In this document: piece by piece, positions 1 to 64,000 of the stretch | How the letters are laid out: each line of letters starts with the position of its first letter | How positions within the stretch are numbered: the first letter of the stretch is position 1 | Assembly (NCBI GenBank): GCA_023091735.1 | Contig: JALKBU010000068.1 | Location: 32,160-96,159, forward strand | DNA: 64,000 bases | Source of the DNA: Trichomonas tenax | Taxonomy: Eukaryota > Parabasalia > Trichomonadida > Trichomonadidae | Reading direction: 5' to 3' | Notes under the pieces: generated by a model | Seen by the model: the letters and a program-made list of their open reading frames with translations, nothing else | What the model was told of the DNA's origin: nothing | Databases searched by the model: none | Made by a program: the position numbers and the translations under genes

Positions 1-461
1 CTTTGACTTCTTGGATTTCTTTCTCTTTGACTCACTTTCTGACTCAGATTCTTGTTTTTCTTTAATTTTGTCTTCACCTTTTGGTTTTTCTTGAACAGGT
101 TTCGCTTTTGTATTTTGAGACATTTCTTTTTGTCTTCTCTCTTCTTCATGCTTTCTTTGATATTCAGGTTTCAATCTTGCAGGTTCAGAATCATAAGTAC
201 GGGATCCAAACATGGGACCTGAATGAAAGAATGAAGTTGTAGGGCGACTATTTTCACACTTAGAGGATAACTTGATTGAAGTTGATCTTGATTTTCAAGT
301 AATCTAAACCTAATTCTCTCGCTAGTTGTAGTCGAATCTCTTGAGTATTTAGACTTTATGTTCGTATTAAGTGCCTTATATTCTTTCATTGCAATAATAT
401 ATTTTTGATAAATATCGAGATCTCCTTTGTCTTTGAACAACTCATCACCCTTTTCGGCCAT
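1..461 (-). pseudogene. Lys/Glu/Ser-rich protein, frameshifted, 3' end beyond the window
   Basis: The open frame starts with an ATG at 461 (MAEKGDELFKDKGDLDIYQK) and runs as a charged helical segment to about 290, where the sensible frame is lost; the original frame stops at 171. A second minus-strand frame then stays open to base 1, reading through a Ser-rich linker, GPMFGSRTYDSEPARLKPEY and a Lys/Glu/Ser-rich tail. The change of charge pattern at the junction suggests one gene with a single frameshift around 275-300, either a real lesion or a sequence error. I do not recognise the family. The upstream side carries a three-site TTACRTGNCA array at 591-640, which suggests this gene has or had a functional promoter. 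Confidence 0.5.
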
Positions 462-590
462 AAAATTCTCTAAAGGAAGTTTTTTTTGAAAAATCGGCGA
501 AGGTGCTCCTATTATCACTGCTGAACATCATCATGTGAAGTTGCTTTTATTTTGTTGTGAGTCAAATTTTTCAGCAAAATTTCTTCCAAA

Positions 591-640
591 TTACATGACA
601 AAATTTCAATTTATATGTCATAATCATGTTTTACATGACA
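591..640. promoter_or_regulatory. Three-site TTACRTGNCA array, exact 20 bp period
   Basis: TTACATGACA occurs at 591-600 and 631-640, with TTATATGTCA exactly midway at 611-620. The sites are separated by AT-rich 10-mers, so their starts are 20 bp apart, about two helical turns. The array lies 130 bp upstream of the minus-strand ATG at 461. Related arrays precede other genes in the window. A role as a transcription-factor or promoter array is inference. Confidence 0.5.
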
Positions 641-1132
641 GATTTATGTTTTGTTGTTCAAATGAGAGCCACAATGAATAATTAGCGAACATTTATAACA
701 TCATTTTACAGTGTATTGTCATTAAATTAAAATGACTGATTGTAGCTTGGAAAATATTCTATCATTCCATTTTTGGATTTGATATTTATGAAACATATGT
801 GTTTAATTAATAATATAATACATAAAATTGACATTCAACAAAGATATATCAATCTTATAACTATTAAAGCTCTGAATGTTAAATATTTGCAAAAAGATTT
901 TGTTTTCATTTTAATTGAAAATATAACAAAACATATGCTATACCTAACGAAGCTATATCAATGAGATACTGAATGAATCAAGATTTTATTGATATATTTG
1001 ATATATTTTTCAAAATTGTATTTTGGCTATTTCTGAGGGGGTTACATATCAACATTACTGATGTAGTTGCTGCTGAAATGCTTAAACGCATTGTCACTGA
1101 TAAAAAAATTGTTAAATAATTATTCATCTTCT
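641..1132. other. Intergenic spacer, no gene seen
   Basis: This is AT-rich sequence between the frameshifted gene and the 3' end of the EGF-like membrane protein. The only plus-strand open frame (773-964) starts at TTG, is made of AT-biased codons and has no recognisable domain. I see no RNA gene or repeat. Confidence 0.5.
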
Positions 1133-1816
1133 TCAGCGAAATTTTGACATTGGTAAGAGAGCTGCAGGTCTTCTTTGAGTAATGCGAAGCTTATCAAACA
1201 AATAAAAACAAAGTATTGCTAAAACATAAATTATTAATACAAACCAAGGCTTTTGGTAAAGAGGCACTTGATGCAATGCTCTAAATTCTACATATATAGG
1301 ATCATGAAGCTTGGGAGTAGGATTTGGTAATAATTTTTTCGAATCTGGTATTGTTAGGTGAAGCTCTGTACTCCAATGTTCCTGATCGAAAGAAATTTTC
1401 AGTAGAGAAATTCCATGTATCAAATTAGGAATCAAGCAAGTTAAAGAATGGTTATAATTTAGGAAACCGGCCAAAATTTGGTTATTTATCAGACAATATC
1501 CATTTGCTGGCGTATATAGTTTTGATAATTCGTAATTTACTGTAATAAATAATGGTTGATTTTCATTTTGCTGTGATAATTGGTAATTTTGTATATTTGG
1601 CGTTGGAGAGTAACATAGTTGAGTTCCATTACCATTCATATTATATTTGCATTCGCATTTTCCTGGAAAAAGACATTCTGCGAAATCTGTGCATGAAGAA
1701 TTGCAGTCCCAACAGTTCTCTTTCGTTTCATTATCGTCACTATTTTTCAATTCACTGCAGCGTTTTCTTGAAATTTCTAATGAAAATGAAAGAGAATTCA
1801 ATAACCAAATAAACAT
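1133..1816 (-). CDS. EGF-like type I membrane protein (227 aa)
   Basis: The protein starts with a hydrophobic leader (MFIWLLNSLSFSLEIS). A Cys-rich EGF-like segment follows, with the core WDCNSSCTDFAECLFPGKCE and ending near residue 68. Next come an Ig/TIG-like beta region containing two Cys, one transmembrane segment near the C-terminus (WFVLIIYVLAILCFYLF) and a short basic cytoplasmic tail. It is a clear paralogue of the plus-strand gene at 48593-49321, which shares the CxFPGKCxC core and the same order of parts. I infer a small surface glycoprotein; no ligand or enzyme activity can be inferred. The ATG at 1816 is the only in-frame ATG before the Cys-rich region. Confidence 0.7.
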   Translation of the reverse strand: MFIWLLNSLSFSLEISRKRCSELKNSDDNETKENCWDCNSSCTDFAECLFPGKCECKYNMNGNGTQLCYSPTPNIQNYQLSQQNENQPLFITVNYELSKLYTPANGYCLINNQILAGFLNYNHSLTCLIPNLIHGISLLKISFDQEHWSTELHLTIPDSKKLLPNPTPKLHDPIYVEFRALHQVPLYQKPWFVLIIYVLAILCFYLFDKLRITQRRPAALLPMSKFR

Positions 1817-1939
1817 TAAAAAATAATGAACATTTAATTAAAGATTCATCAAGCATATTCTATCCAAGCAAGTTTATCATGATATTATGAGTTTTTTAAA
1901 ATTATCCACATATAAACAAATTTTATTGTAGGTGCTTGT

Positions 1940-4900
1940 ATGATTGGTGATCTCCTTTCCTATACCTGAAGAATTGGAAGAGAACAATGAAATCCAGCAT
2001 CATTGGACCAATACTTCCAACAAGCCATGGAAATTGCATCCAAAGGTATTCCCAGTGTGTATCTTTCAGGAATATAGAGATGGCATATGTGCAGTTGCCC
2101 AGCCACGCGCAGATGAAGAACTGAATCGAAAGTCCTTCTGTATCAAACTACCGAAAGTTACATTTTCTTCTTATAGAGATTACAGACCTATCCACGTTAC
2201 TTTCACACTTGACAATAACGTTAGATGCAAAGCAATTCTTCCAATAGCCGCTTTTTCGCCATTCCAGCCATATGAACAGATTGTTTGCTTAATTTTGTCA
2301 ATGTATTATGAATTAATGCTGAGAATGAAAGAAACGAAAGATGAAATTTTAGATCTTAAAGTATTTGTTGAAAAATGCTTTTCAAGGTTCAAAGCGAAAT
2401 GCATTACGATATTTAATGACAATGTTCCAGTTATTAACCTCACATCTGATGATGCTGTCGAAGTTAGCAACAAAAAATTGCTTTCTTTGATCGAACCTCT
2501 CTGCGATCATGATTTCACTTATATTCATGGCGCAATCACTCCAGATAGGCGTGTATTCGTATACAAGCAGAATGGATTCTCGAACACTTTTTCTTTTGTT
2601 ATTGAAAAACAAGAAACACATCCAATAGACATTTATGATGACTACGCGTTCCCATTCTTTGAGATTGCACGATACTCATTTTTCTGCTAAGCAACTCAGT
2701 ACATTCAATATTTTCTTCAACGCTATATTGGAGAACGAGAATCTTCATTATGTCGAATTCCTTCTTAACAAGGACATCATTCTTTCACACAGTAATCCAT
2801 CAATGCAGAAATTCACATACATGAAGGATCTTCTCGCGTTCCTTGATCACAATCACTATCCACACATTCAGGAATGCTTCAATGAATTAATTGCTGAATA
2901 TATACAGAGCCAGAAGTTAGTGAGAAAGATCTACAAACGCGAAGACCAATCGAATTGGTACATTCTTAGTGCTGCTTCGACATACGATTCCGTTCAAGAA
3001 GACTTCGTTGTTACAATATTCATGGAGAAGATGACACAAGAGAAGCGTCAAGAGCATGAAATGTTCTCTTCTTTCAAGACAATCGAAAAAGATTTCATCA
3101 ACAGCAAGATTTACAAATTTCACATCGTTGATGGCAAAGTTTACATTGTTGGAAAGGCATTCCTTGAGCTTATCATTCCAGAGGGCAAATTCGATGTTGA
3201 CGACAACGAAGAAATAGACTTAGAAAAGTATGTTTCAAATGCTGAAATTCCTAAACTTGCGAAGATCGCTAATGAGGAACGTGTTACAATCACATTTAGT
3301 GATCATTTATTCATTTCTACATCTAATGAAGGAATCGGATTCTTGATTTGCTCTGATGCTTTTCCAGATGTTGCATCAAATCAACCAGAAGAATTCCATT
3401 CCCATCAGCAACATCATAAGTCGTTTTCTGGATCATTGATACACAAACAGAGAAAGTTTCTTCTATCTTCATGCAGCCAACAATTTGGGATGTCATCGGT
3501 GTTAGCCACGACACTAAATTCAGTTCATTATCAACATCAATACATCCATATGAAAGAGACTCATTCATCAAGGGCCACAACGAGATGTTGAACAGAAGAA
3601 CAACACAGTTCTCTGGAGAACTAAGAATTATGCGCGCAGGTGGCGACTACGAATGGCACAGATTCGCATTGGAACTCAGCAGAACGACATTACACTGTTT
3701 GGCAATGAACACGAACAAGCAAAGAGAAGTTGAGCTCAAGCTTAGAGAAATAAGGCAGTTGAGAGATTTACTTCTTTCATCTGGTAAACTCAGTTTGTGG
3801 ACATTCAAGGATAACAATGAACCAGCAGAGAAAATAGTTGGATTCATGCCAGGAGTCATCAGCGGTGTCGAGATGAACTGGACATTCATCAAACAGAACG
3901 TTCCTGAAGAATACAGGCAGTCAATCACAACAGAGATAGAGAAAGCACTTGATACAGCGACAACAATCGAAATCGACTTCCCAATCGATCTTGGAAATCA
4001 AAATCTCATCTAGGTCAGCATTCGTGGTAAAGGAGATACATTTCTCAGACAAGTTGTTGGCGTCTGCATTGATATCACTGAACTTAGAAACGCCTACAAC
4101 AGACTGGAAACAGAAAGAGCACGCTCTGAAGAAGCAAACAAGCAGAAGACTCTCTTCCTTGCAAATATGAGCCACGAAATCAGAACCATAATGAACGGTA
4201 TATTCGGAATGCTGGATGTCTTAAGCTTGCAGGAGTTGACATCAGAGCAAAGACTTCTCATTGACTCCATTAGATCGAGCTCGTTCCAGCTCATGAAACT
4301 TCTTGACGGCACTCTCCACTTATCAAAGATCGAGCAAGGAGAAACAGAAGTTGAGATGGTCCATATTGACATTTGGCAATTATTCGCACCAATGGTTCTC
4401 GCGAACTACACAAGTGCTAAAGAAAACGGTGTTAAGTTGGCTCTCACTGTCACTTCTCCATTCCCATCATTGGTGAGAGCAGATCCGCAGCTTATCATGA
4501 AGATATTCAACAACCTTCTCTCGAACGCAATCAAGTTCACGAAACCGGGAAGAATCGATATTAAGCTTTCATTCGAAAACAAAACATTCAAGTTGTCTGT
4601 TTCTGGTACAGGTATCGTCATCTCAAAGGATCAACGCGCTGTTATCTTTGAAAGATTCGCACAAGATGACGATTGCGTTGCAAGATTCTTTGGAGGAATA
4701 GGTCTTGGACTTTCACATGTCCAAGAAATCGCTAAATTCCTCGGCGGTGATGTTAATGTCGAAAGTGAAGTCGGAAAAGGTTCAACATTCACTGTTTTAA
4801 TTCTAATGGAGTCCATTTTGTATCCATACACACCAACACCGAAGAACAAGAGCTCAGTTTTGTTATACTGCGAAGATGAAGATACATCGAAGATACTCAA

Positions 4901-5576
4901 AGAGTGGCTGAAGATTCTCAAGTACGAATACATCGAACTTGATGATCCTGATTCATTTGTCGAGAAAATGAGACCAGACACTGTTGCATACTTCATCGAA
5001 ACATCTCATCCAATGAAGCAGATCAAAGACAAAGTTGCCAGAGTCGGAAAGATTGTCGTTTGCGCAATCGCCGATCCTGGTGACACATGCATTTTCAGGA
5101 ACTCAATCAGCCGCCCAATCATGTTCCACCACGTGCAGAAGTTCCTTGATGATATCAAGAAGGGCGTAGAAACAAGTGTTGTTGCAGCTACTATCGAGCA
5201 GACGACTCCTTTGAGGATTTTCGTTGTCGAAGATAACAAAGCAAACCAGTTCGTTATGAAGAAGATCCTTCAGAGCCTCTCTTGCACATTCCAGATCGCA
5301 GAGAATGGGAGCGAAGCTATTACAGCGTTGGATAACGCCGAATTCGATATTGTTTTCATGGATTGCCTGATGCCGGTTCTCGATGGCCTTGAGGCATCAA
5401 GGAGAATTCGAGCAAGTGGAAAGCAATACAGCAACGTTCCAATTGCCTATCTTACTGCTTCCGCTGTCGAAGGCAATGAACAAGTCTGCATGGATGCTGG
5501 AATGGACGCTTATTTCGCCAAACCAGTCAGAATGCAACAGATTATGCCACTTATCAAGAGATTCTCTCAGCATTAA
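1940..5576 (+). pseudogene. Hybrid histidine kinase with PAS-like segments and receiver, decayed
   Basis: This is a long former gene now spread over two frames. The pieces are 1944-2690, about 2635-3430, 3430-4013 and 4167-5576. The frame changes lie near 2670-2690 and 3415-3440, and an in-frame TAG (4011-4013) interrupts an otherwise continuous frame. No ATG opens the first frame; the ATG at 1940 is out of register, so a fourth lesion is likely. Domains in order are an unassigned N-terminal region, PAS-like segments, the H box (MSHEIRTIMNG, His codon about 4173), the N box (NNLLSNAIKFTKPG), a GGIGLGLS motif and a receiver with VVEDN, the acceptor Asp in VFMDCLMP, Thr in YLTAS and Lys in FAKPV. 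The G1 box reads SGTGIVIS, so the usual Asp of DTGIG is lost. The receiver looks intact. Confidence 0.8.
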
Positions 5577-6376
5577 TTATCTTTTATTTTGTAAAATTAT
5601 CTTGTTTATGTTGAATTTAATCGAATTTCAAATCATTAAATATGATATATCCAATTAAAATAAGTGCTTAGATTGTGTTTTTATTAAGTTGATTTGATCA
5701 CATTTTTCTCATCTGCTGTTATTGAGATGAAACTATTATTGTACTCATTCAAAAAATCATTCGAACTATATCAGCAGAAGCAGTTTTGCACTATGAATCC
5801 GGAAGCATTATAATATTCACGTGATGAACAGTTTTAAAACAGGCAGTTGGAAGGATTCCAAAAATCTAACATTAATGACTTTTAATGTCTTCAATTTGAC
5901 ACCATTAAATATAAGTATAGGTATACAACAAGAATTGTTCTTTTGTGTTGGCTAAAAAATGGTCCCACTGAATCCTGTGCTGATGCACTTCTCCCACAAA
6001 TCAGTAGGAGCCATTTCATAATGCAAACATAAAAAGAAATAAAACATTGCAACGTATAAATTGAATCGGACATATATCACAATTTTCTGAAAAAATAAAA
6101 GTTTGTTGTAAGTAAATGCAAGGAATTCAGATTGACTGTTGCATTTAACACCATAACATTTCCAGTCTGAATTCCTTTGTTATTCATATAATATCAGTGA
6201 TTTATCGTCATATTTATTATGAAAGTATATATTTGTTGGTAAATGCCGTATAATTCCACAAACTTATATTACACCTGCTACATATTGTAATGTCTCAATA
6301 AAGTCCGTGTAATATTCCTATTTAATTATTGTTTTCATCTATCTTTTTTTTGCCAATCTGACAATGTAAAATCCAA
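5577..6376. other. Intergenic spacer with one hairpin
   Basis: AT-rich spacer between the kinase pseudogene and the MOB gene. The one structure I see is an inverted repeat at 6119-6179, listed separately. Short open frames here (for example 5891-6073 minus) have no recognisable domain. Confidence 0.4.
6119..6179. repeat. Inverted repeat / hairpin
   Basis: AAGGAATTCAGA on the left pairs perfectly with TCTGAATTCCTT on the right, followed by a small bulge and four more pairs (ACTG/CCAGT side), around a loop of about 23 nt. It resembles the hairpins at 59.2-59.8 kb in size, but it is alone and I assign no function. Confidence 0.5.
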
Positions 6377-6427
6377 AAAAGTGACGAATCAAAAGTGTAT
6401 AAAAGTGTCAAATAAATAAAAGTGACA
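6377..6427 (+). promoter_or_regulatory. Repeated AAAAGTG(A/T)C element abutting the start codon
   Basis: AAAAGTGACG (6377), AAAAGTGTAT (6391), AAAAGTGTCA (6401) and AAAAGTGACA (6418) lie in a row. The last ends one base before the ATG at 6429. The same AAAAAGTGACAAATG arrangement precedes the minus-strand ATG at 21854, and variants precede those at 29813 and 63234. A core-promoter or initiator role is inferred from position alone. Confidence 0.5.
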
Positions 6428-6428
6428 A

Positions 6429-7067
6429 ATGAAAAGCTTTCGGAATATTTCTGGAATAACGAAAGCGGAATTCAACGATATTCCGTTTGAAGAGAATCCG
6501 AACGAATACAGAACAATCCAGTATTACATTCAAGCTGTCATCAAAAAATTCCCGAATGATGTTGATAAACACGTGAAATGTCCAGAAAAAGTCGATAAAA
6601 ACAGTTGGATCTACGCCTGCTTCCGTCAGCTGCTACAGGAAATCAACTATTTCGCATACGAACACAGATTTGTCAGCACAGCAGAAACAATGCCAAAAAT
6701 GCAGTTTACTATCAATGGAAACTTCGTCGAATGCCGTTCTGCGGCCAAAAATCCACCGGCACCCGTCCCTGCAATCGATTATATCACGCAAACTGTAGAT
6801 ATGGCGACACAAGTGATTTTGGATCAATCTAAGTTCCCATCCGGCATCATTACGGCAGAAGGCCTCAATCTCATCATGACATACATGAGGCGTCTTTACA
6901 GAGTCTTCAGCTATTCGTATATTTGCCACCGTGAAGTTTTCGACGAATTGGAGGAGAAAACACATTTGTGCGAGAGATTTACTAAGTTTGCAAGGGAATA
7001 TAACCTCCTCCAGCCTCAAGACATTCATATTCCTGATTCATACTTCGAACAGAAGAAATCTCAGTGA
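6429..7067 (+). CDS. MOB4/phocein-like protein with degenerate zinc site (212 aa)
   Basis: The Mob/phocein fold spans about residues 55-210. The run PPAPVPAIDYITQTVDMATQ, followed by YRVF, CHREVFDELEEKTHLCERF and TKFAREYNLL, matches the MOB4/phocein branch better than MOB1. MOB proteins are kinase or phosphatase adaptors; MOB4 belongs to the STRIPAK/PP2A complex, so a phosphatase-adaptor role is inferred. Three of the four usual zinc ligands appear replaced: both Cys of the CxxxxC pair align with Val82 and Met88, and the first His with Tyr162, while His167 remains. The start follows an AAAAGTGACA element directly and no earlier in-frame ATG exists. Confidence 0.85.
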   Translation: MKSFRNISGITKAEFNDIPFEENPNEYRTIQYYIQAVIKKFPNDVDKHVKCPEKVDKNSWIYACFRQLLQEINYFAYEHRFVSTAETMPKMQFTINGNFVECRSAAKNPPAPVPAIDYITQTVDMATQVILDQSKFPSGIITAEGLNLIMTYMRRLYRVFSYSYICHREVFDELEEKTHLCERFTKFAREYNLLQPQDIHIPDSYFEQKKSQ

Positions 7068-7830
7068 AAATTGTGCGACACAAACTTGTTTTTCGTTAGG
7101 TGTGAGAATTAATTTTTCTGAATCTGTTTTAAATAAAAATTATTTTCAAATAATATACTACTGCAATTCCATCCACTGAACGTCACTATGCTAAGTCCTT
7201 CCTAAAGCATTCTTCAAATTATATTCATTGAAAATCAAAATTATTTTCATTTTTCACCCAATATGAATAATATACTTATTGTCATTATAAACCATATATA
7301 AATTTCTACATAGAAGTGTTTGGTATGGAGAAACTTTCAAATCACACTAGTTTTGGAATATCGAATTTTTAAAATATAAATAGCTTATATATTTTGTAAC
7401 TTATGTACAAAAATCTACACTGAAGTGTCTAGCAAAGTGATTATATGTGTTTCTCCTTATGATAAATTTATGAAATCTTATTTATCTTATTAATTTGATA
7501 TATCTAATATCAGAGAATATAAGGAGGCATGTTATGGAATTTCATTATTTTGACAATATTATATATTATATATTATATCAAATTAAAATTCAAAATTGAA
7601 CCTATTGAGTTAACACATTAATCAATGTTCTTCAAATATAATAAAATAGTTGAATAGAAATCTGAATTTAAGCCTTATACAAATTTATTTCAATAAAATT
7701 TAATCGAAAAATGAAGATTTTCTTCGCTTTCTGTGATATACATTGCATAAAGATATCAAAAACGAGACAAATGAAGTTCTAACGTTCACTTTTTTGTAAA
7801 GTTTCAAGTTTTAACGAACATTTTGTAAAA
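7068..7830. other. Intergenic spacer, AT-rich, initiator-like site near 7788
   Basis: No gene seen. There is a simple TATATTA-type stretch around 7558-7580. GTTCACTTTTTTG near 7785-7797 matches the TCAYTWYT initiator pattern about 40 bp before the ankyrin gene, but it is farther from the ATG than is typical. Confidence 0.4.
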
Positions 7831-9942
7831 ATGGCTGATATATTCTCAGCGATTGCTGAAGACAATGTAGAGCAGCTTCATCCTTTCTTAGCGGACGCCG
7901 CCGAACTTACTAAAGTCGGTCCAAATGGATTAACTCCTTTAATGGCTTGCGCGCAGGTTGGTAAAGAAAAATGCCTCGCTGCGCTCATCAAAGCGAAAGT
8001 AGACATACAGCAAGCCGTTTCTGGCCTTCAGGCTATTCACGTTGCAGCTCAAAATGGCCAAGATGGCGCTCTTCAAGCTTTAATTAAGGCCGGCGCTCAA
8101 GTTAACAATCAAGACGCAGCTGGAATGACACCATTACATCATGCCGCGAAAAACAACCGCAAGAAGACATGTGATTTACTCATCAGATCGAAAGCAACGT
8201 TAAACATGCCAGATGCCGAAGGAAATACACCATTCTTGAGTGCACTTATCGCAGGAGCTGCTGATGCCGTCGGATCTTTCATCAAGGCCGATGCAACAGA
8301 TTTCACAGTTCAAAACAAGAAGCAGCAGACACCAGCACACTTCCTTGCAGCTCTTGGCAACATCGCCATCCTCAAATCACTCGCAAAGAAGGGCCTCGAC
8401 TGGAATGCAAAGGATGATCAAGGCAGAACACCAGTTGAGCTCTGCGCTGATTCTGGTAACGCACAATGCTTCGAATTCTTACTTACAAAGCTTGGTGGTG
8501 ATCCAAACGTCACAAACTCCTCTGGTGAGTCATTAGCACACATCATCTCTGCTAAGGGCCACGCTCCACTTCTCGGCATCCTCAAGGCCTCCGGTGGTAA
8601 CGTGGATAGCGAAGATGCAAACGGCACATACCCAATCCAGCAGGCTGCTGCATCAAACTCCGTTGCTGTTATTGAAGCACTCATCAAGCTAATGGCTCAA
8701 GTCAACTGCCAGGATGCTAAGGGTGACTCTCCAATCCACTACGCTGCAAAGAACGGCGCCGTGGAAGCTATGGAGTGCCTCGTCAACTCTGGTACAGATA
8801 TTAACTCCAAGAACAAGGAAGGCCAGACAGCTCTTCACATCGCTGTTGCTAAGGGCGACTGCAAGATGATCAACGCTCTTAACGACAAGAACGTCGATGT
8901 TTCATCAAGAGATAACGCTGGTAACACAGCCCTTCACCTTGCTATTCCACTCCACAACATTGAAGTTATCAACACATTGATTGGCATCTCTGTTCCACCG
9001 AACTCCCAGAACAACGAGAACATGACAGCCCTCCACCTTGCTTCTACAATGGGCGATGTTGACCTCGTCAAGAAGCTCATCGAGGCTGGTGCTGATGTCG
9101 ACATGAAGAACAATGAGGGCGAAACACCACTCGAGTTAGCTGCCGCTGCTGGTGATGTTGCCATTGTCAAGTCCCTTATCGATGCTCATGCTGATGTCGA
9201 TTCTAAGGATGGTCAGGGTCTCACACCACTCCACCACGCTGTCATGAATGACAAGGTCGATGTCATCAAGTGCCTTAAGGAGGCCAACGCTAACATCAAC
9301 GCCAAGTCTGGTGATGGTGAAACGCCACTTATCATCGCTACAAAGATGAAGAATGTCGATTTGATCATGATGCTCATCGAAATGGGTTGCGATGTCAACA
9401 TCGGCGATATCAACGGCACAACACCGCTCCACCTTGCTTGCAAGTTCGACCTCACAAAGCCAGCTCTTCAGCTCATCGAGAAGGGCAGTGATATCATGGC
9501 TAAGGGCGAAGGCAACAACACACCACTCCACTTCGCTTCCCTCAACATGAACAAGCAGCTTGTCGAAGTCCTCATCAAGAAGGGAGCTAACGCTAGAGAG
9601 ATGAACACTGAAGGCAGAACACCACTTCAGGGCATCAGACTTACATTTGCTAAGTTCATGAAGCAGTTGATGGGCGAAGATAAGGGCGACAAGAAGGAGG
9701 AAATCAAGATCGATGCCTCCGAAGTTCTCAACCAGAGCGGCGAGAAGCTTGAGACACAGACAGAGCTTAAGGATACATTCTGCTTGCTTTGCAGAAGGAG
9801 AGCTGCTACAGCAGCTTTGCTTCCTTGCGGACATCTTTGCGTTTGCGATATGTGCCAGCATGAAAGACTTGCAACACTCAAACAATGCCCAATCTGCAAG
9901 AAGGACATTTATGGTGCATGTGCTATTTTCTGTGAAAACTAA
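7831..9942 (+). CDS. Ankyrin-repeat protein with C-terminal RING finger (703 aa)
   Basis: About 18-19 ankyrin repeats cover residues 1-600, with the recurring pattern TPLHHAA..n..LI..GA..n..D. A charged linker rich in Lys and Glu follows. The C-terminus holds a compact C3HC4 RING-type finger (residues about 648-700: CLLC, CGHLCVCDMC, CPIC). This architecture fits a cytosolic RING E3 ubiquitin ligase with ankyrin repeats as the substrate-binding part; the target is unknown. Codons in the repeats end mostly in C or G, unlike the spacers, which suggests strong expression. The ATG at 7831 opens directly into the first repeat. Long antisense frames over this gene are shadows of the repeat codon bias. 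Confidence 0.9.
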   Translation: MADIFSAIAEDNVEQLHPFLADAAELTKVGPNGLTPLMACAQVGKEKCLAALIKAKVDIQQAVSGLQAIHVAAQNGQDGALQALIKAGAQVNNQDAAGMTPLHHAAKNNRKKTCDLLIRSKATLNMPDAEGNTPFLSALIAGAADAVGSFIKADATDFTVQNKKQQTPAHFLAALGNIAILKSLAKKGLDWNAKDDQGRTPVELCADSGNAQCFEFLLTKLGGDPNVTNSSGESLAHIISAKGHAPLLGILKASGGNVDSEDANGTYPIQQAAASNSVAVIEALIKLMAQVNCQDAKGDSPIHYAAKNGAVEAMECLVNSGTDINSKNKEGQTALHIAVAKGDCKMINALNDKNVDVSSRDNAGNTALHLAIPLHNIEVINTLIGISVPPNSQNNENMTALHLASTMGDVDLVKKLIEAGADVDMKNNEGETPLELAAAAGDVAIVKSLIDAHADVDSKDGQGLTPLHHAVMNDKVDVIKCLKEANANINAKSGDGETPLIIATKMKNVDLIMMLIEMGCDVNIGDINGTTPLHLACKFDLTKPALQLIEKGSDIMAKGEGNNTPLHFASLNMNKQLVEVLIKKGANAREMNTEGRTPLQGIRLTFAKFMKQLMGEDKGDKKEEIKIDASEVLNQSGEKLETQTELKDTFCLLCRRRAATAALLPCGHLCVCDMCQHERLATLKQCPICKKDIYGACAIFCEN

Positions 9943-10092
9943 AGTCAGCTTTTTATTTTTATGAATTTTACGATTTTCTGTCAAGTAATTCATTTACACA
10001 ATAAATTTGTCATGTATATTTCTTTACACAACATAGAGATTTCTGTCATGTAAAATATTTGCAAAGATTTTTCTGATGGATGAAAATATTAA
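9943..10092. promoter_or_regulatory. TGTCATGTAA-type sites downstream of the ankyrin gene
   Basis: TGTCAAGTAA (9979), TGTCATGTAT (10008) and TGTCATGTAA (10044) are the reverse complement of TTACRTGNCA. Here they follow a stop codon; the next plus-strand ATG is almost 800 bp away, so they are not an obvious promoter for it. The stop itself is followed by A (TAAA), the context known for trichomonad polyadenylation. Confidence 0.35.
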
Positions 10093-10200
10093 TAAAATGT
10101 TGACAACTTTTGAGAGGAGGACTTCTACGCTTCGCTACGCTTCGCTACGCTTCGCTACGCTCGCCTCGAAGTCCTCCTCTCAAAAGTTGTCAACATTTTA
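10093..10200. repeat. Perfect 33 bp inverted repeat with 10-bp tandem repeats in the loop
   Basis: The arm at 10093-10125 (TAAAATGTTGACAACTTTTG...) is an exact reverse complement of 10168-10200. The 42-base loop is three copies of TACGCTTCGC plus a degenerate fourth (TACGCTCGCC). The GC-rich loop stands out in this AT-rich DNA. It could be a foldback element, or a stem-loop RNA if transcribed. Confidence 0.85.
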
Positions 10201-10211
10201 GAATTCTTTGT

Positions 10212-10666
10212 CAATTCAAAATTTGAAATGTTGTTCAAAATTGAATCAGAACAAAATATTATATGATCTATTCATTAAACTCTAATAAATTTTCGATTTG
10301 AGATTGTTTTGTAAACTTCTCAAAAAGCAGATTTTTAATGGTCCATTAGAGCAATCTACTAGGATATCTCGCCCATGATATTTAATTCATTCCTCCAAAT
10401 CCCATACTGCCATCGATTATGGAACCCATCCCATCAAAATGCAGAAGCTAACTCCTGTATTTTGATATTATCGAAATCCAAATTCCGAAATGAACAGAGT
10501 ACATTGTTCCTTTATACAAGCGCTCTTTTCATGGTGCCATAATTCATTGCTTTTATATAAAATCTTTGTTTTTTTAATAAAAAGTTTTAAAAAGTGACAA
10601 AAATTGAATTGAATAATTTTAACACTTGTAATATTCAATTTTGAACGGATTTCAAATTTTGAATTG
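10212..10666. repeat. Inverted pair of about 34 bp, 386 bp apart (MITE-like)
   Basis: The sequence at 10212-10246 (CAATTCAAAATTTGAAAT...) is repeated inverted at 10633-10666 (ending ATTTCAAATTTTGAATTG), with a few mismatches and one small indel in the middle. The interior has no gene. Ends of this kind suit a small non-autonomous element, but I see no clean target-site duplication and the sequence is A/T-simple, so chance similarity is possible. Confidence 0.45.
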
Positions 10667-10828
10667 AAAAGAATTGCTTAAGCTTTTAAAACATGTAGAT
10701 TCTAAATCATTTAAGTCGATTGTAAGTCATCATTTACTCATCGAACGGGTTCATTAAAAATTGAGAGAAGACCTTCATTAAAAAACTAAAACGAAAAATT
10801 TACAAGTCGATAATTGTATTCAAAAATA

Positions 10829-11884
10829 ATGAGTAGGGAGAATGAGCTGCCAGAGATACTCCCTAGCAATGTTTACAACGAGTCGCACCCAAAGATTTCG
10901 CCGATATTCGCGAATGTCTGTCTGTTGGCGGGCCCTGACCATTGGAAAATCAAAAATTGGAATCCAGTTTTTGGAAATATCGATAGATATAAACTAGAAA
11001 AGTGGATCGGCTCTGGATCGTACTCGGATGTATTCATTGGTCTGCAAGATAATACGATAAAATGCGCCATTAAAATATTAAAACCTGTTAATTTGGATAG
11101 AGTTCGTCGTGAGCTCAAAATTCTAACGATTATGCAATACACGCCAAATGCGCTGCAACTAATGGACATTTTAATCGACCCGAGAAATGGCATAACATCA
11201 TTCGTCACAGAATTCATTCCTAGCGTCAACTGGAGGACTCTAATGACAAAATTACCGCTGTCTGGTATTAGAACGTATATCTATAAGCTCGTGCAAGTTT
11301 TAGTTGCGACTCATAGCAAAGGAATAATGCATAGAGATGTAAAACCAGCAAACATATTGTGCAAAAATCCCGATGATGAGGTTGTTCTCGCCGATTGGGG
11401 TTTAGCAGAGTTTTATCATCCTTTGCACAAATATTCCACTCATGTAGGCACTAAATTCTACAAAGCGCCTGAGCTCATCCTCGGATATGGGTTTTACAAC
11501 TATGCTGTAGACATGTGGGCTGTCGGTTGCACATTATTAGAAATGTTATCAAGAAAAATCCACGTTTTCTCATCAGATGACCCAGAAAGGATGATTTTCG
11601 TGATAGGATCGATACTTGGTGGCGATAAAATCATCAAAATGGCAGATAAATATCAAATCGAATTGATGCCAAACGTAAGGTCTGAATTAAGTAGGTTGCC
11701 TGGAACAGGCATTAGGAGGTTAATCAATCGCCACAATATGGATGAATCAGCTATTGATTTAGTTGAAAGGTTGTTAACGATTGATCATCGCGAAAGAATC
11801 ACGTCAGTGGATGCTCTCACACATCCGTTCTTCACTTCAATCAATTACAGTTACTCGGCTATTTCTGCTGGAGAACCAATATAA
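10829..11884 (+). CDS. Casein kinase II catalytic subunit (CK2 alpha), 351 aa
   Basis: Ser/Thr kinase of the CK2 alpha type. It has the P-loop GSGSYSDVF (about residues 61-69), the ATP-binding Lys in AIKILKP, MHRDVKPAN with the catalytic Asp (about 172) and the CK2-specific DWG in place of DFG (about 189-191), followed directly by LAEFYHP. The sequences YNYAVDMWAVGCTLLEM and DHRERIT complete the C-lobe. Length and the run from YKLEKWIGSG to HPFF match CK2 alpha throughout. CK2 is a constitutive acidophilic kinase that acts on many nuclear and cytosolic substrates. The basic cluster after the P-loop is weaker than in human CK2 alpha (DRVRRELKIL). An upstream in-frame TTG is not a credible start; the first ATG is at 10829. 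Confidence 0.93.
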   Translation: MSRENELPEILPSNVYNESHPKISPIFANVCLLAGPDHWKIKNWNPVFGNIDRYKLEKWIGSGSYSDVFIGLQDNTIKCAIKILKPVNLDRVRRELKILTIMQYTPNALQLMDILIDPRNGITSFVTEFIPSVNWRTLMTKLPLSGIRTYIYKLVQVLVATHSKGIMHRDVKPANILCKNPDDEVVLADWGLAEFYHPLHKYSTHVGTKFYKAPELILGYGFYNYAVDMWAVGCTLLEMLSRKIHVFSSDDPERMIFVIGSILGGDKIIKMADKYQIELMPNVRSELSRLPGTGIRRLINRHNMDESAIDLVERLLTIDHRERITSVDALTHPFFTSINYSYSAISAGEPI

Positions 11885-12404
11885 TTTTTTGTTTATTTTA
11901 TATATCCTGTGTATATTTATGTATTTTTAGTAAATTTGTTTGCGTCACTAATCAATACTATTCTCTCTCTCATGACAAATTTATTCAATCTTTATAATGA
12001 AGTATAACAGATATACATTGTTTGCCTTAATTTAATAACACTAATTTGTCAATGCAATAAAATTACAATATAGAGGTTATCTTCTTTGTTAAAGAATAGA
12101 ATTAAATATTTTGATCATTTTAACTCTAAATTCTAACATGTACTTACTTTAACTGTAAACTACTTTTTTAATCTAGGTACTCCTCTCAATTTTTCAAGGG
12201 GGTCCCCTCAATATTGTGAGGAACACGCCCGTAGAGTACCTAGATTAAAAAAGTAGTTTACAGTTAAAATCAGTACATTATGATAATTATCTAAGATTTT
12301 CGAATCAAATTTTTGAGTGTATTCTATTGTGCCTGTCGAGGTAAATTTAAATCCAAAGCATGAAGGGAAATTATATATTTGTCATGTAAACTCAAAAGTA
12401 TCAA
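11885..12404. other. Spacer with a foldback and one TGTCATGTAA site
   Basis: Contains the 35 bp inverted repeat at 12148-12268 (listed separately) and, 16 bp before the RGS gene ATG, TGTCATGTAA at 12380-12389, the reverse complement of TTACATGACA. Otherwise AT-rich with no gene seen. Confidence 0.5.
12148..12268. repeat. Perfect 35 bp inverted repeat (foldback)
   Basis: The arm at 12148-12182 (TTTAACTGTAAACTAC...) is exactly the reverse complement of 12234-12268. The 51-base loop is GC-richer (GGGGGTCCCC) and has its own small palindrome, CCTCAATATTGTGAGG. There is no coding capacity. It may be a small foldback element or the DNA of a stem-loop RNA. Confidence 0.85.
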
Positions 12405-13670
12405 ATGTCACAGAAAATCAATTTTATAGACAATCCATATGCAATTTTGTTCTTCGTGCTGTGGATGCTTTGGACGTTGTACTTCTGCTTCAATCTATAC
12501 CTATTCTTCTCGCATAAGAACTCGTTTTACGTTAAATCTCGATCGCCTTGGTGTATTTTCTCATCAGCCATAGGTCAGTATATGATGATTTGCATCAACT
12601 GCTGGAAGCTGATCATGACACCCGAAGATTTTCCGAACTTTCTTGATCATATTTTTATTTGGGTCGCTATTCCTCTTCATTTCATCCCATATCCAGTACG
12701 AGCACTTCAATTTATCATCAAATATCACATCGGCAAGGCTTACGCTGACAAAGAAGAAATAGAAGAAAATGAAACAGGCGGAACTTATTCACAGACGTGG
12801 ATTAAGATCTCACAACATAAATATTTTTTAACAGACCAGGCATTTCTCATATACTCACTCCTTCTTTTCATGTTTCCTTTCGTCGTTGGTTTATATCGAT
12901 TCATACGATTCCCAGAAAATCGTCTTGGACATTACGGAAACGGAATTCAGCAGTCTACATACATTTTCTCCATAATTTTCATTGCCATCACATCGATCTT
13001 CCTTTGGGTTTGTTTTTATCACTTGCGACATGTTCACGATGAAATTGCCATTGGCACAGAATTAAAGACGATAGGCATAACGTGGATCATTTGTATTCCA
13101 TTTTACATAGGTTTTGGCCTCGGAAATCTCGCTTTTCCTAACAAAATCGCACCCGAAATCTCTCCAATATTTGGAGTTATCATATGCATGGCTTCATTCA
13201 TGACATCGTTCTCTATGCCTGTGAGCCTCGCAACATGGAAGAATCCAGATTTCAAGTTAACAATTCCACAATTTAGATCTGTTGATGCTGTTATGGAGGA
13301 TCCTTATGCATACAAGATGCTCAGGAAGTTCATGCAGAAGAATACTTGTGTCGAAAATCTTCTTTTCATTAGAGATACAATTAAATTTAAGAATGAAACG
13401 GATCCAGACAAATTACGACAAATGTCAAATAAGATATTTGAGAAGTACATATTTGAAGAAGCCCCAATGGAGGTTAATATTGGTGGAAGAATTAGAAATG
13501 AATGTCTTCAGCATATCAATGAAATTTCGCCAAATATATTCGATGCTGCTATCAGCGAAACAAAGAAACTTATTCTTCAAGATCAATTACCAGGATTTAT
13601 GCAATCTAGTGAAATGCAGCAATATATTAAGAACTATAAGGTTAGCCTCATCCCAGATGGCATCAACTGA
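12405..13670 (+). CDS. Seven-transmembrane protein with C-terminal RGS domain (421 aa)
   Basis: Residues 1-290 hold about seven hydrophobic segments, starting with AILFFVLWMLWTLYFCFNLY and ending near PVSLATW. From about residue 298 (DPYAYKMLRKFMQKNTCVEN) to 412 (QQYIKNY) the sequence fits an RGS domain, with FIRDTIKFK, KIFEKYIF and a penultimate ILQDQLPGFMQS helix. A 7TM-RGS fusion recalls plant AtRGS1, in which the RGS domain accelerates GTP hydrolysis on a G-alpha subunit. I infer a plasma-membrane regulator of heterotrimeric G proteins; its ligand is unknown. The ATG at 12405 is the first in frame before the hydrophobic region, with TGTCATGTAA just upstream. Confidence 0.85.
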   Translation: MSQKINFIDNPYAILFFVLWMLWTLYFCFNLYLFFSHKNSFYVKSRSPWCIFSSAIGQYMMICINCWKLIMTPEDFPNFLDHIFIWVAIPLHFIPYPVRALQFIIKYHIGKAYADKEEIEENETGGTYSQTWIKISQHKYFLTDQAFLIYSLLLFMFPFVVGLYRFIRFPENRLGHYGNGIQQSTYIFSIIFIAITSIFLWVCFYHLRHVHDEIAIGTELKTIGITWIICIPFYIGFGLGNLAFPNKIAPEISPIFGVIICMASFMTSFSMPVSLATWKNPDFKLTIPQFRSVDAVMEDPYAYKMLRKFMQKNTCVENLLFIRDTIKFKNETDPDKLRQMSNKIFEKYIFEEAPMEVNIGGRIRNECLQHINEISPNIFDAAISETKKLILQDQLPGFMQSSEMQQYIKNYKVSLIPDGIN

Positions 13671-13901
13671 TCATTATAGGCATTGTTTTTACTTGTTTAT
13701 TTTAAATTCTCGATTTTTCAATTTTTATTTACTTGACAAAAAACAAACCACATTTAACAAATAAATCTCACAAAATAAAATTACACCACATAATATTGCC
13801 AATAAACTTCACAAAATTGAAACTATCGACGTGTAAATATCTTAAACTATCAAATATGATATGTAAATGTATAAGATAATTACATGACAAAAATCATAAT
13901 A
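13671..13901. promoter_or_regulatory. Short spacer with TTACATGACA site at 13880
   Basis: TTACATGACA (13880-13889) lies directly upstream of the next gene and itself contains an ATG at 13884 that is in frame with it. If the motif is a promoter element, translation more likely starts at the next ATG (13902). Confidence 0.45.
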
Positions 13902-15155
13902 ATGAGTACAGAGACGTTTCAATCTAAACCACATACATTCTCCGAAAACGAGAATAACGCATTCAAGCACAACACTATAATCGAGGCGAGCTTGTGCGTG
14001 ATCCTTATAATATCGTTCTTAGTAGTTTCGATGAGATCAGGAACGCATTATATAGAAGGAAGCCAATTCAGCCAAATTACCTCAATTCATTCACCATCAA
14101 TGATTACTTCAAAACTGCACGTCGACAATTTGTGCCCTGAAAACAGAAAATTAATAATTCATGGAAATTTTGAGCTTTACACACCAGTAATTTCATTGGA
14201 AAAGACATTTAATGCCGAAATAAATATCATGCGATATAAAGATGGTGCGAAAATATCATCAGAAACAATCAAAAAGCAATATAACGTTAGTTTCCACAAT
14301 GAATTACTAAAATCAGACGACTTTCTGTTATTCAACGGACCAGTTACAACATATGATGGAATAGAACTTGTTATCACAATCACTGGTAATTTCCAATTTA
14401 TTAAGGGCATTGGATCAAGCTATAAATACACAAATCCGAAGCCAGAAAGTGTTGCAAAGACTGTGGTATTCGTTATAGGCGTTTTGACGATTCTTTCAAC
14501 ATTGAATTTAATTTCAAAAATGAATAAATCACAACCAGAAGATACAGAAGAAAATGAAATTGTTGTGTTAGCTTCTTCAGCAGTGATGACTACTGTTGCT
14601 CATTTCATTTGCTGGCACTATTTGAATCATGATTTTTCGAATTTGATTGATACAATTGTTCTAATTATATTCTTATCGGTGTTCAGAATCATATCGACGC
14701 ATCGCCTGTGTTCAATGCACAAACAGAAAATTCCAGATTTATATCTTTATATTATTGATTCTGTTCTTGTTTTGTTTACAATATATGAAAACATAACAAA
14801 GATTAGTCAATTTATTCTTCCTTTTGCATATCAACACCCAATTATCAAAAATATTATAACAATTTCATTCCATGCTGTTATATCAATGATAGTTCTTGTT
14901 TTTTCGGCATATACAATACATTCAAGTCTTGCTAACGCAAAAATTGCTGTTACATCAAATCTAATTTTTATCATCATTTCAGCAGTTGTTAGTTTAATTT
15001 CTCAAGTTGCCTTTCCCTACATTTCAATATTTGAGGGATCCTTTGTTCCTTCATTCTTCTTTTACACATCACACTTTATTTTAGCAAACTCTATGATATA
15101 CAGCTATAATCCTGTCCTATACCAAAAGACACCAATGGCTTTCGAAAGGCTCTGA
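13902..15155 (+). CDS. Polytopic membrane protein with lumenal domain, Wntless/GOST-like
   Basis: After a short cytosolic N-terminus comes one transmembrane segment (ASLCVILIISFLVVSM). A soluble region of about 150 residues follows, rich in beta strands (for example KLIIHGNFELYTPVISLEKT and ELVITITGNFQFI). The C-terminal half contains about seven more hydrophobic helices. One TM, a lumenal beta domain and 7TM is the order seen in Wntless and other GOST-family cargo receptors, and in TMEM181-like proteins. The assignment rests on topology, not on diagnostic residues. An ATG at 13884 is also in frame (18 bases upstream) but lies inside the TTACATGACA motif, so I prefer 13902. Confidence 0.55.
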   Translation: MSTETFQSKPHTFSENENNAFKHNTIIEASLCVILIISFLVVSMRSGTHYIEGSQFSQITSIHSPSMITSKLHVDNLCPENRKLIIHGNFELYTPVISLEKTFNAEINIMRYKDGAKISSETIKKQYNVSFHNELLKSDDFLLFNGPVTTYDGIELVITITGNFQFIKGIGSSYKYTNPKPESVAKTVVFVIGVLTILSTLNLISKMNKSQPEDTEENEIVVLASSAVMTTVAHFICWHYLNHDFSNLIDTIVLIIFLSVFRIISTHRLCSMHKQKIPDLYLYIIDSVLVLFTIYENITKISQFILPFAYQHPIIKNIITISFHAVISMIVLVFSAYTIHSSLANAKIAVTSNLIFIIISAVVSLISQVAFPYISIFEGSFVPSFFFYTSHFILANSMIYSYNPVLYQKTPMAFERL

Positions 15156-16216
15156 TAAAGACTTATAGATATGTTTTGTTGAATAAAATTGAATATCAAA
15201 TGAAAAATTTCTGAATTCATGTTTTATACATGATTCAATTACCTTTTCCATGAGAATGATGCTATATTTTATATTTTTATATTTTCATTATAATGAATAT
15301 ATATATATATATATTGATCATGAATCAATATTATTTAGTTTAGGGTTGTTATATATTAAAATAATATTTCTATGTTTAGGTGTAGTATACTGTTTGTCCA
15401 AAAAGAGAGTTTATGATATTTATTGATTTGATAAAAATAAATATTCGAAATGAACGTCCCAAATTTTGAGATGCGATTATAATCAAAGAGTATGTTTCAT
15501 GTTTAAGTTCAAGGACCCGTTGAGAACAAACTTTGTCACTCAGACAACCAAACAACATTATGATATGAGAAATTAATATCCGTATTTGCTCTTGACTAAG
15601 TAGTCAAACACGATAATCACGACGTAAAACTTAGCCAGTGCATGTAGCAGAAGCCTTAGATAGCTGCCGACACTTGATAATTCACACTACACGATCTTGC
15701 TAACTTCGATACAAATTAACATGAACCAACCGAAGTCATGCATCTACAAGAGCATTGCTGCCGAATGCAATGCTGAAACACAGCTCAACCTACGCCAGAT
15801 TGGTACAAGTTAGGTAATTAAGGTTTGTCAATGCTAGGACAACCAAAAAACAGCACCAAATGCAAAAAGAATGAATAGCAGTAACATGCAGTCCATGCAT
15901 ATTGTATTTGCTGAATAATATACAACTTTAGAACATATTGATATTAAAAATTTAATATTAGACTTTATTTCATTATATAAGTTTTAGAAGGATATGTACA
16001 GATATCAGGTAGAGATTGGAGGCTTAATTATGCTTCTAAGGGGGCGTTTGCCCCTTTTTTCCCTGACTATATATGAAATTATAAGCTTGTGCAAAATGAT
16101 CTCGGTTAGAATAATTAAAACTAAAAATCAATTCTTTTTCAGTCATAATACATAAGATGTTTGTATTATTATTTGAGCCCTAAAAATTTGCAGTTTTCTG
16201 CCTGTTAAATGACTGG
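15156..16216. other. Spacer, AT microsatellite and a compositionally distinct patch
   Basis: A pure (AT)n run lies at about 15296-15315. From about 15440 to 15880 the sequence is less AT-rich and reads like worn coding DNA, for example a short plus-strand run KSIAAECNAETQLNLRQIGT near 15735-15800, but it is closed by stops and I cannot name a family. Nothing else seen. Confidence 0.35.
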
Positions 16217-16500
16217 AAACTTGCATGGGCAATTAAATTTTTATACGCAAAGTCGGCAAAACTCGTTTTTTAACTCACTGGATTAACTTTTTGCTAAGTT
16301 ATTGAACCCCAATGAACAAAATCCTGTTGTGCATGATATATTAAAGAACTAGCTAATAAAGTCTATATTTCATTAAAATATCATGCACAACAGGATTTTG
16401 TTCATTGGGGTTCAATAACTTAGCAAAAAGTTAATCCAGTGAGTTAAAAAACGAGTTTCGCAGACTTTGCCTATCAATTTTAGACAAGCTAAACTTGCAT
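16217..16500. mobile_element. Foldback element with 93 bp arms flanked by 10 bp direct repeats
   Basis: The arm at 16247-16339 is repeated inverted at 16378-16470 with about two mismatches (AGTCGGCAAAAC versus AGTCTGCGAAAC). The 38-base spacer is AT-rich. The whole unit is bracketed by AAACTTGCAT at 16217-16226 and again at 16491-16500, in direct orientation, as expected for a target-site duplication. It has no coding capacity. This fits a non-autonomous foldback or MITE-like element; the mobilising enzyme is not in the window. Confidence 0.7.
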
Positions 16501-17629
16501 TATTTAAATAATGTTTTTTTGTCGCTACATTGGACTTTATTGGAATAAAGTAGTTTAATGGAATTAAGTTACTTAATTAATTAGGAATAACTGCCGGAAT
16601 TTGTCATTGGAATGGACATTATCTGATTTGCCATAAATATATGGAAATATTGCCCCTATTGGAATTAAGACTTAAGTCGATATAGTCTATTGGAATAAAG
16701 TACCCTTTATTCTTCAAAACCCGAAATAATGCCACAATAGATTTGGAGAAATCTGTTTTTGAATTAATGGTAATTTATTGATTTTTTTTGTTTCAATTAT
16801 TAAGTATTCCAATTCAGCATCAATGGATAGAACACGAAAAGTAGTATCAATAGTCAACAGCATGATACAGTGGTAAATATGGAAATATCCCAAAATTTTT
16901 GAAACAAATTTGATTCTCCATTTGATATTTCATATGTAAAGATATTTGTGCGCATATTCTCTAAAATTCTATATTGATCACAAAGAGATTGTTCGAGAAA
17001 GATATTGCACAAAAAACATACTCAGAAGCACTAAATTCATCTCATGCTGCAGTATTAAAGAGATTTAGATAATGGCATGTATAAAATTCACATAGGAAAC
17101 ATGGATGCACATCAATAATGTGAAGGATCTCTATCACGATCTCATTGATCACAGCTAAGCATGTCTGAAACTTCATTTCTATCAGAAAAAGGACTCAAAA
17201 GTAACCTTAATCGATGTTGATGACAACTCAAATATTTCGATTGTTGATTGTAATTTTGATAATCCAAGTCATATTAGTTTCAAAATAATCACATTGAAAC
17301 TAAGCTTCATTTCCACAATGGGGTGTAAAGCAGTAAATTATCCGCCTCTAGTGGTTATAAAGACATGTGCCTATTATAATTTACGGAAGCTAAGCATGAA
17401 GTGAATAAAACCATTGTTATTCTATTCTGTTGCAACAGTTGTTTATAGCATTATTTATTATCGCATAGGAAGACAACTCAGGTGTTGAATATGATTCACT
17501 TAACAAAAATATACTTATCAGCGCTCCAAGCGATTTAATCAATTGTTAGCAATTCATTTTATAGCTGCATAAATGCAATAAAAACTATTTCATTTGACAG
17601 ATTTAGTTTAATTACATTAATTTAAACCT
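16501..17629. other. Degenerate TTGGAATAAAGT repeats and decayed coding DNA
   Basis: Between 16530 and 16710 the words TATTGGAATAAAGTA, AATGGAATTAAGTTA, TATTGGAATTAAGACTTA and TATTGGAATAAAGTACCC recur at irregular spacing. From about 16980 to 17440 short stretches look like worn coding sequence (for example KVTLIDVDDNSNISIVDCNF near 17200), interrupted by stops. No gene is identifiable. Confidence 0.4.
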
Positions 17630-19486
17630 GCAATATTTGCAAATTCTTCATTAAGCAGTATTGACATGAAACATTGTCACTATTTAGAGTATATAAATAT
17701 ATCATTATTGTCCAATTGTCGATCGTTGGCAAATGTTATATTGCTACCAAATATTAAAGAATTGAAATACAGATGTTTTTATCAAACGAATTCTCTCACA
17801 TCGATTGATTTATCGGACTCCGTCGAAATATTGCAATCATATCTTGCAGGATATGGCAACATTTTCGGAACAGCTCTTGAATGAATAACAATCACAAGCA
17901 ACTCTAATTTAACTAAAATCAAATCCGACATTTTTATAGGTTCAAAGTTAACTTATTTTTGTATTCCTAAGAATGCAACGACAATAACAGCATCAGCATT
18001 TTCTTGAGTAATGATTGAAAGGTTTGAAATACACCCAGAGAATGTTTACTTCCAAACTGATGGCATTTCCATCTTTAGAGGAACAAAAAATAATACTATC
18101 GCTCTTGTTTCATCATTCCTTTCATTCCCATATACAATTCCATCTTATGTTACAATTGTAGACTATCACTGCTTGGGGAATGGCAATGTTCAGCAAATAA
18201 CACTTCATAGTAACATTGCAAAAATATACGATTTTGCTTTTTCTGGAACAAAAATTACAACAATGACAATTCCATCAAAAATTACTGCTTTATATCGCCA
18301 CACATTAAGTTTGTGCTCATTATTGGAATGTGTAGTTTTATCTCCAAACATTAACTGATTGAGAGATAATGTTTTCCTTAATGATTCGAGGCTTAATCAG
18401 ATTAGTTTACCAATGAAATTAACTGCAATTGGTGCTTCTTGTTTCCAAAATTGTATTTCGATTGAAAACGTTCAAATTCCAGCAGCCGTTAAAACAATTG
18501 GTTCAGTGGCTTTTAAGAATTGTTCTTTAGGTTTTTCTTTAGATCTTTCGCTCAATTATTACCTCACTTTGCAAAATGGAATGTTGTTTTACGATTCGAT
18601 GAAAATTTTGTCAAACTTCTTTGATGATGGTTCGGGACAGAATATTGTCATTCCTGCTGAATGCACGAGCATTTTAGATTCTGTTTTTCAAGACTCATCT
18701 ATAAGATCTGTGAAGTTTTCTGGTAATGTAGAAATGAGTATTGGAACTGGAGCTTTTCAATCTTCGAATATTGAAAAATAGAATTTCCAGCAAGTTTGAG
18801 TTCTCTTGGTGTGAATTGTTTCATTGATTGCACAAGATTAACTAGAGTTACATTTGCTGGAAATAATATAATGGGAATTCCTGATTATTGCTTCTATGGA
18901 TGCACTTCTTAGCAAAACTTTATTTTAACAAATTCAATTGAATCAGTTGGAATTTCAGCTTTTGAAAATTGCTTCACAATTCGAGATATTCAGTTCCAAA
19001 ATGCACCAATAGTGAAAAATCAGTGCTGCAGCATTTAAATCATCAGGAATAACATCATGTAATATACAATCAACTGTCCAATCGATTGATGTTGAAGCAT
19101 TTACATCTTCTAAAATTAAAAGTTTCACTTCTTCGATAAATGTTCCTGCACGTTTCTGTTGCTTTTCTTCCTGCAAATAATACAAATGTCTATGTTGTTC
19201 CAAGTAATATGAGTATATAGGAAATTATGCATTCATAGGAGCAACAAAGCTTCAAAGAGTTTTGTTCATTGGAAATTAAATGAAAAGCATCGGATATCAG
19301 TCATTTAAAGGATGCAGAAATCTCAATTTCTTATATTTCAATTCAGAAAGCCTCCAAACAATAAGTTCTTCTGCTTTCGAAGGATGTCCATTTCTGCATA
19401 AATGCGGTGCAATTTCTTGCCCAACAAGTTTGCAATCGAAGTTTAAAGCTGCTAAATTCACAGCGATTTCTTTCCAAGTCTATTAA
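17630..19486 (+). pseudogene. BspA-type leucine-rich repeat surface protein, decayed
   Basis: Repeats of the BspA/LRR_5 type run through the region, for example SLTSIDLSDSVEIL, VQIPAAVKTIGSVAFKNCSL, IPSYVTIVDYHCLGNGNVQ and MKSIGYQSFKGCRNLNF. The pieces at 17666, 18011, 18359 and 19280 share one frame but are separated by in-frame TGA or TAG stops (about 17882, 18006, 18356). From about 18775 to 19035 the repeats continue in another frame (FPASLSSLGVNCFIDCTRL), which also carries a TAG and a TAA. At least four stops and two frame changes make it a pseudogene. Intact members are surface or secreted adhesin-like proteins. I see no signal peptide or clear start, so the 5' boundary is approximate. 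Confidence 0.8.
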
Positions 19487-19616
19487 CAGCAATTGTGTGA
19501 TCATAACAATGTTTGCATTGCTGTTAATAGACTTTTATATTCAGTGTTTATATCAATATTAATGAAAAAAGTTGTTACATATATTAAATTTAAAACAAAC
19601 AAGAAAATGAAAATAA

Positions 19617-21854
19617 TCATGCTAAAACATTTTCAAGATTATATGTTTTGTGGAAAGAACCAAGTAATGTAATTACAGGATCAGTGTATGTATTTCCAAC
19701 GCATTCACCGAGTAATGCAGATAAATCATCATCGCGTTTGGTGATTCCATATTTCTCGAATTTTTCCAAATAAAATTGACTCTTATCTATTTCCATTGAA
19801 GAAGCAGATCTTGTCATTGTATTTTCTTTAGTTGGATTGTAGCTTCTGATTCTCTCTGCATCAAATATCTTCTTAGATCTTGAAGTTTCAACGCATAATG
19901 TTCCAAATCTTTCGACATATGTTGACTTCAACATTTCTATTTCAGCAGCAATTGTTGGCTTTTCTCCTGAGTTGTAAGAAATCATGTTGAAGTGGCGTTC
20001 GAACTCCATTACAGGCCATGAAGCAAAGACAAGTTTCGATGCTATAACTCTATGACAGAAGATAGAAATTTTGTTGAAACTTCCTGAGAAACATCCATCA
20101 AACTTCAATGAAACAAGTTGAGATCCTTTCTGCAAAAATTGCATCAAAATATTAAGTCCGTCATCGCCAATTCTTTGATTTGTTACATCGAGAACTTTGA
20201 TTGTCTTTTTGATAGCGAAATAGCGAAGTACAGGAGTGAAAAGAGGTCCATAGGAATATCTTATTCTTCTTCCTCCACGAACGAATAATCCATCTAAATT
20301 GAGTTGACTAACTGCAACGCAAATCGATCTGAATGACGATGATGTCTCAGTAATATCGATAGATTGATTTATTGACAAAGATCTGAGCTGTGTGTTATTT
20401 CTTAAGAAAGTTGCAAAAAGAGCTGTTTGCTTTGAGGTCATTGGATTGTTGTCGAAGAAAAATATTTCGATTTGCTTGAAATGCTGCTTCATCATCGCCA
20501 TGTAGTTCAACATATCAGTCAAACTGTTGCTTTCTACTGTGAGACAGGATAAATCGAGACCTGTAAGTTTGATTTTTCCTTCATAAATTGCATTGAAGAA
20601 CGATAAAATCGCGTCAAGAGAAAACGTGCAATTTGAGAGATCCAAGAAACCTATTTCGGCCGGTTCACGTTGGAATTCGAGTGTTTTCATGAACTTGTTT
20701 CCGGATAAACAGACTTCGGTTAAACCAATGTCCAAAGAAACAATATTTTCGAAAACTTTAGAAATATTTGTGTTTGATTGACAAACAGCAATGCGTTTGA
20801 TGCATTTTGAAGTAAGGGCCCAAGAAGATGATGCTATACTATTTATCATGATATGAAGATCTTTCACTTCCGAGATATTTTGAATTTCTAATTTGTCGAG
20901 GAAATGGAAGCAATCGTTGAACAAGATTGTTTGGAAGATTGTGGTAATGCTTTCCGAGCTATGTTTGCAATCAATAAACGTAAGAGATCTAATTTTCTTT
21001 GAATGCTCTGTTAATTTCTCGAAAAATGATGTAAAAGTAGGTGACGAGCAGTCACATCTCTTGAAAGTCCAGTGAGATGGTAAAAATGTAGCTTTATCGA
21101 ATAAATGATTCAATGTTTGCGAAGAATTCATAAAATTGCATTTTTTGAATACTATGTTATCAAGGAACTTGTTGCAAACGAATATAGAATAGCAAATTTC
21201 AAAAATATTGCCGACATTGCATTGATTTAAAACAAATGTTCGTAAATCTTGCTCAAAAGTTAATGCTAAAACGAGAGGCCTTATTAAATTGAAACTGCTG
21301 ATCGTTGGATCGATTTTGAACGAATTATGTGGAAGTGTTTCATTATTGTAAAAAACGTCCATTTCTTCAGCATAAAGTTCGAGATGATAGTGAAGGGCAC
21401 AAGAACCAATCCTATCGGCAAAAATGTGCCTTGATTTATAGGATTTCGCTGTATCTTTCATGTTAAAACTTCCGGCATTTTGAAAATTGAGATTTATCGG
21501 CAAAACGCTTGTAGAAAACTGTGCCTGCCTGACGAAGTATACCAAATATGCAATGTTTTCGATGCTATCTGATCGAATTCTTATCGCATCGCTGTTACTG
21601 CTGAAAGTTCCGAGTGTTCCGCCGATACTGATCGACACAATGTCGAAATACGACATCTCCGCTGTCAATTCGACAGAACTCATTGCTTTCTTCCTTCCCA
21701 GAAAGATTCCGTTCGTGGCCACGACGAATATCCTGTCCTGAGTGCAGTTGTTCTGGTTGACCCAGTGCACGACCTGGCAGGAGATGATTTTCGCTGTCCC
21801 GTGTTTAAGATTCGGGCTCATTGACCACACAACAGCTTCAAGTTCATTATCCAT
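19617..21854 (-). CDS. RI-type LRR protein with N-terminal PH-like region, CARMIL-like (745 aa)
   Basis: Residues 1-115 are beta-rich and PH-like (IISCQVVHWVNQNN, DRIFVVATNGIFLGRK). From about 190 to 630 there are ribonuclease-inhibitor-type leucine-rich repeats, such as FLDLSNCTFSLDAILSFFNA, LTGLDLSCLTVESNSLTDML and IKVLDVTNQRIGDDGLNILM. The C-terminal 110 residues are polar and probably disordered. PH-like plus RI-type LRR is the CARMIL order, and CARMIL proteins regulate actin capping protein; trichomonads have many relatives of uncertain role. I cannot see a capping-protein-interaction motif, so the actin link is only suggestive. The ATG at 21854 sits two bases after AAAAAGTGACA. Confidence 0.7.
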   Translation of the reverse strand: MDNELEAVVWSMSPNLKHGTAKIISCQVVHWVNQNNCTQDRIFVVATNGIFLGRKKAMSSVELTAEMSYFDIVSISIGGTLGTFSSNSDAIRIRSDSIENIAYLVYFVRQAQFSTSVLPINLNFQNAGSFNMKDTAKSYKSRHIFADRIGSCALHYHLELYAEEMDVFYNNETLPHNSFKIDPTISSFNLIRPLVLALTFEQDLRTFVLNQCNVGNIFEICYSIFVCNKFLDNIVFKKCNFMNSSQTLNHLFDKATFLPSHWTFKRCDCSSPTFTSFFEKLTEHSKKIRSLTFIDCKHSSESITTIFQTILFNDCFHFLDKLEIQNISEVKDLHIMINSIASSSWALTSKCIKRIAVCQSNTNISKVFENIVSLDIGLTEVCLSGNKFMKTLEFQREPAEIGFLDLSNCTFSLDAILSFFNAIYEGKIKLTGLDLSCLTVESNSLTDMLNYMAMMKQHFKQIEIFFFDNNPMTSKQTALFATFLRNNTQLRSLSINQSIDITETSSSFRSICVAVSQLNLDGLFVRGGRRIRYSYGPLFTPVLRYFAIKKTIKVLDVTNQRIGDDGLNILMQFLQKGSQLVSLKFDGCFSGSFNKISIFCHRVIASKLVFASWPVMEFERHFNMISYNSGEKPTIAAEIEMLKSTYVERFGTLCVETSRSKKIFDAERIRSYNPTKENTMTRSASSMEIDKSQFYLEKFEKYGITKRDDDLSALLGECVGNTYTDPVITLLGSFHKTYNLENVLA

Positions 21855-22678
21855 TTGTCACTTTTTGGGTTGACATTTTCACCACATCAATCAAAATTTT
21901 TGATGATTACTCCTTATTTCATATCATTTAATCATCAACTTAAACACCCTCTATTCATTGATGATATTTCTCATTCAGATATATTGCTTATGTACTATGT
22001 TATACTGCAATATGAAAAAAATTGATTTAAACTTGCAATGAAATGATTCTTTAGATACGGTTGCTCGTAAAATTATGTAGATGAATCGAAAAGAAGATTA
22101 AATGAATGTTCTTACATGACTTTAACAAATCCAGTTTCGACTAAATTTCATTTGAAAAATTTGCTCCAAACTTGCAGTAAATTGATTATTTAGATATGGT
22201 TGCTCGCGCTTATTGAAGCACCTATTGTAGGTGAATCTAAAGACACGAACTCATATTCTTCCAGCTATTTATCAATGAAATGTCCAAAATGTGTCAAAAC
22301 TGGATGAATTGTCAAATAAATTGAAAGAGAAAACCATATCATGCGAAATAGGAAGATATTTCAATTAGAAAATAGTTATCATTATACAGGATTATACAAA
22401 CATAACCATAAATAAGATATATATCAAAAAAAGTTGAAGGTTATATAAAAAATCGACATAATCAAAAATCATCTTCGCTTGTAAAAATCAAAAGACCTCA
22501 ATCAAATTTATTGGTATAGCATTACATAGCACAACGCGGAGTATCAATGGCATTAATTATGTTTAATTATCGTTAAAATTAAGGCATTGTTCCATCAAAA
22601 TGATTTTTAGTTGATTAATTTTTATATAAACCGATGAATAAAAAACGTGACAAACAAAAGATTTTATAAATTTTTCGC
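21855..22678. other. Divergent promoter spacer
   Basis: This separates two divergently transcribed genes. TTTGTCACTTTTTGG at the left edge is the AAAAGTGACAAA element of the minus-strand LRR gene. TTACATGACT lies at 22112-22121, and ACGTGACAAACAAAAG lies about 30 bases before the ATG at 22679. Two related stretches (near 22035-22075 and 22170-22215, both with ACTTGCA.TGAA.TGATT.TTTAGATA.GGTTGCTCG) form a direct repeat. No gene seen. Confidence 0.5.
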
Positions 22679-24784
22679 ATGGAGGACTTCAATCGGCTGA
22701 GCCGAGTGGTCCCAGACATCCCAGAACTGCTTCTGGATGCCTGCACTAAGTCTTCTTTGTCAACACGTGATCGTATCATAACAGATAGCCGCGCTGCGAT
22801 AATTATTCACAGAATGAAATCGATTATACAGATGAATGACTTAGTACCGATATTAGAAGACAGTCCGGAAAACATTCTTCCTCAACAAATCCAATTCGTT
22901 TCAGTTTTGATCGATTATTTACATGTAACGCCCCAAATATTAATTAAATGCTTGAAAGAGAAGCAGACGAGTGGAGATAAGTCAGATTATAAATTACTTT
23001 GCTGGTCTGCAATTCCTGCGGTTTATGGATTTTTTAGCACTCGAGAACACATATCAATAGCATTTCCTTTCTACTGCATGGTCGTTGCGAGTTGTCCTAA
23101 GAACATTACAATAGACGTTTTGCTTCCTTTGTATATTTCCGCAACAACTTATAAATTCATTGAATCTGTTTATCAAGGTTTCGGAACTCGATTCTGCCAC
23201 GATATAAGAATCAATACAACCAAATTACCACAAAAAATAATCGATGAATATATTCCAGAAATTATTAACGCGATAATTAAATCTTTACCACTTCTTCCTC
23301 AGCAGCACAACTTTTTGATTAAGTATATGGTTGCACAAGGATGGTCAATCACTGATGTTTTGAATTTTTTCATTCATCGCTTCACAATGCCTCAAGTAAT
23401 CAGATATTTACGTGCTACACCATTCAAACACCATCATGATCATCTTGTTCAGGTAGCAAAAGCAATAAATATCAAAGCAGAAAATGTTCAAAAAATTATG
23501 AATTGTTTTGAAACGAATTCTATATATGAAATTCCTCCAGCTTTCACAGTTTTTGATATCCCGTTCATGCTTTTGCTTATTTCAAGAAAAGACATCGATG
23601 TTATTATTCGATCTTTAATGTCGATCAATGAGCTTCCAAAAACGATGGATCCTTTCATAAAGTACAACTACTTCGTGAATATAACGAGCAGACCGTTTTG
23701 GATGAGAATTTATTCGAGAAAACCAAAACCAATCGAAACTTCGTATAACTGGAGACCTGTCGTCTTCGAGGATCTTCCAAATGTTAAAACCGAGAAAGAT
23801 GAAGCTCTTTCACGAATTTGGAACAAAATCAACTCAGATTGTAGCGAGTTTGGCATTCATCCACTTAATTTCTTGAATGAAAAACCGAAAGATCCTGAAC
23901 AAATGGAAAGACTCAAAACATATAATTCTGCGATTTCAAGTTTCTCTGACAAATTCTTTAACTTTGCAGCAACAAAATCACTTGAAATCCTCAAAGCCAA
24001 TGCTTTAAGTTTTGAGCGATATCTTGTTCATAATCTTGCGCTTCAATCACTCACGAAATGGCTCAATGTCGTTGAAGATGAACTTAGAATGTTTGTTATT
24101 CCATTCAGTGAAGATGCTATTCAAGAACAGCTCATAGATGTTTCTCCAAAGTTGTTGATTCGCAATCCACGTTATATCGATCTCATTCTCGAGAACGCTG
24201 CTTCTAAAGTTGACATGCCAATCACAAGACAACTGCAGTATCTCCATCTCATACACTATATGATTCCTATCCTCATTGGCCCACAAACTAACGAAGAAAT
24301 GAAGGGCTTGGATCTAAGTTGGAAGCAATTAATTAATGATCTACGCCAAACATTCCAACTTCCTTCGTGCTTCTCCAATAAAAGCAAGAACAAAGAACAA
24401 GCTCTTCTCTTGAATGGAAGGCTTTGGAGAGTTATAACACTCTTGAATTCAATGCCAACAGTCAAGTTTTCATCGATGTTTTTCGTGTTCATGAAAGCAA
24501 TGAGACAACTTGATGAACTCGAAACAGCTGCAAAATCAGAAGATGCAGTTACACAATACGCTCTTGTTCTCACAGAATGTCCATTCATTCTCACGCGCTT
24601 TATTTTGATCAATGCTTTCTTTGTTAAGCAAGATAGATTTAGATTAATGTCCGATGCCGACACTCACCTCGTAATGTGGTGCAGATTAGAAACAGCAATT
24701 CTCAAGATATTATCCCAAGACTCGCAGTTCATGGGACAGGTGTTGGAATTCCAGGAAATGCTTATTGATGCAAAACTTTTGTAA
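22679..24784 (+). CDS. Unrecognised helical protein (701 aa)
   Basis: The protein is predicted to be almost entirely alpha-helical, with many Leu/Ile-rich amphipathic segments (for example MPQVIRYLRATPFKHHHDHL and RYIDLILENAASKVDMPITR), and no signal peptide or transmembrane helix. The pattern suggests an alpha-solenoid or a helical regulatory domain, but I see no diagnostic motif. The open frame is clean, uses a mixed codon set and starts at an ATG preceded at about 30 bases by ACGTGACAAAC. It is transcribed away from the LRR gene and towards the helical gene at 24911-26329. I treat it as a real protein of unknown function. Confidence 0.75.
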   Translation: MEDFNRLSRVVPDIPELLLDACTKSSLSTRDRIITDSRAAIIIHRMKSIIQMNDLVPILEDSPENILPQQIQFVSVLIDYLHVTPQILIKCLKEKQTSGDKSDYKLLCWSAIPAVYGFFSTREHISIAFPFYCMVVASCPKNITIDVLLPLYISATTYKFIESVYQGFGTRFCHDIRINTTKLPQKIIDEYIPEIINAIIKSLPLLPQQHNFLIKYMVAQGWSITDVLNFFIHRFTMPQVIRYLRATPFKHHHDHLVQVAKAINIKAENVQKIMNCFETNSIYEIPPAFTVFDIPFMLLLISRKDIDVIIRSLMSINELPKTMDPFIKYNYFVNITSRPFWMRIYSRKPKPIETSYNWRPVVFEDLPNVKTEKDEALSRIWNKINSDCSEFGIHPLNFLNEKPKDPEQMERLKTYNSAISSFSDKFFNFAATKSLEILKANALSFERYLVHNLALQSLTKWLNVVEDELRMFVIPFSEDAIQEQLIDVSPKLLIRNPRYIDLILENAASKVDMPITRQLQYLHLIHYMIPILIGPQTNEEMKGLDLSWKQLINDLRQTFQLPSCFSNKSKNKEQALLLNGRLWRVITLLNSMPTVKFSSMFFVFMKAMRQLDELETAAKSEDAVTQYALVLTECPFILTRFILINAFFVKQDRFRLMSDADTHLVMWCRLETAILKILSQDSQFMGQVLEFQEMLIDAKLL

Positions 24785-24910
24785 TCGATGATATCATCAA
24801 CGATTACGATAAGTTTTAACTTATTTTTACTACAAAAAAACTTATATTTAGTTTGTTATTATTAAATATTGTTATTATAACACTCTATATATATTTTAAA
24901 TACTAAAACA

Positions 24911-26329
24911 TTAATGTTCAACTCCTTGTTCTTCCTCAGGATTTTGCGCTGCTTCTAATTCCGGATTTTCAATACATTGAAGAAATGAATCAAGTGCTTT
25001 AGCAAAGCCCTGAACCATCCAGTCTTCGCTATTAAAAGCAAGATGTCCTATTATATCTCTATATTCTTCAAGGTCATTCATGATAACATCTATCTTTCCA
25101 AGAGGACGCGCAAACATGCACAGTGACATCGCGTAGCGAAGCACATAAAGAAGATGCTCCTTATCATCACTCTCGAGAAATTCAAGCACATGACTTGAAT
25201 AAGAATGCAAAATATTGTTTTTCGTTGCATACTCTCCATATTCTACGAAGGCAGTGATAAGCTTAAGAGCAGCAAAACGTTCTTTTATTTCATTGCAATC
25301 AATCAAAGCTCTCAAGTTTTCCATAAATTTTGTGCTTGGAACATAAGAGAATTTTCCTGTAGAAATTATATCAGCAAGCAGTTCCATTACCTTTGTAGTG
25401 AGAGTAACATTATTTCTGTCTGTTAGTATTGGTAATTTAATGCGCTTAATCAGTATTTCAGGAACAAAAACAGAGAAAAGTTTTGATTTGTGTGTTAACT
25501 TGAAGAATTTTTGGAGAATATCAATAATCATTATTCTAATAGTGAGCTTGTCTGCTCTATATGCTGCTGCAAGATAATTTGAAATTTCTTGCGGTTGAGG
25601 TGATATTGAAATAAAATCTATATTTTTCGTTATAACTTGGTAGATTGCTGATACAAAATCATATATAATTTGGTTGTCTCGTTTCTCTTCTAATAATATT
25701 CCTAAATTTGCAAATGAAAATTGGTAAAATGGCGTAATTATTTTTATTTCATCAAATTGATAACAAACAGCATGCGCAAAAGCACTTGCGCAGAACAAAT
25801 CTTCTTTGCAGCTGTTGAAATCCGATTTAATTCGACTAAACGGGAAATTTTCGATAATTAAAATTGCGAATTCTTTGTTCCTTCTGACGAAATTTGCAAG
25901 AGCAGAAAACATAATGGCGATTTCCGGTCTTGTTGCTTCGTTTAAGTAAAGAGAAATGGAAATTATCAAATTTATATCGCAAGATTTAATGATATTGAGG
26001 TCAAACGCTTCATTTTTCGCAATAACACATTCTATGAATCGTAGTGCTGACATTGAAACCGAATCATCGTGTACTCTAAATGCCAACTTATAAATTTCTT
26101 TGAGAAAGTTGTTTGTTATCAAGTTATTCGGGAAAGGTGTCCTTTCTTTACGTGACATAACGTTGCAAAGTTCTTCCATTGTTTTTATTTTAAATTCATC
26201 GTTTGCTGATTCTAAAACTGCGCCAATACAAGCAGAAACCATCGAATTGAGGTCAAATTTGAACTCATCCTTGACAAAAACTTTATCCATGTTATGCTCA
26301 TGGTCCTGGTCGATGATTCCAGACTTCAT
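24911..26329 (-). CDS. Unrecognised ARM/HEAT-like helical protein (472 aa)
   Basis: The protein is rich in repeated helix pairs of the armadillo/HEAT kind (FANLGILLEEKRDNQIIYDF, TTKVMELLADIISTGKFSYV, FAALKLITAFVEYGEYATKN), with an acidic tail containing EEEQG. No enzyme motif is visible; a protein-binding scaffold is the likely class. The frame also has an ATG at 26380, but the intervening codons are made of two TTACATGTCA motifs (26343-26352, 26362-26371), which elsewhere are non-coding. I therefore place the start at 26329 (MKSGIIDQDHEHNMDK); starting at 26380 would add 17 residues. Confidence 0.65.
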   Translation of the reverse strand: MKSGIIDQDHEHNMDKVFVKDEFKFDLNSMVSACIGAVLESANDEFKIKTMEELCNVMSRKERTPFPNNLITNNFLKEIYKLAFRVHDDSVSMSALRFIECVIAKNEAFDLNIIKSCDINLIISISLYLNEATRPEIAIMFSALANFVRRNKEFAILIIENFPFSRIKSDFNSCKEDLFCASAFAHAVCYQFDEIKIITPFYQFSFANLGILLEEKRDNQIIYDFVSAIYQVITKNIDFISISPQPQEISNYLAAAYRADKLTIRIMIIDILQKFFKLTHKSKLFSVFVPEILIKRIKLPILTDRNNVTLTTKVMELLADIISTGKFSYVPSTKFMENLRALIDCNEIKERFAALKLITAFVEYGEYATKNNILHSYSSHVLEFLESDDKEHLLYVLRYAMSLCMFARPLGKIDVIMNDLEEYRDIIGHLAFNSEDWMVQGFAKALDSFLQCIENPELEAAQNPEEEQGVEH

Positions 26330-26342
26330 TGACTCAATGATA

Positions 26343-26371
26343 TGACATGTAATTTCATTTTTGACATGTAA
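26343..26371. promoter_or_regulatory. Two TTACATGTCA sites 19 bp apart
   Basis: On the plus strand these read TGACATGTAA at 26343-26352 and 26362-26371. They lie just upstream of the preferred minus-strand start at 26329, and their 19 bp period matches the arrays at 591 and 50541. Confidence 0.5.
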
Positions 26372-26380
26372 ATTTTTCAT

Positions 26381-27386
26381 TTCGAAATTTCATTTAAATA
26401 TTAATGATCATGAGATTCTTGATAATGGATGTGTTTCTACCATATGCCAGCATAAGAGACTTTCACTGATTGTATTCTTTCTGGATTATATAAAGAAAAC
26501 GCGGAATTTTCATATGTTCGACATTATGATATTGCATCGATCAATCTGTTTTGTCTTTCACTGTGATGCAAATTTGAGAGATTCTTGTTCGTTAAAACAA
26601 GATATATCCATAATATTCAACAATTGAACATGATCAATAGCATTTGAGATCAAGTTAAATCTTTGATGATTCGAAAATAAACAAATGAGAAAGAAAACAA
26701 ATCGATTTGAAGAAAATTGCTTGATTTAAAGTATTTTTTAACCAATATACAAATCAATGAAATTACAAAATTGGTAACAATAAAATGATAGTTTTATATT
26801 TTTATAATGTTGATTTTATGTAACCAACTTTTGTCATTTTTTTATAATGTTAGATTGTCATAGATTGATAATGAAATTTGCCTTCTATTCAAAACATATT
26901 GGAAAGTTTGTCAATTTTTGTGTAAAGATAGAATAGCTATCACGTAATTCGATATTTTTACCTTGATATTTATGTTGCTGTAAAATTATTCTGGTATTTC
27001 ATTAAAATTCTTCTATCAAATCCTAAGTTGCGAAAATATACGATGCTATGAGTGGACAAAATTTCGGACTCCCATGATAAATCACACAATGTTTACTACT
27101 ACTTATGTCTTAAATTTGACTTTGGCCGAAAAAAGACAATAAATCTGCATAATTTGTGGTGTTGCAAACGGCCAAATTAAGAAATAAAGAATTGCCATAA
27201 GTTGAAATTTGAAGTAACTCATTGAATTTAATGAAAATTTTGAAACTTTAAATATAACACCATTAAAATGTTATCCATTGGCAATCAATATCAAGTGTTT
27301 AATAATCAGCCAGAGAAACTTTGTTTTGATTATTTTACATATAAAAAAGAGAATTGGCTTTTTTGTAATAATATATTTATAACTTT
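26381..27386. other. AT-rich spacer, no gene seen
   Basis: About 1 kb between two minus-strand genes. I see only short open frames without domains and A/T-simple sequence. The stretch includes the 3' flank of the MIF4G gene. Confidence 0.45.
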
Positions 27387-29813
27387 TTATTCGTTATTTA
27401 ACAATGCCTTGACATAGTCAAAGAACTCGAGAACAATAACTTCCTCAGCTGTGAGTTGTTCAGCGGAAAGTTGGAGAACCATCTGACAGAAATCTGGGTA
27501 TGTTCTGACACAAATAGCGAAAATCTTTTCGGACTTTCTGAGAATATCTTTGTAGTGCATCTGTGCATCTTCTGTGCCGAACATATCGAAAATAAGTCTT
27601 CTGCAGAAGAAGCCGACATCGAAAATATTTGGTTTAGCGTCCTTTTCAAGTTCCTTAGCACGCTTAGATGAATTATCACCTGCCTCGAAGTCGACAGCTG
27701 TGACTGCCCAAGCGAGGCTCTTCTCATCCTTCATCATTTCGGACTTCTGGCTGGCATCGATAACATCAGCTTCCTCAACAACAGCATGAGAAAGGAATCT
27801 GCCGAGAACAGCGTCGATCTTTGGCTGTGGTCCCTCCTTCGGGATGAGTCTGATAAAATCAATGATTTCGACAAACATGAAGATGTTACAGTTCAACAAT
27901 TCACCATAGAAAGTGAAGGCAAGACCCCAAAGGCCAGCGTTGTCTTCCTCAATGACCATCTTCTGGTACTCTGGATGCTGGATCTGGACTTCTCTACGAA
28001 TTTCTGTGCGGTTGTATGTGAGGCGGCGGATAATGACACCGAGATACTGAACGAAGTCGTGAATGTCGACAACATGATTCTTGAGGAACTTGTACATTGT
28101 CTTGATGACAATCTTGAGAGGAGCCTCCTTGTCAATGACTGGATTGAATGGATCATTAGGACCGGTCTGGCGATACTGGCTCTCAATCTCTTCTTCGAGA
28201 GAAGCAACATCGTACTCTGGAACCTTTGTGATCTTTTGTTGCTTTGGAGCTTTCTTCTTCTCCTTGACTGGAGCTGAAGCTGGAGCTGCGATCTCGTTTG
28301 CAATGCGAACGCGCTGCTCGAGAAGTTCTCTGCAGAGGAACTGAACATATCCATCGCAGACGTGGCAGTGATCCTGAAGATATCTGTAGAAAGTTGCAAC
28401 TTCGCTGGATTTCTTCCTGATGAGATAATCGCCAGCAGCTGCAAGGCCTGTTCTTACAATATCGACAGCCTTAACCTGTGGCTGCTTCATGATTGTGCCT
28501 TCGAGTGCACGATAGAAGTGGAATGGAGAGATGATTGTCTCGCGAAGGATGCAAGCAATCCATACAATGAATGCTTGAATTGTAGCAGTGCGTGTTTGCT
28601 GGTTGTTGACGATGGACTCGTATCTCTGGTTTGTGAAAGAGATGAGGCGATCGTGGAATGTCGAGTTGAGGCAAAGATAGTGAGCAAATAACGCGTACAT
28701 AGAAATTTGTGTGTTCTTTTCTGGAGATGTATTTTCCATTGTTGCACGGTTGAGAAGGAGGAAGATGACAGTGTTCATTGGGAGAAGTGGGCCAATGCTT
28801 TCCTTGAACCAGTTGAGAACTGTTCCAAGGTTCTTAGAGTTAAGAGTATTGAGTTTGATTGTTGCTTCTCTTGTCATAGCTTCAACAGATTGATCAGAGA
28901 AGTCACCAGCACGCTTACGATATCCTGTTGTGATGTATCTATCTTCCTCGTGTTCAATAAGAGCGGCTGTTCCTGTGAAGTAGCCTGTTTTGCGTGTAGG
29001 AAGTTGGTGTGTTGGCGTGATGCTTGCCAAGTTCATGAGCATGATGAAACCTGGTGTTTTGAGCCTTTCGAGTTTCTCTGTGTTCTGTGGCTTGCACTTA
29101 AAGACTTCTTCTGGTGTGTACACTCTCTTCGGACCGACAGTGATCTTCGCTTTCGTATCTTCAACCTTCACAGCTTCGTTTTCGACAACCATATCCGGAG
29201 ATGGAGGGTACTGCTGGTCCTGGAAGATCGGCAAGTTGCAAGGGAAAGGCACAATGAGACGCGTGTCAATGTAGTCCTTAGTAGAGACAACAGTGTTCAC
29301 TGGCATTGGTGGAAGTGTCGCCATAATATCTTGTCCGTCTTTTCTCATTTTATGGATAGCCTTTGTTGGTATTGGGCCTGAAGCATTGGCTGTATTTGGT
29401 AATTCATCGATCAATTCGACCTCTTGGCCTTCTGGTAAAACATATGAAAGTGGAGGCTTCGGGAAATTTGATTGGAATGCAGCTTCCTCCTCCTTGTCGC
29501 GTACAATAGGAGTTTCTGGGATTCTTTTTTCTCCTTTGAACTCCTGAACGCTTGGATCAAGTTGGACGTGAATTGATTCGACTCTTGGCCATATGGGGAG
29601 GTCGTAAACGAGGTTACTTTTGAAGTCCATTTCTGGATTCCACATGAATGGAGCCTTTGTCGAGAATGGCATGAAGAATTTTTGTGTTGGCTTACGCGCT
29701 GGAAGTTCGTACGATTTCTCGAATTTAATTGTACCATCACCGATACTGGCGTTCATACGCGTCGCTTTTTCGACTTTAATAGTCACGACGCCGGAGTTCA
29801 TCATTGAACTCAT
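27387..29813 (-). CDS. eIF4G-like protein with MIF4G-type helical domain (808 aa)
   Basis: The N-terminal third is Pro-rich and unstructured. It contains VYTPEEVFKCKP (about residue 225), which resembles the YxxxxL-phi eIF4E-binding motif of eIF4G. From about 325 a helical MIF4G-like region begins (TREATIKLNTLNSKNLGTVL), followed by further helices. A Lys/Ala linker (PAPVKEKKKAPKQQ-like) separates this from a second helical block (about 570-800). This points to a translation-initiation scaffold, but the match is diverged. The frame's first codon is GTG; the first ATG is at 29813 (MSSMMNSG), preceded by AAACGTGACAGG. Confidence 0.55.
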   Translation of the reverse strand: MSSMMNSGVVTIKVEKATRMNASIGDGTIKFEKSYELPARKPTQKFFMPFSTKAPFMWNPEMDFKSNLVYDLPIWPRVESIHVQLDPSVQEFKGEKRIPETPIVRDKEEEAAFQSNFPKPPLSYVLPEGQEVELIDELPNTANASGPIPTKAIHKMRKDGQDIMATLPPMPVNTVVSTKDYIDTRLIVPFPCNLPIFQDQQYPPSPDMVVENEAVKVEDTKAKITVGPKRVYTPEEVFKCKPQNTEKLERLKTPGFIMLMNLASITPTHQLPTRKTGYFTGTAALIEHEEDRYITTGYRKRAGDFSDQSVEAMTREATIKLNTLNSKNLGTVLNWFKESIGPLLPMNTVIFLLLNRATMENTSPEKNTQISMYALFAHYLCLNSTFHDRLISFTNQRYESIVNNQQTRTATIQAFIVWIACILRETIISPFHFYRALEGTIMKQPQVKAVDIVRTGLAAAGDYLIRKKSSEVATFYRYLQDHCHVCDGYVQFLCRELLEQRVRIANEIAAPASAPVKEKKKAPKQQKITKVPEYDVASLEEEIESQYRQTGPNDPFNPVIDKEAPLKIVIKTMYKFLKNHVVDIHDFVQYLGVIIRRLTYNRTEIRREVQIQHPEYQKMVIEEDNAGLWGLAFTFYGELLNCNIFMFVEIIDFIRLIPKEGPQPKIDAVLGRFLSHAVVEEADVIDASQKSEMMKDEKSLAWAVTAVDFEAGDNSSKRAKELEKDAKPNIFDVGFFCRRLIFDMFGTEDAQMHYKDILRKSEKIFAICVRTYPDFCQMVLQLSAEQLTAEEVIVLEFFDYVKALLNNE

Positions 29814-30723
29814 TTTCGCACCTGTCACGTTTTGATTTTTTCCGAAACCAATATTTGATTTTGTTTTTGATTTGATATTTGTTTATAAAAACATACAACA
29901 TATTTATATTTCTAGTTTTTATCTTTTACATCAAAATATTTTTTTGGAGATTTGATGTTTAACAGCTGATATTCTAGATTTGAGACAACGATAAATGTGA
30001 TTACTTGTTGTTTAAATGTTGGCTTCATAAATGGAAATAAAATCAATACTAAAAATATCTTACATTTATATTCCTATCTTTGATCTGCAAAAATAGAACA
30101 GAAGATGAGTCTAAATATAGCAAATATGTTATTCATGACAACGAAATAAGATATTTCGATTCTTAATTAGAGATATGATAAATATTAAATCAACAAGCAA
30201 AGGCAATTGCATGATATCCTTCAAGTCTCCAATTTGTTGAATGTGTGAATTCTTGAATGCATATGAGATGATTTCCATCTTCATGAAAGTCCTTCAATTT
30301 ACCATAACTTTCTTTCTAACTTTGGAAAAACAATAAAGACAGTTTATAGTATCTAAAAATGCGCTAGAAGCAAATTAACTTGATATAGAAGGAGTGGAAA
30401 CACTTCGGAATTCATGCAAACGTTCTTCTTAATAAATATATGGAGGAAAGGTGCTCACTCAAGCTAGGATTCTATATTTCGATGTGACCTTTATCAGTTT
30501 CATTAATTATGGATTTTTCAAGATCTTTTGCTTTTCATCGTCAAAAAATGCTAATTTCGACAATTTACATGTCATATTTCATAATTTCAAAGATGTACCA
30601 TTTAGACAAGGTTTTAAGCATACATTTATTAGCAAAAAGTGAAAATATAGTGATGATGTATTCATATCATTAATTATTAGAAAGTATAATTTTTGTCACT
30701 TTTAAAACGTTATGAATTTATAA
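29814..30723. other. Spacer between MIF4G protein and calmodulin
   Basis: Divergent promoter region, AT-rich. TTACATGTCA lies at 30565-30574, about 160 bp before calmodulin, and CCTGTCACGTTTTG lies at the left edge, belonging to the minus-strand gene. No gene seen. Confidence 0.45.
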
Positions 30724-30731
30724 TCACTTTT
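30724..30731 (+). promoter_or_regulatory. Initiator-like TCACTTTT, 3 bases before the calmodulin ATG
   Basis: TCACTTTT matches the start of the trichomonad initiator consensus TCAYTWYTCATTA and sits where transcripts with very short leaders begin. A TTTTTGTCACTTTT copy lies 30 bases further upstream. Confidence 0.5.
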
Positions 30732-30734
30732 CCA

Positions 30735-31190
30735 ATGGCAGAAGATCTTAACCTTACCCCTGAACAAATTGCTGAATTCCGCGAGGCTTTCAACATCTTC
30801 GATAAGGACGGTGATGGCCGTATTACAGCCAAAGAACTCGGCACAGTTATGCGTTCTCTTGGCCAGAATCCATCTGAAGCAGAACTCCAGGATATGATCA
30901 ACGAAATCGACCTTGATGGTAACGGCACAATCGAGTTCGATGAATTCCTTTACATGATGAACCGCCAAATGAAAGAAGGTGATACAGAGGAAGAAATCAA
31001 GGATGCTTTCCGCGTCTTCGACAAGGACGGCGACGGCAAGATCACAGCCGCCGAGCTTGCCCATATCATGAAGAACCTCGGCGAGCCATTAACTCAGGAA
31101 GAAGTCGATGAAATGCTCGCTCAGGCCGACACAAACAAGGACGGTATCATTGATTACGGTGAGTTCGTCCACCTCATGCTTACATCATAA
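30735..31190 (+). CDS. Calmodulin (151 aa)
   Basis: Four canonical EF-hands are present, with loops [36 protein letters not shown] and [12 protein letters not shown]. All have Asp or Asn at position 1 and Glu at position 12, so all four should bind calcium. The length and the central helix ([17 protein letters not shown]) fit calmodulin, with a slightly altered C-terminal tail (HLMLTS). It is the general cytosolic calcium sensor and activates kinases and cytoskeletal targets. Codons strongly favour C-ending forms, as in highly expressed genes. The open frame extends 14 codons further to a TTG, but [11 protein letters not shown] is the family start and an initiator-like site lies just before it. 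The stop is TAAA. Confidence 0.97.
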
Positions 31191-31430
31191 ATTTATTTAT
31201 TAATTTTGAAAATCTTTTAATATTAAACCACGATTTTTAATTTTATGATCGTTTCATTAAAATTATTCTAATTTACAACAAATCGAAATAAATTTCAATA
31301 TAAGATCATATCTTCCCTTGAGATTGCAAATATTTCGATAATGGATATTTTCATGATCAAAAAATCGACTGATAAACATACAAAGTTTTATATTTACTAA
31401 ACAAAGGAGAACATAAGCATTACATTGGGG
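31191..31430. other. AT-rich spacer between convergent genes
   Basis: Shared 3' region of calmodulin and the small secreted protein. No gene or structure seen. Confidence 0.4.
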
Positions 31431-31781
31431 CTACTTCTTGCGGGACTGAAGATGAGACTCAATTTCGATTTGGTTTTTGAGCCTCTTAGGCGCAGATGCA
31501 TTATATCCTGACCAAAGGAAATTCGTCATCTCGTTGAGTGGAAGGATTTTATAGATACTATTAAAAGCTTTAACAATGAATTCGGCTGCTTTCTTAACAT
31601 ATGGGTTCCTTCTTAACACATTAAGAGTGTTTGCTGCTTTTGTCGGAATACCAAAGAAATTTAGTGCAAATTGTGTCTGTTCTTTGATTTCTTTATATAC
31701 TTCACCAGCAGCTTTCTTCGCTTCTTCTTTGACATTGATTTTGCTTCCGAATATAAAGCTTAAGAAGAAAAACAAAAGCAT
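31431..31781 (-). CDS. Small secreted helical protein (116 aa)
   Basis: It starts with an obvious signal peptide (MLLFFFLSFIFGSKI), followed by amphipathic helices (EEAKKAAGEVYKEIKEQTQF, YVKKAAEFIVKAFNSIYKIL) and a basic tail. It has no Cys, so it is not a saposin-like pore protein of the kind known in trichomonads. The ATG at 31781 is the only one before the leader. It is probably secreted or vacuolar; its function is unknown. The upstream region (31834-31930) holds four TTACRTGNCA-type sites, one of the richest arrays in the window. Confidence 0.65.
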   Translation of the reverse strand: MLLFFFLSFIFGSKINVKEEAKKAAGEVYKEIKEQTQFALNFFGIPTKAANTLNVLRRNPYVKKAAEFIVKAFNSIYKILPLNEMTNFLWSGYNASAPKRLKNQIEIESHLQSRKK

Positions 31782-31833
31782 TTTTAATGTATTTTTTGTT
31801 TTGCAAAAAGTGTCGGTTCCAAATTTTTAAAAC

Positions 31834-31930
31834 CTACATGTAAATAGTGTAAAAGTGACAATTAACCAATTTTGACACGTAATTATTAACGATAAAAATA
31901 AATTGACATGTAAAAAACAACATCACGTAA
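31834..31930. promoter_or_regulatory. Four TTACRTGNCA-type sites upstream of the secreted protein
   Basis: Read on the plus strand, the sites are CTACATGTAA (31834), TGACACGTAA (31873), TGACATGTAA (31904) and CATCACGTAA (31921), at spacings of 39, 31 and 17. AAAAGTGACA also lies at 31851. The array ends at the 3' border of the methylesterase gene. Confidence 0.5.
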
Positions 31931-31947
31931 AAAGTGCCATGCAATCT

Positions 31948-32823
31948 TTACAATTTCCAAACAATAGGTACTTCATTCAATCTTTCGATGAGACGTTTAA
32001 CGATTGCAGCGATATCATCTGGGCGGTCTTCCTGCATGCAGTGGTTTGTGCCATGAACGATTTCGAGCTGGAATTTTCCACTCATATGTCCAATAGTAAA
32101 AGGTGTGTCTAATCTATCAACATTTGGTAGGATTATAACCTTATATGTTGGGGCATTGATAAACAGCTGTGAAAAACCCTTAAACCAGTTGTTCCAGAAT
32201 GGCTCAGAAGGAAGAATATCGGTTCTCCACACATATTCATTACCTTTCTTCATAATTCTGCCTGGAGCTGATACGGCGGCGCTCTGGTAGTTGTTCATTT
32301 CGCCAGAAGAGCCGATATAGTGGATAACTTCTTGCTCTGATTTGAATGAAGTTGGACGTGATTGCAATAAATAATGCATCTTTGGCATTGAAGCTGTAGC
32401 GATGCCTTCGACAGTATCAATGACGAACAATCCCTTTGGTTTGATAACTTTTGATGCTCTAGCAGTAATGCAGCCGCCCAAAGAGTGCCCTATGAGAAGC
32501 AACTTCTTGTCATCCTTCTTGAAGTATTTGCAGATTTCGACGCAATCGTCTGTTAAACTTTCGATTGATAAATCTTTTGAGGCATCTCCGCTTGTTTCGC
32601 CGTGGCACTTAAGATCTGGTGCTATAACAGAGCATGTTTCACGAAGAGATTGAGCGAGAAGCGAAAAGGATAAAGCTGAGTGACCTGCACCATGAATGCA
32701 GATCAAAATCCACTCAGAATCAACGTTTGTCGAATACACATTGAAGGCTCCTCTTCCAGAGATCTCAACCATCTCCTTATTATCCCAATATTTGTCCCAC
32801 GAGACAAATTTGAGTTCACTCAT
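31948..32823 (-). CDS. Protein phosphatase methylesterase 1 (PPME1), 291 aa
   Basis: Alpha/beta hydrolase of the PPME1 family. HGAGHSALSF (residues 44-53) forms the oxyanion-hole region. APDLKCHGET, the nucleophile elbow GHSLGG (Ser114), FVIDTVEG (Asp136), the PPME1-typical RPTSFKS and the C-terminal GTNHCMQED (His261) complete the catalytic set. WFKGFSQLF and DRLDTPFTIGHMSGKFQ are close to the family consensus. The enzyme removes the methyl ester from the C-terminal Leu of PP2A catalytic subunit. The large acidic insert of the human enzyme is absent. The frame begins with a GTG; the first ATG is at 32823 (MSELKFVSWDKYWDN). Confidence 0.92.
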   Translation of the reverse strand: MSELKFVSWDKYWDNKEMVEISGRGAFNVYSTNVDSEWILICIHGAGHSALSFSLLAQSLRETCSVIAPDLKCHGETSGDASKDLSIESLTDDCVEICKYFKKDDKKLLLIGHSLGGCITARASKVIKPKGLFVIDTVEGIATASMPKMHYLLQSRPTSFKSEQEVIHYIGSSGEMNNYQSAAVSAPGRIMKKGNEYVWRTDILPSEPFWNNWFKGFSQLFINAPTYKVIILPNVDRLDTPFTIGHMSGKFQLEIVHGTNHCMQEDRPDDIAAIVKRLIERLNEVPIVWKL

Positions 32824-33561
32824 TTTTGTTGAAAGCACCCTCTTATGTTTTAACAGACCCTATATTAAAAAATCCGAGCCTTGGGTTCAAGTCCTGTAAC
32901 CTTATATATCTTTTTACATTTTTCTGACATGCATAGAATCAAACCAAATATACAACATTCACAATAAAGCTATTGCTCCCCATACCATCTATTAAAATTT
33001 TTAAGTAAAAACAATAGCTCATTTTAATTCTAATTTCTTCAACTATCTAAACTCATCTGAATACAGTTCCACATCAGTAAAATACCTTTAGTATTGTGAT
33101 TATTGATCCAAAATCTCTAAGACTTTGTTGTATGACTCTCGGACTGTTATATCTGGCTTGAGGTCTTGGACTTTTAAAAATAATCGTATGATTGATACCA
33201 TATTTTTTTCCCTGTGCTATTTCATATAACACACATGTAGTTTATAATTTATTATATGCTTCCTATACTACAATATTTGCATGTCAATGCATCATGAATC
33301 TTTTACCGTGTGATAGTATTTATAATTTTTTTCTCCAGAGCATTGCAAATAAGGCTATTTATTTTGTCGACATGCCATTAATGGAGAGCAAGAGTATAGT
33401 TGATTTACAATGGTTACAGTTCAATTTCAAAGATATAATATTGTTGGAATTTTAAAAAGCTATAATTGAAGCCTAATATTTGGTGAATAGCAATAGAATT
33501 ATGCTGGGATGCTATTTATTTAATAAAATCCAAGGTAAAAAGATGTCAGAATTAAAAAATA
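32824..33561. other. Spacer, no gene seen
   Basis: AT-rich divergent spacer between PPME1 and the fucosidase. A GGGTTCAAGTCC string at about 32882-32893 recalls a tRNA T-arm, but the flanking bases do not fold into a tRNA. Open frames at 33192-33455 show no domain. Confidence 0.45.
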
Positions 33562-36500
33562 ATGATATTAGGAATATTACTCTACCACGTCTCAAGTGTG
33601 GTTCCTCCATCGCCATGGGGTCCACTGCCGACTCAGGCTCAAGTTAATTACCACAGAGAGGAACTTTCCGCTTTCATTCATTACGGAATGAACACATATA
33701 CAGGAGTGGAATGGGGAACAGGCACAGAAGATGAAAATTTGTTCGTACCAACAGGTTTAGATACTGATCAGTGGGTTTCTGCACTAAAATGTGCGGGAGT
33801 CAAGAGAATAATTATGATTGGAAGACACCACGACGGTTTTTGTCTTTGGAAGTCACAGTATACAACACACCAAGTAAATGCAAGTGCCCAATTCCAAGAA
33901 ATATCCAAAAAACTCGGCCAATCTGGAGATGTCATCGAAGAAATCTCTAAAAGCTGCTCTAAGTACGATATGAACATGGGATTCTATCTTTCTCCATGGG
34001 ATGCAAACAGCAAATACTACGGAGACGAAGTTTTATATAATGAATATTATATGAATCAATTACAAGAAATTCTTGGTGATCCAAACAAGAAATACGGAAA
34101 TAAAGGAAAATTTGTTGAAGTTTGGATGGACGGTGCCAAAGGAACCGGTGCTGCTGATCAAAAATACTGGTTTTTGAAATGGTTCGATTTAATCGAGAAA
34201 CTTCAACCAGGAGCTGTCATTTTCTCTCCATACGGCTCAACAATTCGCTGGATAGGTAACGAAGCAGGTTCAGCAGGTTCCACATGCTGGTCCAGGCTCA
34301 ATCAAACGAGACAAAGAAATTGGTATGATGCACACGGAGGCGATGAACCTGCGTACTTGAATGTTGGTGATCCAGATGGCGACATATGGTCCATTGGCGA
34401 ATGCGATGTGTCATTGACATCAGGGTGGTTCTGGAAGGAAGGAAAAGTTCCGAAGACAATGAAAGAACTTGCAACAATCTATTTCAACTCCGTTGGACAC
34501 GGACAGCCATTCTTGCTCAATGTTCCACCGAATAAGATTGGAAGATTACCAGATGAGTTCGTCAATCGTGTTTCTGAACTTGGATTGACAATAGAAAGAA
34601 CATTTGGAACTAACTTTGCTTCTGGAACAGGTGTTAAGGCAACAGCTTCAAGCTACCGTGGAAATGATGCAAAATACGGTCCAGACAAAGCTATTGATGA
34701 GAAAATATACACATATTGGACAATGGATGATGGGCAGACAACAGGATGGGTTGAAATCGATCTTGGACAAGACAGAAAGTTTGACATTGTCGCAATCTCT
34801 GAGCATATCGAATTAGGACAGCGTGTTACTGGATGGAAGGTTGAATATTGGTCAAACAGCACCTGGACACTATTTGAACAGGGAACAACAATTGGAGCGA
34901 AAAGATTATGCAGACCAAGCTCTGTAACATCAAGTCAGATCAGAGTTACAATAACAGGAAGCCAAGCAGTTCCTCTAATCGAAAAGATTGGTGTTTACAA
35001 AGCTTATGGTGACTTCTCACTCGATGACAATCTTCCAGAGCATGTCACAGAGATCGATCCTGCCAAAATGACATATGAAGGCACATGGCATGACGAGAGC
35101 GAAGAAAAGTGGTCCAATACACCAGGATCATCAGCTTCTGCAACATTCACAGGCACATTGTGCTGGATTAATGGTATTATCGATCCAGGGCATGGCTCAA
35201 TCGATGTTTTCATTGATAGCGTCAAAGTTGGAACACAGAACATGGCTGGACCACAAAGATTGCTTCGCCAGACATTATATATAACACCAGATCTCTCTGA
35301 AGGCCAACACACAATCAAATTCGTGTTACTTGACAAGGGAATGGGATTCCATTGCCTCTATACACTTGACAACAATGGAGTTGGAATATACGAATTAAGG
35401 CAGTTGAATTATATTGTTCCTAAAGGTGGAGCATTGATGATTCAAGTCGAGAGAATTGGCGGACAAAAACCAGCCTCTAGCGTGACATTCCAGACAGCAC
35501 CAGGTTCTGCTGTTCATGGAAGGCATTATGTTGATGTTACCGTTACATTAGATTTTGCTGAAGGAGAAAAGAGCAAATGGGTGATGGTTAAGACAATTAA
35601 CAACACCGAGACAACAGGAAATCTCACATTCTATGCCGAACTCGTTGCACCAACAAATGATGTTGTTCTTGGTTTCAATGCAACATCAACAATTACTATT
35701 TATAATGGCCCCGTTAATCCACCAGACTTCGATGAATACACATTTGACAAGATGACAACAGAAGGAAAGTGGTATGAAGGAAATGAGATCTATTATGCTG
35801 TTGACAAAGGAGCATCGTGCAGCATTGAGTTTGGCGGAACAGCAGTTTTCTTGATTGGTGCAACAGATTCCACTTATGGAACATTTGATGTTTATATCGA
35901 TGACCAAAAGGTTGCAACAATAAATGCATACAGTGCCGCAAAGAAGGATAACGTCCTTTTGTTCCATTCTGGTGAACTTAAGAATCAAGTCGCCCACAAG
36001 ATTAAATGCGTTTTGCAAACAGGACAAATGGGTGTTCACAGCTTTAAGGCACTTAATAATGATGGGATTGGAATGCTCCAGATCTCAGACATATCATATA
36101 ATGTCTATAAAGGAGATTCTGTGAATGTTGTTATCAAAAGATTTGGCGGATGCAATGGAAATACAACAGTTATGTTCAACACAAAGGCAGGAAATGCTTC
36201 TGCAGGAATCCATTATGTTGGAATTCGTTCCAAAGTTCAATTTGCTGATGGTGAAAAATCAAAGACAATTGCGGTCCAAACTTTGAAGAATCCTTCTGCA
36301 GAGGGATCTATATATTGGTTCTCAGTTTTCATTTCTGAACCAACAGATTTCTCTGTTCTTGGTTTTAATTCAACTTCTAAAGTTTACATCGACTACACCC
36401 AAAAGCCATCTCCAACTCCAAAGCCAACAGATAAACCAACAATAGTTCCATCGCCAACGTCAACAACGCATACAGAAATGCCAACACCGACTGCAGGTCC

Positions 36501-36723
36501 ATACACACCAACACAACAGCCAACGACACCATCAGATACACCAACGCATCCTCATTCCCAGAAGACAAAGACAGTTGCAATAGCAGTTTCATTTTCTGTT
36601 ATCGTTCTTGCGGCCATTGCTGTCGTCTTTATTCTCTTCCTTAGATGCAGATCCAAGGGTCCAATGTCTCAGCCTCTTCTCAGTAAGGCTGATGATACTT
36701 ACAACTATACTTCCCAAGTTTAG
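33562..36723 (+). CDS. Membrane-anchored alpha-L-fucosidase-like GH29 protein (1053 aa)
   Basis: A short hydrophobic leader (MILGILLYHVSSVV) is followed by a GH29 catalytic domain (about 25-350), with FIHYGMNTYTG, GRHHDGFCLW, GFYLSPWD and WMDGAKG, whose Asp (about 190) aligns with the nucleophile. An F5/8 type C (discoidin) lectin-like domain follows (about 354-480). After it a two-part unit occurs twice (about 500-715 and 720-950): a galactose-binding-like segment (FDVYIDDQKVATINAY) and a Calx-beta-like segment (FAEGEKSKWVMVKT). A Thr/Pro stalk, one transmembrane helix (about 1010-1032) and a short cytoplasmic tail end the protein. It probably trims or binds fucosylated host or bacterial glycans at the cell surface. 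The final stop is only about 10 bp from a Pmp-like fragment. Confidence 0.88.
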   Translation: MILGILLYHVSSVVPPSPWGPLPTQAQVNYHREELSAFIHYGMNTYTGVEWGTGTEDENLFVPTGLDTDQWVSALKCAGVKRIIMIGRHHDGFCLWKSQYTTHQVNASAQFQEISKKLGQSGDVIEEISKSCSKYDMNMGFYLSPWDANSKYYGDEVLYNEYYMNQLQEILGDPNKKYGNKGKFVEVWMDGAKGTGAADQKYWFLKWFDLIEKLQPGAVIFSPYGSTIRWIGNEAGSAGSTCWSRLNQTRQRNWYDAHGGDEPAYLNVGDPDGDIWSIGECDVSLTSGWFWKEGKVPKTMKELATIYFNSVGHGQPFLLNVPPNKIGRLPDEFVNRVSELGLTIERTFGTNFASGTGVKATASSYRGNDAKYGPDKAIDEKIYTYWTMDDGQTTGWVEIDLGQDRKFDIVAISEHIELGQRVTGWKVEYWSNSTWTLFEQGTTIGAKRLCRPSSVTSSQIRVTITGSQAVPLIEKIGVYKAYGDFSLDDNLPEHVTEIDPAKMTYEGTWHDESEEKWSNTPGSSASATFTGTLCWINGIIDPGHGSIDVFIDSVKVGTQNMAGPQRLLRQTLYITPDLSEGQHTIKFVLLDKGMGFHCLYTLDNNGVGIYELRQLNYIVPKGGALMIQVERIGGQKPASSVTFQTAPGSAVHGRHYVDVTVTLDFAEGEKSKWVMVKTINNTETTGNLTFYAELVAPTNDVVLGFNATSTITIYNGPVNPPDFDEYTFDKMTTEGKWYEGNEIYYAVDKGASCSIEFGGTAVFLIGATDSTYGTFDVYIDDQKVATINAYSAAKKDNVLLFHSGELKNQVAHKIKCVLQTGQMGVHSFKALNNDGIGMLQISDISYNVYKGDSVNVVIKRFGGCNGNTTVMFNTKAGNASAGIHYVGIRSKVQFADGEKSKTIAVQTLKNPSAEGSIYWFSVFISEPTDFSVLGFNSTSKVYIDYTQKPSPTPKPTDKPTIVPSPTSTTHTEMPTPTAGPYTPTQQPTTPSDTPTHPHSQKTKTVAIAVSFSVIVLAAIAVVFILFLRCRSKGPMSQPLLSKADDTYNYTSQV

Positions 36724-36730
36724 TTTATCT

Positions 36731-37400
36731 ATTTATCAAACAAATAGTGGTGGGTGTGTTGAAGATAGATTTTATTCTTTTCGTTGCATTACTTCGTACT
36801 CTTATAAGGAATTGATCCAAGGACATCATTCCTACATTAGTTTTCCCACAAATTCTAAATGTTTCGTTTATCAAGGAACAAATTCAAACTGCGGCAAAGA
36901 AGATAATGGATATGGAACAATTTCATTTATTGGAGAAGGTTATGATGCGCAAATTGTTTCATCCAATTTCAGTCACTGCAATGCAAAGAGAGGTACCGCG
37001 ATTTACACAGTTATAGATAGTAAACTTACAGGAAACTTTAATTATTCGCAGTTTGAAGGAAATAATGCCTCAGAATATAATATTATTCGTTATGAGATTG
37101 GAACTTCGTATCTTTGTTATTGCATTTTAATTAATAACAAATGTGCTTCAGAGTTAATTCATATAGAAAGCGTCCAATTGATCATTCTTCATTGTTCGTT
37201 TGCTGATAATACTTTAACATCATGTGCAGAGTATTTTTCAAGCGACGGTGGTAACATAAGCGTCATTGATTCATACATAAAAGATGATATCGATTATCAA
37301 AATTATGTTATTATTCAGAATCCTGCCACTGAATTCATAAACTCTTTGACTGAATTAATTCCCATTGAAATAAGATCAAATTTAACTAATAAGCGACGAA
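36731..37400 (+). pseudogene. Pmp-like (FxxN) surface-protein fragment
   Basis: Reads NSGGCVEDRFYSF, QIVSSNFSHCNAK, FNYSQFEGNNAS, SYLCYCILINNKC and LHCSFADNTLTSCAEYF without an ATG. It continues the frame from the fucosidase region only by accident. FEGN and FADN are the FxxN motifs of the chlamydia-Pmp-like surface family known in trichomonads. From about 36757 to 37365 it is nearly identical, in inverted orientation, to the minus-strand fragment at 46623-47340. It is truncated at both ends: after LTELIPI the sequence leaves the family. Confidence 0.8.
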
Positions 37401-37697
37401 ACTGCCTGAACTTCTATCAGCATTTATTGATTACTAACGGAGCAGACCAAACATTCATTTATCATATAGTTACGAAAATGATGCACCAACAGCTCTATTT
37501 CCGCGTTGGGAAATGAAATGTTTTCTTGAATCTTTTGGCACAGGAATGAAGAAAGATTCACAATAAAGTAAAGTTTTATAATAGAGGAGTAACTTCGTAA
37601 ATTAGAAGCAGGGAAAAAAATATGAAGTACCATTATATGGAAGAAAAATATGAGGAAAAAAAGTATTTGATTAATAAATACATGAATACAAGCAAAT
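37401..37697. other. Spacer, no gene seen
   Basis: AT-rich sequence between the Pmp fragment and the 3' end of the kexin-like gene. Confidence 0.4.
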
Positions 37698-40229
37698 TTA
37701 TAAAGTTGCAACAGGATATATTTCCTGTTCAGAGGCATATTCGTTCTCTGCCTCTTTCGAGCGAATGTGAACTCTAGTGATGAGAATTACGACTCCAATT
37801 AATATCAGAACGACGCAAATAGAGAAAATCGATGCGATCGTTATGATTGCAGTCTTAGTCTGAAAGTTCGTCTCCTTCGTGTCCTGATCGTTGCCAGAAG
37901 GCTGTGCTGCATTCTGGTGAGGAGACTGTGTCGGGATGTAAGGTGTCCTTGTAACTGTTCTAACAATAGGAACAACGATTGGTTCGTTGGCTTTCTGGTA
38001 TTCGAGTCCTGTGATCTTGTTGCATGTTGACGACTCGTTGAACTTGAATGGCTCTGCAGCGATTTCGCCTTTTCCGTCGCCAACATAAAATGCGTGAACG
38101 TAGGCAGAGCAGGGATCCGGGTTGAGAGAAATCGGCTGAACTGTCAAGATTCCTCTGTAGATCGAAATGTCATCTGGAATAGAGAACGAGACATATCCTG
38201 AGTTCTTCTCGATGGACTGCATTATCACTGTCTTGTTGTCGTAGTCTATCACAGTCGTGAGAATATCATCTTCGACTGAACTCGATGTCAGCGAATAAGG
38301 GCGTTCAATGACTGAACCTTTCGGAACAACTTCGTACTGAGGAGTATCGATGACTAACTCAGACAAAGAGAAAGGTCCACACCGAGTGCTGACGATCTTG
38401 TCTGGGGACTCGATGATGTTGACGATGAAAGTGATGTTGCACTTTCCGGCGAGAATATGTGGAGGCAAAAGATTGAAACCGTCAATTGAAGTTGCAGAAG
38501 AAAACTCGGTCACGCCGTATGATGGAGCTCCTGCTCTGTCTGGATCCTGTGTCGTGTAGAACAAGATTGCTGGTTTGTCGGCAAGATTGCCAAGATTTGA
38601 GATGCGGAAGGTGACGTTTTCGGCCGAGTTGAGTATTTCTCTCTCGTGGTGGTTTTCTACAGTAAACTTGATCGATTTGTTGCACGGAAGCTGTGTGTAC
38701 TTTGTATAGGAAACAGGCTGTGGGAACAAGTCACCATTCGTTTCATCGTTTGTTGATGAAGATTCATGTGGCTTCTTGTCTGAGATTGTTATTTTGTCAA
38801 CACCGAAAACTCTGAGTGTCGTCATCTGTATCCTTCCTGTTGGGACGCATCCAGCTGCAGAGATGACAACTGTCCAGTTTCCTGTCGCTTGTTCACCGAG
38901 GAACTGTCTTGCAGTGAACGCGAACTTCTTCAGCCCTGGGCCACTCTTTTCGGTCATTGTGACATCGTTGATGACAGCTTTAGTGCTGGAAGGAGAAATG
39001 ATCTCAATGACAATGTCGCCAATGCTCTCGTGAAACATGGAGATCGAGAAATGAATGGACTCGATGAAATTGATCTTCGTCTCGATCCTGTGAACGAGTT
39101 TCAATGGAGAGCTTCTGCAGGAAGGAATGAGAAGGTTGTCGTACGTGTTTGTCGACTTCACTAGAAGCTCTGGTGCCAAGTTTGAGATCTTCGGTGCGAT
39201 TTCAAGTGCTTTGCCTACATTAAGACGTCCGTAGCCGTAAATGTTCGAGTACATCACGTTTGCCGCGTTTCTCACCCAGGAAGAATGATTTGCGTCGTTC
39301 ACTGTGGACGATAGCGCCAACACAAGCTGCAGGGCCCTCCAGGAAAGGAATTTGTTCGCTTGCATGATGATTGCTAAAGCTCCTGTTGCGATCGAATTTG
39401 CTGCGGCCATTTTCGTTATTGGAGAAGGAACGCACTGACCATTGGCGATGTCTGTGTAGAGGGGGTTGATTGTGATGTTGTTGAAATAATCGATTGATGT
39501 GTCTGTTGAAGGGACATTGAATAATAAATTCGAAGATTTTGGTGAATAGAAGGCTCTATCTCCTCTGTTTGTTGTAGCAGCGATGTTTATTGCGAACCTC
39601 ATCTGTGTTAAGAGTCTATAGTTTGGATCTGTCGATAAACCATTGCATTCTGGCGGAGAGAAAATTGCGACCCAACCGAGACCGTTTCTGCCTCTGACAA
39701 ACTTCGAAGAGAATGAATTCTCTATTTTGTCATCGTATTGATCGACTTCGATTTCATTATTTTTGCATTTCGGCGCGAAAGGAAAAGAATTAATTTTCAT
39801 TAAGTTTCTTCTGTCTGCGCCGACGAAGGCTTCCAATATATACGCGTTATCAGAAAGATTATAGCGATTTGGAATGCATTTTAATGAAGAACGACGAGAG
39901 ATTCCTGGAGAACATATAGATTCCTGAGAACCGAGAATAACGTCTTTGATGTAGTCGCCAACACTCGGATTATAATGAAATCCTGGCTTTTTGAAATCTT
40001 TTCCGTCTTTGAATCGCAATGTCGAGCAATCAGTACTAAAAACTCCAATGGAAATGTCTTTACCATTCAATTTGTTTTGAAACGCCCCTGTGATATTGAT
40101 ATCTTCATTTTCGACGCCATTGTTTTGTCCATCATTCTTTAGATAGAACTGATGCTTATGCACAAACTCGGGGGTGATGCGCCACGATTCACATTGTGCC
40201 ATAAAGCAAAGGAAAAACCAATAAATCAT
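37698..40229 (-). CDS. Kexin/proprotein-convertase-like membrane protein without catalytic triad (843 aa)
   Basis: A signal peptide (MIYWFFLCFMAQCES) precedes an S8B-type region beginning QFYLKNDGQNNGVENEDINI, the kexin entry sequence. Where kexins have the catalytic Asp (VxDDG), this has IGVFSTDCS (61-69). No His-containing HGTRCAGE motif is present. The Ser motif GTSxAAP is replaced by ITKMAAANSIATG (about 270), although the following ALAIIMQANKFLSWRALQ is typical. A P/homoB domain follows (about 375-475: VHRIETKINFIESIHFSISM, GNWTVVISAAG). Then come beta-rich domains, one transmembrane helix (about 795-820) and a short acidic tail with YASEQEIYPVATL. It is very likely a non-peptidase homologue serving as a surface receptor or adhesin. 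Confidence 0.85.
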   Translation of the reverse strand: MIYWFFLCFMAQCESWRITPEFVHKHQFYLKNDGQNNGVENEDINITGAFQNKLNGKDISIGVFSTDCSTLRFKDGKDFKKPGFHYNPSVGDYIKDVILGSQESICSPGISRRSSLKCIPNRYNLSDNAYILEAFVGADRRNLMKINSFPFAPKCKNNEIEVDQYDDKIENSFSSKFVRGRNGLGWVAIFSPPECNGLSTDPNYRLLTQMRFAINIAATTNRGDRAFYSPKSSNLLFNVPSTDTSIDYFNNITINPLYTDIANGQCVPSPITKMAAANSIATGALAIIMQANKFLSWRALQLVLALSSTVNDANHSSWVRNAANVMYSNIYGYGRLNVGKALEIAPKISNLAPELLVKSTNTYDNLLIPSCRSSPLKLVHRIETKINFIESIHFSISMFHESIGDIVIEIISPSSTKAVINDVTMTEKSGPGLKKFAFTARQFLGEQATGNWTVVISAAGCVPTGRIQMTTLRVFGVDKITISDKKPHESSSTNDETNGDLFPQPVSYTKYTQLPCNKSIKFTVENHHEREILNSAENVTFRISNLGNLADKPAILFYTTQDPDRAGAPSYGVTEFSSATSIDGFNLLPPHILAGKCNITFIVNIIESPDKIVSTRCGPFSLSELVIDTPQYEVVPKGSVIERPYSLTSSSVEDDILTTVIDYDNKTVIMQSIEKNSGYVSFSIPDDISIYRGILTVQPISLNPDPCSAYVHAFYVGDGKGEIAAEPFKFNESSTCNKITGLEYQKANEPIVVPIVRTVTRTPYIPTQSPHQNAAQPSGNDQDTKETNFQTKTAIITIASIFSICVVLILIGVVILITRVHIRSKEAENEYASEQEIYPVATL

Positions 40230-42590
40230 AATCTAAAAAATAAATTGTGCAATTTACAACTTATCAAAAAATCTAGATTTTTTGAAAATATTTTAATCGT
40301 ATCTCTCAGAATTTTTAATTAAAACAAAATTTTTATTATAATTTGATTATTAATCTATATGTTAATCAAAAAATGTGATATTTTTAAAATCCGAAAGTAT
40401 CGTAATTTAGCATCTATATCACATATAACACACATTAATCATAATATTACATTTAATGCAGGGGATGGCATCTTATCAAAAATTCATAACGATACATTCA
40501 AAATTCGACCCTGAACATTTATAAAAATTTTGTTGTTACCGAGAATAACAATTATGAGATTAAGGGTGCGGTACAGCCAGTTGTCACTGTGCCACAAAAC
40601 ATGGAAAATTCAACATCAGAAGGGTTTTGAAAGGTGTTCTCACTCTTTTGTCTCATCAGCTGGACTTGATATTTTAAATATAGATATACATGGTACAGTA
40701 CAATAATTCCCTTGAGTATCATGTAAAAATTAACTTAACTTCTCGAGAAATAAAAATTGGTAGAAAATATAAGTAAAAATTTGATTTGAATTTACATCGC
40801 ATTTTAGTTTAATTGTATTAGTGAATAAATATATATATTGTTCTCGAGTTCGAGACCTGATTACGTTTTTTTCCTTTTCTTGTTTTCTTTTTTTAAAACT
40901 AAAACTTCGGTATCAACAGGCATTAAATATGCTTTGGTCTATCTGGGAATAGCGAGAAAATATACGGTTTTAACGATTTTGGCAAATAGGGAGCCCAGAT
41001 ACAAATCCTATATTGCATAAAATGAAGAGTATTTCGAGAATACATAATCCGCATACAATATAAAAATCATATGTAATGCAAGCAGTTGATAATTATTCAC
41101 CTAACACATATTTTGATAGATTATCAATTTTGAAATACGTGTTTATGAGAGTTTCATCATATATTTATTAAGAGAAATTAATAAAATTGTGCATTGATAA
41201 AACAGTGCATATATTATTTAAAGGAATTCGGATAGTTTAGTCGAACAATATTCAAATCCAAATTATGAATTATATCCGAGAGTTATGTAGCTCAGACCCA
41301 TCATGCACAAGCTTAATAAATCATACAACCAATTTCTCAATGATTTTGTTGTATAACTAATAATAAACGAACTAAATTTACTGCCCTGATGAGAACATGC
41401 ACAGGAATTTGAGTGCATATAGTTCACATTGTATTACGATGTCAATAAATACTTGATGTAACTAAAAATAAAAGGTTTTGTTTTTGTATTTTGTTATGCT
41501 TTGATCGAATTTGTGTTAAATTTGTATCAACAGCCGTAAATGATTGTATGTATACATATTTTCCAAGGCTACAGATGTGCGAATTGTATATCAAGAAATG
41601 ATTTGTCAGATTGCTCGTAACTAATGCATTTTGTAGTCTGTAGCTATTCTTTGTTAGTGTATGATTTTGAAGAGAAAAACTGTAGAATTGTGAAATTCGT
41701 AGTTTTTGCAATATATTCATACCTCGAAATCAGCTCAAATGCTGTACATTAAAATAAGTGTCTTGCAAAAACTTGAATTGCGAAAATTTCATCGAGTTCC
41801 ATATTAAATCGATTGTATCTGATCAATGTGTTTTGCTTTCGTGATACATTTGTATTAGCGAGTGGGGGCACATTTCATGGTCAGTATGTTGTCAACAGTA
41901 AAATTATTATAACTCCTTTTGAGAGAAAATTTGCTTAACACACAAACCATCGAGAAAGTGGCTTCTTGTCTTCATCAAATTCTGACAAATGTCAAAAAAA
42001 TAAATGTAAATCTGCATACTCGTGAAAACTTTGCATCAAGGTTGATAAGGAGACCGCTTGTTTGTCTGATATGCCTTTACTGATATGCACCAACAATACG
42101 CGATTTACTGATTGCTTAAATTTCGAAATTTCTTACCATAATTATCGTAAATATGGAATTTAGCATAGTCCTTATGTTTTACTATATCACAATGTGAAAT
42201 TAAATCGAAATTTTTAAGCTTATGAAGAAATACAATCTGTTCTATTTCATATTTCTCCAAAATTTCCAACTGTTTAGGAATTTAATTGCTTTTATTTATA
42301 AGCTTACAAATCTACGCAATCAAATTACATGCAATTACCATCGTAAAATATTTTCGTTTTTCAATAGTTAAATCCCACTAGAACTATCGATTTAAAACTA
42401 ATATTCATGTGATGTTACTGACTTATGTGAATATTATATTGCTTCTATTGTTACAGCTTTCAATATTGTCTTAGCTCGAATAGGTTAGAATAATTTTGTT
42501 TCTGTTTCTACAGACACACATACAAAACGACTAAAACAAATGCTATGGATCAAAAATATTATATTTTCATCAAGAAATTTGATCATACGT
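40230..42590. other. Long AT-rich spacer, no gene seen
   Basis: About 2.4 kb without a credible coding region. Short frames (40838-41020 plus, 41442-41720 minus) lack domains and have spacer-like composition. A small inverted repeat TTGATAAT...ATTATCAA lies near 41090-41130. Nothing else stands out by eye. Confidence 0.45.
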
Positions 42591-44200
42591 TCATGAAGAT
42601 GCTGCTAAGGAGCTTTCTAAGGAACAGAGCAGTGTTGCCATCAATGCTGATGTCGACTTCAACGATGAGAAGATGTCCAAGGAAGACAGAACTAAGGCAT
42701 TCGATTAGAGCAAGGATGAGAAGAAGCATCGCAAGCCAGTCAAAGTCGACGTGATCAAGACTAAGGAGATCCCAGACAATGCCATGCCCACATCTGATAA
42801 GATGAAGGTCAAGAGCCTTGGTGGCAACGAAGCCATCAAACAACTCCCAAAGGATCACATCGGCCCACTTGCAATCCCAGATTCATTGGGCGGCCAGAGT
42901 ATCTCACACAGCTGCTCGGGTTGGCGAATGTGCTGCACCAATTGTTGCAATGACATACAGACCACACCAGGAACTCGATGATAAGCAGAACAAGTTCATG
43001 GAGGATCGTCTCAACTACGCACATTCTCTAATATTCAAGGATGATGATGCTGGAACAATACTCGATGTTCTTGAGAACTCCAAGCTTCGTGAAAAGGTCT
43101 AAAAGTCTCTTCCAAAGGAGGACATCGACTAATTCTGCCGTGCTGTTGGTAAAGCTGCTGGTGATATTGTCACACAGCAGCACTCTGCTGCAGTCACTGA
43201 CACAACACCAGTTGAAGGTGGCCAAGAGTTTGCTGCTGCTCTCAGATTCGATGAAGATCAATATGACTTCATTTTTTATATTGACAACAATCATCAGACA
43301 AATCCAAGCGCAAGGCTGACAACGAGAAGGTCCCTGAACAAGCTGTCAAGGATGGAAAGATAAAAAGAAGCAGGCAGAATAACTCGTCAATCTCCCCAAT
43401 GCTGCAGATGCTCGGGCTGACTGTAACAACTTCATCTTCGATGAGGTCACAGATGAGGATCTTGCTCAGGCTGGATTTGCTCCACAAGATTTCAACGACA
43501 TCAGGAACATCATTGCCCACCAGGATCTCGATAGTGATGAAGCTAGGCAGCACATCAGTGACGTCAAGCAGAAGAAGTTTGTTGAAGACAAGATCAAAGA
43601 GCTTAAGAAGCTTGAAGAGAAGATCATCAAAGATCTCACACCAAGTCAACAAGGAAATCATCAAGAACGAGACACAGCATTTCCATGATGCAGTTGTTCC
43701 AGACGAGGAAGTCAAACAGGCAGTCAAGGACGGCAAGATCACCAAGGAACAAAGAAATATCCTCGAGGATCTCCTCAACGCTGCCGATGCTCAGAACGAT
43801 GCTTTCTAACTTCGTCAACAGCGACGTCTCCGATGCAGAGATCGCCAAGCAAGGCTACAAGCTAGAAGAATATATTGATGTGAGCAAGTTCATTGCCAAT
43901 CACGACACAGAGTCCGAGAAGGCCAAGAAGCACCTCAAGGATCCAAACAGAAGAAGTTTGTCGAAGACAAGTCTAAGGAACTCAAGAAGCATGAAGATAA
44001 AGTTGTTGAGCTCTTACACCAATCAACAAGCAGATCATCATGCACAACTCTCAGCAGGCCAGAAATGGCAAGGATATCATGAAAGAGCTCCAGAAGCTTC
44101 ACCTTGATCCACAAAGCATCACTCGGTGGCGATGATATTTCTGCTGAGATCTTCTTACTGAAAAACAGAATCAAAGGTGCCTCGGAAAAAAGGAACCAAT
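42591..44200 (+). pseudogene. Charged modular repeat protein, heavily decayed
   Basis: Islands of C/G-ending codons in three frames read like one protein, for example EDAAKELSKEQSSVAINADV and, at 42751 on, IPDNAMPTSDKMKVKSLGGN. Two copies of a module are recognisable. The first (about 43340-43680) has AVKDGKI, NAADARADCNNF, DEVTDEDLAQAGF and QKKFVEDKIKELKKLEEK. The second (about 43680-44050) has AVKDGKITKEQ, NAADAQND, SDVSDAEIAKQGY and KKFVEDKSKELKKHEDK. At least four frame changes (about 42890, 43320-43370, 43640, 43800) and stops at 42703, 43100, 43130 and 43380 disable it. I do not recognise the family; it was helical, charged and probably once strongly expressed. Confidence 0.65.
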
Positions 44201-45265
44201 TTACTGAGCCAAATTAAGCATGCAAGTTTGCTAGGTCATGATGGTTCTTACCATGCATTCCCGAAACTTGGCTACATGGATATTCCGAGATCTGTCCAAT
44301 CTAAAAATATATTTATAAAAGGTAATATTTTTTTTGCATTTTCTTGAAAAATCATTTTTCTGCATAAAAGTTTCAAGGAAAGTTAAACAATATAATATAG
44401 ATGATAAGATGATTTGTTTTTATTACTACAAAAAAGTTAGAAACATCCCTCATTATTAGAGAAATATAGTAATTTATAGATCTTATTTAACAATATTTGC
44501 TGTTATCTTGCTTTATATTAAGCTGCATAAAATTGCGATGCTTTAGATCATTAATCTGATTCAGTAGCTGTTGAATAACATGTATCTTTGATGCATAGCA
44601 TAATTTCGACATCTTTCTCAGACATATAAAAAAAGACGCTTTGTCGACAAAGTCATTGCCACATAAGTATAGAAATGTAAAATTTACATTAAAATTAGCA
44701 AAAAAAGAAAGAATATTTTTATATTATATAATAAAATGAGGAAATACAGTATCACAATGAATAAATTTATTCTGTAATATTCTCTGTTGGATAACACAAC
44801 GGATAAACTAAGCTGTATTGATGCAAAAGGCAAGAAATGATTTGGATCTCCCAAAATCCGTGTAGGCTCCTCTCCAAAATTAGATATTTTGCTAACGCAT
44901 GCATGGGTAGCATTACATCAAACGCTGAGTCCATAAATTTGGGTCAATTTGTCTAGAAAAATTTCACAATTTAACCCATGCTTTTTGACGCAGATTTCGC
45001 AAGTGCTTATTCATAGACTTCATAAATTTATGTTTAACAAAGTCAAAAACGAGTTCATTTTTCGAAATTATGAAATCTTGTTTAGCTTTATGCGTTAAAT
45101 GGTATTTAAAACAGACATCACAATAACATCATTTGGGGAGCTTAAACAGTCAATTTCCTTACAGATATCAGATTTCACATTTCAAAAAAGTTGGCAAATT
45201 TCGGTATATAACATATTTACAATCATACAAACAAGGAAATTTACTGCCTACAAAGACAACGAGGC
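44201..45265. other. AT-rich spacer, no gene seen
   Basis: About 1 kb. Slightly less AT-rich around 44860-45010, without an open frame of note. Confidence 0.4.
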
Positions 45266-45523
45266 CTAATTAAGCCTCATCATTGTCTTCTTCAGCAATC
45301 TAAGGCGTGGCTGGTAGAAAGAGACGAATCTCTTGTTGACGCATGCTGAGGATGCATAGGACAAGTCAGCACCCATGTGCGCCTTGCAGTTGTTGATGGC
45401 ATCCGATAACTTTTTGCGAATAACGTCCTTGTTCTCATCGGAACCCTCGTGGTACATCTGCTCCATCATGCGGACCTCGCTGGCGAACATTGGGAAGTCC
45501 TCGTCGATGCAGTGACGACGCAT
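45266..45523 (-). CDS. Small conserved-looking protein (85 aa), unknown
   Basis: MRRHCIDEDFPMFASEVRMM begins a compact, mainly helical protein with three Cys and a basic C-terminus (QPRLRLLKKTMMRLN). Codons are strongly C/G-ending, unlike the surroundings, and the ATG is preceded directly by TTCACTTTCATTAA, nearly the full trichomonad initiator consensus. Both features say it is a real, well-expressed gene despite its length. I cannot name the family. Confidence 0.7.
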   Translation of the reverse strand: MRRHCIDEDFPMFASEVRMMEQMYHEGSDENKDVIRKKLSDAINNCKAHMGADLSYASSACVNKRFVSFYQPRLRLLKKTMMRLN

Positions 45524-45537
45524 TTAATGAAAGTGAA
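45524..45537 (-). promoter_or_regulatory. Initiator element TTCACTTTCATTAA
   Basis: Read on the minus strand this matches TCAYTWYTCATTA of Trichomonas vaginalis with one base missing, and it abuts the ATG at 45523. It is the best initiator match in the window. Confidence 0.65.
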
Positions 45538-45704
45538 GAATAAAAATCACCTTATTTCTGTTTTTCAAAAATTTGAAAATTTTTCACCTTATTTGACACT
45601 TTTTGATTATTTTTGTAATTTCGTGTATAGATTCCTATCTTTATACATATTTCATATTTAGCTTCTTAGCCTCTTATATCGTTTTTTTGAACTTTTTGAT
45701 TGTT

Positions 45705-45795
45705 TTACACGACAAAATTCCTAGAAAATCGAATTTTACGTGTCAAAATATAATATAATTGTGAAATTTACATATCTTTTTTTCATTACGTGGCA
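45705..45795. promoter_or_regulatory. Four TTACRTGNCA-type sites upstream of the 85-aa gene
   Basis: TTACACGACA (45705), TTACGTGTCA (45736), TTACATATCT (45768) and TTACGTGGCA (45786), with spacings of 31, 32 and 18, lie 180-270 bp upstream of the initiator-bearing gene. Confidence 0.5.
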
Positions 45796-46622
45796 AAAGG
45801 GAATAGCTATCAAAAACAGTTAGATCATTATTATTGAAGTGCATCAACTATAATGTGTGAATAAAATACATTTGCACAATAATATTTATGTGTTGTCATA
45901 AAAATTCAAGATATTTGAATATGAATTCATAAAACTAATGAGTGTGATATGTGTTTAACAATGAAATAATATTAAGCCAAGTCAAGTAATAGTGTAACAA
46001 GATGCTTGAACAATGATTGCATAAGTTAGATCATAATCACATCATGTAAATATGATCGCAATTTTTCATTTGATTATCTATTCCATATAATGTAAAAACT
46101 AGTAAATTTTGGTTTATTAACCTCCTTCGACTAATTTTCATACTTTTTAAATAATATTTTTTCGATTTGTCTTTTATAATGAGATATCAACTTAACTCAA
46201 GGGCGGTGATCACAGAAGCAGCATGCATTTCTTCGCTAATAGTTATATAAATGATTTTAAAAAGTTTGTAATTGGATTTTTGATAATATTTTATAATTGG
46301 CATTTTGGATTTGGTGGAATGTATTTGCATTATTTAATAATGATCAAGCTTGCAAAAATTGTTTATTTATCATTGATGAAATAATTCTTCATCGATTTCA
46401 GCTTCAACAAATTGCTTTTATTTCTTTGTTATCGCTTGAGAATTATGGTATACCATAAAACGAGAAATAGTATGATCCATTAATACATTTCGTTTTAAAA
46501 ACATTTTTATCACTTATAAATCAATAAAATCTCTTTAAATCTTCATGATCTTCGTGTGATTTTCATCAAATAATTGATTCAAAAAGATATCAATGATCCT
46601 TCTTGTGAAATAAATGAATTAC
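45796..46622. other. AT-rich spacer, no gene seen
   Basis: No open frame with a domain, no repeat noticed. Confidence 0.4.
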
Positions 46623-47650
46623 TCAAAGCAAAAAAAGGAATGATTTTTGATGGCGAACTATGAAACGAATGTTCACATATCCACCGGGATAATACATCTT
46701 TGAGGGTTCAATAATCGGAATTTCAGTCAAAGAGTTTATGAATTCAGTGGCAGGATTCTGAATAATAACATAATTTTGATAATCGATATCATCTTTTATG
46801 TATGAATCAATGACGCTTATGTTACCACCGTCGCTTGAAAAATACTCTGCACATGATGTTAAAGTATTATCAGCAAACGAACAATGAAGAATGATCAATT
46901 GGACGCTTTCTATATGAATTAACTCTGAAGCACATTTGTTATTAATTAAAATGCAATAACAAAGATACGAAGTTCCAATCTCATAACGAATAATATTATA
47001 TTCTGAGGCATTATTTCCTTCAAACTGCGAATAATTAAAGTTTCTTGTGATTTTCTTCAATTGATTTATGAAAATTACACCGCCTATCTTTGCATTGCAG
47101 TGACTGAAATTGGATGAAACAATTTGAGCATCAAAGTCGTTCCCCACAAATGTAATAATTCCATATCCATTATCTTCTTTGCCGCAGTTTGAAATTGTTC
47201 CTTGATAGCAGTAATATTTAAAATATTTTTAAACCAAATGAAAGAATGATGGCCTTGAGTCGTTAAAGGCAACCTGATCGATGTATTGCAAAAAAAAGAA
47301 TAAAATCGATCTTCGACACATCCACCACCAAGAAAGGGAGAAAACCCTAAATTACAACCAGAACTGTATGCATGATTGCCTTCAAAAGTACATAGCGAAT
47401 GGAGAAGGAATATTTGTTCACTATAACTATTTATGTCAATAACCTTTTCTTCGATATTCTTGAAAGAGCATTTATAAAAATAAATTTCTGATTTTACTGT
47501 TTGCGTCTCTGTAAAGTTTTGGTTTTCTTCTATATTGGGTACACTAATGCCTGGAAAATATTTGTTCCAAATGCCATTTGGAGCTTCTTCTATGTGAATG
47601 AGAAACAACGAAATTTTGTCACATTTATCCCTAAATTGTTCAAAAAACAT
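46623..47650 (-). pseudogene. Pmp-like (FxxN) surface protein, frameshifted
   Basis: An ATG at 47650 (MFFEQFRDKCDKISLFLIHI) opens a frame through CTFEGNHAYSSGCNLGFSPF and GGGCVEDRFYSFFCNTS. A frameshift near 47200-47220 moves the family sequence to a second frame, which carries on with DAQIVSSNFSHCNAKIGGVI, FNYSQFEGNNAS and FADNTLTSCAEYF, ending EIPIIEPSKMYYPGGYVN and IRFIVRHQKS. FxxN and GGVI motifs fit the Pmp-like family. No signal peptide or transmembrane segment is present, so the protein is incomplete even apart from the frameshift. Most of it is an inverted near-identical copy of 36757-37365. Confidence 0.75.
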
Positions 47651-48592
47651 TATAATTGGGTTATGTATATCCTTTTATATCATTTTCTTTTGAGAGAAAA
47701 TCATTTTTTGACATGGCTAAATAATTGAATATGGTGTAAAATTTTCCATAATCAACAGTTAATATAACCCGTACATGCAAAAATAGCTCAAAAACCGACA
47801 AAATGTGGCCCATATCAAGCCGTCTTAAAAATTGCGTATCTAATGAGGGAAGCATATTCTAGAATAGATTTTTTATGGAAGTACTGATTTAAATATTCAA
47901 ATCTTTTACAGGGATTAATATTAATCATATTTACTATATAATTAATATGTTTTCATGTGAGCATCTCGGTCTTGGAAATAGAAAAAAGTATACCACTCTA
48001 ATCATTATAAAGGGTCGGCATTTGTGTAAAATCCATATTAATATCGAGTTATAAACACATTCCTGCCTATTTTTCCCTAAGTTTTTGAACCTTAAAAAGA
48101 CGTTTATGTTCATGGAAATAATGTTGAGCTAACATTTTCTGCAATTTTCAACTAAAATGAGATCCACGTCTAACTAAATGTATAAAAATATTTAGCTCTA
48201 TGTTGCAGTTGACTATATCATTGTGTTAAAATATTAATTTAATCCGATTCAATGATAAGAAGCATTTTATTAGCCCGAGAAAGATTTTTTAAAATAAGGT
48301 TAAGAGTGTCACAGCCTTTAAAATTATTGATTATCATTTTGTCTATTTGCAATATGCAGCCAATAATTCGAAAGCCTTTGAGATGAAATGAATGATGGTA
48401 AATGATAATGTTCATGCTCAAACAAAATATTTTTAAAATTATTTTTCAATTCAAACAAAATGCTTCAAGATGTAGCTTATCTGTGTGATAAAATGTATAT
48501 ATTTAAAGTAGCAAAACTCAACTCTTTGTTTTCAAATTTTGGAGAAAAAAATATAAAAGGGTCTTAAACAATAAAAAGGGGGTCAAAAATAA
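47651..48592. other. AT-rich spacer, no gene seen
   Basis: Open frames at 47661-47855 and 48239-48421 (both minus) lack domains. No repeat noticed. Confidence 0.4.
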
Positions 48593-49321
48593 ATGATATT
48601 CATTCTGTTTATCGAGAATAGAGTCCCTAAAGGTGACTACGACGAGTGCCAGGGACCGCATACTATGAAAAGCGCCAACGGAACGTGCACATGTCTCGAG
48701 AATTTCCCGTTTGGAAACCCTAATTCGAAACAAGGCTGTTATGTGTGCATTGATCAGTGCCACGACAAAGCTGTCTGTGTCTTCCCTGGAAAATGCATGT
48801 GTGTTGATGGTTTGATTGGCGATGGACTTGGAAATTGCACAATTCCGATTCCGAAGCTTAAATCCGTTGATCCTGCCAAAATATCGAAAACAATAGCGAC
48901 AACTATAACAGCGGAATATGAAATATCAACAAATTACAGCACTATCTCTGGATTTTGCAAGATAGGAAATAAAATTTCGAAAGCAACAAAGATTACACGA
49001 AAGTCATTCAAGTGCGAAGTGAAGCCATCTGATATTCCTATCCAAAGAGTATCGATTTCCTTTGATAATATCACTTGGACAGAAGAAACATTCTATATTC
49101 AGTTCCTCGATAACTATGCACCAGAAGCTTTCCAAATCGTGTGGCAAATCTGGGTTTTCGTAATAATAATAATTGTTGGAATTTATATTTTCTTAAGAAC
49201 GCGAAAGGGTGATGATAAAAAGAATGATTTTACTAAAGAAGAGCGTCAGGCTTTCACTGCTCTTGGAAAAGATCCAATAATTAATCACATTGACGCTGAT
49301 CATGATAATCAAGAAGTTTGA
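48593..49321 (+). CDS. EGF-like type I membrane protein (242 aa)
   Basis: Paralogue of the protein at 1133-1816. It has a short hydrophobic start (MIFILFIE), then Cys-rich EGF-like modules (about 18-85: GTCTCLENFPFG, YVCIDQCHDKAVC and VFPGKCMCVDGLIGDG). A beta-rich Ig/TIG-like region with two Cys follows (about 90-175), then a transmembrane helix (about 183-203: VWQIWVFVIIIIVGIYIFL) and a charged cytoplasmic tail (KGDDKKNDFTKEER). A stop codon lies directly before the ATG, so the brief leader is as far as the frame goes; it is short for a signal peptide and the 5' end may be truncated. I infer a surface protein of unknown ligand. Confidence 0.7.
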   Translation: MIFILFIENRVPKGDYDECQGPHTMKSANGTCTCLENFPFGNPNSKQGCYVCIDQCHDKAVCVFPGKCMCVDGLIGDGLGNCTIPIPKLKSVDPAKISKTIATTITAEYEISTNYSTISGFCKIGNKISKATKITRKSFKCEVKPSDIPIQRVSISFDNITWTEETFYIQFLDNYAPEAFQIVWQIWVFVIIIIVGIYIFLRTRKGDDKKNDFTKEERQAFTALGKDPIINHIDADHDNQEV

Positions 49322-49626
49322 ATTGTTTGTTCTAATAAGCCAACCTGTGTTTTTATAAAGAGCCTCGTGTTATCTAAATATATATTAATTGTGAAATAAA
49401 ATATGAAATTCATTCATTGTGAACATGTTTAATTATCATTATTTCATGAATATATTAGAATTTTATATGTTTAGAAAGTAAAGTTGATAAATTTTTGATA
49501 TCAAAAAATATATAATCTTAATTGATATTGATTGTAATTAAATTTTTAGTAGAGTGGATGCGTGTTGTATGAATTTGATGTATATGAAGATTGATATTGA
49601 TTAATAAAAAAAATATTCTAATTTTA
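49322..49626. other. AT-rich spacer between convergent genes
   Basis: No gene or structure seen. Confidence 0.4.
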
Positions 49627-50310
49627 CTAACAAGAAGTTTCCCATTTGAAATCATTGAAGTCGAAATCATCGAAAGACTGAATGATCACTTGTGGCTTCG
49701 CATTCAATTTTTCTAAAACTCCCTTCGATTTTTCAACGTTATCTGTAAGAAATACCGATGACATTCCCGCAGCGTTAGCAGCGCTTATTCCGTGAAAAGC
49801 GTCTTCAAACACCAAAACGTTTTCTGGGTTAAAATCTCCGAGTTTTCCTGATGCTATTTGGAAAATCGTCGGATCTGGTTTAGTTTTTTCCACTTCGTCG
49901 CCGCAAACTGTTGTCTTAAATTTGCTGAAAAGTTCTTTGTGATTTGTAATTTTAATTTCGTGCGCTGATCTACAGCTGCTCGTAGCGACAGCCATAGGAA
50001 TTCCCATCTCATGGATTCTGTTGATTATTCTTTCGACGCCTTTCATCGTCTTCGCTGTCGGTAATAACGAATCTAATATTTCTAATCGCTTTTTGCAGAA
50101 ATCTTCAGGCGAAACATCCAACTTATAGTGCCATACCATCGCTCTCGCGACGTCTAAATCCGATCTTCCGTTGATCTCATCGACCAACGATTGTGGATAA
50201 GGAGGCGGCACTAATTTCGTCATTGCGACGTAGTACAGCGGGATAGTGTCAAGGACGGTGCCATCGTTGTCGAATATGACGGCTTTGATGACATGGCTCC
50301 ATTTACTCAT
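49627..50310 (-). CDS. HAD-superfamily phosphatase, HDHD1/pseudouridine-5'-phosphatase-like (227 aa)
   Basis: All four HAD motifs are present. Motif I is FDNDGTVLDT (nucleophile Asp14, acid Asp16), motif II VATSS (108-112), motif III Lys144 in KTKPDP and motif IV VFEDAFHGISAANAAGM (Glu169-Asp170). The helical cap between residues 20 and 90 and the overall length fit the HDHD1/GS1 group, cytosolic phosphatases of small phosphorylated metabolites such as pseudouridine-5'-phosphate or sugar phosphates. The exact substrate cannot be read from the sequence. The ATG at 50310 is the family start. A five-site TTACRTGNCA array lies at 50541-50622, upstream. Confidence 0.85.
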   Translation of the reverse strand: MSKWSHVIKAVIFDNDGTVLDTIPLYYVAMTKLVPPPYPQSLVDEINGRSDLDVARAMVWHYKLDVSPEDFCKKRLEILDSLLPTAKTMKGVERIINRIHEMGIPMAVATSSCRSAHEIKITNHKELFSKFKTTVCGDEVEKTKPDPTIFQIASGKLGDFNPENVLVFEDAFHGISAANAAGMSSVFLTDNVEKSKGVLEKLNAKPQVIIQSFDDFDFNDFKWETSC

Positions 50311-50540
50311 CTTTCTTTTGTGATAAAATTTTCTTTTTTTTTTTATTTGAGATTTGGGTCTTTCGTGTATATGTTTACGGTAAATATTGATTATTGTGAG
50401 ATTTTAAGGATTAATCAAGAAAACACAAATGTCGCAATGGTGTTTATATTGAATGTATGAATTTACCTCTCTGTGGGCATATCACTTGCAAAACTATAGG
50501 GCTTAATTTTCACTGTTTCTGAGTTCTCCTAATTTTAACT

Positions 50541-50622
50541 TTACGTGACAAGATTTTAATTTACAAGACAAATATTTATTACATGACAAATTCAATTTTA
50601 CATGGCATTTCTTTACATATCA
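50541..50622. promoter_or_regulatory. Five-site TTACRTGNCA array, 15-20 bp period
   Basis: TTACGTGACA (50541), TTACAAGACA (50561), TTACATGACA (50579), TTACATGGCA (50598) and TTACATATCA (50613), all in the same orientation, lie 230-310 bp upstream of the HAD gene. Starts are 20, 18, 19 and 15 bp apart, so successive sites fall on roughly the same face of the helix. This is the clearest array in the window. Confidence 0.6.
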
Positions 50623-51281
50623 GATTGTCTTAGATTTATTTGAGGCTGACATTTACGTTAACAGCAGTCTTTAATTAATTCTCCCGTTGCTAATATGAAT
50701 TAAGGCAGTTTTCTTGGTCTCCTGATGTAATTTAAATATTATCCAGTTTTGCCACATTTCGTACTACAAGTCATTTGAAAAACTGAATCAATACTTGCTA
50801 TTCATTAATTATATAGACATGTTTACTTGCAATGATTGAAGCATCGAATGTATTTGAATCTATAAGGAAAGATACACATTCTTCCAATCCTTTATAAATG
50901 AAATATTTTCCTCTCAAATTAAACAGGGGAACTGCAAACAATGGCAAAACTGGGTATATTTATTTTTTATCATAAAATGCACAAAAGCTATGAGCATTAA
51001 TTTAGTATATAGATTAAATATAGTTTTTATTGAAAAGATTGAATCATATTGATGAATATGATTTCAATGAATACAAAATCGAGATTACAAAAATCGAATA
51101 CTGCTGAGTGTATTCCATTCGAAACGAGGAATAAATATCCAAACTGAAGCTTGAAAGCATAGTTATTTGCAATTTAAGCGACATTGAATTAAATGAATCA
51201 TATGATTCATTAACAATATATATATATATATATTTGAATTTCATTTTATAATGGCAGTATATTCGAAACATTGAATAAACC
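50623..51281. other. Spacer with a duplicated flank
   Basis: A TATATA run lies at about 51219-51233. About 51040-51210 is similar, in the same orientation, to about 52200-52350 (shared AAAATCGAATACTG, TATTCCATTCGAAA), part of a local duplication. Confidence 0.55.
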
Positions 51282-51960
51282 TTATTTATTTGTTATTTTC
51301 TCAAAGTCGCTGGTGTTATCAAAATAGCAATCAATAGCAGTAAAGCTTCCATTGTTTAATTCAAGCGTATATGTGACACTATTTTCAATAAAATTGCAAA
51401 ATTCAGAAATTGTTAAATATGAATAATCAAAAAATAATCCAGAAACATATCGATATGTTTGATTGTGAAAAATGTGATTTTCCATTAAATAAATAACAAG
51501 CATAATCTGTATCATTATCAATTTCACGGCATAATGAAATACTGGATATGTTAATACCATTTTTGAAGTTTTTTGAATCTATAACATTTGTATAACAAAA
51601 GTGACCACGATGTGAACAACTACAATTCATTCAAAAAAATCTGTTGGTGCAGATTTCGCCTTTCTCTCGAAAGTAAATAGCACTTCTGGTAACCCCTAAT
51701 TTTATAAAATGACAACATTCTGTCAAAAATCTCGCAGTCACTCTTAAATTGTTGACATCGATGAAAAATGTGCCGTATGTTGTGAAAACGAAATTGAAGC
51801 TCCACTGGAAGTTGTTGTATAAGAACATCGTTCTGTACCTTTCATCGAACTCCTTCAACAGGCGCTTGAAGAAGTCCAACATGACCATAAAGATTGACAA
51901 TCAGATTTTCCGCCTCATAATGTTATCAATCGAATATTCGACTTCACATGACAATATAAA
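51282..51960 (-). pseudogene. Chimeric pseudogene: cyclase-like fragments joined to a Pmp-like fragment
   Basis: Three pieces lie end to end on the minus strand. About 51865-51960 resembles 55585-55700 of the adjacent cyclase-like gene (LQESITITPEL side). About 51730-51865 is almost identical to 52880-52990 of the same gene (ERYRTMFLYNNFQWSFNFVF), so some 2.6 kb of middle is missing. From about 51640 down to 51282 the sequence becomes Pmp-like in two frames (CSHRGHFCYTNVIDSKNF, then FCNFIENSVTYTLELNNGSF, with the FxxN motif FIEN). It is not translatable as one protein. It looks like a deleted, rearranged copy of its neighbour fused to a surface-protein remnant. Confidence 0.75.
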
Positions 51961-52552
51961 TGATATTGAAAAATAATCACAATTACTATCGATAACAGCC
52001 GCAAAAACAAGTTATTTGATTTTTTCATCATTATGATATTTCAACAATCAATGTTAACCCATCAATGATGAATAATGTGTTACAATATAATTTGACGTTT
52101 TCCATAGAAAAGTTTTATTGCATTATAGCCATAGCTCCAACTATAGAAGTATAATATATTTTTGTGGAAAACAATAGAAAAAAATCATTTAAAATAAAAA
52201 TATTGAATCATTAAAAGCGAATCGATATTACGAAAATCGAATACTGTTTAGTAAATATATTCCATTCGAAATGAGAAATGAATATCGAAGCTGAAGCACA
52301 AAATATTTGTTAACACAGTTTGTGAACTGTAATTTCAGAGGAACTGAATTAAAGACTTCATACAATTCATAACATTCTTATAATGGTTATTAGTTCACAA
52401 ATTTGTTATCACTACACAGACTTCATATGTTGTTGCTGTATATACAAATATTGAAGTCTTATATCAAGTTTGTTAATTATCGTGAATCAAAATATTTATG
52501 ATTGATGTGTGTATTGAAAATAAAGAGAATTAATAATATTGTATAAATAAAT
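51961..52552. other. Spacer with the second copy of the duplicated flank
   Basis: About 52200-52350 matches 51040-51210 in direct orientation. Otherwise AT-rich with no gene. Confidence 0.5.
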
Positions 52553-55500
52553 TTAAGAATTAATAAACAATAAAAGAGAGTTTCCGTCTGGGAAGACCAT
52601 GTACTCGATCTCCCTTCCGAAGATGTATGCTTTCTGAAGAGTGTGGATTTCGATCTCTGAGTTTGAGATCATCTTCAGAACGCGCCAATCGACAGCAACA
52701 CCGCCGACATTTGCATATTTAGTGAGTGCGTTCGCTGTTGGGAGAGAAGGAGACATAACAAGCAAACCGTGGATCGATGTCCTGTTGATCAGACAGAACG
52801 CTCCATCTGCACCGGAAACACCAATCCGGACATCATCGCGCTCTGATAATATGTGGAGAGTGAACGCCATCGCATCTTTGAAGTGTTGGTTGTCGCATGA
52901 GAATGTGCCGTATGTTGTGAAAACGAAATTGAAGCTCCATTGGAAGTTGTTGTATGAGAACATCGTTCTGTACCTGTCAGCGAACTCCTTCATCTTGTCG
53001 CCGAATGCTTGGTTCTCGAGAAGATCGCCGCTGTCGGGGAAGAAAACGTCGACAGAACAAATTGTTTCTGCGTATGTGCATCCGTCTTTATGTGTAGAGA
53101 CAGACGACGGGAAGAAGCTGTCGTTGAGCGTTGTGAGTTGTTTCGTGATCTTAGTGAACTCAGCCTTCAACGCGTGCATCGTTGTGATGTCTTTGATGAC
53201 TGTGATCTTCATAGAGCAGTCGACATTATGCATGTAAGAACTCGCGAGTGTTGTGTCGATCTTGAAGTGCTGCATTGTTCCGTTCGGAAGAACTCTCTGC
53301 GTCGGAAGTTCTCCCAGTGGTTGCCCAACAACTATAGACTCTAGGAAGAAATTTGTCGCCGCCCAGTTCGCTGAGATAACGATTCCTTTAGAATTCGTCG
53401 CGAAAACGCCAACGGGCATCACTGAGAGTGCTCTCGTTGATATAGTTTCGTGTGGGAACGGAATGCACTTCATCTGCTGACCGTCGTCCCATGGAACTTC
53501 TTCTGGCAATGTGTTAACGAATCTGCTGAAGAATCTGATCGCTTTGTATATTCTAATGATCGCTTGAACGGAGAACGAAAACGCGATGACTGCCAAAACG
53601 ACAACTAAAAGCGCAAAGGCACTGTAGAGGAAAGCAACGCCTTCCTCCCACTTCCATGAGTTCTCCATTTCAATTGAGAACATCAATGTTTCGTTGACTT
53701 GTCGATGCATTCTTTGTATTCGCAAACATGGAATCAATAAATTTGGATTCTTCAAAACATCAACGCTGTCTGTAATGAGTTCTATTAGAGCTGAATTTGT
53801 GACGAGATACTTAGCATCTTCTTTATCACGTGCTAATCGCAAAACTTCGGGGCATTCGATAAATATCAAATAATTTGGTGGAAGTTGTCCTGAATTGTTG
53901 AAATCCTTCGCAAAACTAGGGAATTTGATTCCCAATATACTGCCGCATTCCATTCTATAGTATTCCAACCAGTCGATGTAGTTCTCTATTCCAGAAGCGT
54001 TGTAGCTGACTCCTGTGAGAGTGAACAACGATGCGACTTTTAGCGATGGCAAAAAAGTGCACGCCATGATGAATTTGTAGCGATCGTAGATGTGCTTTGA
54101 AACTAAAAGAGAAATTCCACAACAGCAGAAAGCTAAAACGATGGCAGAAACAACAGCAACTAAATGCGTCAACAGCTGTCGCGTCGAGAAATTGATTGAT
54201 GAAGCTTCGGATTTCGATCGTTTTGAATTCGATGTATTTGCGTTGAGACTCGTTTTCAATATGTAATTAACAACTTTCTTCTTTAACAGCAAAGGCTGCG
54301 CAAACAGAAGTTTGAGTTTCCTTGACATGTTGATCTGTATTGCGATGAAACAAATGAAATCTCCAATAATTGATGCTTCGATGACTCTAACTATGATTTT
54401 TGTTGATACATCGTGACTGACAACGAGATTGTGATAATCATCGATGAGATTATATCCCCTGGTAAACAAATACTCTGTCAATCTTTGTATTCCTTTCGTT
54501 AGAACTGTGAAATTGTTTGATTCGACAATTTCAGAGAAATTTTGAGCTTTGAGTTGCCCAATGATCTTTTTCGCTGCTGTCAGTGTTGATTTGAAGTTAA
54601 CAAGTATCTCCGGTCTGTTTCGAAGCCACTTCTTCTGATTAAATGCTCTGCTCTCGTTTTTATACATTTCGTCTAATGTTAATGTCAAAATGTCATAATC
54701 GACTTTCGTGTTTGTTGTTGTGTTCGCAAAAACGTCCCAGAAGAGCAATTCGAAGGCGGAATAGACGTAAGTGAACTGGTTGATCTCATAGAAGTTCTCT
54801 TTGTCGAGGGAATGAATGAATTTAATCAATGTCGCACCACTCCAAAAACACATAACGAATGGAACAATGACTGTTATTAATGTGACAATGAACTCACGGC
54901 GAACGAATTTCTTTCCATATTTATCACCGCGTTGAGAAAGTTTGACTTTCTTACGATCCAAGAAGAAATCTTTCTCTCTGTATGTCGTCTGTCCGAACTG
55001 ACTCGCGCAGAGTTTAAATTTGCCGTTCATGAATTCCGCGTCGTCGTTCATGATCCACTCAGAAGGACGCATTCCTGGCTCAACAACATCGACTTTGATG
55101 TCCTTCAGTTCGTCATATTCGCAGCTGATTTTGCTGATGAACATGTAATAAGGCAATTTGAAGAATTTAAACTGCTTTTCGAGCTCCGAAAGATTTTGGT
55201 ATAATTTTTTGAATTGTTCGACTTTTTTGTAGATTTGATAAATGATGTTTTGCGATATTGTCGCGTTGTCGTAGAGAATGTAGTTCCAGTATTTACACAT
55301 CAGATCGTTGACTGTTTCTATCGAATCTAAATATGCGAATTTTTTGAGAGATGTGCAATCGTCGTCGTTATATTTACTGTATATATCAAGTGTCAACAGG
55401 AAATAGAGTTCGTTGAAGAAAGTTCGCTTCGACAAACAAGAAAGTGAAGAAAAAATATCTTGTCGCTTAAGTAATGTGTTTGATTGAGAAATGGAAAGCG

Positions 55501-56638
55501 CAAACAGGAATAGATGTAAATCTATGGCATCAGGCCACTTTTCACGCACAGCATCGAATAATTCAGGCGTTATTGTGATCGATTCTTGAAGAAGTCCGAC
55601 ATAGCCGAAAAAGATTGACGATGAGATTTTTAACTTCATAATACCTTCAACAGAATAATCAAAAGACTTCGCACGACGATATGAAACATATGTAAAAATA
55701 ATTGCGATAATTATCGAAACAACCATCAAAACGAGCATAGCAAAATTGATATAGAAGTAATTAAACTTCGTGTAGTATGTGAGAAAACCCGTTACTATCG
55801 AATTGAAGAAAAAGCATAATGTCAAGAATATTAAGACGATTCTGATAGGAATTGATGATGTGAATGGGTGTTTTAATGTGAAAAACACGAGAAAACCCGA
55901 TAAAACTATGATTGATGGCGATAAATGTCTAAAACTTGGATATTGTTGGAACAGCTTCAAAACAAGAGTAATTCCCATGATAAAAAGGAACTGGAAGTCC
56001 TTACAAGGCGATATAATGCATCTTTTCGTTTGAACTTTAATTTGAAGTACATCACCGATAATTCCTATGATGAGACCCGGAAAACAGTATATGAAGCATA
56101 TGACGGACATTGCTCTTATGCTCTGATTCGAAACAATCACTGTTGGCGTTGTTACAGCGACAGTTGCTGAAGTTAGAGTGTAAATGAATATTACGATGTG
56201 GAAAAGTCCGGGAATGACAGACAAATATCCAGTCATTACTTTGTTAAGATAGCGAGAAATGAAGAAATGAATTACAAATGCGTAATATATTGTGTAAATG
56301 ATGATAATCATTATAGAAATGAAGAGATAAGGCGAAACAAAGAGGTTACTGTCGATTAAAGCGTAATCAATCGATATAATGTGATAAAAATCTTGCGCCC
56401 ACGAGAGATAGCCCTTCTCTCCCGCGGGGACATCGACTGGGAAGATATTGATGACGTAAACAATGAGGAAGAGATAGACCAAAATCAACAACAAGACGCG
56501 TGCGAATTCAGTACTCGACGAATCATCGTTAATTTTGCTGTAAAAAGGCAAGAGTGACTTGAACACGCGTTCAGAAGAATAAGTCAAAATGATGGACCGC
56601 TTATTACTGGAATGGTTGTCGTTAATATTGGAATTCAA
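52553..56638 (-). CDS. Polytopic PAS/cyclase-like membrane protein, catalytically degenerate (1361 aa)
   Basis: The order is that of the large trichomonad adenylate/guanylate-cyclase family: about 10 hydrophobic segments in the first 330 residues, a long cytosolic/extracytosolic middle and further TM helices (about 570, 780, 830 and 1010). A PAS domain follows (about 1070-1160: MPVGVFATNSKGIVISANWA) and then a C-terminal cyclase-fold region. In that last region the class III hallmarks are missing. CSVDVFFPDSGDL stands where the metal-binding FSDIVGFT should be, FTTYGTFSCDN replaces the GDAY strand, and no GDTVNxAxR is found. No in-frame ATG opens the first TM block: the frame starts at a TTG, while an ATG about 20 bases upstream is out of register, so a 5' frameshift is possible. 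Signalling by PAS/receptor function, not catalysis, is inferred. Confidence 0.7.
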   Translation of the reverse strand: MNSNINDNHSSNKRSIILTYSSERVFKSLLPFYSKINDDSSSTEFARVLLLILVYLFLIVYVINIFPVDVPAGEKGYLSWAQDFYHIISIDYALIDSNLFVSPYLFISIMIIIIYTIYYAFVIHFFISRYLNKVMTGYLSVIPGLFHIVIFIYTLTSATVAVTTPTVIVSNQSIRAMSVICFIYCFPGLIIGIIGDVLQIKVQTKRCIISPCKDFQFLFIMGITLVLKLFQQYPSFRHLSPSIIVLSGFLVFFTLKHPFTSSIPIRIVLIFLTLCFFFNSIVTGFLTYYTKFNYFYINFAMLVLMVVSIIIAIIFTYVSYRRAKSFDYSVEGIMKLKISSSIFFGYVGLLQESITITPELFDAVREKWPDAIDLHLFLFALSISQSNTLLKRQDIFSSLSCLSKRTFFNELYFLLTLDIYSKYNDDDCTSLKKFAYLDSIETVNDLMCKYWNYILYDNATISQNIIYQIYKKVEQFKKLYQNLSELEKQFKFFKLPYYMFISKISCEYDELKDIKVDVVEPGMRPSEWIMNDDAEFMNGKFKLCASQFGQTTYREKDFFLDRKKVKLSQRGDKYGKKFVRREFIVTLITVIVPFVMCFWSGATLIKFIHSLDKENFYEINQFTYVYSAFELLFWDVFANTTTNTKVDYDILTLTLDEMYKNESRAFNQKKWLRNRPEILVNFKSTLTAAKKIIGQLKAQNFSEIVESNNFTVLTKGIQRLTEYLFTRGYNLIDDYHNLVVSHDVSTKIIVRVIEASIIGDFICFIAIQINMSRKLKLLFAQPLLLKKKVVNYILKTSLNANTSNSKRSKSEASSINFSTRQLLTHLVAVVSAIVLAFCCCGISLLVSKHIYDRYKFIMACTFLPSLKVASLFTLTGVSYNASGIENYIDWLEYYRMECGSILGIKFPSFAKDFNNSGQLPPNYLIFIECPEVLRLARDKEDAKYLVTNSALIELITDSVDVLKNPNLLIPCLRIQRMHRQVNETLMFSIEMENSWKWEEGVAFLYSAFALLVVVLAVIAFSFSVQAIIRIYKAIRFFSRFVNTLPEEVPWDDGQQMKCIPFPHETISTRALSVMPVGVFATNSKGIVISANWAATNFFLESIVVGQPLGELPTQRVLPNGTMQHFKIDTTLASSYMHNVDCSMKITVIKDITTMHALKAEFTKITKQLTTLNDSFFPSSVSTHKDGCTYAETICSVDVFFPDSGDLLENQAFGDKMKEFADRYRTMFSYNNFQWSFNFVFTTYGTFSCDNQHFKDAMAFTLHILSERDDVRIGVSGADGAFCLINRTSIHGLLVMSPSLPTANALTKYANVGGVAVDWRVLKMISNSEIEIHTLQKAYIFGREIEYMVFPDGNSLLLFINS

Positions 56639-57700
56639 AATATTTTTGATTTTTCATGTAAATCTTTAAAAACCTTAATTTTATGATTTTTGTACTTCCC
56701 AAAGAGAGCTTAAACGAAATTTCTAGTTATTTTTGCTTTCAAGAAAATGAAAATTTTGTCATGTGTTATTTTACGTGCCATATTACAGTATTGAATACTT
56801 TATGTTGTCAGAAAATCATTAATTTTCTCTAAACTCCTTTAATATTGATCGAATCTAAAAACAGACATTATGTATTTTTTTCTTTAATTTCTGTTCTCAT
56901 GTTCTATATCGAGAAAACTCTTATTTACACCAATAAAATGCAGAAAATTAATTGATAAATTAGTTAATTTGGGAAATATAATTTTGATGAATAAAAATCC
57001 TAAGACATTCAATGTTTATTGGTTTACAATGCATAACCAAATTAGGCTATTTGATGTTCAAATGTTAAATTGATCGTTAATATATTTATTTGATGAAATA
57101 GTGAAAAATATGAACATTTTGTTGTTTCATGGAGTTCCAACCTTGCAAACATTTTTCACAGTATTTTATTTCATTTTGGGCTCAGTTATATCAATGTTCA
57201 GCTAATCTTCAGATAGAATCTTTTAAATTATATTTTGGATTGTGTTTTTTGTTTACCAATAGTAAAATTTCATGGTTCTACTTGTAGCCTTAATGATATG
57301 CAGTAAGAAATCATATGGTTTTCTATATGAAACAATATCATAGCCAAAATGTGGAAATCTGATCGTTTTTATTGATAGACACGATCCTATCCACAGAAAG
57401 GAAGGTATTTTCATCAGTAGAAAAGGCAGATTTGGGATATAGTCAAAAATCGAAAATCGACATCGAAATTCAACAAAAAACTGTGTGCAGTGCATTTTGA
57501 ATCATCAAATATCAACAATCACCAACCAAATAAATTTCGATATTCATTGTTTGTTCAGTAGTATAGTAGGTGGGTCACTTGTCACTCTAGATATAGAGGA
57601 TGTATTCCAACATATATATTTATAATGTAATTCCGGACATTAATTTTTAAGTTTATTTTTAAAATAATTTATTTTTTTATTTTGTCTAAAAATAATATAT
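56639..57700. other. Spacer with TTACRTGNCA-type sites near its left end
   Basis: TTTCATGTAA (56652), TGTCATGTGT (56757) and TTACGTGCCA (56771) lie upstream of the cyclase-like gene. The rest is AT-rich. The minus frame at 57253-57495 starts with ATG but has no domain, and I do not call it a gene. Confidence 0.45.
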
Positions 57701-58468
57701 ATGGCTATCGTTCCACCTGAGCTTATGAAGAAATGGGGAATTAAGCAATTAAAAGTTGATGAATTTTCAAACAAATCTAAGAACCCGAAGAGTTCAGACT
57801 CCTCGAGTCATGAAAACGTAAGAAAACAACCCTTCGAGAATGAGACCCAAGGGGTCAAAACTGATACAATTGAAGATTTAACATCTATTAAAACAGATCG
57901 TGGTCTAAATCCTGAATGGATTAAAGAACAATTTAAAAATGAAGATTGTGAATTAATAAATGAATATAAAGGATGTGAAAGTGAGCTTATTTATAGATGT
58001 AAAGGTAAAGACCCTTCAGGTCAAGGCTCAAGGAGCCAAATATTTTCAATTACGTGGCATAGATGGAATAAAGGTGAAAGACCTCATAAATGTGACTAAG
58101 ATGAAATAAAATCGTTGAAAATCCAAAAGAAAATGGTGTTTCTATATATTGCATCCGTAAAGTTCCAAAAAAGCGGAAGACGAATGAATAGAAGAATTTA
58201 TAATCCTGAATATATTAAAATGATATTCAAAAATGAAGATTGTGATGTATTAAATGCTGATGAATATTTAAACGTTAAAACGAAATTAAAATGTAAATAT
58301 ATTGGAAATGATGAAAGATGTAAAGATAAAGATAAAATTTATAGTGTATGTTTTAATAACTGGAAGTCATTAGGTATTAGAAAACATTTTAAAGAATATG
58401 GTAAATCAATACAATTCTTCAATGGTGAACATCAAACTGAAATCATTGATGAGGGTGATGGAGTGTAA
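57701..58468 (+). pseudogene. Two-module protein of mobile-element or giant-virus type, split by one stop
   Basis: The two open pieces (57701-58099 and 58115-58468) are in the same frame, separated only by a TAA at 58097-58099, so this is one reading frame of about 255 codons with a nonsense codon. Each half carries the same module: NPEWIKEQFKNEDCELINEY with LIYRCKGKD and ITWHRWNKGERPHKC, then NPEYIKMIFKNEDCDVLNAD with TKLKCKYIGND and VCFNNWKSLG. The K-hydrophobic-C...W-[NK]-x-G pattern resembles the short treble-clef-like modules of large DNA viruses and Maverick-type elements; this is a resemblance, not proof. A/T-ending codons set it apart from housekeeping genes. Host origin is also possible. 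Confidence 0.55.
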
Positions 58469-58508
58469 ACTCTGGTGCAACCCGTAGGGCAAAGTGCATG
58501 GAACTTCT

Positions 58509-58592
58509 TTAAGCTGAATTTAATACTGCAATTATTTGATTTATTCTATCTTCAATAATGTTTATTCTATTTGTTAAATCTTCTATTTTCAT
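58509..58592 (-). CDS. Very short helical ORF (about 27 aa), doubtful
   Basis: MKIEDLTNRINIIEDRINQI and a few more residues form a regular amphipathic coiled coil, starting at an ATG preceded by GAGTGACAGC. It may be the tail of the longer minus-strand frame (58799-58509) overlapping the ORF above. Listed because the coiled-coil periodicity is clear, but it may be chance. Confidence 0.2.
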   Translation of the reverse strand: MKIEDLTNRINIIEDRINQIIAVLNSA

Positions 58593-58656
58593 TAATGCTG
58601 TCACTCTTGATTGAGGAATAGATTTTAAACTTACTATCCCTTTTATTTTTGTATAA

Positions 58657-58986
58657 ATGAATATTAAAACGTTCGATCTACGATCTTTAGGATTTACAGG
58701 TAGGGAATTATCAAAAATAATGAATGATTTTGATGATGGTGAATATCCAACATATTTACAAAATATAAAAGCACTTACTGAATTATTAAATGATTTCAAA
58801 TCTAATGTTAGATTAAATAAGCAATCAATAATGACGTTTTTATACCCACCCCCTAAAATTACAGAATCACTTCCTGTTGAGGAATTTTATAATGAACGTA
58901 TACATGACTATGAATATTATAATAATGAAATAGAACAATTTGAAAAGTTAAGAGATGAAATAGATAATAGAATTAAAAAATATTAA
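58657..58986 (+). CDS. Small AT-biased ORF next to the two-module gene (109 aa)
   Basis: MNIKTFDLRSLGFTGRELSK begins a helical, acidic protein ending NEIEQFEKLRDEIDNRIKKY (coiled-coil-like). LGFTGRELSKIMNDFDDGEYP recalls the short helical turn in C-terminal regions of CCA-adding-type enzymes (G..G..I...L......G), but the rest does not match. Codons are A/T-ending like those of the preceding ORF. It starts at a clean ATG, overlapped by a minus-strand frame (58509-58799) whose last 27 codons (MKIEDLTNRINIIEDRINQI) also look helical. I read it as part of an accessory, possibly mobile, cassette. Function unknown. Confidence 0.5.
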   Translation: MNIKTFDLRSLGFTGRELSKIMNDFDDGEYPTYLQNIKALTELLNDFKSNVRLNKQSIMTFLYPPPKITESLPVEEFYNERIHDYEYYNNEIEQFEKLRDEIDNRIKKY

Positions 58987-59150
58987 TATTTTGACACATA
59001 AAACTAGTGATTCTGACAACTTTACATGTCAGATAATGTCACTTTCTGTGTCACTTTTTCGTGACAACTTTCAGTGCGTGACATTGATTTGCATATATTA
59101 ATATTATAATTATCTCATACAATAAAATCATTGCGAAATCAATGACTTTT
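58987..59150. promoter_or_regulatory. Dense cluster of TGACA/TGTCAC motifs
   Basis: Within about 110 bases: TGACACATAA (58992), CTGACAACTT, TTACATGTCA (59022), ATGTCACTTT, GTGTCACTTTTTCGTGACAA and GCGTGACATT. These are mixtures of TTACRTGNCA and the AAAAGTGACA/TCACTTT elements on both strands. It lies between the AT-biased ORF and the hairpin cluster, so it could be the promoter of the latter. Confidence 0.5.
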
Positions 59151-59182
59151 ATTTAATTTTCTTATTTTCAAAATCAAATATC

Positions 59183-59267
59183 TTTGACAATTGACATGTT
59201 TCTTCTCCATATCGCCATCTGCATGTCTGCATTGGAGGAAATGGACAAGAAGCAGGTCAATTGTCAA
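59183..59267. ncRNA. Candidate small-RNA precursor hairpin 1 (85 nt)
   Basis: TTTGACAATTGAC on the left pairs perfectly with GTCAATTGTCAAA on the right. The stem continues inward through ACATGTTTCTTCTCC / GGACAAGAAGCAGG with scattered mismatches and a G.U pair, then CCA / TGG around a small loop. About 30 paired positions with single mismatches is the shape of a microRNA precursor. Transcription is not shown. Confidence 0.55.
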
Positions 59268-59281
59268 AAATAATCGATCTA

Positions 59282-59306
59282 GAAGTATAGTTAATCGCTA
59301 TACTTC
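59282..59306. ncRNA. Short perfect hairpin between candidates 1 and 3
   Basis: GAAGTATAG pairs perfectly with CTATACTTC around a 7-nt loop TTAATCG. Nine pairs are too few for a precursor; it may be a processing or transcription-termination structure. Confidence 0.4.
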
Positions 59307-59319
59307 ATTATGTAGGGTA

Positions 59320-59381
59320 TACCTCAAATATCTTGGCACTGTAGATGTAATTTTCGTGTTTGCTTGTGCCTGATGTAGGTA
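59320..59381. ncRNA. Candidate small-RNA precursor hairpin 3 (62 nt), weakest of the set
   Basis: Three helices alternate with small bulges: TACCT/AGGTA, ATATC/GATGT (one G.U) and GGCAC/GTGCC, around a 26-nt loop. Confidence 0.35.
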
Positions 59382-59393
59382 ATTTGCCAAAAA

Positions 59394-59501
59394 TTAATAA
59401 ATATCATCAAAAATGATCAATTTCTAGCACAAGCTCTCCAGAACATCTAATATATGGTGAAATTATGCCAGAAATTGATCATTTCTGACAATATTTATTA
59501 A
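59394..59501. ncRNA. Candidate small-RNA precursor hairpin 4 (108 nt)
   Basis: Two 36-nt arms pair with only four mismatches. TTAATAAATAT pairs with ATATTTATTAA, then TCA.AAATGATCAATTTCT pairs with AGAAATTGATCATTT.TGA, then GCA/TGC. The loop is about 36 nt. Confidence 0.6.
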
Positions 59502-59524
59502 CGGATATTTATAAATCATAAATC

Positions 59525-59599
59525 GCTTTGGCTGTCTAATGGCATGACAAACATGTGCCCACAAGCTATCTGTTTGTCATGCTATTAGACAGCTAAAGC
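59525..59599. ncRNA. Candidate small-RNA precursor hairpin 5 (75 nt)
   Basis: The 29-nt arms (59525-59553 and 59571-59599) pair over their whole length. The only two non-Watson-Crick positions are G.U pairs (GGC/GCT, TGG/CTA contexts). The loop is 17 nt. Preservation of pairing through G.U suggests selection on RNA. Confidence 0.65.
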
Positions 59600-59639
59600 A
59601 AGTATTGTAAATCGAAGAATGAAATATTTCGATTCATAG

Positions 59640-59710
59640 CATTTTCTACGAGTCTCTGAGATTGCTAGGCCATCATATGTCTTAGCAACCTCAGAGATCA
59701 GTAGAAAATG
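59640..59710. ncRNA. Candidate small-RNA precursor hairpin 6 (71 nt)
   Basis: The outer helix CATTTTCTAC/GTAGAAAATG is perfect and extends outside through ATTCA/TGAAT. After a small internal loop, TCTCTGAG/CTCAGAGA and TTGCTA/TAGCAA pair with one mismatch between them. The terminal loop is about 12 nt. Confidence 0.65.
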
Positions 59711-59767
59711 TTGAATTGTAAAATGAAATCGAATCAGAACGCTCTGAGCGAATTTTATAACGGCAGA

Positions 59768-59836
59768 CCACTAGTTCTTCACTGGCTAGAGGAATACCTT
59801 CATTGATATCCCTCCAAATCAGCGAAGAACTTGTAG
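59768..59836. ncRNA. Candidate small-RNA precursor hairpin 7 (69 nt)
   Basis: AGTTCTTC/GAAGAACT is perfect, then CTG/CAG. A more irregular helix follows (GAGGAATACC / GATATCCCTC with a bulge and G.U pairs), closed by a short loop. Confidence 0.55.
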
Positions 59837-59839
59837 AAA

Positions 59840-61199
59840 ACGCATTATCAATTTTAATAACGTACAAAGATTATCAAAATTATCAATTTTAGGAGAAAAA
59901 TGTTGAAATTTCCTCAAAAAATTAGTTTTGCCTATAATAACCTATATCAAAAATGAAGTTAATGTAGCAATTTAAAAATTAAACAAACATCAAAAAAGTA
60001 CGTATCTGCCTGTGTCTTTGTAGAAGTGTTCTAAAGAAAAAGTTATGTGTCCAAGTACCCAATTTTGATGTATAAATAACCGAGACTAAATCACTCTATA
60101 AATACATTATTTCTGGATTGTTGTTAGTAGTACTTCTCTTTTGAAAATGATAAAACTCTCTGTTCAGTGTTTAAATACAGCGAAAACTGTCCGCTAAAAT
60201 AAGGTTATCAATAATGGAGACTTTATTGCTTCATATCTCGGGATACTGTTTAGACTTGCGATCCATGCATACATTGTTCCTATATGCATATAGATGCTAT
60301 GCCCAAATTTTCATCCCAAAATGTTTTGAAAATAAAGAGTTCCACACCTTGTATGCATCCACTGAAATAAGCATATAAAACAAAAATTCCGACTGCTGAA
60401 TGCTCATTTTGTATATCCATATCGGATTATCTTATGAAAAACCAGCTGAACATTGAATAAATTGTTGATTTTCTATTTTTATTAACAAAACAATGTTGAG
60501 AGTTAGCAAGCTTACAGTTGGTATCTAAATTGCATAATACATTCGTAAGAGCTAACGTAGAAACATTTTAATTTTTGAAAAATTTTATTCCTCATAAATC
60601 AATGATTTTTATTGATAAAATAGATAAAACACATTAACTAAATGTGTTTTGTGCGCTTGTTTTGGCATAAATGTCCTTTACAGACTCTCACTTTTACATG
60701 CAAGTCTCGGCTTTTTTCAGCATATTTCGACCTTCTGTTTCTCAGGTAAATAATAGAAATTTGAAGATATCTCCTATGTACACCCCGATCCAAATAAAAT
60801 CTAGTTGTTAGCTCACAAAGAAAATCATGAAAATACCGATCAGGTAGGGCTGTGTGAAATAAGGTTAAAATTCATCAGAACTCGAATTTTGCAAATTTTT
60901 TTGAGTTGAAAAAAATTATGAAATTATCAAAATCTGATGCCGCAGACATCTAGCATATACATAGAAGTAGCATGGTATATAAATTTTTTATTCAAAATCA
61001 CGACAGGTTTCTCTAAACTTCCTGCAAAAGTAAAATTGCATCTCATAAGGTTATATTTTTGAATAGTTTACATCAAATGCAAGTCGGGCCTTAAATTAAA
61101 ATTTTATTTTACACATATATTATTTTTTAAGCTTATTTTTATACTTTTAATGTCACTTTTTGTATCAACCCCTGCTAAAAGTATCACTTTTTCGGAAAA
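59840..61199. other. AT-rich spacer, no gene seen
   Basis: About 1.3 kb with no credible frame. I see no hairpins comparable to those before 59840. Confidence 0.4.
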
Positions 61200-61202
61200 G
61201 TT

Positions 61203-61317
61203 TGGCCACTCGCCTTGATGCCCCGCTGGCGCGATGCATCAGGCCTTCGGCCTGTGACCAACCCAACAAAATCGCGCAATACAAAATATGTCCATTATTT
61301 TTTTTTTTTTTTTTTTT
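61203..61317. other. GC-rich island with hairpins, followed by T20
   Basis: About 80 bases (61203-61285) of GC-rich sequence stand in very AT-rich DNA. Two stems follow each other: GATGC/GCATC (61217-61221 / 61236-61240) and CAGGCC-TTC-GGCCTG (61240-61254). A run of about 20 T follows at 61298-61317. On the plus strand a structured segment plus a T-tract recalls a Pol III-type small RNA gene, but no A/B boxes are evident and no RNA family is recognised. Confidence 0.4.
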
Positions 61318-62526
61318 CTCCCTCTCCTTTTCTTCTCCTCTTTCCATTATTTTTATTAAAAAAGATTAATAATGAATTTAACACAATCATACAACTTTAA
61401 CAGCTGAATATTTATACGATAAACAATAAATTGATTTAGGAATGATTCTTTATTTCATTTTTAAATAAAATATAATTTTTCTTAAATAAATATTGCCATG
61501 GAATTCAGCGAGGTTTGTAGATGTTGTAGAGGATCACAACAATTGTATCAATTTTGTCGATGATATTAAGATAAATCGTTGATTCTCCAAGCATGTCAAC
61601 AAATCTAGTTAATTCTGGAGAGGATCTCATCGACGATGTAGATGTGGTTATCGACGTTCACTGGCGATGCGCAAGTACTAGTCGATTGTGTAGAGATGTT
61701 GTCGATGCTGAAAAGAGGCTCATCTATGCCGTAAGTACCTAGAAGATGCCGATCAATGATGAGAAGAGGCTCGCCGATGAAGTAATTGCTCATCGGCTAA
61801 ATGGAACAGCTCGTAGATGTAGAGTGGCTCGCAGATGCTGAGAAGAGTTGCCTGTAAATGATATAACTATATTATTATATCAATATTTATATTTCTGTAC
61901 ATTGCCATGAATTATTATATTATGAATACTATAGGATCCCCCAGAAATTGATCAATTTTCACGTCGAATAATAATTTCTTTCATTCGAATTATATTAATA
62001 GAAGACATCGAGAACTATTGAAGTCTTCATTTTGTACATAAGCATTAGCAAAATATCAGTTAACTCATCAATGAACTTCAAATAATTTGATTTTATTTAT
62101 TGGGTTAGGTCTGTTTAGATGACAGAAAACAATGCTCCTGAACAATGCAAATGCATATGCTTCCATAAATTAACTAGAATAATAATGCACGATAATAATA
62201 AAAAAAGTTAAAGAATGATCATAGCTGGTTTTGTAAGTATTGACCCTAACCGTTATGCCATATTTGTTACATAAAGTCAGATTTGAAATCAAATATATGA
62301 AAATTGTCCAATTTTGAAATCTCGAGAACTTAGGTTCACCACGCTTAGTCCTTAATAGGGTATATTCCCCATGCCATATGGAATACACCATATAAATTTT
62401 ATCGAAAAAAATTTGGAGGAAGGGAGAAGCCCTTTGAATATATAAAAAGTTTGTTTGGATGTAGGATAGAGTAAATACACTTTATAAAACAATACAAAAC
62501 ATTAGACCGCACGCATGAATGATAAA
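61318..62526. other. Spacer with a GATG-rich degenerate repeat
   Basis: From about 61620 to 61850 the words GATG, TCGTCGATG, AGAGGCTCATC, AGAGGCTCGCCGATGA and GCTCGCAGATG recur, so that minus-strand reading gives EPLLIID and EPLFSID. This looks like a degenerate tandem repeat; the frame (61605-61793 minus) is not convincing as a gene. The minus frame at 62170-62391 has an ATG but no domain. Nothing else seen. Confidence 0.4.
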
Positions 62527-63234
62527 TTAATTATCTTCTCGATTAAATGCTTTCAACTTGTGTTTAGGCGTTTCTAGGATAATTAGATAGATTTTGATGA
62601 CCTGTAGGAATATTCCTATAATCTCGAATATCGATGAAACAGAAATATAAATATTTTGTTTCTTTTTAGGCGCCACTCTTCGCAAACATATGTGAAAAAT
62701 CAGAGATACGAAAATAGACCACGTGCATATGTGCGAGTATATTTTTGGATTTCTTCCTAATTTATAACATAAAATATCATTGATAACAAAATATATGAAA
62801 ATGCTCACGAAATAGAGGCCGGCTGTGGTATTGTGGGTGTTTCTATATTGCGTTACTGGGCAAATCGAAAATAAAATCATATTAAAATCAGCAAACAACA
62901 TAAAACACAGCATCGCCCACTTCATGGCACTGATGGACTCTTTCTTTCCGTTTATTGACTTATATTGATAAAATGTGATAATATGAAATCTTATAACACC
63001 GAATATGACAAATAACGTGGATGTAAACGTCATCCCCATCCCGAATATGCGTCGTTCAGGTAAGAGTACATTCATTTCCGATATCGTAGGTATATAATTG
63101 TAAATTTTGTTGTGTTTTAGTGCGTAAAAGAGAATTCCGTCAACGACCATAACAATCAGTGGTACCGTAGCTATCGCATAATTGAAAACAGTAAAGTCCA
63201 AGAACGCTGCATCATTGTAATCTTGAGCTTTCAT
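62527..63234 (-). CDS. Frag1/DRAM/Sfk1-family six-TM membrane protein (235 aa)
   Basis: Six hydrophobic segments are visible. The family signature after TM1 is clear: YIPTISEMNVLLPERRIFGM, followed by TFTSTLFVIFGVIRFH, corresponds to the P-x-I-S-x...x-P-E-R-x-x-F-G-x of Frag1/DRAM proteins. Members sit in the Golgi/ER or lysosome and act in GPI-anchor remodelling (PGAP2/Frag1) or autophagy regulation (DRAM); which of these applies here is undecided. The frame's first codon is GTG at 63246; the first ATG is at 63234 (MKAQDYNDAAFLDFTVFNYA), preceded by AAAAAGTGCCAAAAAAC, a variant of the start-proximal element. The C-terminal tail is basic. Confidence 0.8.
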   Translation of the reverse strand: MKAQDYNDAAFLDFTVFNYAIATVPLIVMVVDGILFYALKHNKIYNYIPTISEMNVLLPERRIFGMGMTFTSTLFVIFGVIRFHIITFYQYKSINGKKESISAMKWAMLCFMLFADFNMILFSICPVTQYRNTHNTTAGLYFVSIFIYFVINDILCYKLGRNPKIYSHICTWSIFVSLIFHICLRRVAPKKKQNIYISVSSIFEIIGIFLQVIKIYLIILETPKHKLKAFNREDN

Positions 63235-63753
63235 GTTTTTTGGCACTTTTTGAATTAATGAAAATCAAAGATCTTTAAAACTAAAAATATAGACTTCTAA
63301 TATGCTGTAGATTCCAAATTTTACTTTATTTTTGATTTGTTGGCTATCGACATCTGTTGTCGAGCAATTCGCTAAATTGCAATGATTGAAGAAAACAGCT
63401 TGCCATGTAAAATGTCAAATGTCAAAAGACAATAGAGCACTTTTGTCCGACACTCGATTTTTCACTAAATTTACCGAGAAACACTATGTTCCAAAGCTTT
63501 TTGTGCAATACAATTTTGCAGCAATTGTCAATTTCGACGAATATTAAACTTTCATTAAAATTATCATCATAATCATATAGAAAATCATATGAAAATATGA
63601 AAAAACAAAGAAAATCGATGTTTTATTTAAGATTTTATATGTCATTATTTAATAACGATTTTTAAGGTTTTATCTTTGATAGTTCAATTCTATTCACTCT
63701 GGATATGACACAGTTTGCTTCTTTTTCATCATTTTATTTATAAATATTTCGTT
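63235..63753. other. Spacer with TTACATGGCA site
   Basis: TGCCATGTAA at 63410-63419 and ATGTCAAATGTCAAAAGACA just after it are upstream of the DRAM-like gene. Otherwise AT-rich. Confidence 0.45.
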
Positions 63754-64000
63754 ATACCAGAGCAGTGCTCCGGTGACCCGTATCTGGGAAAACCGGCGGA
63801 CTGCTGGGCGTTCGGAATCGTTCTTTATTTGATGATATTCGGAAAATTGCCTTTCTTCGAAGCTGACGACGAAGAAGTATATAGGACGCACTTTTTTCAT
63901 ATATCACAGGTCATTAGCACAGAGGAACTCACTTATCCTGATTGTAGTCATTTATCAAATGAGCTTGTGGACCTTTTCCATCACATATTAGATAGAAATC
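63754..64000 (+). pseudogene. Protein kinase C-lobe fragment, 5'-truncated, runs off the window
   Basis: From 63754 the frame reads IPEQCSGDPYLGKPADCWAF, GIVLYLMIFGKLPFFEADDE, then LSNELVDLFHHILDRN at the window edge. This is the APE-to-helix-H part of a Ser/Thr kinase, closest in feel to the CaMKK/SNF1 side (GKxxDxWAxGxxLYxxxFGxxPF). Immediately upstream the frame has no kinase sequence and closes at a TGA near 63705; no ATG, DFG or catalytic loop is present. I therefore call it a truncated copy, unless an unseen intron lies here; the trichomonad 3' splice motif ACTAACACACAG is not present. Confidence 0.65.

What the first reader, a model, noticed from the sequence alone, without database searches (positions are those of the whole stretch)
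59183..59836. Cluster of six or seven imperfect hairpins resembling a polycistronic small-RNA precursor
Within 650 bases without coding capacity, hairpins of 62-108 nt follow each other with short linkers (59183, 59320, 59394, 59525, 59640, 59768, plus a short one at 59282). Arms are 25-36 nt with isolated mismatches and G.U pairs. In the hairpin at 59525 the only two non-Watson-Crick positions in 29 pairs are G.U, as if RNA pairing were selected. The arms differ in sequence, so this is not one repeat copied. A promoter-motif cluster lies just upstream at 58987-59150. Trichomonads are known to have Argonaute and small RNAs; a microRNA-like or other hairpin-processed cluster here is inference. 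Each hairpin could instead be a separate tiny inverted repeat.
Basis: partly seen in the sequence, partly recalled or inferred. Interest (0 to 1): 0.88.

Follow-up and report, generated by a model that had tools for sequence, protein, structure and literature searches.

The report
Dispersed repeat carrying about eight hairpins
The hairpin cluster is real, but it is one copy of a non-coding repeat found at about a hundred places in this protist's genome, and its stems probably stay paired at least partly because DNA copying errors rewrite one arm from the other; whether it makes small RNAs is untested.

Summary
The hairpins exist at the stated coordinates and fold far better than shuffled sequence (0 of 200 shuffles each; z -3.6 to -10.7). 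They are not a single-locus gene. The array is one copy of a dispersed non-coding repeat: 80 distinct places from three capped searches, 108 with listed arm matches added. Most spanning copies hold one more, nearly perfect hairpin (H7), lost in the window copy. In 54 aligned copies pairing was kept through subfamily divergence: Watson-Crick 84.0% against 75-78% simulated at matched identity, 0 of 300 runs reaching it. Three results point to a DNA-level cause, template switching between arms: exact spacer inversions, one copy with complementary one-base deletions in both H7 arms, and no clear excess of G.U over A.C. The genome has one Piwi and one Dicer-like match, so hairpin-derived small RNAs are possible but unshown. 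In 5 of 6 hairpins the arms evolve alike; the target search is inconclusive. I read it as a hairpin-array repeat maintained partly by template switching, with the small-RNA reading as a live rival.

The parts
59083..59998 (+). Window copy of the dispersed repeat (left edge at about 59083; similarity to other copies reaches 59829-59998 where it goes past the H7 gap)
   Evidence: blastn to 20 fetched copies; 158 matches in the own genome
59183..59268 (.). Hairpin H1
   Evidence: z -7.7 for 59167-59284; WC-to-WC double changes 3.1 against a mean of 0.5 (maximum 3) for re-paired columns
59282..59306 (.). Short hairpin h2
   Evidence: z -6.6 for 59280-59310; not tested for covariation
59316..59388 (.). 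Hairpin H3, weak; no covariation support
   Evidence: z -4.3; 0 double WC changes
59394..59501 (.). Hairpin H4, 47-nt arms 83% complementary
   Evidence: double WC changes 4.4 against 0.6 (maximum 3)
59525..59599 (.). Hairpin H5; arm found at 147 places (3 mismatches or fewer) against 0 for the reversed pattern
   Evidence: double WC changes 8.0 against 0.95 (maximum 5)
59640..59710 (.). Hairpin H6; one copy (L059) has an inverted apical spacer
   Evidence: double WC changes 5.3 against 0.56 (maximum 5)
59750..59756 (.). Junction where about 120 bp with hairpin H7 (about 32-bp stem, z -12.8 in L010) are missing; GAATTT direct repeats flank the missing stretch in L010
   Evidence: H7 present in 32 of 35 copies that span the place
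59770..59834 (.). Hairpin H8
   Evidence: z -3.6 for 59764-59836; double WC changes 2.4 against 0.22 (maximum 3)

Best explanation
The region is one copy of a dispersed, non-coding repeat family of a parabasalid genome. The repeat carries an ordered array of about eight imperfect-to-perfect hairpins and lies in intergenic DNA. Shown: the copies, the hairpin order in the aligned copies, pairing kept while the arms diverge, spacer inversions and one paired deletion. Inferred: the hairpins form in single-stranded DNA during replication; the polymerase switches template between the arms, which repairs mismatches, copies mutations and one-base deletions into the partner arm and sometimes flips the spacer; the repeat spreads as a non-autonomous passenger by an unidentified mechanism. 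RNA-level use may add to this but is not needed to explain the data.
For: Dispersed copies: 40 scored places in each, merged to 80 loci, 108 with listed arm matches; 147 against 0 arm matches. No stop-to-stop frame over 105 aa inside the shared stretches of L019 and L016; 0 of 21 copies overlap an ORF of 150 aa or more. Pairing maintained: 6248 of 7442 cells Watson-Crick (0.840, arm identity 0.812) against 0.781 and 0.748 simulated at identity 0.833 and 0.794; 52 pairs with Watson-Crick types changed on both sides against 21.8 and 29.2; 0 of 300 runs reach either. DNA-level marks: H7 spacer AGAATAGCT in 3 copies and its exact reverse complement in 3 others, H6 CCT in 25 and AGG in 1; complementary one-base deletion in both H7 arms of one copy only, against 44 and 39 copies keeping the two bases. 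No clear strand signature. Template switching is reported to homogenise arms and invert spacers (passages of PMC8794818 and PMC8604942).
Against: G.T losses exceed A.C losses in H5 and H6 (45:26 and 40:25), a post hoc subset that leans to plus-strand RNA; H8 leans the other way (8:18). The covariation excess alone is equally expected from selection on RNA. Hairpin by hairpin, only H4 and H5 exceed the maximum of 300 re-pairings; H1, H6, H7 and H8 overlap it. With a slower simulated clock (identity 0.853, above the observed 0.812) 24 of 300 runs reach the observed Watson-Crick fraction, though 0 reach the 52 both-side pairs. The pairs were chosen by RNAalifold on 34 of the same 54 rows, which favours the observed fraction. 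Clustering of double changes was only weakly raised (10.0 of 27 against 5.2, null maximum 15). There is one clear paired deletion; 15 other short-gap cells, in 11 hairpin-copy combinations, are one-sided. The H6 inversion is only 3 nt. Termini, target-site duplications and transposition machinery were not found; the larger repeats are mosaics.
Confidence: 0.6

Rival explanations
1. A mobile small-RNA precursor: the repeat is transcribed, the roughly 30-bp stems are cut by the Dicer-like enzyme and loaded into the single Argonaute, acting on other copies of the family or on genes.
For: One Piwi match (838-aa frame) and one 832-aa frame with two RNase III matches in the genome. H5-H7 copies folding below -40 kcal/mol have 27-36 pairs, near the 34-nt modal small RNAs reported for T. 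vaginalis (PMC7845603, section read). T. vaginalis transcribes many unannotated intergenic loci (PMC4223856, passages). Pairing is maintained. Weak plus-strand G.T lean in H5 and H6.
Against: No transcription data here. The arms evolve alike in 5 of 6 hairpins. No arm match has been shown to lie in a gene: of the H5, H6 and H7 sites most were not read, and the 4 extra H5 sites that were read are family members. No overall strand signature. The species is distant from T. vaginalis (47% identity for one protein).
Confidence: 0.25
2. The hairpins are structural parts of a non-coding RNA or single-stranded DNA intermediate that the element needs for its own replication or mobilisation; selection on that fold keeps the stems.
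For: The array is recognisable in diverged subfamilies; covariation; absence of coding capacity.
Against: Many copies are truncated at either end, and H7 is lost or partial in the window, L011 and L031, so no fixed functional unit is evident; no autonomous partner identified.
Confidence: 0.12
3. A chance nest of separate miniature inverted-repeat insertions.
For: Each hairpin by itself looks like a tiny inverted repeat.
Against: Matches run collinearly through the whole array in many copies (13 of 40 places besides the window itself cover query bases 1-2 to 573-574), so it is copied as one unit.
Confidence: 0.03

Closest known systems
Template-switch (quasi-palindrome) evolution of inverted repeats: yeast IRs (PMC8604942) and rRNA stems (PMC8794818)
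   Same: Arm homogenisation, spacer inversion and compensatory changes attributed to one DNA mechanism
   Different: Those are single loci or rRNA genes; here it acts on an array of long stems in a family of about a hundred dispersed copies
Repetitive hairpin-forming elements of sponge mitochondrial genomes (PMC2800124, passages)
   Same: Dispersed intergenic hairpin-forming repeats without known function
   Different: Those passages describe single, double or triple short hairpins in mitochondrial DNA; here about eight hairpins within about 800 bp of a 53-Mb assembly with ordinary protein genes
Polycistronic microRNA clusters, for example plant non-homologous clusters (PMC2812943, seen in listing only)
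   Same: Several dissimilar hairpins in a row in non-coding DNA
   Different: No RNA evidence, no clearly favoured arm, high copy number, DNA-level inversion marks
Transposable elements of trichomonads (MULEs, mariner, Maverick; PMC2725143 and PMC4021607 in listing, PMC7845603 passages)
   Same: Dispersed repeats of a parabasalid
   Different: No ORF; no terminal inverted repeat, target duplication or transposase link was found here

Membership tests
microRNA-type polycistronic cluster | Several thermodynamically stable hairpins in one non-coding stretch | tested here: met
microRNA-type polycistronic cluster | Transcribed precursor and discrete 5'-homogeneous mature reads | not testable with these tools
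   no RNA reads available
microRNA-type polycistronic cluster | Mature arm more conserved than the star arm | tested here: not met
   5' against 3' arm changes: p above 0.1 in 5 of 6 hairpins; H8 43:23, p 0.019, uncorrected
microRNA-type polycistronic cluster | Dicer and Argonaute in the host | tested here: met
   domain matches only
microRNA-type polycistronic cluster | Complementary targets outside the family | tested here: inconclusive
   H5, H6 and H7 arms only, 3 mismatches or fewer: 147, 52 and 2 places, reversed controls 0. Most sites were not read; the 4 extra H5 sites read are family members. The H7 pattern was the L010 form with its paired deletion, so one search missed the common form
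Template-switch-maintained quasi-palindromes | Arms stay complementary while sequence changes | tested here: met
Template-switch-maintained quasi-palindromes | Spacer inversion | tested here: met
   H7 3 against 3 copies, H6 1 copy (3 nt); none found in H1, H4, H5, H8
Template-switch-maintained quasi-palindromes | Complementary indels in both arms | tested here: met
   one case, L010 H7; no further paired gap of 3 nt or less relative to L010, 15 one-sided gap cells
Template-switch-maintained quasi-palindromes | No strand preference for G.U over A.C | tested here: inconclusive
   187:154, p 0.08, unpaired control 209:200; 65.0:58.9 internal and 139.0:111.8 terminal
Non-autonomous transposable element | Many dispersed copies without coding capacity | tested here: met
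Non-autonomous transposable element | Defined termini with inverted repeats or target-site duplications | tested here: inconclusive
   recurrent sharp edges, but the three copies of the 1,025-bp block whose ends were read share flanking sequence; no copy with both termini of the large repeat was read
MITE (each hairpin its own element) | Hairpins occur independently of each other | tested here: not met
   collinear matches through the array; many truncated copies exist

The most novel reading that the evidence does not exclude
A mobile hairpin array: a repeat that spreads a battery of about eight Dicer-sized stems through a parabasalid genome. DNA template switching keeps rewriting the stems into perfect duplexes, so the element continually renews a large, changing supply of hairpin small RNAs for the cell's single Argonaute.
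Probability: 0.17. Interest if true: 0.82.

Novelty: new variant of a known kind. Interest (0 to 1): 0.5.

Why it matters
Covariation in stems is usually taken as proof of a functional RNA. Here a family of about a hundred copies shows covariation together with spacer inversions and a paired deletion that mark DNA-level arm copying, and without a clear RNA strand signature. It is a natural test set for separating the two causes, and a concrete candidate locus family for hairpin-derived small RNAs in a lineage where their biogenesis is unresolved.

Tried and rejected
Rejected: a single-locus small-RNA gene; separate MITEs; a coding element, since no stop-to-stop frame over 105 aa lies inside the shared stretches of L019 and L016. 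None of three upstream window ORFs has a Pfam match. Rfam at gathering scores gave only an unrelated tRNA in L015, of three loci scanned (L009, L010, L015); the window itself was not scanned. One pattern in viral contigs and one in genome contigs found nothing; by their descriptions neither is a collection of protist genomes.

Errors and limits of mine. Fitch tie-breaking was alphabetical, which favours A and C and distorts directed A.C counts; one search repeats the counts with random ties (plus-strand pair set only). I still quote the loss counts 187:154 and the per-hairpin ratios and the arm totals, which share that tie rule. The re-pairing null is lenient, because re-paired columns are seldom Watson-Crick; one search is the stricter test. 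It starts from perfect hairpins but uses pairs chosen on the same data and a tree built from them. Searches crashed part-way (pairs without any Watson-Crick state); skips the one such pair of 177. The alignment is projected on L010, so insertions relative to L010 are dropped, including the H7 pair found later. The H7 arm pattern was therefore the rare form and found 2 places only.

Dropped before counting: L030, L032 and L066 (internal tandem duplications), leaving 54 of 57 rows, that is 54 of at least 80 known loci. H3 is left out of the totals. After one search failed, 19 copies were fetched with short flanks. Of 27 copies first listed, 6 were fetched, and of 13 first listed, 10 were fetched and one more (C603:250) lies in L024.

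Papers: PMC7845603 passages and one section; PMC7844918, PMC8794818, PMC8604942, PMC2800124 and PMC4223856 passages; PMC2812943, PMC2725143 and PMC4021607 listing only. Searches run. No listed title or abstract opening describes this repeat; I did not read every listed paper.

Full report
What was checked. The stretch 59167-59836 folds as described. Each hairpin was folded alone against 200 dinucleotide shuffles and none of the shuffles folded as well; z ranges from -3.6 (H8) and -4.3 (H3) to -10.7 (H5). There is no ATG ORF of 60 aa or more from 58987 to 61164.

It is a repeat. A DNA search of the own genome (53.4 Mb, 1528 contigs) with 59183-59836 scored 40 of 268 candidates and gave 40 distinct places, the window included, at 75-100% identity. 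Searches with two diverged copies gave 40 scored places each. Merging by contig and position gives 80 loci, and 108 when 28 further listed H5-arm places are added. The H5 arm occurs at 147 places (100 listed) with 3 mismatches or fewer, against 0 for the reversed pattern. Of the 28 added places I read 4; all 4 are family members, although in L069 the 5' arm no longer pairs well.

Shape of the repeat. The window copy begins at about 59083. Some copies run on upstream, in L019 and L016 for about 3 kb. In L019 this larger repeat holds six further inverted repeats besides H4, H5 and H7 and no stop-to-stop frame over 105 aa. Recurrent sharp edges exist: 9 of the 40 scored places begin at query base 7 or 8, and 9 of 40 end at base 612. 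The repeats are mosaics, however: the 1,025-bp block has alike flanks in the three copies whose ends I read. I could not define termini or target duplications. In 21 copies with flanks none overlaps an ORF of 150 aa or more.

An eighth hairpin. Most copies carry H7 between H6 and H8; in L010 it folds with z -12.8. It is present in 32 of 35 copies that span the place, partial in L011 and L031, and gone from the window copy. In L010 a GAATTT repeat flanks the stretch that the window lacks, as expected of slippage across a hairpin.

Pairing is maintained. I aligned 57 copies, dropped three with tandem duplications, and used 54. Watson-Crick double changes on one branch number about 27 in H1 and H4-H8, against about 4 for re-paired columns; H3 has none. 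Hairpin by hairpin only H4 and H5 exceed the maximum of 300 re-pairings. Co-occurring changes of any kind are 47 against 29 expected. A stricter test evolved perfectly paired hairpins neutrally along the same tree. At arm identity 0.833 and 0.794 (observed 0.812) the simulated Watson-Crick fraction is 0.781 and 0.748, the observed one 0.840 (6248 of 7442). Pairs with Watson-Crick types changed on both sides are 21.8 and 29.2 simulated, 52 observed. No run of 300 reached either value. With the slowest clock tried (identity 0.853) 24 of 300 runs reached the Watson-Crick fraction and none the 52 pairs. The pairs were chosen by RNAalifold on 34 of these rows, which helps the observed fraction. H7 is the fastest-evolving (arm identity 0.726) and still 81.7% paired.

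RNA or DNA? Selection on an RNA should tolerate G.U over A.C on the transcribed strand. In the pair set predicted on both strands, Watson-Crick pairs were lost to G.T 187 times and to A.C 154 times (p 0.08); unpaired columns gave 209:200. With random ties on the plus-strand pair set, internal branches gave 65.0:58.9 and terminal ones 139.0:111.8. H5 and H6 lean to G.T (45:26, 40:25), H4 is even (42:43) and H8 leans to A.C (8:18). This is at most a weak lean, not a signature. Arm conservation is alike in 5 of 6 hairpins; in H8 the 3' arm changed less (43:23, p 0.019).

DNA-level marks. The H7 spacer is AGAATAGCT in 3 copies and its exact reverse complement in 3 others; in H6, 25 copies have CCT and one has AGG. 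H1, H4, H5 and H8 show no inversion. A paired deletion gives a further mark: only the C751 copy (L010, L003) lacks one base in the 5' arm and the complementary base in the 3' arm of H7, at columns where 44 and 39 other copies have a base. No second paired gap was found, and 15 short-gap cells are one-sided. Arm homogenisation and spacer inversion are the two marks that PMC8604942 attributes to template switching, and PMC8794818 argues that the same mechanism can maintain RNA hairpins (passages read).

Small-RNA machinery. The genome has one Piwi match over the cut-off and one 832-aa frame with two RNase III matches. The nearest named relative of a window protein is from Histomonas meleagridis (58%), then Tritrichomonas foetus (50%) and T. 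vaginalis (47%, by alignment to the HAD-type protein at 49627-50310); two unnamed proteins are nearer (88% and 78%). The T. vaginalis 34-nt small RNAs (PMC7845603) are therefore only a distant guide. Their size is near the 27-36 pairs of H5-H7 copies that fold below -40 kcal/mol, which is suggestive and no more.

Judgement. Shown: a dispersed hairpin-array repeat with maintained pairing and DNA-level arm events. Inferred: template switching as the main cause of maintenance (confidence 0.6). The small-RNA precursor reading stays open at about 0.25.

Noticed in passing
window 10094-10199: A second, unrelated hairpin: 32-nt complementary arms around a spacer of repeated TACGCTTCGC units; the most stable 120-nt window in a 60-base-step scan of the whole 64 kb (-58.6 kcal/mol).
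   Followed up: no
window 57546-58581: A separate repeated element with short ORFs and no Pfam match; L027 carries a partial copy, about 80% identical, and the ORF at 57701-58099 has one 57% database hit without a name. It contains an imperfect 55-nt direct repeat.
   Followed up: partly
window 61200-61320: GC-richer patch with GGCCTTCGGCC and a long T run, to the right of the repeat.
   Followed up: no
L019 6324-7637: Six further inverted repeats (arms 20-49 nt) in the upstream part of the larger mosaic repeat.
   Followed up: partly
L014 2485-4444, minus strand: Pieces of a reverse-transcriptase-like frame (YADD motif, RT by recall) directly beside a hairpin-array copy.
   Followed up: no
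L015 3994-4065: A tRNA gene close to the left side of a hairpin-array copy.
   Followed up: no
L030, L032, L066: Copies that look internally duplicated in part of the hairpin array; set aside for the alignment.
   Followed up: no
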